From positions 1-32,829 of the forward strand of contig JAPOOU010000276.1 of the NCBI GenBank assembly GCA_026713245.1: DNA of 32,829 nt. Direction: 5' to 3'. Of this stretch, positions 1 to 32,829 are shown piece after piece (the first letter of the stretch is position 1; each line of letters starts with the position of its first letter). Both the position numbers and the translations under genes were made by a program. The DNA comes from Chloroflexota bacterium (GTDB taxonomy: Bacteria > Chloroflexota > Anaerolineae > Aggregatilineales > Phototrophicaceae). The notes beneath the pieces were generated by a model. It was not told the DNA's origin, made no database searches, and saw only the letters and a list, made by a program, of their open reading frames with translations.

Positions 1-7
1 CCCCCGG

Positions 8-33
8 CCCCTCCCCAAAGCATTGGAGAGGGG
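8..33. repeat. Imperfect CCCCTC/GAGGGG inverted repeat
   Basis: CCCCTCCCC (8-16) faces GGAGAGGGG (25-33) across an 8-base loop with one mismatch. No T run follows on either strand, so it is not a convincing terminator. It resembles the short GC-rich intergenic hairpins seen elsewhere in the window, but from a different sequence family. Confidence 0.4.
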
Positions 34-104
34 AGTCAAGTCGCCGAGTATTGCGATTTTTTTGCATGACTAACTTGGTATCACTTCAGTGCCTCTGTAA
101 TATG

Positions 105-133
105 AAAAAACCGGGCGAGCCAATGGCTCGCCC
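105..133 (-). terminator. Intrinsic terminator of the M24 peptidase gene
   Basis: Read on the minus strand, GGGCGAGCC (133-125) and GGCTCGCCC (121-113) form a perfect 9-bp stem with a 3-base loop. GG and six T (110-105) follow. It starts 30 bases past the stop codon at 163. The stem belongs to the same GGGCGA/TCGCCC palindrome family found at 27.1 and 29.0-29.2 kb, here placed so that it makes a canonical rho-independent terminator. Confidence 0.8.
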
Positions 134-162
134 CTACATGATCATTGGGATATGCTGGAACA

Positions 163-1305
163 TCACCCCACCACAACCAACTCCTGCCAGCCGTTCGTCA
201 GCTTCTCGCCGCCGCCGGGCCGCGCCACCACAATATCCTCCACCCGCGCCGAATATCCATTCATCTGCATGATGCTCGGCTCGATGGTGAAGAGCATGCC
301 CTCTTCCAGCGGCGTCTCGTCGCCTTCGGTCAAGAACGGCGGCTCGTGCACGTCCATGCCGATGCCGTGGCCCAGCCGATGTCGAAAGGCCTCGCCATAG
401 CCGGCGTCTTCAATCACCTGTCGCGCCGCGCGATCGGTCGCCGTGGTTGTCGATTCACCGGATTTCAGCGCAGCGACGCCCGCCGCCTGCGACGCCATCA
501 CCAGGTCATACACCCGCTGCGCCTCCGCGTCCGGCTCGCCGAAAAAGACCGTGCGGCCGAAATCGTAGCACCAGCCTTGATAGATGCCGCCGAAATCAAA
601 GAGTATCGACACCGGCGGATCCAACTTGCGATGCCAGCTTTCCATGCGCTGCCCGAAGAGCAAGGGATGATTCGGCCCGGAATTGTAGAGCGAGGTGGTG
701 AAGGACTGGCCCAACGAGCCATGCCGCCGCAACTGGAAATTGACCTCTTCAACGATCTCCAGTTCGGTCATGCCGGGGCGCAGCGACGTCAGCGTATCGG
801 CGAAGGCGGCTTCGGTGATGCGCCCGGCTTCCTTCATCTCGTCGATATCGCTCTGCGATTTGATGACGCGCAGGGGACGCAACAAGTCGGTGGCAGAAAG
901 CCAGCTCGCGCCCGGCAGCAATGGCTGCAAATTGGAAACCGTCTCGCCACGGGTGAAATCGCTGATCGCCACGCGCGGGTTATCGGGCAAGTTGAAGTCG
1001 TCGAGGATACCCTTCACCATCTCCGCGGGTTCGTCCCAATCGCCCAGCACACGAATATCGATGCCATCCAGACGGTTCAGTCCGCCGAATTCGGCCGTCA
1101 TACGCGGCAGCGGCAGCACCGGCGCGCGCTGCGGACGGATCCAGGCGCCCTCCAGCCAGTCGCCCGGGTGGATGTTGTGACCATAGTTGGGAATATCCCT
1201 TGGGACGCCGGTCAGGTATTGCAGGTCGGAAGAAATGGGAACAAACGCGAGATCGGCCTGGTCGGCCAGTATGGCTTGAAAACGCTGCAGTCGGTCGGTT
1301 GGCAT
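163..1305 (-). CDS. M24 family metallopeptidase (Xaa-Pro aminopeptidase-like)
   Basis: This 380-residue cytoplasmic protein has the two-part layout of M24 'pita-bread' peptidases. An N-terminal creatinase-like domain covers about residues 1-140, and the catalytic domain about 150-380. The expected dinuclear metal ligands can be read as D237, D248, H313 (in LGHGIGMDVHE), E342 (in TIEPS) and E356 (in VEDIVV). By family it should remove an N-terminal residue ahead of proline or act on a similar small substrate; creatinase-like non-peptidase members exist, so the exact substrate is open. The ATG at 1305 is preceded by GGAGA about 7 bases upstream. The gene is divergent from the repeat protein at 1466 and ends at its own terminator. 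A decayed copy of its 5' end lies at 3040-3238. Confidence 0.88.
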   Translation of the reverse strand: MPTDRLQRFQAILADQADLAFVPISSDLQYLTGVPRDIPNYGHNIHPGDWLEGAWIRPQRAPVLPLPRMTAEFGGLNRLDGIDIRVLGDWDEPAEMVKGILDDFNLPDNPRVAISDFTRGETVSNLQPLLPGASWLSATDLLRPLRVIKSQSDIDEMKEAGRITEAAFADTLTSLRPGMTELEIVEEVNFQLRRHGSLGQSFTTSLYNSGPNHPLLFGQRMESWHRKLDPPVSILFDFGGIYQGWCYDFGRTVFFGEPDAEAQRVYDLVMASQAAGVAALKSGESTTTATDRAARQVIEDAGYGEAFRHRLGHGIGMDVHEPPFLTEGDETPLEEGMLFTIEPSIMQMNGYSARVEDIVVARPGGGEKLTNGWQELVVVG

Positions 1306-1399
1306 GAGAGGTCTCCACAGATCTATCGTTCGAGAGCTTATCTTAGCCCGTTTCAGGCGGGATTACATCTTTTGCCTGACGAGCGTTCGCGGCTTTCCT

Positions 1400-1427
1400 T
1401 TGTGCATAGACTTTCAGTTCATATAAT
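1400..1427 (+). promoter_or_regulatory. Candidate sigma70-type promoter of the first repeat-protein gene
   Basis: A perfect TATAAT (1422-1427) lies 16 bases after TTGTGC (1400-1405), about 38 bases before the ATG at 1466. The -10 is convincing and the -35 matches TTGACA only in part. It lies in the 160-base gap between the divergent peptidase and repeat-protein genes. Confidence 0.45.
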
Positions 1428-1465
1428 ATATTCTCTAAGCGACTGGCACGACAAAAGGACTGCCC

Positions 1466-3022
1466 ATGCGAACTGCAATCATACTTCTCCTGCTCGTGAC
1501 GTTTCTGACGGCCGCGCCGCTGCAGGCGCGGGACAACCTGTACGAGGCTTGCGGGGAAACCGAGACCCAGATGCTGTTCAGTGTATTGCACGGCTTGCAG
1601 CAGGCTAACGGGGATGGCGCCGAGCGCCTAAGCACAATCGAGGATATTTACGCCTACGACGAGACACTGGCGTATTGGCGCAGATCCACGCGATTGCTTG
1701 CAAGCTGTGAAGAGGCGCTAACCGTCGTTTGGAAGACATACCGAACGGTGGATAACGTACTCGCCGCCAGCGTCATGCGCATAAATGGGCTGGGCGCGGA
1801 TGATCATGTTTATGACGACCGCATCACCAGCAGCATCAGCGAGTTGCTCGCCTTTCTGCGCGATCTCGAAGCTGGCGCCAAAAGCGATGAAGGCGAGAAG
1901 AGGCGGCGCTTCTGGGCACCGGATACGCCGTCATGCTCGTCGGCAGATCTAGAGAGAGTCCTCGTCATGATAGCGGAACATCAGGCTCTCTTGGCGCGAG
2001 CCGACGCCATCTCGTCGGCGACAGGCCTGGCGCATTTCGGCGCAACTCATATGACTTGGCGCGCGGAAACATGGTCGCAAGTTCCCAACTGTCGAGGCCC
2101 AAGGTGGCAAGCGATCTTCCTGGAGCAGGTTGCGACTGACGCTCTAATAAATGCCGGGCTCGCGTTGGCGGGCGCCGCGGAAGACAATCCTTTTGCCCTG
2201 CGCCTGGAAGACGCTCTTGAGACGCTGGCCGAGTTCAACGCCGAGGTCGATCGGCGCTACCAACTCGCCTTGGAAGAAGAAGCGCGCGCCAAGCCGCAAG
2301 CCCATGCCTTGCCATCTTGCCCCGATGATGTATTCCAAAGCGCAACCGACGAGTTGCTCGATTATGCAAAGCAGGGGGAAATTGCCATCGAGTCAAATGA
2401 AGACCTGATGCGCTTCGCCGAGCGGCAGATTGCCTGGCATGCCGATCATTTGACGGATCTGCCTTATTGTGATGAAATGCTGCAGATCCGCTGGCTGCTA
2501 ATCGAACTGAACAGCGATTTCGTCGCGCGCGCGGCCTTGCGTTTGGCCGGTGTGCCCAATGCTGACAATCCCTTCTTGCGATTGCCCTCCGATCAGGCGC
2601 GGATAGACGCCATCGTCCAAGATCGGCAGCGTCCGAACAGTGATCAGCCGAGGACCGAAGGGGCTGCGGTGCTGCCGGCCTGCTCCAAACACGATCTGCA
2701 GATCGCCATCGACGAATACATATATGTCTACGACGAAATAGAGGACATTCCAGCCTATCTGTTTTCCCTAGCAGACACGATTGAATACATCCAGGTCTTG
2801 ATCGCGTGGCGAGAGGCGTTATGGCGGCGCATGCCATTGTGCGCGGAAGCGGTTGCGCTGGGCCTGTTTATGCATCAGTCTAGCGCCGCATACAGCCCCC
2901 TGTTCACACTCTATTATGGCCTGAAGGAAAAAGAGCATATATACGAAAGCCAACTCCGGCGCGATTTGCCCCGCCTGGAGGAAGCCGCTACAGCCGTTTT
3001 CCGCGCGAAACGCGAAAGCTGA
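1466..3022 (+). CDS. Exported protein of four Cys/Trp helical repeats (paralogue A)
   Basis: The function is not recognised. Residues 1-21 form a signal peptide ending in a signal peptidase I-like site (LQA-RD) with no lipobox cysteine. The mature part is four diverged repeats of roughly 110-130 residues. Each starts with a Cys (CGETE, CSSAD, CPDDV, CSKHD), continues with a predicted helix, then a W-R/H...L/W...P-x-C segment (for example AWREALWRRMPLC), then another helix ending near NPF. Each repeat thus has one conserved Cys pair that could form a disulfide outside the cell. The first repeat is the least typical. AAAAGGA (1453-1459) six bases before the ATG supports the start. The next plus-strand gene (3365) encodes a paralogue with the same four-repeat plan. 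Confidence 0.8.
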   Translation: MRTAIILLLLVTFLTAAPLQARDNLYEACGETETQMLFSVLHGLQQANGDGAERLSTIEDIYAYDETLAYWRRSTRLLASCEEALTVVWKTYRTVDNVLAASVMRINGLGADDHVYDDRITSSISELLAFLRDLEAGAKSDEGEKRRRFWAPDTPSCSSADLERVLVMIAEHQALLARADAISSATGLAHFGATHMTWRAETWSQVPNCRGPRWQAIFLEQVATDALINAGLALAGAAEDNPFALRLEDALETLAEFNAEVDRRYQLALEEEARAKPQAHALPSCPDDVFQSATDELLDYAKQGEIAIESNEDLMRFAERQIAWHADHLTDLPYCDEMLQIRWLLIELNSDFVARAALRLAGVPNADNPFLRLPSDQARIDAIVQDRQRPNSDQPRTEGAAVLPACSKHDLQIAIDEYIYVYDEIEDIPAYLFSLADTIEYIQVLIAWREALWRRMPLCAEAVALGLFMHQSSAAYSPLFTLYYGLKEKEHIYESQLRRDLPRLEEAATAVFRAKRES

Positions 3023-3039
3023 TGCTATAAGGCTCCTCC

Positions 3040-3238
3040 GGTACTGGGCGCGGCGGCGCAGGTGGCATCCCCCATTGCCATGGGACCGAGCGCGTAAACA
3101 GAAACTGCGCCCGAAATTGAGGATATCGCGCGGGACGCCGGTAAAAGATATTACAAGTCGACCGAGACGGGGCAAAAAGGCGAGATCCACGCGCTGGCCC
3201 CTGAGTGCCTTAAGACCTTGCAGGCGGTCGCTGCACAT
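3040..3238 (-). pseudogene. Decayed 5' fragment of an M24 peptidase gene
   Basis: Read from the ATG at 3238 on the minus strand, the translation MCSDRLQGLKALRGQRVDL then FTGVPRDILNFG aligns with the start of the intact peptidase (MPTDRLQRFQAILADQADL ... LTGVPRDIPNYG). The DNA is also similar (GGGACGCCGGT at both sites). Past about residue 40 similarity fades, and the rest of the peptidase is missing because the upstream repeat gene sits there. The remainder of the 342-base gap (3239-3364) shows only the upstream region and ribosome binding site of the next gene. The fragment keeps the same divergent orientation relative to its repeat-protein neighbour as the intact copy. Confidence 0.7.
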
Positions 3239-3364
3239 CGCATCTAAAGGCCGCAACATTACCCGCTTGGAAAGCTGCTTCAAACTATAACGTTACCCGT
3301 ATCTGACACGGTTCGCGCTCACAATGTGAGTATGGAACATTCACTCCGATGAATGGGAGGGACT

Positions 3365-4942
3365 ATGCGACAATTAATCATTCCGCTTATGCTAATCCTG
3401 TGGGTCGTTTCTTATGCGCAGGGTCAAGACGGCGACAGAGCCCCATGCGCCATTTCCGAGCTATCGCTAGCGCAGGGATGGAAAGCGGAATACGACCAGT
3501 TGAATGTTGAGACAAATCTGACAGACGGCTCTACGGACGATGTGCTTGGCTATAGCGCAAAGATAATCGAATGGCGCGACAGGCTGTGGTCGCAACTGCC
3601 CCTTTGCGACGAAGCAATCGACATCGCCGTTCTGATGAGCGAGCAAATAGGCGATATTGCCGCTACAGCCCTCTTCACCTACGCCCGGGAACTGCTATCG
3701 CCGATTCCTTTCGATGACAAGCTGTTCTTCCGGGAAAACAAGTCGGATCACCTGCGGGAGCAGTTCGAGAGAATCAACCAACTGATCGTGAGCGGCGAAA
3801 GACCAGACGATGCGGCGCCGGCAGATCGTCGCTTGCGTAGCTGTTCGACAGCCGATATCGAGAGAATTATCATCTTGCAAGCGGAACAGGAAGTTTTGGC
3901 CCAGTCCGCTTTCAATACCACAACAATTGGTGATTTGTTGGCGCGCGGTAAGGCGCTCCTGGAGTGGCGCGACGGCCTTTGGGACAGTATGCCTGTTTGT
4001 CATGAAGGGTTCGAAATAGGCTGGCTGTTGAGCAGAACCGCTGGCGACATGATCTCCGACATGAGCCTCCGATTCGCCGGCGTGTCGCTCTCGCAAAACC
4101 CTTATACCTCGCAACTGACGGATGACTTCAACCGGATTAAGGCCTTGCTAAGACCGCTTGAAGCCGCCGCGGCCTCCGATAGCCAGATTTCGCCGACAGT
4201 TGGGCAAACTAACCAACTGCCAAGATGCAGCGAAAGTCAACTGGCGAGCCTCGCTGACGACCTTTCCGAATTCGTTGAGTTGACGCAGCTTTCGCAAGAA
4301 ATCTCGACGACTAGCGATTACCTCGAGTATGGCGCGCGATACATCGACTGGCGCGAAGATCTGTGGGAAGCATTGCCAATTTGTGGCCAAGCGCTGGAAA
4401 TTGGGCGCGCCGCGCATCAAGCGGCGGGCGACATATCCTCCGTTCATGGGCTGTATCTTGGAGGTGCGCGGCTTGAGGACAACGAGGTTTGGACCGGCGC
4501 GCTCGATATGCTGTCACTGCTTGTTCGATTGTCCGCCGCCCTGTCAGATTTGGCAGCCGGGGAAGCCCTCCCGCCCCTGGATGCGAGCTCCGATTACAGC
4601 TCGCCCAGTTGCACAGATTATGAATCTGAGTTTGTCTTTGACATGCTGGACGAATTGAATGCCGTAGCGGAGCTGGCTACTAAATTTAATTCGGCCGATG
4701 ATCTGCTGGAGTTCAGCATCGTTCAAATCCAGTGGCGCGAGCACATGTGGACCAGCATGCCGGTTTGCAAAGAATCGACGGAATTGGCTTGGCAAATGTT
4801 TCAGATCACGGCGGATACAGTTTCGGCGGCCGCCTTGGAAATGTTTGCAGGTCTCGCCAAGGACGAGAATCCTTTCTGGCAGCAGATCCTAATCGGGCGG
4901 CAACGCCTGGCGGAATTGGCGGCGGAACTGCAGGACAATTGA
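3365..4942 (+). CDS. Exported protein of four Cys/Trp helical repeats (paralogue B)
   Basis: A 525-residue protein of unrecognised function and a paralogue of the gene at 1466. The signal peptide is about residues 1-20 (ending AQG-QD, no lipobox). Four tandem repeats of about 125 residues follow, clearer than in paralogue A. Each begins with Cys (CAISE, CSTAD, CSESQ, CTDYE), then carries a W-R-x-x-x-W-x-x-x-P-x-C block (EWRDRLWSQLPLC, EWRDGLWDSMPVC, DWREDLWEALPIC, QWREHMWTSMPVC), then a helix with a conserved D. An ATG at 3353 is in frame, but GGGAGG (3355-3360) lies on it and is spaced correctly for the ATG at 3365, so the latter is the start. The HAD gene begins 12 bases after the stop, so the two may be cotranscribed. 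Confidence 0.82.
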   Translation: MRQLIIPLMLILWVVSYAQGQDGDRAPCAISELSLAQGWKAEYDQLNVETNLTDGSTDDVLGYSAKIIEWRDRLWSQLPLCDEAIDIAVLMSEQIGDIAATALFTYARELLSPIPFDDKLFFRENKSDHLREQFERINQLIVSGERPDDAAPADRRLRSCSTADIERIIILQAEQEVLAQSAFNTTTIGDLLARGKALLEWRDGLWDSMPVCHEGFEIGWLLSRTAGDMISDMSLRFAGVSLSQNPYTSQLTDDFNRIKALLRPLEAAAASDSQISPTVGQTNQLPRCSESQLASLADDLSEFVELTQLSQEISTTSDYLEYGARYIDWREDLWEALPICGQALEIGRAAHQAAGDISSVHGLYLGGARLEDNEVWTGALDMLSLLVRLSAALSDLAAGEALPPLDASSDYSSPSCTDYESEFVFDMLDELNAVAELATKFNSADDLLEFSIVQIQWREHMWTSMPVCKESTELAWQMFQITADTVSAAALEMFAGLAKDENPFWQQILIGRQRLAELAAELQDN

Positions 4943-4954
4943 CAAGGGTTCGAC

Positions 4955-5659
4955 ATGTATCAAGCGATCCTCTTTGACCTTGACGACACGCTGATCAGCC
5001 TGCGCGGCTGCGAAGCGCAAGCTCTGCTACGAACTTTGGACGAAGCCGGCTTGACAGGGCGCTTCCGTGATGATTTCGGAAGCGTCTCCGCGACTTTCGC
5101 GGTGATCAGCAGCCGCTACTGGGGAGAGCGCGGCGCCAAAGGATACATGCGCGAGCAGGTGCTCGCGGCTTCGCTGCGCGACCTGTTAGCGCATTTCAAC
5201 CTGGATGCGACATTGGCGGAAGATCTGGCACTGAAATACTGGCGCGACTTCTGCCGCTCATCCGCGCTCGAACCGGGCGCGCTCGATACCCTGCGACATC
5301 TATCACGGCACTTTCGCCTGGGACTGATCACAAACGGCTATAGCGACTCCCAGCGCGGCAGACTGGACGCTGCCGGGTTGACGTCATTCTTTGACCCGAT
5401 CCTGATTTCGGAAGAAGTCGGCATCGCCAAACCCGACGCGCGCATCTTCGAAATGGCTCTGGACGCGCTTGAACTGTCCGCTGGCGACGTCATTTACGTC
5501 GGCGATTCGATCGCTCACGATCGCGCGGGCTGTCAGAATGCCGCGATCGACTTCTGCCACTATTACCCCGACCCGGCAGCGGGCGTGGTATTGCCGACTG
5601 TCAAATATCGAATCGGCCAACTGCCCGACTTGATCGATTTGCTCGGGCCCGGCGAATAG
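4955..5659 (+). CDS. HAD-superfamily hydrolase (YjjG/haloacid dehalogenase-like)
   Basis: A 234-residue cytoplasmic phosphatase-type enzyme. Motif I is FDLDDT with nucleophile D8 and acid/base D10. Motif II is ITNG around T126. The motif III lysine is K159 in AKPD. Motif IV is VGDS followed by D189. A helical cap lies between residues 15 and 105, which fits the C1-cap (HAD-IA) group that includes nucleotidase YjjG and phosphoglycolate phosphatases. The substrate cannot be read from sequence. AAGGG lies 6 bases before the ATG. It converges on the SIS gene ending at 5668, with only 8 bases between the stops and no obvious terminator. Confidence 0.85.
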   Translation: MYQAILFDLDDTLISLRGCEAQALLRTLDEAGLTGRFRDDFGSVSATFAVISSRYWGERGAKGYMREQVLAASLRDLLAHFNLDATLAEDLALKYWRDFCRSSALEPGALDTLRHLSRHFRLGLITNGYSDSQRGRLDAAGLTSFFDPILISEEVGIAKPDARIFEMALDALELSAGDVIYVGDSIAHDRAGCQNAAIDFCHYYPDPAAGVVLPTVKYRIGQLPDLIDLLGPGE

Positions 5660-5667
5660 CGCGTCCG

Positions 5668-6699
5668 CTACTCCGTAATCGTCACCTTGGACAAGCCTCG
5701 CGGCTTGTCGACTTCATAGCCGCGCGCAAGCGCCTGACGCATAGCGAAAACCTGGCCGGGCATCACAGCGATAATGGGGCTGAGCCACTCCGGCGCGCCG
5801 GGTATGCGCATAGCCTGTGTCGCATCTCCCAGCAAATCGTCATCGTCGCTGATGACAAGCGTTTGCGCGCCTTTTTCTGCGACCATGTCGAAGATGTCCC
5901 GCATCGTAGCGAAGGCTTTGCCCTGCGTCGCGACCACAACCACAGGATAACCCCGCTGCACGACAGCGATGGGCCCGTGGCGGAAGTCGGCTTCGCTGTA
6001 GCCTTCGCTGGCTATATAGGTCAATTCCTTGACCTTGAGACTGATCTCGCAGGCGGTGGCGTAGTTGAAGCCGCGCCCTAGCACGGTGAGCCGATCCATA
6101 GTGCGATAACCCTTCGCCCAGTCCCCGATGCCTTCGCAAAGGTCAAGCGATTCTTTCGCCAGCCCCGGCAGCTTCTTGAGACCGGATCGCATCTCCTCAT
6201 CGACGGCCAGCGCCGTCGCCAGCATAGCAATCACGGTCAACTGCGCCGTATAGGTTTTGGTCGCGGCCACACTGAACTCTTCTTCGGCGAGCAGGGGCAG
6301 GTGATACGCCGCCGCGCCCGCTAGCGGCGAGTCTTGGTAGTTTGTAATCGCCAGCGTCAGCGCGCCCTGCGCCCGCGCGTCGTGCAAGACCGCGCGCGCA
6401 TCTTCGGCCTGGCCCGATTGCGAAATTCCGATCACCAGCGCTTTCGAGAAGTCGGGCGGTCGGCCATAAACCGTATGCAGCGACGGCGTCGCCAGCATGA
6501 CCGGCATTTGCAGTGCCGCGCCGAACAAATACTGGGCGTAAATCGCGGCATGATCCGATGTGCCGCGCGCGGCGATGCAGACAAATACCGGGTCGAACGC
6601 GCGAATTGCGGCGGCGGCGGCTGCCGTCGCCGCCTCGCCATCGTCCAGCAGGCGGCGTATGACATCGGGCTGTTGGGCGATTTCCTTCTTGAGCAGCAT
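5668..6699 (-). CDS. SIS-domain protein, GlmS isomerase-half / NagB-II-like
   Basis: A 343-residue protein with two SIS domains (about 30-160 and 195-330), equal to the isomerase half of GlmS without the glutaminase half. GlmS-like signatures include AARGTSDHA, the SQSGQAEDA phosphosugar loop, the AATKTYTAQL segment and the C-terminal KPRGLSKVTITE. Stand-alone proteins of this shape include SIS-type glucosamine-6-phosphate deaminases (NagB-II), and the neighbouring GH20 makes that role the best guess; FrlB-like deglycase or another aldose/ketose isomerase is possible. AGAGG precedes the ATG by 7 bases. It is the last gene of the minus-strand amino-sugar run, 23 bases after GH20. Confidence 0.82.
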   Translation of the reverse strand: MLLKKEIAQQPDVIRRLLDDGEAATAAAAAAIRAFDPVFVCIAARGTSDHAAIYAQYLFGAALQMPVMLATPSLHTVYGRPPDFSKALVIGISQSGQAEDARAVLHDARAQGALTLAITNYQDSPLAGAAAYHLPLLAEEEFSVAATKTYTAQLTVIAMLATALAVDEEMRSGLKKLPGLAKESLDLCEGIGDWAKGYRTMDRLTVLGRGFNYATACEISLKVKELTYIASEGYSEADFRHGPIAVVQRGYPVVVVATQGKAFATMRDIFDMVAEKGAQTLVISDDDDLLGDATQAMRIPGAPEWLSPIIAVMPGQVFAMRQALARGYEVDKPRGLSKVTITE

Positions 6700-6722
6700 C
6701 GCGGGCCTCTGTTTCGAGTCGG

Positions 6723-8267
6723 CTAATCGTCTAGCGGCCGATAGTTAACCCCGAGTGCATCCAGGCGGGGCAGGTGTCCCTTCAAGCGCGCCAGGAAGGC
6801 GCCGTAGTCGCGCTGCTCCGGATGCTTCCACAGCACCTCTGCCAACGCGATGGCGCGCGGATAGGCCATATACTCCAGATGATCCGATGTGGGAATGTAT
6901 TCTGTCCAGAGATTGCCCTGCCCGCCCAGGATGTGCTGTTTCTTGTCGGCGGCGATTTCCTCCGGCACGACCTCAAACTCATAAACTTTGCGCAGAGGCA
7001 AGTAGCGTGGCAGGGCGGGCGGTTCACTATCGAAGTCTTCGGCCTGATAATAGTCGAGGTAGCAATAAGTGGTGGGCGTCATGACCACGTCGTGGCCGGC
7101 GTTGGCGGCTGCGATACCGCCGTCGCTGCCGCGCCAGCTCATCACCGTCGCATTTGGCGCCAAGCCTCCCTCGAGGATTTCGTCCCAGCCAACCAGGCGA
7201 CGCCCGCGTTCGCCGAGCCAGCTATCAAACTGGCGGACGAACCAGCTTTGTAGCTCATCTTCGTCTTTCAAGTCTTCAGCCTTTATACGCGCCTGGCAAG
7301 CCGGGCATCGCTTCCAGCGTTTTTTGGGCGCTTCGTCTCCGCCGACGTGGATGAACTCGCTGGGGAAAAGCTCAAGGACCTCGCCGAAGACGTCTTTCAG
7401 AAATGTGAATACATCATCGTTGCCGGCGCAATAGATGTTTTCGTCAATGCCCCAACTGGTACGAACCTGATAATCCTTCCCGACGCAGCCCAATTCCGGG
7501 TACGCGGTCAAGGCCGCGAGGCTGTGACCGGGCAATTCGATCTCGGGCACGACCGTGATGCTCCGTTCGCCGGCATAGGCCACCACCTCGCGGATTTGCT
7601 CCTGCGTATAGAAGCCGCCGTAGGGCGCCCCATCGAACTGTCGGCGGTTCCTGGGCAGGCAGGTTTCTGTCCGATAAGCACCGACTTCGGTCAGCCTGGG
7701 ATACTTCTCGATCTCGATCCGCCAGCCTTGGTCTTCCGTCAGGTGCCAGTGGAAGGTGTTGAATTTGTAGAAGGCCAACAGGTCGATGAACTTCTTGATG
7801 AATGCCAGCGGAAACATGTGTCGCCCGACATCCAGATGCAAGCCCCGCCAGCCAAAAGCCGGCGCATCGCTGATTTTTATTGCCGGGATGCGCCAGTCGA
7901 TGCCGTCAGCCCGTTCCGCGCCCAGGATCTGCGGGGGCAACAATTGGCGCAGCGTTTGGAATCCATGCATAAAGCCCGCCGGCGCAGAGGCCGACAGGAC
8001 CACTTCGTCGCTCGACGCCGCCAAGCGGTAGGCCTCGGGCGAATCCAGGTCCCGCCCCTCAACCAGGCGAATGACATTGCGGCTGTTGACCATGTCCCCG
8101 GTCGGCTCGACCGGGAGCGGGAAACCAGTCGCAGGTCGCAGATAGGTCGCCAGCATTTCGCCCAGATTCCTGTCCTGCGCGCGTATCACCGTGTCGGAAT
8201 CGAGGGTGAAGCTGCCTACGTTTCTCACGAGCGATCGCGGGCGCGGGAACAAGATGATTTCGGGCAT
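6723..8267 (-). CDS. GH20 beta-N-acetylhexosaminidase, cytoplasmic
   Basis: A 514-residue enzyme that should remove terminal beta-GlcNAc or GalNAc from oligosaccharides. A GH20b-type N-terminal domain covers about residues 1-130. The catalytic barrel follows with the entry motif WRGLHLDVGRH, the HWHLTEDQGWR block and the diagnostic HVGGDEAPK, in which D311-E312 are the substrate-assisted catalytic pair. No signal peptide is present, so it probably acts on imported disaccharides. A TTG at 8273 is in frame, but AAAGGA lies only 2 bases from it and 8 bases from the ATG at 8267, so the ATG is preferred. It lies between two SIS-domain genes in one orientation, which supports a GlcNAc/chitobiose-type catabolic operon. 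Confidence 0.92.
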   Translation of the reverse strand: MPEIILFPRPRSLVRNVGSFTLDSDTVIRAQDRNLGEMLATYLRPATGFPLPVEPTGDMVNSRNVIRLVEGRDLDSPEAYRLAASSDEVVLSASAPAGFMHGFQTLRQLLPPQILGAERADGIDWRIPAIKISDAPAFGWRGLHLDVGRHMFPLAFIKKFIDLLAFYKFNTFHWHLTEDQGWRIEIEKYPRLTEVGAYRTETCLPRNRRQFDGAPYGGFYTQEQIREVVAYAGERSITVVPEIELPGHSLAALTAYPELGCVGKDYQVRTSWGIDENIYCAGNDDVFTFLKDVFGEVLELFPSEFIHVGGDEAPKKRWKRCPACQARIKAEDLKDEDELQSWFVRQFDSWLGERGRRLVGWDEILEGGLAPNATVMSWRGSDGGIAAANAGHDVVMTPTTYCYLDYYQAEDFDSEPPALPRYLPLRKVYEFEVVPEEIAADKKQHILGGQGNLWTEYIPTSDHLEYMAYPRAIALAEVLWKHPEQRDYGAFLARLKGHLPRLDALGVNYRPLDD

Positions 8268-8305
8268 GTTCAAGATCCTTTTTGATTTCGCTTTTCATGC
8301 GCTCG

Positions 8306-9346
8306 TTATAGGTCCTCGAGCGAGATGACGGCGCTCAGGTTATGCGGACGGTCGGGATTCTGGCCATTATGCAGGGCGCGATGATAGGCCAGGAGTTGCA
8401 AGACCGGCAAATGCAGGACCGGCGCATTCCAGACTGGAAGGTCCGCTGGCAGGGCGATATGACGCGGCGAGTCAGTCGCAAGCGATGCGACGCTCAGGGT
8501 CCCCGCGCCCATCCGGCGCATTTCCCGCAGCACTTGCAATTCCTGCCGAGCCGATAGCGCCGATATCAAGCCCACAACCAGCGCATTTTCAGCGGCCATC
8601 GACATCGGGCCGTGGCGGAACTCCAGCGTGTGAAACGCCTCGCTGTAGGACAGGGACATCTCTTTCATCTTAAGCATGCTTTCGCAGGCGATGCCGTACA
8701 ACGCATCCGAACCGAGAAAGAAAAAGCGTTCGATGCCCTGGTCGCCGCCCAGCGTCTCCGCCAGATCGCCAAAGGAATCCAGCAACTGCCGACATTGCGC
8801 CGGCAATCGGGCGCTCGAAGCCCGCTCACGTCCGGCGAGGACAGCAGCCATCTGTTGAAGCACAACGCACATGCTGCTGAAGGATCGCGTCTGCGCGACG
8901 CTCTTTTCGCCGGCGCTGTCGATCGCGAAAGCCAGATCGGCCTCGAGCGCCAGCGGGCTGCCGCTATCACAGGTGACTGTGATGACAGGAGCGCCGATCC
9001 GGGATTTGAAGGCGGCCGCCGCGCGCAGGGTTTCCGTGGTCGCGCCGGAGCGCGAGACTGTAATCAGCGCGTATTTTCGCCCCTTGAGATAGATCGTCTC
9101 GGGGAAAAGCAGCAGTTCCGAGGCCGGGTGCGCCCGCGCGTCGATACCGGCGCCGCGCAGCAGGCGCGCGGCGGTCAACGAGAGATAATACGTGGAGCCG
9201 CAGCCGGTGACGACAACGCGATCGGGCTCGGCAGCGGCGATCAAATCGGAAAACCGCGACTCCTGCGCCTCAAAGACCGCGAGCGCGTCAGCCCATACCT
9301 CCGGCTGGCTATTGATCTCCTGGCGTGTATGTTGTCCTGCGTTCAT
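8306..9346 (-). CDS. SIS-domain sugar isomerase/deaminase (AgaS/GlmS-like)
   Basis: A 346-residue protein with two SIS domains. The first has TGCGSTYY and the phosphosugar-binding loop SRSGATTET; a KSVAQTRSFSSM segment replaces the AATKTYTAQ block of its neighbour. The second contains FRHGPMSM and ends in RPHNLSAVISLEDL. It is a distant paralogue of the product at 5668-6699. AgaS-type aldose-ketose isomerase/deaminase and GlmS-half proteins are both compatible. Its ATG overlaps the helicase stop codon as ATGA (9346-9343), so translation may be coupled to the upstream helicase gene. A weak AAAGAG lies just upstream. Confidence 0.8.
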   Translation of the reverse strand: MNAGQHTRQEINSQPEVWADALAVFEAQESRFSDLIAAAEPDRVVVTGCGSTYYLSLTAARLLRGAGIDARAHPASELLLFPETIYLKGRKYALITVSRSGATTETLRAAAAFKSRIGAPVITVTCDSGSPLALEADLAFAIDSAGEKSVAQTRSFSSMCVVLQQMAAVLAGRERASSARLPAQCRQLLDSFGDLAETLGGDQGIERFFFLGSDALYGIACESMLKMKEMSLSYSEAFHTLEFRHGPMSMAAENALVVGLISALSARQELQVLREMRRMGAGTLSVASLATDSPRHIALPADLPVWNAPVLHLPVLQLLAYHRALHNGQNPDRPHNLSAVISLEDL

Positions 9347-11538
9347 AGTCTCTTTATGCTTTCGAGCGCGCCGGGAATATCTGTGCAGTCCAGCGCATAA
9401 GCCTCGTCTAGCAGATCTTTCGGCACAAAGTCGGCGTACCTATCGCACTGGCAAGGCACTGGCGCAGGCAGTTCCGCGGCGGCTGGCGGCTCGGCGCGGA
9501 TCGCTTCCAGCTTCGATTTTACCTCGGCGGCACCCGTCGCGTCACATTCGAGTTCGTAATAGTATGGAAGGTGAGTATTTGTACATTTGACGCCGGCATG
9601 TTCAAGCAAGCGCAACTGGGTTCTGGCTTGCCGTGTCCCGCAGAAGGGCAGGATCAGGAAAGAATTCGGCGTGAGCGGCAGGATGGATGTCTCGGCGAGC
9701 TCGGCGCTTTTGGCTGTGTCGCGGGCCCGCTGCAGGCGTGCTACAGCGCCGGGCTTGAGATAAGGATAGCTATTTTCAGACAGGAGAATCTGGCGGATTT
9801 TTCGCAGAACGCTAGTATGAATTGGTGGTCCGTCCCCTCTCCACAGTGTCGCAGGTCTGCCTTTTATCCGCTTCACTTCAATGATGCGGGCACCCTCGTC
9901 TACTTTGAGCACCTGCCAGGCGTAACCCGCCAGGACGATCGAGCTGTCGACTTCCGGCGCCCCTTGAATCGTGCCGATCTCGCGCGATTTGTCGCGTACG
10001 CGGTATTCCACTTCGTCGCAGAAGACGGCGTAGAAGCGATAATTGTTGATGATTCGCTCGGCTTCGACGCCGATAATCAATCCGCCTCGCTCTGTTTGTT
10101 CAAGATGTTCAATCTCCAGCAGATGGCGCAGCATCCTGCGAAAATGATCTTGTGTAATATGCCGGAAAGCGGACAAGGTGAGGACGCGCTCGGCGATCTG
10201 TGGCGGAGACAACTCGCTGTGAGATTTGATGATGCTCATTGTCTGGTGATAGAGCAGGCTCAAGGGCATTTGCGGGATTTGCGGCGGCTCTATCCATTTT
10301 TCTTCGGCGTATAACTGAATGACGGCGATAGTTTGCAGCAGATTCCAGGGCAACTCTTTGCCGATGTGCAGCGCTTCCTCTTCTTGCTCTGTCGAATAAA
10401 AGAACATTCGAGAAGGTCCGCCGCGCCGCCCGGAACGCCCCAGCCGCTGCACGAAACTCGAGACGGAATGCGTCGAATTAACCTGTATCACTTGATCCAA
10501 CTGTCCCAGATCAATACCGAGTTCCAGCGTAACGGTGGCGGCTGTACAGGCATATTGACGCTCGTCTTTCATGGCCGCTTCGGCGGCTTCGCGATAGGGC
10601 GCCGAGATGCTGCCGTGGTGTACGTGATAGAAGTTGGGATCTTTGCGCCGTGCGGCAATGCGCCTCATATTCATAATGATGGCTTCGGTAGCGGCTCTGC
10701 TGTTGGCGAAGATCAGCGTTTTGGGAACGCGCCGGGTCATTTTGTACTGATGCTCGAGGTATGCGGCTTCTTGGGAGCGAGCTTCTTTGGTCGCCTCTAG
10801 CGGTTGCGCGTCTTCGACCGCGCCGCGCCGAGAACTCGGCAGCAGAAAGTACTCCAAACCAATTTCCACCGGGGAAGTCTTTTCGCTGGTGATCGATTGC
10901 ACCGGAATTTCGGTATCGCCGCGTAGCCAATCTATTGCCAGTTGCGGTTCTCCGATGGTCGCTGAAAGCCCGATTCGGCGCGCGGGCGCAGCCTGCAGGC
11001 GCGACAAGCGCTCCAACTGGCACATCACTTGCCGTCCCCGATCCGAATCAATGAAGGCATGAACTTCGTCGATGATGATGTAACGCGTATCGTGGAAGAG
11101 TCGCTTTAGCTCATGGTGTCGGTTAATCAACATGGCTTCCAGCGATTCGGGAGTAATTTGCAGGATGCCCCGCGCCCGTTGCAGAAAGCGCGCTTTTTTC
11201 GTTTGCGCGACATCACCATGCCAGCTTTGCACCGGGATGTCGCTTGCTTCCAGCAACTCGGTAAGGCGCTCGAACTGGTCGTTGATGAGCGCCTTCAAAG
11301 GACCGATGTAGACCGCTCCAATCGCCTGGGGCGGATTATCGTATAGATCGGTAATGACAGGCAGCAGCGCGGCTTCGGTCTTGCCGCTGGCGGTGCCGCT
11401 GGAAATCAGCATGTGATCTGAGGAATCGAGAATAGCGTGAATGGCTTGCGTCTGAATGTCGCGCAGGTTTTCCCACTTGTTGCGCCAAATATACTCCTGA
11501 ATGAAGGGCGCAAGTTTGTAAAATGGATTGCCGGTCAT
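9343..11538 (-). CDS. Lhr/BrxHI-like SF2 DEAD/DEAH-box helicase
   Basis: A 731-residue ATP-dependent helicase. Visible motifs are a Q-like element (LRDIQTQAI, about 26-34), Walker A SGTASGKT (47-54), motif II DEVH (157-160), motif III SAT (192-194), motif V near LELGIDLG (338-345) and motif VI QRLGRSGRRGG (364-374). The remaining 350 residues form an Lhr-type C-terminal region. The length and helicase core resemble the Lhr-like helicases (BrxHI) paired with BrxD in type 2 BREX loci. Here it follows a BrxD-like ATPase whose stop shares one base with this start (TAATG at 11540-11536). It should act on nucleic acid with its two upstream partners. The 3' end overlaps the start of a sugar-isomerase gene by 4 bases. 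Confidence 0.87.
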   Translation of the reverse strand: MTGNPFYKLAPFIQEYIWRNKWENLRDIQTQAIHAILDSSDHMLISSGTASGKTEAALLPVITDLYDNPPQAIGAVYIGPLKALINDQFERLTELLEASDIPVQSWHGDVAQTKKARFLQRARGILQITPESLEAMLINRHHELKRLFHDTRYIIIDEVHAFIDSDRGRQVMCQLERLSRLQAAPARRIGLSATIGEPQLAIDWLRGDTEIPVQSITSEKTSPVEIGLEYFLLPSSRRGAVEDAQPLEATKEARSQEAAYLEHQYKMTRRVPKTLIFANSRAATEAIIMNMRRIAARRKDPNFYHVHHGSISAPYREAAEAAMKDERQYACTAATVTLELGIDLGQLDQVIQVNSTHSVSSFVQRLGRSGRRGGPSRMFFYSTEQEEEALHIGKELPWNLLQTIAVIQLYAEEKWIEPPQIPQMPLSLLYHQTMSIIKSHSELSPPQIAERVLTLSAFRHITQDHFRRMLRHLLEIEHLEQTERGGLIIGVEAERIINNYRFYAVFCDEVEYRVRDKSREIGTIQGAPEVDSSIVLAGYAWQVLKVDEGARIIEVKRIKGRPATLWRGDGPPIHTSVLRKIRQILLSENSYPYLKPGAVARLQRARDTAKSAELAETSILPLTPNSFLILPFCGTRQARTQLRLLEHAGVKCTNTHLPYYYELECDATGAAEVKSKLEAIRAEPPAAAELPAPVPCQCDRYADFVPKDLLDEAYALDCTDIPGALESIKRL

Positions 11539-12857
11539 TAGATTTGGAAACTGGCGTAGGGGGAGTCTTCTGCCTCCAGATGGGATGCGTCGCTGGTGGT
11601 GAATTCGACATCGCCCAGAATGGAATCGAAGGTCTGGTCGGGGTACTGCTGCAAGAGGTTCAACAGCGATACAAAATCACGGACCACCTCGCGCGGGGTT
11701 AGCAGAGAATCCGCGCCAACGCGCGCCGAAACTGTCGACATAAACGCCTTGAGTTGCAAGTCATCCAAGCTGGATTCGTATTTGTGATGAAAGGCATGGA
11801 TCTCACGGATATGCTGCAGCAGCGAGTGTATTTCATCCTGGCTGAGCATATCGAGGTGAATGAGCGGCGCGTTCAGATCTCGCAAGCCGTCGCGGACGAA
11901 GCGACTCTGTTCCAGGCGCGTTTTCAGGGCATCGTAGCTAAACAGACCGCGGCGCGTATCCTGGACCATATCAGGTGTAGCGCCAAAAAACACGCCCAAA
12001 TACTCGGCGCCGCCTTGTCGTGTATCGTTGAAGATGCTCAGAAGACGCTCGTAGTTGTTCCTGCGAGAAACTGCATGGGATATGCGATGGAGGTTTACGG
12101 CTTCATCGACAAAGATGATCAGCCCGCTGTATCCAATCTCGTGCACAAAACTGGCCATCAGCTTGATATAGTCGTACCACGACTCGTCATCAATAATGCT
12201 GCGCACGCCTAGTGCCTGTCTTGCTTCAGTCTTAACATTGTATTCGCCGCGCAGCCAGCGAATGGCCGCGGCTTTGAGGTCATCATCGCCGATTTGGTGC
12301 CCGTGCCAATAGTCATGAATCACCTTTGCGAAATCGGCACCATGCACCATGTCTTCCATAGCGTCCACGACATCGTAAATGCCTTGTTCGACCGCGCCGG
12401 AAAAACGACGCGAATTGCGATCGATACCGGCGCGTACGAACTGTGTCTGCACCTTGCTGATCCATTTTTCCAAGACAGTTGCAAACGCTTTGCCGTCGGG
12501 CCGTGTTTTGATCGCCATGTTCATCATTAATTCGCGATAAGTAGCCAATCCTTCGCCCTTGGAGCCAGTCAAGCGCCTTTGAGGACTGAGATCGGCATCG
12601 GCGACGACGAAATTTCTCTGGAAAGCATAATTGCGCAATAACTGCAGCATAAAGCTTTTGCCGGAGCCGTAGCGCCCGACAAGCAGTCGACAAGTGGCGC
12701 CGCCATCGGCGATGACATCGTCCATATCGCGCAGGAGCGTTTCGATTTCCGCCTTGCGTCCAACGACAATATGCTCGGCGCCTCTTCTTGGCACAACGCC
12801 AGCGCTAAGCGACTGCAATATGGCAGCTGAAACGCGTTTCGAAATTCTCTTCTCCAT
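11538..12857 (-). CDS. BrxD-like P-loop ATPase (BREX ATP-binding, DUF2791 type)
   Basis: A 439-residue ATPase. Walker A is GRYGSGKS (61-68) and Walker B is LIIFVDEA (246-253). The segments around it (SIIDDESWYDYIKL, NYERLLSIFNDTRQGG, FGATPDMVQDTRRGLFSY) match the conserved core of the BrxC/BrxD ATP-binding family as I know it. In BREX this family works next to a helicase. No other BREX core gene (PglX, PglZ) is present, so it belongs to a different, smaller cassette. GAAGG lies about 6 bases before the ATG. The gene begins 9 bases after the TerB-domain gene and runs into the helicase start, so all three are almost certainly one transcript. Confidence 0.85.
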   Translation of the reverse strand: MEKRISKRVSAAILQSLSAGVVPRRGAEHIVVGRKAEIETLLRDMDDVIADGGATCRLLVGRYGSGKSFMLQLLRNYAFQRNFVVADADLSPQRRLTGSKGEGLATYRELMMNMAIKTRPDGKAFATVLEKWISKVQTQFVRAGIDRNSRRFSGAVEQGIYDVVDAMEDMVHGADFAKVIHDYWHGHQIGDDDLKAAAIRWLRGEYNVKTEARQALGVRSIIDDESWYDYIKLMASFVHEIGYSGLIIFVDEAVNLHRISHAVSRRNNYERLLSIFNDTRQGGAEYLGVFFGATPDMVQDTRRGLFSYDALKTRLEQSRFVRDGLRDLNAPLIHLDMLSQDEIHSLLQHIREIHAFHHKYESSLDDLQLKAFMSTVSARVGADSLLTPREVVRDFVSLLNLLQQYPDQTFDSILGDVEFTTSDASHLEAEDSPYASFQI

Positions 12858-12866
12858 AGGATGCCT

Positions 12867-15800
12867 TCACTGATTTTGATTGAACTTGCCATACTGCGAA
12901 TGTTTGAGTATGGATTCAATCTTGCATCGATAATCCCTTTCAATGAAAAACAAGTCATTTTCTTCAATGATTAAGGATTCGCCGATTTCTTCGTAGGCGC
13001 GCTCATTGATAGTCTCTATAATCGGGTTGATGAATTGACCGCGGAAAGCGGATTGTATGTCCTCTTCCGCGCATTCCCAATCATTATTCGACAGAAAGGC
13101 AATCAATCTGGCTGTCTCGCTTCCGCTTGCGCCCATTATTCTAGCGACTTCATCTAGGCTGGGCAACGAACCAGACTTCCTACCTTCCATATCTTGGAGA
13201 AATCCAGGCGATGCTGGCCCACCATCCTGACTGCCGCTGATTTGCGCTGTATCGCCAAGAAGCAGTGACCGAAGCGTTACCGATCCGCTTTTGTCTCGCT
13301 TACCTTCCAGGGAATTCCGCTGCGCTTCGTTTAGCGCATTGTCGTCTTTGAATTCTTGCGAATTGTCGTCAATCTGTCCGACGAGTAGACGATCGCGAAT
13401 CGCCGTCGAATCTATTTTGAGCTGCTCAACTTTAGCGGGGTCAATGATGATTTCCGGCCTCGGCGGTTCGAGTTTTAATGCCGTCTCGATAATTGACTGC
13501 CATTTTGGTGACAACCGAATGCCGCGCAATTGATGACCAAAATGATATTGCTGGCGCATCACATTTTCGGTGTGCCGCAGGATATCACGCAGCAAATTAG
13601 CGATCCGCGCGTTGTCTGTCCAGGGATGTACAATCGCAATCTCAATCTCGGTCTGCGGATACTCATGCAATGCGTTAATGAATGGGATCCTTTTTATGAC
13701 CCGGCTTTGTTTGGATTTGTAGGTCTGAAACAACGATTGTCCACGTTCTTTCTCTATAGCGGCATTAAAAGCCATCACTCCCTTTTTATAGGCGCTGCGC
13801 GCTTTGACGGTTTCGCCATGTTGTTTGTAGAATTTGTTCTCGGTCGGGTTGTACTTTGCCAGATGAAAAAGCACATCGTCGGATAGGGCTTCAAAGTTCT
13901 CACCTTCATTGACCCAGCCTTCGATCAGCATATTGAGATCGCCAACCGCCCCTAGTTTCGCCACTTTGGCATACCATTGCAGGGGATCGGGGAGCAATTT
14001 ATGAACAACAATGAAGTCCGCATTCCAATCCGGCAAATACTTATCCAGCTTAGGTTGCAACTTACGGTAATATCGCCAGAAATCCTCAAGATGCTTATAA
14101 GCCGCTTGTGGCGAATCAAAACCGATCAGATTAATAACTTCATAAACATGGACAAACAGGTAGCTTAGATCGGTCGGCAGTTGATTGCCTTGCCTCAGTT
14201 CTGTCCGCCAATAGAAATACCATTGCTGTTGCGCTTCACTCATTGCGGAATATGTAGGCCAGTATTGCATGAACGGAACTTCTTCGGCTGCTGTTTCGAT
14301 GCGATTAACATATTTTCTGGCTTCGTCAATGAAACCCCGGCTTGCCGAAGATGATTGCAGTACCGATAGGCGCGGCGGAATCGAGATATCACCGGGGTCT
14401 TCTACCGGCAGTTCAGTGATTATCGGGTGGAATGGCTCTGTATCTGATTGAGTAGCGGGCTGTATCGCTTCATCAAGCTGCGGCTGCTGCAATTGCTCGT
14501 CATACCATGCTTTGCCAGCTGGGGTTACGCGGAATTTATATGTCTGAAACTTATTGCGTTCCAATTTGCCGTCTTGGGTCAGGCGATTGATCGCCGCTTT
14601 CGGGAGGCCAGCGCCGATGTAATCGACATATTCCCTTTCCGCTTCGATAATTACCGACATGACTTCAAACAACAATGCCGTTTCAGGGTCGGGGCGACGT
14701 GGCGGGATGGGGGTACCGGCAGGTTCGTCGGCGGGCGTTTCGGCACGAATCTGGTGGAACCAGGCCGGCTTGGCCGGAGGCCCTGCTGCGCTGTCACGCG
14801 ACGTGGAATCCTCGGCCGCTGTCGTTATAGCAGGCAGCACGTCGCCCGTTTCTTCGCTTGGCTTGGCGCGGAGTTCAAAAGTATCGTCCTTTTGCGCGTG
14901 GATTGCGGCACTCAACACAGCGCTTCGCTCTTGTTCCTCCCTCAGGTCGCGGATAAGCTCGGCAATGCGATCCCGCTTGTCCGAAAGCTCGTTCTCAAGC
15001 TCAGCGTTGCGTTGCTTCTGCTCTTGAATCTCGTCGTCAAGTTCGCCGATTCGTATATTGAGCGCCTGCAGCATGTCCGCGTCAGAGACTGCTGGCCCTT
15101 GAGCGTCATCACGTTCCTCTCCCGAGCTTGATGATACCGACAGCAACAAATCGGGCTTGCTTGAAACACGAGCGTTCAAGCCTTTGAGACAAGCGACCGG
15201 CTCGACCTGCTGCAAATTTAGATCGAGAAAATGCTCCCGCTGCACATCTAGAGCAATCAGGCAAAATCGACCTGGTTGCCCTGTGCCTGGGTTTATCGCA
15301 TCCACATATCCTTCAAAGACAATATGCTCGATTTTTTCTGTTCGATCCGCCGTAAAAATCTCATAGATGGTACGCAGGCTGGTCTGCGCCAACACCGACG
15401 CGTAAAACTGCCTGCGCTGTTTTTGCGGCAGGACGATCTCGGTGATCTCGTCACGAGACTTCGCATATTTGTACGCTTCTGTTTCCGGAATGATATCCAT
15501 TGCGGGCAAGTCATAAGATATTTTCAGCAATCGAGATTCGGGAAAATAAGCGAGCTCGGCTTTTTTGGAGAAACCCGGCGGGTACTCGCTATTTTTCAGC
15601 ACTAGTTTGAAGTACCTGACGACTGCCCCGGCCTCTCCCGCAACAAAATCTTGCAGAAATTGCTCAATATCTTGATTGTGTTTTTCCGCCTCCGCGCGGA
15701 TTTGACTGACACGTTTCTTATTATTGAACGAAGCTTCCCGATAGACTACAAGGGCTTTCTGATAATTTCTCTCCGCGCTCGCACAGGCTTTTTCGTATGA

Positions 15801-16118
15801 CCGATTCTTCCATGGCAGCCAGGACGCAAGACCAGAAGGGGGCGCCGGCAATTGTAGAATCGGTTCCTTTCGCTTGAATTCGGGAAGGCGCGCTTGAATT
15901 TTCAAGCCGTCAAATATGATACAAGTATCAACTAAAAGGGACTCTTTCAGCAGATTTTCTAATCGAGATCTCGATTGATCCAAGATCGCGTTTTTGCTGT
16001 CGACCTCGGAGAAGCGAGCGGTCCAATGATCGCGCAATTGCTGCTTTTCCGATTGCATCTCCGCTAGCAACCGTTTCAATTCGGCCTGCTCTTTCTTCGC
16101 TCGCGTATTAAAGAACAT
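12867..16118 (-). CDS. Large TerB-N / TerB-C domain protein with REase-associated N-terminal region
   Basis: A 1083-residue cytoplasmic protein, first gene of the three-gene cassette. Residues 1-60 are a charged helix. About 65-330 form a domain (DLPAMDIIPETEAYKY, LRTIYEIFTADR, VFEGYVDAINPGTG, ACLKGLNARVS) that I recognise from actinobacterial proteins carrying an Mrr-type restriction endonuclease. About 345-410 is a coiled coil, and 480-545 looks winged-helix-like. About 590-800 is TerB-N, with WPTYSAMSEAQQQWYFYWR and LPTDLSYLFVHVYEVINLIG. About 1000-1070 is TerB-C, with FINPIIETINERAYEEIGE and IERDYRCKI. No nuclease residues are evident. TerB-N/TerB-C proteins are known partners of helicases and P-loop ATPases in Ter-related predicted DNA-processing systems. 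The gene appears more AT-rich than its neighbours, which hints at transfer. Confidence 0.85.
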   Translation of the reverse strand: MFFNTRAKKEQAELKRLLAEMQSEKQQLRDHWTARFSEVDSKNAILDQSRSRLENLLKESLLVDTCIIFDGLKIQARLPEFKRKEPILQLPAPPSGLASWLPWKNRSYEKACASAERNYQKALVVYREASFNNKKRVSQIRAEAEKHNQDIEQFLQDFVAGEAGAVVRYFKLVLKNSEYPPGFSKKAELAYFPESRLLKISYDLPAMDIIPETEAYKYAKSRDEITEIVLPQKQRRQFYASVLAQTSLRTIYEIFTADRTEKIEHIVFEGYVDAINPGTGQPGRFCLIALDVQREHFLDLNLQQVEPVACLKGLNARVSSKPDLLLSVSSSSGEERDDAQGPAVSDADMLQALNIRIGELDDEIQEQKQRNAELENELSDKRDRIAELIRDLREEQERSAVLSAAIHAQKDDTFELRAKPSEETGDVLPAITTAAEDSTSRDSAAGPPAKPAWFHQIRAETPADEPAGTPIPPRRPDPETALLFEVMSVIIEAEREYVDYIGAGLPKAAINRLTQDGKLERNKFQTYKFRVTPAGKAWYDEQLQQPQLDEAIQPATQSDTEPFHPIITELPVEDPGDISIPPRLSVLQSSSASRGFIDEARKYVNRIETAAEEVPFMQYWPTYSAMSEAQQQWYFYWRTELRQGNQLPTDLSYLFVHVYEVINLIGFDSPQAAYKHLEDFWRYYRKLQPKLDKYLPDWNADFIVVHKLLPDPLQWYAKVAKLGAVGDLNMLIEGWVNEGENFEALSDDVLFHLAKYNPTENKFYKQHGETVKARSAYKKGVMAFNAAIEKERGQSLFQTYKSKQSRVIKRIPFINALHEYPQTEIEIAIVHPWTDNARIANLLRDILRHTENVMRQQYHFGHQLRGIRLSPKWQSIIETALKLEPPRPEIIIDPAKVEQLKIDSTAIRDRLLVGQIDDNSQEFKDDNALNEAQRNSLEGKRDKSGSVTLRSLLLGDTAQISGSQDGGPASPGFLQDMEGRKSGSLPSLDEVARIMGASGSETARLIAFLSNNDWECAEEDIQSAFRGQFINPIIETINERAYEEIGESLIIEENDLFFIERDYRCKIESILKHSQYGKFNQNQ

Positions 16119-16177
16119 CGTGATCCCGTACTTGTCCTGCCTGTTATCCCATTCAAACTGATGACCGCCGCGCTGCG

Positions 16178-16183
16178 ATTATA
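16178..16183 (-). promoter_or_regulatory. Candidate -10 element upstream of the TerB-domain gene
   Basis: A perfect TATAAT on the minus strand lies 59 bases upstream of the TerB-domain start. No good -35 hexamer is found 16-18 bases further upstream. It is the only clear -10-like box in this 246-base intergenic region. Confidence 0.3.
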
Positions 16184-16282
16184 CGCTGTTCAAAACGCAT
16201 GGGCGACTGAAACATTTAGAATCATATTACATCTGTGGCAAAATGCGAGACCCCAGGTATGACTTATAGCTAAGTTAAGAAC

Positions 16283-16305
16283 AGCCGTTCTGCGCGTAAA
16301 CGGCT
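16283..16305 (-). terminator. Weak hairpin downstream of the dehydrogenase gene
   Basis: AGCCGTT (16283-16289) and AACGGCT (16299-16305) form a 7-bp stem with a 9-base loop, 60 bases past the dehydrogenase stop. On the minus strand it is followed by GTTCTTAA, a poor T tract. It may be an inefficient terminator separating the dehydrogenase from the TerB cassette. Confidence 0.3.
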
Positions 16306-16364
16306 TCATCGTCAGCAAGCAAGTGTAGCGATGGAATCATTGGGCGCTTCCAGTGTGGCCGGGT

Positions 16365-17384
16365 CTAATACATCAACTCCACGTCGAGCAAGTTTTCCAT
16401 TGGCTCCTCAGCGAGATAGTGGCGCAGGTTGCGGATGAACAATTCAGTCAATTTGCCGTTTTCGGTATCCGCCGTGCTGGCGGAATGATGGCTGATGATA
16501 ACGTTGGGCAATCCCCAAAGCGGGTCGTCGGCCGGCAGCGGCTCTGGATCGGTGACATCCAGCGCCGCGCCCCCAAGCTGCCCGTTAATAAGCGCGTCCG
16601 TCAAGGCCGTCTGGTCGACCAGGGCGCCACGCGCGATATTGATCAGATAGGCGCCCGGCTTCAGCATGGCGATACGTTCAGCGTCCAGCAAGCCATCCGT
16701 TTCCGGCGTATGCGGCAGGCACAGCGCCAGAAAATCGGCTTGCGGCAGCATCTCCTCCAGTTGAGAAGGGGCGAACAAGAGGTCGACGTCGTCTACTGCC
16801 CGATGGATATCGCGCCGCGTGCCGATTATGCGCATACCGAAAAACCTGCAGACAGCCGCGAGGTCGCGCCCGATCTTGCCCAAGCCGAGGATGCCAACGG
16901 TCATGCCGCGCAGTTCGGTATTATTGAAGCGTTGCCAATGGCGCGCGAGCTTCTGATCCTCCATCAAACAATAGTTCTTGACGAAGGTCAACATTGCCAT
17001 CAGGCAGAACTCGGCCAGGGGACGGGCGTGGACGCCGCTGGCGGTGGTGAAAATCCAGCCCTGCCGGTCGTAACCATAGCTCTTCACAAACTGTCCGATG
17101 CCGGCGCTGGTCGTTTGGATCCACTTCAGGTTATGCGCGAGCTGCGGCAGATCCTCGCGATGTGTATGGTCGAAGTCGAAGAGGACGTCGGCTTGTGACA
17201 GCAGCGCGCGCCACTCAGCTTCTTGTTCGGCACTACGCTTGATGATGGCGGTGTGATGGGCGTGAAACTGCGGCGCGCCGATCAGGTCGGGTCGGTAGAC
17301 GACCTCAACCTGCGGCACATTGTTCCGGATGTGATCAATGTGTTCTGGTTCCAGGTAAGACGCGATCAAAACCTTGAGAGGCAT
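16365..17384 (-). CDS. D-2-hydroxyacid dehydrogenase (NAD-dependent)
   Basis: A 339-residue oxidoreductase of the D-isomer 2-hydroxyacid dehydrogenase family. A substrate-binding domain is split by a Rossmann domain with the dinucleotide loop GLGKIG (166-171 region). The catalytic triad is read as R252 in NIARGALVD, E281 in TDPEPL and H300 in ISHHSAS; the last has His in place of the usual Pro before the catalytic His. The family reduces 2-oxoacids to D-2-hydroxyacids, with glyoxylate/hydroxypyruvate reductase-like and phosphoglycerate dehydrogenase-like members; the substrate here is unknown. It stands alone between the TerB cassette and the split regulator. A LarA-like gene lies 12 kb away, but no operon link is visible. 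Confidence 0.87.
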   Translation of the reverse strand: MPLKVLIASYLEPEHIDHIRNNVPQVEVVYRPDLIGAPQFHAHHTAIIKRSAEQEAEWRALLSQADVLFDFDHTHREDLPQLAHNLKWIQTTSAGIGQFVKSYGYDRQGWIFTTASGVHARPLAEFCLMAMLTFVKNYCLMEDQKLARHWQRFNNTELRGMTVGILGLGKIGRDLAAVCRFFGMRIIGTRRDIHRAVDDVDLLFAPSQLEEMLPQADFLALCLPHTPETDGLLDAERIAMLKPGAYLINIARGALVDQTALTDALINGQLGGAALDVTDPEPLPADDPLWGLPNVIISHHSASTADTENGKLTELFIRNLRHYLAEEPMENLLDVELMY

Positions 17385-17521
17385 ACAAGTTCCAATTGCT
17401 GGCGAATGATGTACGACTGTAACCTAAAGCGCTGACGATGCAAAGCCTATTGGAAGGCCTCCGCTCTATAGCTGAAGCTCGTTCATCGCACAAATCTGCC
17501 TGATGTTCTCTGGGTAAGGGA

Positions 17522-18004
17522 CTATTCTTGATCGCGGCGTATCCGCTTGGCATCTAACAAGTATTCGGCAATCTCTTCATCAATCACAAGCGCATTTGCA
17601 AGTCCATTTCTTACAACCATTTCCGTCGCAACTCTTTTGTGATCCCCGGTAGCAATGACCCAGACAAAACCGTTATTCCTGTCTATAACGTCTCGTAACA
17701 GGTTGAGAGCCGGGGCATACACCTCGCGCTCCTGAATCGATTGAAACGAAGCATTACCGATGCTTTGGGCCTTGTTGCCCAGCATATGTCCCAGCACCTC
17801 GCCTCTAAAAGATGTCGCCATATTCTCGTGTTTCAATTGTTCGTGCAGACTATGAAGAAACTTAGGACTGAATGTGCGCCTTTTGGAATAACCTGGCGAA
17901 TTATCGGAGCTGTTGGCTGAAACACCCCCTACAGTCATCAACATAGCGCGAGCCATTCGTAATTCTTCAATTGTTGCCGCTGCCTGTGCTTGATGCGCAT
18001 CCAA
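17522..18004 (-). CDS. C-terminal half of a SorC-type sugar-binding regulator, separated by an in-frame stop
   Basis: This 160-codon frame directly continues the XRE/SorC gene: the upstream TGA (18013-18011) is followed in the same frame by GAT, GAC and the TTG at 18004. Its sequence matches the end of SorC effector-binding domains: RMARAMLMTVGGVS near the start, then FVWVIATGDHKRVATEMVV and NGLANALVIDEEIAEYLL near the end, like the conserved G-x-x-K-x-x-A and LVTDE-x-x-A elements of that family. If translated separately it would start at TTG 18004 or at ATG 17956 (residue 17); both have poor ribosome binding sites. More likely it is the downstream part of a gene broken by a nonsense mutation, or it is made by readthrough. 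Confidence 0.65.
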   Translation of the reverse strand: MDAHQAQAAATIEELRMARAMLMTVGGVSANSSDNSPGYSKRRTFSPKFLHSLHEQLKHENMATSFRGEVLGHMLGNKAQSIGNASFQSIQEREVYAPALNLLRDVIDRNNGFVWVIATGDHKRVATEMVVRNGLANALVIDEEIAEYLLDAKRIRRDQE

Positions 18005-18010
18005 GTCATC

Positions 18011-18874
18011 TCAGTGCAAGGACCTTCGTTCAGGAGCCAAGTAGGGTAAGTAAAAAGCTCTCGTGTTCGGATTGTGGGCAGCTAGTAATTTGACCGCCAG
18101 ATTGGAAGAAACAGAAGCCGCCTCCTGCTGGTGGTTGTTGACTTCCATGGTAGACGCCCAGTTAATGCTTTTGTATTGGTGTTGGCTGGGCGGTACCAGC
18201 TCGGCGCAGCGATAAATCGTATAGCCAGGCCCAATGCCGATTGCACCCTCTTCGAGCGCCGGAAAGACCTCCATAGCCGCTGCGTATGCGAGGAACTCAA
18301 CATTCAATACGTGCGAGGATACGCAGTTCTTGCCGCTCTCATGCCCCTTGGGTAGCTCAACGACGATAACTTGCTTAAGGCGAGGCGAATATAGTTTTAG
18401 TAAGTCGTATTCCAGCCGCCGATTTCGCCCTACCCGGTTCAGCTTGAGCGCGTTTGCGAATACTGCCGTGCGAAATGAACGTTCCAGACCAGCTATAGTC
18501 TGCCCCTTGAACCGACCATTCGGTCCCGTCAATGCAGGCTCGCACAGTCCTTCCCGTACAACAGCCGCAAAGAATTGGATTCCCTGGCGATATTCTTTGC
18601 TCAATTCTTCAGGCAGGTTTTCGGGAATATTCTCGATCCAGCCAAATGCGCCATGTTCATAGTGCTCGATACATCCAAGTTGATCTATGCCAAGCAAATA
18701 GTCGCTGCTCACATCAAGGAAACTACAGATCTCGACCAGCCGGGAAATCGACGGCATGGTACCGTTCATCCAGTTAGCGACGCCGCCTTCAGACACGCCC
18801 AAGCGATGCGCAAGTTCCCTTTGGGCAATCTTTTTCTTCTTCAAAATCTCTCTAAGTCTTCGCGAAAAGGTCAT
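18011..18874 (-). CDS. XRE-family HTH plus N-terminal part of a SorC sugar-binding domain (interrupted regulator)
   Basis: A 287-residue transcription regulator fragment. Residues 5-60 are a Cro/C1-type helix-turn-helix (IAQRELAHRLGVSEGGVANW, then LVEICSFLDVSSDYLLG). About 65-150 is a linker of unknown fold. From about 153 the sequence follows the SorC effector-binding domain: LEYDLLKLYSPRLKQVIVVE, a helix ending in FPALEEG, then AIGIGPGYTIYRCAELVPP, then SSNLAVKLLAAHNPNTRAFYLPYLAP. It stops at a TGA just where SorC proteins normally continue, and the missing part is encoded in the same frame downstream. SorC domains usually bind phosphorylated sugars, so it probably controlled the divergent ABC operon. 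AGAGG lies 5 bases before the ATG. Confidence 0.75.
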   Translation of the reverse strand: MTFSRRLREILKKKKIAQRELAHRLGVSEGGVANWMNGTMPSISRLVEICSFLDVSSDYLLGIDQLGCIEHYEHGAFGWIENIPENLPEELSKEYRQGIQFFAAVVREGLCEPALTGPNGRFKGQTIAGLERSFRTAVFANALKLNRVGRNRRLEYDLLKLYSPRLKQVIVVELPKGHESGKNCVSSHVLNVEFLAYAAAMEVFPALEEGAIGIGPGYTIYRCAELVPPSQHQYKSINWASTMEVNNHQQEAASVSSNLAVKLLAAHNPNTRAFYLPYLAPERRSLH

Positions 18875-19186
18875 ATAACCTCTACTTGGCGCTGACCCAA
18901 GGGATTCTCACAATTGCATGGCGACAGCGAAGCGCGTCTCATTTGTATACTCGCTCGTTCCAGAAGATCTCCTCTGCGCCACTTCCTGTAGGGTCGTTGA
19001 GTAGAACTTCAGTAAGTTTGAACGCTCGAATTGGAAGTTCAGCAATATTGTACGTCGATATGCCAATTTCCTCAACAACGTGACATGAATTCACGACAAG
19101 TCTAAGATGTATAGAAAGAAGCTCGTGTTGGCGGATTACACGATGCTTGACACAGATCCAGTACGCATTTTGGAAAGGATAATCTA
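18875..19186. promoter_or_regulatory. Divergent control region between the XRE/SorC regulator and ABC operon 1
   Basis: These 312 bases hold no supported gene. A 98-codon minus-strand frame (18939-19235) runs into the binding-protein gene and has no recognisable product. A symmetrical site CGTGA-N7-TCACG (19079-19095) is a possible operator. A TTGACA (19147-19152) is present, but no good -10 follows it. GGAAAGGAT just before 19187 is the ribosome binding site of the binding-protein gene. Confidence 0.4.
19079..19095. promoter_or_regulatory. Candidate operator, CGTGA-N7-TCACG
   Basis: A perfect 5-bp inverted repeat around a 7-base spacer, about 90 bases upstream of the binding-protein start and between two divergent genes. 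The geometry suits a dimeric regulator. Assignment to the XRE/SorC regulator is inference only, and short palindromes occur by chance. Confidence 0.25.
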
Positions 19187-20536
19187 ATGAAAAAAACGAC
19201 ACTTCTGATTGTTTTGATTCTGACCTTGTTTCCATCGTTGGCCTTGACGCAGGATGACGACCGCGTCACGATCCGTTTTTGGCATCGTTGGGGCAATGTC
19301 ACCTGGTTGCCCGAAGTGGTGGAACCCGCCTTTGAAGCCGCCTTCCCGCAATACGATCTGGAACTGCGTGTTTTTGATGGCTACAGCAACGCTTATGATC
19401 TATACACGCTGGCGCAGGAGCAAGGCGATCCGCCCGAGCTTCTGCAAGGGACCTCGAGCAACACGCAGGCTCCCCGTGATACCGGCTTCTTCAAACCCCT
19501 CCACGAAGCCATTGGCGACCGTACCGAAATCAATGGCATACCCGTGCGGCTCGACGAGATTGTCGGTCCCGCTGCGATCTTCTATCAGCTGGATGGCGAG
19601 TACTACGAATTGCCGTGGAATGCCTCGACGCCGATCGTCTTTGCCAACATGGATCTGCTCGTGCAAGCCGGCGTGGCCGAAGATGTCAACGATTTCGCTG
19701 CCATCCCCTCAACCTGGGCGGAAGTAAATGAAGCCTGCGCGCTCATCGTTGAAAACCTCGCTGATGTTGACTGCATCAATTTCGGCGCCAGCGGCTGGTA
19801 CTTTGAAAACGCAATGGCGATGCAAGGCGCCTTTATGGCAAACAACGAGAATGGTCGCGGCGGCGGCTGTGTCACCGAGGTGCTGTTCAACAGTCAGGAG
19901 GCAGTAGATTACCTGGCTTGGCACAAGACCCTCGAGGACGCTGGATACTGGGTCGATTACGGAAGGTCCGAATACGACATTACCTGGGCTAACAGTCAAT
20001 TGGCAATGCACATGACCTCCAGCGCCGCTGCCCGTGGTCGGGTAGAAATCGGTGAGGGGAACGGCTTCAATGTGGGCGCCGGTCGGATGCCATACAATCA
20101 GGATGCGGAGTATGTTGGCAACACCGTCGGTGGCGGGATGATCCTATTGACGGACGGCCTCGAGCCGGAAGTTGAAGAAGGCGCCTTGACCTTCCTCATG
20201 TTCCTGCTGGAACCTGAAAACATGGCCGCCTGGCACAAGTCAACCGGGTACATCCCCGTTACGCAGTCCGCGTTTGACTACCTGGAAGGGGAAGGCTGGT
20301 TCGATGAAAACCCGACCTTTGCCGTTGCTAACCATCAGTTGGCGGAGTCCGCCCGGGTCCCCCAAACCGCTGGCGCGATATTCGGTAGCTTTGCGCAGGT
20401 TTATCAGATGTACCGTGAGGTCTTCCAAAATATCCTCCGCAACGATGCCGATATACAAGAATCGCTCGATCGCTTGAAGGCGGAGGCAGACCTGCTCATC
20501 GAAGAATACAACTTGCTAGTGCCATGTGACGAATAA
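19187..20536 (+). CDS. Sugar ABC transporter substrate-binding protein (UgpB/CUT1-like)
   Basis: A 449-residue exported solute-binding protein of the extracellular family 1 (COG1653-type) group. A signal peptide (about 1-21) ends ALT-QDDD; there is no lipobox Cys. The mature start TIRFWHRWG, the LLQGTSSN element, PWNASTPIVFANMDLL and GGGMILL are typical of CUT1 binding proteins for oligosaccharides or glycerol-3-phosphate derivatives. The specific ligand is unknown. AAAGGAT supports the ATG. It heads an operon with two permeases, has no ATPase gene nearby (a shared MsmK/UgpC-type ATPase elsewhere is expected), and is divergent from the interrupted SorC-type regulator. Confidence 0.88.
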   Translation: MKKTTLLIVLILTLFPSLALTQDDDRVTIRFWHRWGNVTWLPEVVEPAFEAAFPQYDLELRVFDGYSNAYDLYTLAQEQGDPPELLQGTSSNTQAPRDTGFFKPLHEAIGDRTEINGIPVRLDEIVGPAAIFYQLDGEYYELPWNASTPIVFANMDLLVQAGVAEDVNDFAAIPSTWAEVNEACALIVENLADVDCINFGASGWYFENAMAMQGAFMANNENGRGGGCVTEVLFNSQEAVDYLAWHKTLEDAGYWVDYGRSEYDITWANSQLAMHMTSSAAARGRVEIGEGNGFNVGAGRMPYNQDAEYVGNTVGGGMILLTDGLEPEVEEGALTFLMFLLEPENMAAWHKSTGYIPVTQSAFDYLEGEGWFDENPTFAVANHQLAESARVPQTAGAIFGSFAQVYQMYREVFQNILRNDADIQESLDRLKAEADLLIEEYNLLVPCDE

Positions 20537-20558
20537 CAGATCAGCCAACAGTTTCAAA

Positions 20559-20580
20559 GGATGGGGCGATTGCTCCATCC
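20559..20580 (+). repeat. Hairpin in the binding-protein/permease gap of ABC operon 1
   Basis: GGATGGGGC (20559-20567) pairs with GCTCCATCC (20572-20580) over a 4-base GATT loop, with one G-U pair. It lies 23 bases after the binding-protein stop. No T run follows, so it is more likely an mRNA-stabilising or partial-attenuation hairpin than a full terminator. Confidence 0.5.
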
Positions 20581-20707
20581 TGCGCCTCCTCGTGTTCACC
20601 AGCGCTCACGCATGGCGATGGACACGTGTTAAACTGTGTAAGCGCGATTTACGGCTTTCCTCTCGCCGAGCCAATTGGCTAACCAGCTCCAAGGAGTAGC
20701 CAAGACG

Positions 20708-22006
20708 GTGCCTCCATTCCTTTTCACATGTCTCGCGTCTTGTCTTGCCGCGCTTGTTGTCGGGGCGCTTTCTTGGCGCAGAGGGAGCGGACTACAGGAT
20801 GGAATCGCGGTAGGCGCTATTGCCGGGTTCCTCGGCAGCCTGGCAACCATGATCCCCCTACAATTCTGTGTCCTCGATCCGAAGAACCATATGTTCTTCA
20901 AGCTCAGTATCTTGGGTCAGACGATTAGCGTTAATGCCGTGACGCTCATCGCATTGCTGCTTGTCGCGGTTGTCATATGGGGATTCGCATTAGCGATCAA
21001 CATACTGCGTCGTCAATGGCGGGCGCGCGGCGCAATCTGGAGGGCGGACACTGCTCCGGGCACCTTTGTCGGTTACGATATTTCGCCCTGGATATTCTTG
21101 GCGCCGACCGTCGTCGGATTAGCTATTTTTACCTATTATCCGGCAGCGCAAAACTTTTTTTTGGGTACCCAATTAGCGCGACGCGGTGTCACGAATACGG
21201 CATTCATATGTTTGGATAATTTCGCCAATTTGATTACCAGCAGCTTGCAAGATGCCCACTATTACATCTTTAGCGATGGGTTCCTCTGGCATGCCGAAAA
21301 CGCGCGCTATTTGGCGGTTTTTGGCAATAGCATTTTCTTCTCGGTGCTGATTGTGCTTCTTGCCAATATGTTGGGAATCGCAATCGCCCTGCTTGCCTCA
21401 CAAAAGATTCGGGCCGCGTCAATATACCGCACTCTGATGATATGGCCTTACGCCATCTCCGGTGTGGTCGTCGGCGTCGTATTCGCGGTATTGCTGGGCG
21501 GTGGCGGATCCGGTTTCTTCAATCAAGCTTTGCGACTTCTGGGTTTCCCACCAATACCGTTTTTGTCCGATCCCTGGTGGGCGCGAGTATCGGTTGTGAT
21601 GGCGGCCGCCTGGAACAAGCTCGGATTCAACGTCTTGATATATATCGCGGCTCTGCAAGCTGTACCAATTGAATTGATAGAGGCCGCTTCCATTGATGGC
21701 GCAGGCGCCTGGAAGCGCTTCCTGAACGTGACCATTCCCATGATTTCCCCCTACATCTTCTTCGTCGTGTTTCTCAATTTGAACTACAGCTTTTTCGATC
21801 TTTATGCTGTGATTGACAACCTCACCGAGGGCGGACCAGTGTTCTCCACAACCAACCTCGTCGTGGATGTCATTCGTGTTGGTGTAGAAAGCCGCGATAT
21901 AGGGAAAGCCGCGGCGCAATCGATCGTCTTGTTCATTGTGGTGATCGGCCTCACCTACATGCAGTTTCGCGTCATGGGCCGGCGCGTCACCTATGGGGCC
22001 GATTAA
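20708..22006 (+). CDS. ABC sugar permease (UgpA/MalF-like) with extra N-terminal membrane segments
   Basis: A permease of the binding-protein-dependent inner-membrane family. The usual permease body starts near SPWIFLAPTVVGLAIFTYYPA and contains the EAA-loop EAASIDGAGAWKRFLNVTIP, which contacts the ATPase. Before it lies an unusual stretch of about 120 residues with three likely membrane helices (FLFTCLASCLAALVVGAL, GAIAGFLGSLATMIPLQF, VNAVTLIALLLVAVVIWG). The frame is open from a TTG at 20675, but AAGGAG (20691-20696) lies after it, so the GTG at 20708 is preferred; spacing of 11 is long. The stop almost abuts the next permease gene, so the two are co-translated. Confidence 0.83.
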   Translation: MPPFLFTCLASCLAALVVGALSWRRGSGLQDGIAVGAIAGFLGSLATMIPLQFCVLDPKNHMFFKLSILGQTISVNAVTLIALLLVAVVIWGFALAINILRRQWRARGAIWRADTAPGTFVGYDISPWIFLAPTVVGLAIFTYYPAAQNFFLGTQLARRGVTNTAFICLDNFANLITSSLQDAHYYIFSDGFLWHAENARYLAVFGNSIFFSVLIVLLANMLGIAIALLASQKIRAASIYRTLMIWPYAISGVVVGVVFAVLLGGGGSGFFNQALRLLGFPPIPFLSDPWWARVSVVMAAAWNKLGFNVLIYIAALQAVPIELIEAASIDGAGAWKRFLNVTIPMISPYIFFVVFLNLNYSFFDLYAVIDNLTEGGPVFSTTNLVVDVIRVGVESRDIGKAAAQSIVLFIVVIGLTYMQFRVMGRRVTYGAD

Positions 22007-22007
22007 G

Positions 22008-22886
22008 ATGACCGCCTTCACACGCGTGACACTGGAGGAAAAGCCGCCGCTGTTTCGGGTCCTCCTTAAGCGGCTTTTCAGCAAGCGCTGGTATATCCAC
22101 ATCTTTTTGTGGATCGCCGTGATATTCATGGGCTTCCCACTGTTCTACGCGGCCCTGGTCAGCACCCAAGACAATGCCCAGATGTTCAGGTTGCAGTTGA
22201 TTCCGGGCGACTCTTTCAGCTTTAACCTGCAAACGGTACTCGATCGCAACATCGCTCGCTTGATGTTTAATACCTTTGCCGTGGCAACAATGATCACCGT
22301 TGGCAAAGTCGTGCTATCGATTTTCAGTGGAATGGCGCTGGTCTACTTCCGCTTTCCCGGCAAGTCGCTTGTATTCGGCTTTATCCTCGCTGCTCTGATG
22401 GTGCCGGGTGAGGTAACGATTATCGCTTTATTCCGCTTGGTCGCTTTGGAGTTGGGTTGGGGCAACAGTTGGACGGCCCTGGTTGTGCCAGCTGTGGCAA
22501 GTCCAACCGGAGTATTCCTGTTTCGACAGCATTTTGCCAGCATCACACCGGAACTTTCCGAAGCGGCACAGTTGGACGGCGCGAATCCCCTGCAATTCTT
22601 GTTGCGCGTCCTATTGCCACTAAGCCGAAACACGGTAACCGCGCTGGTTGTCATTATGTTCATTGGCGCGTGGAACAGCTATTTGTGGCCCCTGCTGATC
22701 GTCACCAACCCGGATTTACAGGTGATTCAGGTGGGGCTGAGCACGCTGGACGATGGCTTGGAGATAGGGCGTACCTACGGGCCGATCATGTTGGGCGCGA
22801 TAATCGCGAGTATTCCGCCAATTATCATCTTTGTGTTGATGCAAAAGCAATTCTTGCAAGGCTTTGCGCTCACGCGACACAAATAG
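22008..22886 (+). CDS. ABC sugar permease (UgpE/MalG-like)
   Basis: The second permease subunit of ABC operon 1, about 292 residues with six likely membrane helices. The first is IHIFLWIAVIFMGFPLFYAA, and the EAA-loop is EAAQLDGANPLQFLLRVLLP. The C-terminal QKQFLQGFALTRHK resembles UgpE ends (QRYFVRG...). Two in-frame ATGs exist, 21993 (overlapping the upstream gene by 14 bases) and 22008 (one base after its TAA). A weak GGGG lies 9 bases before the second, which I chose; the difference is five residues. It forms a heterodimer channel with the preceding permease. Confidence 0.86.
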   Translation: MTAFTRVTLEEKPPLFRVLLKRLFSKRWYIHIFLWIAVIFMGFPLFYAALVSTQDNAQMFRLQLIPGDSFSFNLQTVLDRNIARLMFNTFAVATMITVGKVVLSIFSGMALVYFRFPGKSLVFGFILAALMVPGEVTIIALFRLVALELGWGNSWTALVVPAVASPTGVFLFRQHFASITPELSEAAQLDGANPLQFLLRVLLPLSRNTVTALVVIMFIGAWNSYLWPLLIVTNPDLQVIQVGLSTLDDGLEIGRTYGPIMLGAIIASIPPIIIFVLMQKQFLQGFALTRHK

Positions 22887-23001
22887 ATTAATCGGCAGCG
22901 CTCATATCTGCCATGCTCATGAGAACAATGTATCCGCCTACCCGTGCGAGCAACGACGGTGAACTGAAAGAATTGGCGCGGTTTTCGATTGAAAAAGAGC
23001 A

Positions 23002-23829
23002 ATGACTATGTTGCGTATTGTCACACAAAATATCTGGGGCAAGAACAACCAATGGCAAGAGCGTGCCAATGCGATCGGGCGCAACATGCGCGATCTGGAA
23101 GTCGATATAATCTGTATCCAGGAATCGGCGCCCGATCACTTCGAGTATCTTAGGTCGCGCAGTTTTCGCTGTTTCCCTCATGCCTATTATGCAGCGAGTG
23201 ATGACGGCTCCCTAACGCCTTGGCCGCAAGGACTGGCGGTGTTCTCACGACTGGCGGCTCTGGAAACCGGTAAGGTCGATATCGGGCGCGAGGTCGAGAC
23301 GCGCAATCCCTGGATGCGCATTGTGCAGTATATGAAAGTGAAATCACTTTCCGGCCATTCCCTGGCTGTTTTCAATACGCACCTGTTTTTGAGCACCGTC
23401 CAGAAACAAACCGGGATCAGGTCTTGCCTGGAAGTGATGCAGCGCGCGCAATTTGCCGACCACACACATATATTGACCGGCGATTTCAACATCAATCTCG
23501 ATACGCAGCCTGAATACTTGGCGCCGCTTGTGCAGCATCAGTATGCCGACATGTGGACCGCGAAAAATGGAAACAAGACGGGTTATACTGATCCGTATCA
23601 CCTTGACCGGCCGCTTGCCAAACGTATCGACGGCTATTTTACACAGTGCGATAGACTTGACAGGGTGAACAGTGTCTCGCAAGTCAATAAGGAGCCAATC
23701 AACGATGGCAGTCTACTGCTCTCTGATCACATCGGCGTGATGGCAACACTGGACCTCGACCACAACGCCAGCGCTTGGAACCATTCCAGGGACGAATCTG
23801 TTTCCGAGGGTGAGGGTGCTGCGCAATAA
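23002..23829 (+). CDS. Endonuclease/exonuclease/phosphatase (EEP) family hydrolase
   Basis: A 275-residue protein with the full EEP active-site set: N10 in TQNIWG, E41 in CIQES, H127 in FNTHL, D161/N163 in GDFNIN, D210 in RIDGYF and D242-H243 in SDHIGV. The family covers metal-dependent phosphodiesterases such as DNase I/AP nucleases, sphingomyelinases and inositol phosphatases. The RIDGYF/SDHIGV pattern suits small-molecule or lipid phosphodiesterases as well as nucleases. No signal peptide is present. The ATG at 23008 is an alternative start with better spacing to AAAGAG. It lies 115 bases after the permease and overlaps the HNH gene by 20 bases. The last 20 residues are low-complexity and probably only reflect the overlap. 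Confidence 0.84.
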   Translation: MTMLRIVTQNIWGKNNQWQERANAIGRNMRDLEVDIICIQESAPDHFEYLRSRSFRCFPHAYYAASDDGSLTPWPQGLAVFSRLAALETGKVDIGREVETRNPWMRIVQYMKVKSLSGHSLAVFNTHLFLSTVQKQTGIRSCLEVMQRAQFADHTHILTGDFNINLDTQPEYLAPLVQHQYADMWTAKNGNKTGYTDPYHLDRPLAKRIDGYFTQCDRLDRVNSVSQVNKEPINDGSLLLSDHIGVMATLDLDHNASAWNHSRDESVSEGEGAAQ

Positions 23830-24223
23830 CAGCTACTGCGCCTACTGCGGGAAGCTCTGTCGGCGGTGTAACTGTCACCATCCCGATAGCGATGTCGCTC
23901 TATTCCTGGCTCGCGGTGGGCGGTCGTACGAGCCCTTGACATTGCAGCGCCCGCCTCAATGGGCGGTGCCACCACAGGTCAAGCGGCGCGAACGCCGCCT
24001 CCTGCGGCAGCGTTATCGCGAGTGGTACGAGCGCTTAACACGCAGCTATGGGGAATACTGCGCCAATTGCGACGAGCGCCAGAACCTGGTCCTGGATCAT
24101 GTGATTCCCATCGCAAGAGGCGGCTTGTCGCGGCTCGACAACCTGCAAGTGCTCTGTTCCACCTGCAACCGCATCAAAGGCAAGCTGCTGATCGATTGCC
24201 GCCCATTTATACATCCAGAATGA
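23810..24223 (+). CDS. Small HNH endonuclease with N-terminal Cys-rich motif
   Basis: A 137-residue protein. The C-terminal half is a classic HNH module with C84-x2-C87, LDHVIPIARGG (D96-H97), N111 and C116-x2-C119 in LQVLCSTCNRIKGK. The N-terminus has a second cysteine cluster (C10, C13, C17, C20, C22, H23, H24), probably another zinc site, followed by a basic RR-rich helix. Such small HNH proteins are metal-dependent nucleases in restriction, phage or housekeeping contexts; the role here is unknown. Starts are GTG, either 23810 or 23816; GAGG at 23806 is better placed for 23816. The start lies inside the EEP gene and the end overlaps the convergent dioxygenase gene by 17 bases. Confidence 0.82.
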   Translation: MRVLRNNSYCAYCGKLCRRCNCHHPDSDVALFLARGGRSYEPLTLQRPPQWAVPPQVKRRERRLLRQRYREWYERLTRSYGEYCANCDERQNLVLDHVIPIARGGLSRLDNLQVLCSTCNRIKGKLLIDCRPFIHPE

Positions 24224-24965
24224 AGCGCGCTTCAGCACTGAGTCGCGCCCGAGTCGCCTCGCTGACAAAGGCTTTCTGATCCATCTGCTGCGCATGGTGA
24301 CGGCGCGTGAAATACGAATGCAGGGCATAGCGCGGCGTATCGCTATGATTCGTCGTACCGGCATGCCACAGATGAGAATTGAAGATGACAACCGTGCCCG
24401 CGGCGCCGGTCAGCAGAATCTCCTCCGGGTGCTTCTCCCAAGGGTTGTCCATAACATCGCGCGGGAGCTGACCCGAGCGGTGGGAGCCGGGCACGACCCG
24501 GGTGGCGCCGTTCTCGGCGGTGAAATCCACCAGCAGCCAGATGGAATTGCAGACTTGAAAGTCATTGGGATCGACGCCGCTGGACCAATCCGCATGGAAA
24601 GCTTGCACGCCATCGCCGGGCACAGAGGCGCGGCCATTGAGCGATGACAGCTTGAAATCCCCCTTGAGGACATGGTTCATCGCCGCCAGGACGCGAGGAT
24701 GGCTGAAGCAGACTTCAAAGAGCGGGTCCTTGTCGACGAGATTGGCCAGGCGGACGGCGCCTTTTTCCTGCCCGAATTCGCTGCCAGCCTCGTCGCCTTC
24801 CTCAGCCATCAAGGCCTGCACCCGTCCCCGGATAGCGCCTACCTCTTCCGGTGTCATAACAGCGGGCAAGGGCAAGTATCCGCGTTGATCGAGGTGTTGA
24901 ATCTCCTCGTCGCTCAAGGTGGCGTCTGTGACGCCGAACGTGGCAAGCGCGCTTTGCATGTCCAT
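24207..24965 (-). CDS. Phytanoyl-CoA dioxygenase (PhyH) family protein
   Basis: A 252-residue Fe(II)/2-oxoglutarate-dependent oxygenase-type protein. The HxD...H iron triad can be read as H124 and D126 in FHADW and H201 in LWHAGTTNHS; R212 in DTPRYALHSYF is the likely 2-oxoglutarate anchor. These enzymes hydroxylate small molecules. Bacterial members often act in catabolism or in osmolyte or natural-product modification, and the substrate is not evident. The frame has ATGs at 24965 and 24959; AGGA lies upstream of both. It converges on the HNH gene with a 17-base tail overlap. Confidence 0.87.
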   Translation of the reverse strand: MDMQSALATFGVTDATLSDEEIQHLDQRGYLPLPAVMTPEEVGAIRGRVQALMAEEGDEAGSEFGQEKGAVRLANLVDKDPLFEVCFSHPRVLAAMNHVLKGDFKLSSLNGRASVPGDGVQAFHADWSSGVDPNDFQVCNSIWLLVDFTAENGATRVVPGSHRSGQLPRDVMDNPWEKHPEEILLTGAAGTVVIFNSHLWHAGTTNHSDTPRYALHSYFTRRHHAQQMDQKAFVSEATRARLSAEARFILDV

Positions 24966-25434
24966 GTTGGGGATTCCTGTCGCTGGGACTCTGGCGCCAA
25001 TTAGAACACAACAGCTTCAAAGGCGCTACTGATCGAAGCCTGTCCGTCGTTTGGGGGCGCTGCCGGCGGGCGGCTGTGACTTCCGGGCAATGCGGAATGA
25101 ACAATGTTATGCGACGCCCTCACAAGAGAACGCTTTAGGATTGTGTATCGAATTCGGTTGAGATTCAAATGAGCCACATTTAGTTTCACCACAAAGACAC
25201 GAAGGACACTAGAAATAGGACTATTTCGCAAGCAATTCTCGGCGAACTCGGTGAGCTCGGTGGTTAGGCATTTTGTTTCAACCGATATGGTTACTCTACC
25301 TGAGAACGCATTAGCAAGCATTCGCTTTTCAACTGCAAACGCGTTATACTTGCTGGCGCTCCGGCGCAAGCGTTACCATCGCCGTACGCCGGTAAAGTAT
25401 CTATCAATTTTCATTGACAGGATAGGAGTTTTCC
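24966..25434. other. Intergenic region upstream of ABC operon 2
   Basis: These 469 bases contain no supported gene. They hold a repeat element (25184-25267), then an AT-richer stretch. A TATACT (25345-25350) is a possible -10 with no good -35. An inverted pair TTACC (25373-25377) and GGTAA (25391-25395) may be an operator. ATAGGAG just before 25435 is the ribosome binding site of the binding-protein gene. Confidence 0.4.
25184..25267. repeat. CACCACAAAGACACGAAGG-type intergenic repeat
   Basis: The left end TTCACCACAAAGACACGAAG (25185-25204) and the right end, ending CTCGGTGGTTAG (25256-25267), are diverged inverted relatives of one another (both read ACCAC inward). A related half element, TTCACCACAGAGGCGCAGGG, lies at 28995-29014, and a similar GTGAACCAGCGAAGGCGCCG at 29051-29070. 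This is a non-coding interspersed repeat, possibly MITE-like. Confidence 0.45.
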
Positions 25435-27105
25435 ATGAAAGCTAAAGTTTCGATACTCATCACGCTGTTGATCTTCGTGATCGGTGTCCTTGGCGTCTCC
25501 GCACAGGACACCTTTTTTGGCAAGACGGCGGAGGAACTGTTCCCGATTCCGGAAGTCGCCGAAACCGAGCTGGAACAGACGCTGGCCTTTGAAGCGCTGC
25601 TCGGCGCCAACATCCCGGACGGCCACGCCCTGGGCGAAGGCAAGACAATCACCTTCGGCGTCCTGGGTCAAGGCTCGCGCGGCGGCATCTCTGGCACCAT
25701 ATACTTCTGGCGCAATGCCTTTGAAGCGGCGACCGGCGCGGAACTGGAAGTCGTCGAGATCCCCTATAACCAACTCGGTACGACCATCCCGGCCGACTTC
25801 CTGACCGGGCAATACACCTACGACGTCTTCATCGGCGCCGCCTGGCAGTACGGTGACTGGATTAGCAACGGCTGGATCCAGCCGATCGACCAATGGATCG
25901 GCGATGAGCGCTTCGCTCATTGGACGCCGGAGGACACCGCTCCCGCCTTCCGCGCCTTGCTGCAATGGGGCGGCGAAACTTACGGCAGCCAGATGGACGG
26001 CGACGCGCAACTGCTCTACTATCGCCATGACATTCTCAGTGATCCCGAATGGCAAGCCGCCTACGAAGCCGAGGTCGGCGAGCCCATGCCATATCCCATC
26101 GTAACCTGGCAGGATTTGCTGGCGGTCACCAGCTTCTTCAATGGCAAGGACTGGAACGGCGATGGCGACCCCGATGACGGCATCAGTCTTCATCTGGCGC
26201 CCGGCGGGCAGGGGCACTTCCACTTCGCCACGCTGGCAGCGTCCTTCGCCGTGACCCCGGCTGATGGAGATGACCCGCGCGCCGTCACCAAGTATGACAA
26301 CGTCTTCTGGTTCGATCCCGATGATATGACGCCGTTGATCAACGAGCCGGGCCACGTCATGGCGCTGGAATTCTTGCAAGAGCTGGCCGCCACGGGCCAG
26401 GAAGCCCAATTCGGCTGGCAGTTGGGCGAGGCTTGGGATAACTTCCTCGGCGGCAACGCTATCGCCACTTTCAGCTGGGGCGATGTCGGTTCGCTCTCGC
26501 AAAACGTAGAGCGCTCCGCCATCCGGGGCAGCTTGGGCGCGGACGTCACGCCTTGCTCCTCCGAATGGTATGACCGCGAATTGGGAGAAGTTGTTGTGGA
26601 TACAGAAAATCCCAATTGCGTCGGCAACACCACCGGCGGCTCCTGGCACCCGACTATGTCCACCTTCACCGAGAACCCCGAGCTGACATATTTCTACATG
26701 GCGCTGATCGCCAACTCGTCCATCAACTTCTACAACGCCACCACCGGCTGGCAAGGCGTCGATCCCTGCTGCACCTACCAGCTCTATGAACCGCGCGGGA
26801 CGGCGGTTTCCGAAGATTACACCGCCGTTGGCTTTGACGCCGCCGATATGGAGCGCTACATCAACGCTTACGGCTCCAATGTCTACGACAAGCCGACTTC
26901 GGTCACCTACTTGCGCATTCCCGGTACGCTGGAATACATCCAGGAAACGCTGGATATCCGCCTCTCCGAGGCGATGACCGGCCAATCCTCCGCCCAGGAA
27001 GCGCTGGATAACACAGCCGAAGACTGGGAAGAGATCACCGACGATCTGGATATCGACAGCCAACTGGAAATCTATCAGCAGGCTATCGGCTACAGCGGGA
27101 TGTAA
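25435..27105 (+). CDS. Large sugar ABC transporter substrate-binding protein
   Basis: A 556-residue exported binding protein, larger than the usual 420-450 for its class. The signal peptide is about residues 1-23 (GVSA-QD), with no lipobox. ITFGVLGQGSRGG marks the start of the first lobe. WISNGWIQPIDQWI and LLYYRHDIL are typical binding-protein segments. An insert with D239-x-N241-x-D243-x-D245-x-x-D248 looks like an EF-hand-type calcium loop. Several cysteines (TPCSSEW, NPNCVGN, DPCCTYQ) may form disulfides. The ligand is unknown; extended binding proteins with calcium loops are known for polysaccharide fragments. ATAGGAG precedes the ATG. It heads ABC operon 2. Confidence 0.86.
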   Translation: MKAKVSILITLLIFVIGVLGVSAQDTFFGKTAEELFPIPEVAETELEQTLAFEALLGANIPDGHALGEGKTITFGVLGQGSRGGISGTIYFWRNAFEAATGAELEVVEIPYNQLGTTIPADFLTGQYTYDVFIGAAWQYGDWISNGWIQPIDQWIGDERFAHWTPEDTAPAFRALLQWGGETYGSQMDGDAQLLYYRHDILSDPEWQAAYEAEVGEPMPYPIVTWQDLLAVTSFFNGKDWNGDGDPDDGISLHLAPGGQGHFHFATLAASFAVTPADGDDPRAVTKYDNVFWFDPDDMTPLINEPGHVMALEFLQELAATGQEAQFGWQLGEAWDNFLGGNAIATFSWGDVGSLSQNVERSAIRGSLGADVTPCSSEWYDRELGEVVVDTENPNCVGNTTGGSWHPTMSTFTENPELTYFYMALIANSSINFYNATTGWQGVDPCCTYQLYEPRGTAVSEDYTAVGFDAADMERYINAYGSNVYDKPTSVTYLRIPGTLEYIQETLDIRLSEAMTGQSSAQEALDNTAEDWEEITDDLDIDSQLEIYQQAIGYSGM

Positions 27106-27128
27106 TATCCTCTGCTGATCGACAGAAC

Positions 27129-27190
27129 TGTAGGGGCGACCAACCTGGTCGCCCGTCGACCGACGGGCGACCTGACAAATCGCCCCTACA
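27129..27190. repeat. Composite palindrome between binding protein and permease of ABC operon 2
   Basis: An outer perfect 11-bp inverted repeat, TGTAGGGGCGA (27129-27139) and TCGCCCCTACA (27180-27190), encloses two smaller hairpins: GGGCGACC/GGTCGCCC (27134-27141, 27147-27154) and GGGCGA/TCGCCC (27165-27170, 27180-27185). A central CCCGTCG/CGACGGG pair joins them. It equals two copies of the window's GGGCGA palindrome placed head to head. It begins 24 bases after the binding-protein stop. Confidence 0.8.
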
Positions 27191-27215
27191 TTGATGGCAC
27201 TCCATGAGATAAACC

Positions 27216-28094
27216 ATGACCAACAATAGAGCCAAATACTACTTCCTTATGCCCGGCGTCATCTGGATCCTCGCCTTCACCCTATTCCCTCTGATCTACT
27301 CCTTCGGCTTGAGCCTGACCAATTATCGTCTGGGGAAGGATCCCAAATACATCGGCTTCGAGAACTACGCCGAGATCCTGGGCATCGGCGACGAGAAGGT
27401 CGACAAAAAAGCCGTGAGCACAGCCAGCTTCAGCGCCTTCCTCTTCCTCGGCAGCACGGCGGCGACGCTCTTTTTCGGCACCTTCGTCGCCTGGGTCTTC
27501 AATCATAATTTACCATTCTTGAGGCAGATGCGAGCGATAATCACCATGCCGCTATTCGCCGCGCCGATTGCCCTTGGCTGGCTGGGCGTGGTCATTTTCA
27601 ACGAGCAATCAGGACCGATCAACAACGTGCTGGAGGGCATCGGCTTAGGGCGGGTCAACTGGTTTATTGAGCCGATGCCAGCCCGCTTGGCCGTCATGTT
27701 CACTGATGTCTGGCAGTGGACGCCCTTTGTCTTCATCGTTGTGCTGGCCGCGATGCAATCAGTGCCGGACGACCTGTACGAATCGGCGCAGTTGGATACA
27801 AAATCGAACTGGGTGCTCTTCCGTTGGATCACTTTCCCCATGATCGCGCCGGCTTTAGGTACCGTCATGTTGCTGCGCATGGTTGAATCGCTGAAGATTA
27901 TCGACATCCCTTATAGTTTGACGCGCGGCGGTCCCGGCTCGGTAACGCAGACTTATGTCTACTACGCCTATGAAAAAGGGTTGGTCGGCAGCTTCCAACT
28001 GGGCGAGGCGGCCGCGCTGGCTTACCTGCTCGTTATTGTGTCCATTGTGGTTTCATCGATCTACTTCTACCGCGTGCGCGAGCGATTCGAGTGA
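27216..28094 (+). CDS. ABC sugar permease (UgpA/MalF-like)
   Basis: A 292-residue permease with about six membrane helices. The first is FLMPGVIWILAFTLFPLIYS, and the conserved SLTNYRLG and FIGFENYAEI-like segments of MalF-type subunits follow it. The EAA-loop is degenerate (ESAQLDTKSNWVLFRWITFP, with ESA for EAA). SLTRGGPGSVTQTYVYYAYE near the C-terminus is typical. It partners with the permease at 28111 and the binding protein at 25435. The ribosome binding site is weak, so expression is probably lower than that of the binding protein upstream of the palindrome. Confidence 0.87.
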   Translation: MTNNRAKYYFLMPGVIWILAFTLFPLIYSFGLSLTNYRLGKDPKYIGFENYAEILGIGDEKVDKKAVSTASFSAFLFLGSTAATLFFGTFVAWVFNHNLPFLRQMRAIITMPLFAAPIALGWLGVVIFNEQSGPINNVLEGIGLGRVNWFIEPMPARLAVMFTDVWQWTPFVFIVVLAAMQSVPDDLYESAQLDTKSNWVLFRWITFPMIAPALGTVMLLRMVESLKIIDIPYSLTRGGPGSVTQTYVYYAYEKGLVGSFQLGEAAALAYLLVIVSIVVSSIYFYRVRERFE

Positions 28095-28110
28095 GGCAAG
28101 GGGGACAGGT

Positions 28111-28992
28111 ATGACAGAAAAGCAAACTGCCCTGGCCCCTTCGGCGCCGCAGAGCGTATTTTCGCGCGGAACATTGGGCGACCGCTTCATCATCGCCCTG
28201 GCGATCATCTGTACCTTTATCGCATTCTCGCCCTTCGGATACGCCGTCTTGACCTCTTTGAAGTCGGAGTGGAAAGACGGCTCCATTATCCCCTTCCTGC
28301 AATTCGAACCGAATCTCTTGAACTGGCAGCAGGAGTTCGGCTCGGGCGGCGCCGAGACGATCAAAGCCTTGCGCAACAGCACCTTGATTTCGCTCGGCGC
28401 GACTGCCGTCGCGACCACGCTCGGCACCCTGGCCGGATATGGTTTGGCGCGCTTCAAGTATGGCATTGGCAACCGCAACCTGGTGTCCTGGTTTCTTTCG
28501 CAGCGATTCTTGCCGCCGGTCGCGACCTTGATACCCTTCGTATTGATGTTCCGCGACTTGAAACTGCTTGATACGCTACCGGGCATGGTCATCGTCAATG
28601 CCACGTTCACCCTGCCATTCGCGGTCTTGATCATGCGCGATTACTTCGCCGATCTGCCCTCCGAATTGCGTGAGGCGGCGCTGGTGGATGGCGCGGGCGA
28701 ATTCACAACCTTTTGGCGTATCGCCCTGCCGCTGGCGCGGCCGGCGCTGGTGGCGTCGACTTTGATCTGCTTCGCCTTCGCCTGGAACGAATTCCTCTTC
28801 GCCAGCGTGCTCGCCAACCGCAACTGGAAGCCCTATCCGATGCTGGTGGCCGGCTCGGACACGGTGCGCGGCATTGACTTCGGCTTTGTGACGACGCGCA
28901 TGCTGATCGCGGTCACGGTGCCGGTGATCCTGTCGCTGATGGTGCAGCGCTTCATCGTGCGCGGGCTGACCTTCGGCGCGGTGAAGGGGTAA
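28111..28992 (+). CDS. ABC sugar permease (UgpE/MalG-like)
   Basis: A 293-residue second permease of ABC operon 2. The first helix is FIIALAIICTFIAFSPFGYAVL, and the EAA-loop is complete (EAALVDGAGEFTTFWRIALP). The C-terminus QRFIVRGLTFGAVKG is the usual MalG/UgpE ending. The frame is open from 27955, but that would overlap the upstream permease by 140 bases with nonsense sequence. The ATG at 28111, 16 bases after the upstream stop and preceded by GGGGGA, is the clear start. A palindrome-type terminator follows the stop. Confidence 0.88.
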   Translation: MTEKQTALAPSAPQSVFSRGTLGDRFIIALAIICTFIAFSPFGYAVLTSLKSEWKDGSIIPFLQFEPNLLNWQQEFGSGGAETIKALRNSTLISLGATAVATTLGTLAGYGLARFKYGIGNRNLVSWFLSQRFLPPVATLIPFVLMFRDLKLLDTLPGMVIVNATFTLPFAVLIMRDYFADLPSELREAALVDGAGEFTTFWRIALPLARPALVASTLICFAFAWNEFLFASVLANRNWKPYPMLVAGSDTVRGIDFGFVTTRMLIAVTVPVILSLMVQRFIVRGLTFGAVKG

Positions 28993-29022
28993 GATTCACC
29001 ACAGAGGCGCAGGGATTTGTAG

Positions 29023-29049
29023 GGGCGAGTCCGTGGCTCGCCCTGTTTT
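29023..29049 (+). terminator. Palindrome-type terminator of ABC operon 2
   Basis: GGGCGAG (29023-29029) and CTCGCCC (29037-29043) form a perfect 7-bp stem with a 7-base loop, followed by TG and TTTT. It begins 31 bases past the permease stop. The full repeat reads TGTAGGGGCGAG... from 29018. The T run is short, so termination may be partial. Confidence 0.55.
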
Positions 29050-29097
29050 GGTGAACCAGCGAAGGCGCCGAGAACGCAATATGTGATTGGAATGAGC

Positions 29098-29122
29098 GGG
29101 CGATCTGATAGCTCGCCCCTAC
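29098..29122. repeat. GGGCGA/TCGCCCCTAC palindrome, inverted copy
   Basis: GGGCGATC...GCTCGCCCCTAC is the mirror orientation of the copy at 29018-29043. Together the two flank a 105-base block that also contains a GTGAACCAGCGAAGGCG repeat. No T run follows on either strand. Confidence 0.6.
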
Positions 29123-29193
29123 GGTGTTCGCGTGTTTTGGGGTCTCGAAGCCTTACCGAACCCTTCGTGCCGCCGAGCGGCTGTGGTGAAAGC

Positions 29194-29219
29194 AAAACCG
29201 GGCGACCCAAGCGTCGCCC
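29194..29219 (-). terminator. Palindrome-type terminator of the LarA-like gene
   Basis: On the minus strand GGGCGAC (29219-29213) and GTCGCCC (29206-29200) form a 7-bp stem with a 6-base loop, followed by GG and TTTT (29197-29194). It begins 24 bases past the LarA-like stop. The GG-then-T-run layout is the same as in the terminator at 105-133. Confidence 0.6.
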
Positions 29220-29242
29220 CAAATCTCAGTTCTATACGGACT

Positions 29243-30499
29243 CTAAACCAGCGCGCCGGCGGCGAAGGCCAGGGATGCGGCTTCCTCGCTGACAGTGACA
29301 GCTTCCCGCCCGTTGAGCTCGGCGGCGATATTGGCGCTGACCCAAAGCTTATCCAGCGCCAACGTGTTCTTGATGCGCACGACGCGGGCGTCGCGGATCT
29401 GCGACGGGTCGCTGCGAAAGGCGTCAAAGAGCGTTGCCTTGATCGTCTCTTCGTCGCTATCGAAGACCAGCGGCATGCGGCAGCGCAGCAGGAATCCGCT
29501 AGTGAACATATTCTTCATGGTGATGGGAAAGTCGATCTTGTCGAAGAGCTTGCGCGACATGAAATCGGCCAGCCCGTAGGTGGTGGCGTTGCCATGAGAT
29601 TCCGGCGTCAGATCGAGGATAGCGATACGCTTGATGCGCGGCGATTCGGGCTCGGGCTCGCCCTCGACCATCCAGCGGCCGATGATATTTGTATCCATGC
29701 CGGCGCCACTGATGTTCTTGCCCATCTCATCAATAATCAGCACATCAATGTCGTCCACCGGCAAGCTCGGCATCAATTCGCGCGAGCGCAGCAGCAAGCG
29801 CTGGTCGCCTTCTACGACTGTGTCGGCAGTGAAGCCTTCGAGCTGCGCGACCGTGTGATAACCGTCCTCGACCACGCCGAATCCGGCCACAAAATTGATA
29901 CTGCCCAGCAGATGCTTGGCGACGACCGGCATGTAATCGCGCAAGCCCACCGTGCCTTGCTGATGGATTGTGCGGGCGCCGGTTTCCTTACCCAATCCAA
30001 TCGCCAGCATTTTCAGCAAGCCGCTCTCGTGCGGTCCGCGGAAATCAGTGTGTACTTTGGTCCGGTTGCTGATGATCAAGCCGTCGGCTTCGGCCACATT
30101 CTTGTCCAGGAAAGCCGGCATGCCGACGCTTGTAATTCCCGTATTGACGACCTCCATGGTGGCGTGAATGGGACAGCCCACGGTCGCTTCGCTGATGCCC
30201 AAGCCATCCAGCACTTCGATCTGTCCAGCCGGCGTGCCGCCACCGTGGCTGCCCATCGCCGGCACGACGAAAGGTTGACCGCCCGAGTCTTTGACCAGCG
30301 CAACCAACTTGCGGGCGATGACGTCAATGCTGGCGATGCCGCGGCTGCCGAATCCCAGCGCGATGCGCTTGCCCCGGACCGCCTCGGCCAGTCCCAAGCG
30401 CCCCCATTCGGCGTCCAGCGTCTGGTCGATATCCAGGGTCTCGCCCTTGGGCAATTGTTGCCTGACGGGATAAAGGGTCGGAATGGTCACGTTTTCCAT
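29243..30499 (-). CDS. LarA-like (DUF2088/lactate racemase-related) protein
   Basis: A 418-residue cytoplasmic protein distantly related to the nickel-pincer racemase family. The N-terminal segment GSRGIASIDVIARKLVALVK followed by GSHGGGTP (H85) parallels the LarA region that carries an active-site His (GTH in LarA). NRTKVHTDFRGPHESGLLKML (147-165 region) and IGLGKETG parallel the segment bearing the cofactor lysine and further histidines. Family members racemise or epimerise 2-hydroxyacids with a pincer nucleotide cofactor made by LarB/C/E; none of those genes is in the window. Many DUF2088 proteins are uncharacterised, so the substrate is open. It ends at a palindrome-type terminator, convergent with ABC operon 2. 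Confidence 0.65.
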   Translation of the reverse strand: MENVTIPTLYPVRQQLPKGETLDIDQTLDAEWGRLGLAEAVRGKRIALGFGSRGIASIDVIARKLVALVKDSGGQPFVVPAMGSHGGGTPAGQIEVLDGLGISEATVGCPIHATMEVVNTGITSVGMPAFLDKNVAEADGLIISNRTKVHTDFRGPHESGLLKMLAIGLGKETGARTIHQQGTVGLRDYMPVVAKHLLGSINFVAGFGVVEDGYHTVAQLEGFTADTVVEGDQRLLLRSRELMPSLPVDDIDVLIIDEMGKNISGAGMDTNIIGRWMVEGEPEPESPRIKRIAILDLTPESHGNATTYGLADFMSRKLFDKIDFPITMKNMFTSGFLLRCRMPLVFDSDEETIKATLFDAFRSDPSQIRDARVVRIKNTLALDKLWVSANIAAELNGREAVTVSEEAASLAFAAGALV

Positions 30500-30641
30500 T
30501 GTCTAGCTCGCTTCACTTGGATTGTCGTTCACTTGCTATTGTAGCGATTTGGGTAGGTACTGGTAAAGACTTCAAATAGAGTAACGGCAGACCTAAATCA
30601 AAATCAACAATTTGAATGCGAATCGCTAGCCAGATAATAGA

Positions 30642-31268
30642 CTATTTTGTCACTTCGTGTTCTTTCAAATATGCGATCGCGTTGAGCAGATAACTTTCAC
30701 CGTTCTTGAATCTGCCGAGACCCGTGTTGCAACTGTCGCAAAGATGGCCTCTCCAGCGGCCTGCGTAGTGATCGTGGTCAGCGACAACCTTCACGTTTAC
30801 CCCTACTATTCCCATCTTGCGACAGATAGGACATCTCCATAGCGTCCCCTTTTTTGGTCGAAGACGCTTTGCTTCCTTTTTTTCGCGACTGGGAATGGAG
30901 CGACGATCAATATCTTGGCGGCAAATATTACAGGATGGGCGACGTGTTTTCCTTCCTTTTGCATCGGTCTGATTGATTTGAAACTCATTCTCAGACTTCC
31001 TCACAAAACATATGTTACAGATCATATGCTCATAGCCTTTGCCAGTTGCATAAACATCAACGTCTGACGTGTCATGGCGATCAACTATGAACATCTGATC
31101 TTGGCCGGGCAAGAAAACACGTACCTCCTCGCCCATTTCTTCTAAAACTACTCCAATTGAATTGTCAAGAAAGTGGCTGCGGATCTCGTCGCGTACACCA
31201 TGCGGACAGGCATAACCCAATCCTCTGGTACAAAGAATCCACTTTGATTGTCCAATTGGGTTAAGCAT
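30642..31268 (-). CDS. Endonuclease VII-like HNH nuclease, candidate restriction enzyme
   Basis: A 208-residue protein. The C-terminal 65 residues carry an endonuclease VII-type beta-beta-alpha-metal fold: C146-x2-C149, DHDH (164-167), then RGHLCDSCNTGLGRFK with C177, C180 and N181, and a final helix. A second zinc site is likely from C84-x2-C87 with C113-x2-C116. The N-terminal 80 residues are unrecognised and could provide target recognition. Type II enzymes of this nuclease class are known (Hpy99I resembles T4 endonuclease VII). Its ATG overlaps the methyltransferase stop by 8 bases, and both genes look AT-rich against the rest of the window. A phage-type resolvase role is the alternative. 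Confidence 0.78.
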   Translation of the reverse strand: MLNPIGQSKWILCTRGLGYACPHGVRDEIRSHFLDNSIGVVLEEMGEEVRVFLPGQDQMFIVDRHDTSDVDVYATGKGYEHMICNICFVRKSENEFQINQTDAKGRKTRRPSCNICRQDIDRRSIPSREKKEAKRLRPKKGTLWRCPICRKMGIVGVNVKVVADHDHYAGRWRGHLCDSCNTGLGRFKNGESYLLNAIAYLKEHEVTK

Positions 31269-32139
31269 TCAGAACTTCCACGGAGAGACCCGATTGGATT
31301 AGTCGTTGACGGGCAATCTCGATATACTCGGGAGATATGTCAATTCCTACGAACTCCCGATCTCCCAAAAGTGCCATTTTTCCTGTTGTGCCAGAACCGC
31401 ACATGGGGTCAAAAACAAGATCGCCCGGGTTGCTCCACGATTCGATGTGGTCATTGGCTAGTTTCTCAGGGAAAACTGCCGGGTGTTGGAAAGCGATCCT
31501 ATCACTCGTGGTTCCACCTAGCCCGACCGCATACGACCAAATATTGGTACGGGTCTTTTCCTTTTTGAGCTCGCCAAGCTTTTTCTTGTTGATCCCGTCC
31601 GGCAACTTGTTATGCGTGAGCATCTCGTAGCCGTGGCGCTGGGTCGGCACTTTAAGCGCATTGAATCTGGTGGGCTTGCCTTTAGACAAGACAAACATCA
31701 TTTCGTAGGCGTTGGTATAGGCATTGCTGCGAGTGAAAGGCGTATTTTTCTTTTGATAGATCATGACGTCGTGTGCCGAGAAACCGATTTCCTGAAAATA
31801 TATGGCTTGACGAAACGATGTCAGACTTCGCCCACCGTTGATACGATCTCCTACCACCCAAACGACCACGCCGCCGTTAGCCGTAACTCGATAAAGCTCT
31901 TGAGCGATTTCTTCAAAGGGGAATTCATATCCCTTATAGTCTCGAAGACTATCATACGGAGGAGACGTTACTGTAAGTTGGATCGAATCATCTTTCCAGC
32001 TTCTCATCACGTCAATGCAATTGCCCACGATTAGCCTACCCTTTCGGCAATCGTAACTTAAGCCGTTTGACTTCGTAGCGGAGGCTATGTCTTCTAAGAC
32101 GTCAACAGTCTTCTCAGTTAGTTTAATAGATGTACCCAT
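31261..32139 (-). CDS. TSPPY-type DNA methyltransferase (N4-cytosine/N6-adenine)
   Basis: A 292-residue beta-class amino-methyltransferase. The catalytic motif IV is TSPPY (58-62) and the SAM-binding motif I lies C-terminal as FDPMCGSGTTG (243-253), followed by FVGIDISPEYIEIARQRL. That order defines the beta group. TSPPY is typical of N4-methylcytosine enzymes, though N6-adenine members exist. A target-recognition region lies between, roughly 130-220. GGAAGGGG 6 bases before the ATG is a strong ribosome binding site. The 8-base overlap with the downstream nuclease makes a restriction-modification pair likely. Confidence 0.9.
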   Translation of the reverse strand: MGTSIKLTEKTVDVLEDIASATKSNGLSYDCRKGRLIVGNCIDVMRSWKDDSIQLTVTSPPYDSLRDYKGYEFPFEEIAQELYRVTANGGVVVWVVGDRINGGRSLTSFRQAIYFQEIGFSAHDVMIYQKKNTPFTRSNAYTNAYEMMFVLSKGKPTRFNALKVPTQRHGYEMLTHNKLPDGINKKKLGELKKEKTRTNIWSYAVGLGGTTSDRIAFQHPAVFPEKLANDHIESWSNPGDLVFDPMCGSGTTGKMALLGDREFVGIDISPEYIEIARQRLIQSGLSVEVLNA

Positions 32140-32254
32140 TTCTGGCCCCTTCCCACGCTATCTTCAGCTCCTTCATACCTCCAGATTCCGTAAATTATAA
32201 ACATAATCGTTGAAACGCATACCATGCCATTGAGATACGCTTACCATCGAATAA

Positions 32255-32283
32255 ATTATACCAAATCCTCACAAGTGTGTCAT
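32255..32283 (-). promoter_or_regulatory. Sigma70-like promoter of the methyltransferase operon
   Basis: On the minus strand ATGACA (32283-32278) and TATAAT (32260-32255) are separated by exactly 17 bases, matching the consensus at 11 of 12 positions. Transcription would start near 32248, leaving a leader of about 110 bases. A second TATAAT (32199-32194) without a good -35 lies closer to the gene. Confidence 0.6.
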
Positions 32284-32309
32284 GCGGTTCGAGCCAGTCC
32301 TTACCATCT

Positions 32310-32570
32310 TTATCGCCGCTTGCGCCGCCGCAGATGCTCGCGAAGCGCATATATCACCACCAGATTCACCCCCTGCGTCAATGTAATACCGCCGATCAGC
32401 CCGTACAGACCGGACTGACATGCTCTGTTTTCCGCGCAGGATTGTCCCAGGACCTGGGCCACGAGCAGCGCCAGCGCAACGCCAGTCAAGCTGGCGCAAA
32501 TGCCGAGACCGAATATAGCTGTGGCGCGTATCACGATCGCTCTTTTATCATGGCGAGTTTGCACACTCAT
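32310..32570 (-). CDS. Small two-helix membrane protein
   Basis: An 86-residue hypothetical protein. Two hydrophobic segments (IFGLGICASLTGVALALLVA and LYGLIGGITLTQGVNLVVIY) are separated by a short loop with two cysteines (SCAENRAC) that may form a disulfide outside the membrane. The C-terminus is strongly basic (REHLRRRKRR), which places it in the cytoplasm. No family is recognised. GGGGA lies 5-6 bases before the ATG. It lies upstream of the methyltransferase promoter in the same direction, and a relation to that system is not established. Confidence 0.55.
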   Translation of the reverse strand: MSVQTRHDKRAIVIRATAIFGLGICASLTGVALALLVAQVLGQSCAENRACQSGLYGLIGGITLTQGVNLVVIYALREHLRRRKRR

Positions 32571-32593
32571 CTAGGTCCCCAGGCGCAGAATCG

Positions 32594-32621
32594 GTTGTCT
32601 CGGGGCGCATCCCGAGACAAC
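32594..32621. repeat. Perfect GTTGTCTCGGG/CCCGAGACAAC inverted repeat
   Basis: An 11-bp perfect stem (32594-32604 and 32611-32621) with a 6-base GCGCAT loop and no T run on either strand. It lies upstream of the small membrane-protein gene. It differs from the GGGCGA family and is probably another interspersed palindrome of this genome. Confidence 0.6.
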
Positions 32622-32703
32622 TATGATAGCACAAATGTTCGCAAGTGTCAAATGGCCTGCCTTCGGCTGAGGACATGACAGGTCTTGATTTCGCGCAAAT
32701 CTC

Positions 32704-32829
32704 AACGCCACCCCCTGTAGTGGTCCTATAAATCTGGACACATTTTCCCCAGTATTCTGGAAGGGTTTTGGTTTGTGGCAGGAGAATGCTGGACAGGACC
32801 AGCGTGCTTGCAAGAGAGCAGGGAAGCGA
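32704..32829. mobile_element. Possible edge of an insertion sequence, truncated by the window end
   Basis: TAGTGGTCCTATAAATCTGG followed by ACACATTTTCC resembles the terminal repeats of IS3-type elements, and the following 100 bases contain GGCAGGAGA next to an ATG (32786) that stays open to the window end. No transposase domain is visible in the few codons available, and the second end is outside the window. Confidence 0.3.

Follow-up and report, generated by a model that had tools for sequence, protein, structure and literature searches.

The analysed stretch of DNA (hereafter the window) is a contig of 32,829 nucleotides from a Chloroflexota bacterium (JAPOOU010000276.1), one contig of a 4.87 Mb assembly in 300 contigs that is ~95% complete. 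Judged from profile matches and gene order, three adjacent genes of the window encode the known anti-phage system Shango (SngA-SngB-SngC). The N-terminal third of SngA is the non-nuclease half of Mrr-type restriction enzymes, and the nuclease is absent. The Shango system is the ordinary part of this locus; what is unusual is the type IV N-module, the swaps within SngA and how tightly the cassette adjoins a metabolic operon. The account we favour, with a fair but limited degree of confidence, is that SngA acts as an exchangeable recognition subunit of this anti-phage system, and SngB and SngC as effectors on phage DNA.

The genes sngA (12867..16118, 1083 aa, a composite TerB protein with Pfam TerB_N and TerB_C), sngB (11538..12857, 439 aa, a P-loop ATPase of the BrxC/BrxD family) and sngC (9343..11538, 731 aa, a Lhr/BrxHI-like SF2 helicase) are adjacent and co-oriented on the minus strand, in the gene order of Shango. 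The gap between sngA and sngB is 9 bases, and sngB and sngC overlap by 1 base. The TerB-domain protein SngA fits the PADLOC SngA profile (225 bits, residues 521-1071, profile positions 63-527 of 528), and SngB and SngC match their Shango profiles over the full length (596 and 780 bits respectively). These were the top PADLOC models for all three proteins, well over BrxD (168 bits) and BrxHI (434 bits). Pfam detected BrxC_BrxD in SngB (522 bits) and DEAD and Helicase_C in SngC (109 and 49 bits). In SngB the Walker A (GSGK) and Walker B (DE) motifs, and in SngC the GKT, DExH, SAT and QRLGRSGRR motifs, are intact and invariant among 10 aligned Shango proteins each. The matches lie well beyond chance.

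Shango has been reported as an anti-phage system of Pseudomonas aeruginosa PA14 composed of a TerB-like protein, an ATPase and a DEAD/DEAH helicase, which lowers the plating of many of the tested phages, not all, by 10-100-fold (available text of PMC10250203). The original prediction had placed three minus-strand genes at these positions, with this spacing and overlap and with intact Walker motifs, helicase motifs and TerB-N/TerB-C signatures; the ORFs bear out the former, and Pfam and the alignments of 10 proteins each the latter. Its proposal of a self-contained defence-type cassette stands, but the trio is not undescribed, as PADLOC and PMC10250203, in the part available, name it Shango.

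The trio was also said to lack BREX core genes, and this was correct. PglZ was found in none of the 34 genomes of the genus (the same search gave matches in 2 of 14 control genomes), and the single BrxC/BrxD-family gene of the assembly is sngB. The trio is thus not always part of a full BREX, the situation that would have spoken against the prediction. Against NCBIfam BrxD, SngB scored 165.8 bits (cut-off 350) and is not a BrxD equivalog. Membership of the trio in BREX was rejected, because PglZ was not found in the genus and SngB stays below the BrxD cut-off. The predicted absence of PglZ and TerD from the window was confirmed with Pfam over 25 ORFs; its one DNA methylase (31261-32139) matches N6_N4_Mtase.

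The original prediction failed in treating the first protein as simply TerB-N/TerB-C, since type IV restriction enzymes are matched by one third of its length; the prediction had missed that the long N-terminal part of SngA is a separate domain. This N-module (residues 1-335; 15114..16118, minus strand) was delimited with PADLOC mREase_IV, an alignment with Mrr and an AlphaFold2 model. SngA residues 49-323 match mREase_IV with 133 bits over profile positions 81-375 of 544, a range that excludes the nuclease part, and the alignment between SngA and Mrr ends where Mrr_cat starts. SngA has the N-module of an Mrr-type (type IV) restriction endonuclease and is not itself such an endonuclease, as Pfam found no Mrr_cat nuclease in it. 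A profile of eight SngA N-modules matched Mrr enzymes near full length (e.g. 8-333, E down to 1e-96). Across 301 genomes of the phylum, 10 other proteins matched mREase_IV to at least position 508 (one of them, L134, with five in-frame stops and another, L132, with one), and Mrr_cat follows the shared region in all three that were tested with Pfam (L128, L129 and L133).

Three further parts of SngA are encoded on the same strand: a central module (residues about 455-545; 14484..14756) with phmmer matches in L027-L032 (E 1e-10 to 1e-22), TerB_N (residues 591-722; 13953..14348; PF13208, 115 bits) and TerB_C (residues 884-1067; 12918..13469; PF15615, 28 bits for a cut-off of 26.3). The predicted structure of residues 440-1083 has a mean pLDDT of 64.2 and was not used for conclusions. 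By eye, the central module looks like a winged helix in this low-confidence predicted fold. Winged-helix domains of type IV enzymes have been reported to read 6-methyladenine (PMC11037411, in its available part), and by analogy the central module might be such a reader, which we take as a lead only.

The AlphaFold2 model of residues 1-335 (mean pLDDT 92.0) predicts a coiled-coil hairpin, with two long helices (2-54 and 102-159), and an alpha/beta domain. The alpha/beta residues 174-314 contain 16 of the 19 columns that are invariant over 15 sequences. Comparing the window with L026 (a single pair), dN/dS was 0.30 in the N-module (dN 0.147, dS 0.495), 0.14 in sngC and 0.12-0.18 in three host genes; the module evolves fast yet is constrained, under purifying selection. 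We found no convincing structural relative of the N-module. Its identity with DUF4041 was considered and rejected, as PF13250 gave no match and hhalign against DUF4041/GIY-YIG proteins a probability of 0.5%. Neither DUF4041 nor GIY-YIG was matched anywhere in SngA at E<=10, and SngA is therefore not a SNIPE protein.

It is rather doubtful that the N-module serves as no more than a coiled coil for oligomerisation or scaffolding, with SngB and SngC themselves sensing the phage in an otherwise ordinary Shango. The two long helices of the model would suit such a role, and a Shango can exist without the module, given that in four genomes of the genus (L029-L032) SngA has neither it nor a TerB_N match. 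However, conservation falls mainly on the alpha/beta domain and its invariant columns, not on the coiled coil. Moreover, Mrr enzymes retain the module in its entirety, and their non-nuclease half would be expected to select DNA.

The N-module is fused to SngA in 8 of the 12 Shango loci of the genus, the seven SngA other than that of the window matching at E below 1e-80. Outside the genus, the eight-sequence profile (E<=1) found it in none of 23 SngA, nine of them from Chloroflexota (L164 is cut by a contig end and L096 has masked bases). There an Mrr part almost always accompanies the module in one protein: in all seven matches from the rest of the order (L200-L203, L205 and L206 by motif, L207 by its tail), in three of five from another class of the phylum (L217-L219; 110 genomes), and in 14/14 relatives on viral contigs, three of them near-copies, which end in the Mrr catalytic part. 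On plasmids, the matched position is annotated as a restriction endonuclease in 16 of the 18 records with a relative. A genus member without Shango (G021) has a short stand-alone piece of the N-module without Mrr motif (L204). The window's own assembly also contains a second mREase_IV match (G000:C184:51930-52295), covering the nuclease part only (positions 408-526).

The other two matches in that class are the N-module alone, as proteins of 423 aa (L168, genome G187) and 491 aa (L169, genome G114), loci that are also numbered L216 and L215. Each is overlapped by the following gene of the same strand, whose product has DUF4041 and a T5orf172/GIY-YIG-type nuclease domain (L168:3470-6249; L169:4795-7696), which is SNIPE-like, as the SNIPE architecture is described as DUF4041 plus a GIY-YIG nuclease (available text of PMC13190303). 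The DUF4041 partners are 71% identical and the genomes belong to one family, and the two loci were therefore counted as one lineage. PF13250 had no match in the window's assembly; the control genomes gave none either, though L168 and L169 do match. The gene pair is a possible two-gene defence system. Because the N-module accompanies three different defence effectors, we infer recognition rather than catalysis as its function, and this is the main reason for doing so. We put forward only tentatively that these 335 residues make up a portable unit for recognising phage DNA, which evolution has attached to Mrr nucleases and the Shango machine by fusion and to SNIPE-like GIY-YIG nucleases as a separate overlapping gene.

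The remainder of SngA varies as well. In the window it is composed of N-module, central module, TerB_N and TerB_C; L023-L025 have N-module, TerB_N and TerB_C; L026-L028 and L033 have N-module and TerB_C without a TerB_N match, TerB_C resting on phmmer with the window's domain in L026 (no Pfam match) and L033 (below the cut-off); and L029-L032 are short proteins (387-469 aa) with TerB_C and no N-module or TerB_N match. The central module is common to the window's SngA and those SngA of the genus that lack TerB_N. The N-termini of SngA form classes with no detectable similarity between them: the Mrr-type N-module, a region of 500-800 aa (L022, L069, L073, L166 and L174) and a strongly hydrophobic N-terminus (L175 and L176, two proteobacterial plasmid copies), probably a membrane segment to judge by hydropathy.

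Between the window and L026, DNA identity is 83% across sngB-sngC-SIS1 and 84% across the greater part of the N-module as well as the dehydrogenase gene, but at E 1e-5 no DNA alignment was obtained for positions 12840-14840 (the C-terminal half of sngA). In TerB_N, the window instead shows 62-64% identity to L023-L025, which belong to another Shango lineage of the genus. The dS of sngB is 1.31 in the window/L026 pair, compared with 0.35-0.51 in five other stretches. In the sngB tree, two of the five loci at the window's insertion site are nearer to the short-SngA lineage, with supports of 90 and 92 that are below the tool's mark of 95. These sequence comparisons indicate that pieces of sngA, and probably of sngB as well, have passed from one Shango lineage of the genus to another. 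These natural swaps suggest that SngA is the variable subunit of Shango and that SngB and SngC stay.

Shango, scored by SngB (E<=1e-60), is present in 12 of 34 genus genomes, in 3 of 120 genomes from the rest of the order and in 5 of 300 other genomes spread over the phylum. SngB relatives occur in 697 of 72,556 plasmid records (449 from Klebsiella, 144 from Salmonella), 542 of the 697 being conjugative. Neither SngB nor the N-module had a match in 50,697 phage records, and the SngC pattern was not found in viral contigs, in a single-protein scan that reaches close relatives only. Some SngB relatives (about 45-47% identity) from Clostridia and a cyanobacterium have no sngC match in the available DNA, some of them on short contigs (L075-L077, L086, L087, L094, L100, L102 and others); they may represent another system using the same ATPase. 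In a Candidatus Hodarchaeum (L071:9317-13752) and a Eubacteriales MAG (L072:9311-13877), two tandem sngC-like helicase genes lie behind sngB.

Apart from Shango, PADLOC-type genes were seen in the window only as a restriction enzyme/methylase pair at a distance of 14.5 kb. In this pair (30642-32139), a gene for a His-Me finger (endonuclease VII-like) protein overlaps the N4/N6 DNA methyltransferase gene (PADLOC REase_II, 177 bits; orphan methyltransferase, 261 bits); relatives of the methyltransferase (79-86%) were found in three other loci of the genus (L110, L112 and L120). At the Shango sites of the genus, 75 neighbouring proteins were scanned (5 from the window) and 55 families were matched; the 25 families listed among these 55 are mostly DNA methyltransferases and restriction enzymes, and also HmaB and MADS-type proteins. 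The one source identified for these matches is a type IIG enzyme beside L029, and 8 other neighbour proteins of genus or order loci gave nothing. Next to a Shango locus from the same family (L211:377-4424) lie a PNKP-type RNA-repair ligase gene and a separate 465-aa TerB_N/TerB_C gene facing sngC.

The window's Shango precedes a host aminosugar operon on the minus strand: SIS1 (8306..9346, 346 aa, aminosugar isomerase/deaminase-like, Pfam SIS), which is outside Shango, the core host gene for a GH20 beta-N-acetylhexosaminidase (6723..8273, Pfam GH20 409 bits) and the second SIS-domain gene SIS2 (5668..6699, 343 aa, Pfam SIS). An overlap of 4 bases (ATGA, 9343-9346) between sngC and SIS1, the first gene of this operon, had also been missed earlier; it is present in 5/5 loci of this site type. 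GH20 was found in 33 of the 34 genus genomes; 25 of these loci were examined and 20 have a readable SIS1, with Shango before SIS1 in 5 and no Shango in 15. Three close relatives without Shango (L108, L109 and L110) have the empty site, where homology to the window stops at 9345 (the SIS1 start codon) and restarts at 16367 (the end of a 2-hydroxyacid dehydrogenase gene). These breakpoints indicate that the cassette replaces the leader of the SIS1-GH20-SIS2 operon in the window. The present leader, from the dehydrogenase stop to the sngA start (16119..16364, minus strand), has no match to the empty sites; it is presumed to be the promoter region, and no sigma-70 consensus was found in it. On the far side, the window and L026 have the dehydrogenase gene and L027, L028 and L033 have other genes, so that the sngC-SIS1 junction is the constant part. 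The longest repeat common to both cassette ends is 9 bases (shuffles reach 11), and no target-site duplication was evident.

The five loci of this site share one sngC clade (SH-aLRT 97) and are scattered over the GH20 tree (3 changes, at least 2 of them forced; 31 of 33 genomes); the Shango label is no more clustered on this tree than in 148 of 500 shuffles. SIS1 tracks the host: it is 88% identical between the window and G009, 61% between the window and G019 and 89% between the window and G021, which has no Shango. An old resident lost repeatedly and repeated recombinational exchange would both fit; a single gain at the site would require many losses.

The single sngC clade on a host tree that needs 3 changes, the constant ATGA overlap and the sugar-type ABC transporter genes close by in the window could be read as signs of one six-gene unit, in which Shango is tied to the catabolism of aminosugars (cell-wall or chitin fragments) and sugar from lysed neighbours triggers defence. 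We consider this improbable: a shared insertion site accounts for the same data, 7 of the 12 Shango loci of the genus lie elsewhere without aminosugar genes, as do the plasmid Shango loci viewed, and 15 of the 20 readable SIS1 genes have no Shango.

Less probable still is a housekeeping DNA-repair or replication-restart module resident in the genus, even though the aminosugar site is no defence island and the identities of sngC and SIS1 run parallel across the five loci (87/88, 68-70/61-64 and 70-76/74-79%), as expected for a long-term resident. For the vertical housekeeping operon lacking defence-island enrichment that the original prediction had named as its refutation, the outcome is mixed: sngC of this site tracks host genes closely, yet the trio is patchy (12/34 genus genomes, 3/120 in the rest of the order). 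Furthermore, anti-phage activity of Shango has been published (PMC10250203, available text), SngB relatives are carried by largely conjugative plasmids, and sngA and sngB show recombination.

Under the preferred reading of SngA as recognition subunit, its N-module would engage a feature of incoming or replicating phage DNA, such as a modified base or a DNA structure, and TerB_N/TerB_C would dock SngA onto SngB. SngA would thereby recruit the SngB ATPase and the SngC helicase to the invading DNA. SngB may load or drive the SF2 helicase SngC, which would disrupt phage DNA metabolism rather than cut. The literature we searched holds no account of phage recognition by Shango, of a Shango mechanism or of an Mrr-SngA fusion. 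If SngA is a modular recognition subunit, as the natural swaps lead one to suspect, the roles of its parts are directly testable. If the module is indeed portable, SngA would be the specificity subunit of Shango, in analogy to HsdS, the specificity subunit of type I restriction, and a swap of its front part would retarget the system. Through the shared N-module, the non-nuclease half of one group of Mrr-type restriction enzymes also becomes accessible to study.

Among known systems, Shango of P. aeruginosa PA14 and E. coli is likewise made up of a TerB protein, an ATPase and a DEAD/DEAH helicase (available text of PMC10250203), and annotated Shango-like plasmid operons agree with the window in all three gene families and in their order; the window differs in a SngA of 1083 aa, in which an Mrr-type N-module replaces other N-terminal regions, and in its position before an aminosugar operon. 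With BrxD of BREX, SngB shares Pfam BrxC_BrxD, but it scores below the BrxD cut-off, and no PglZ was found in the genus. Outside Shango, BrxHI is closest to SngC (434 bits); SngC, BrxHI, DruE and DpdJ have been reported as a potentially distinct SF2 clade (PMC12278908, available part). SNIPE resembles the partner gene of L168/L169 in its DUF4041 and GIY-YIG-type domains (PMC13190303, available part), but that partner is without the hydrophobic N-terminus, and the N-module has no detectable homology to it (hhalign probability 0.5%). To Mrr-type type IV enzymes (PADLOC mREase_IV), SngA residues 1-335 are 30-40% identical over the N-terminal half in five Chloroflexota examples, whereas Mrr_cat is missing from SngA and TerB domains stand in its place.
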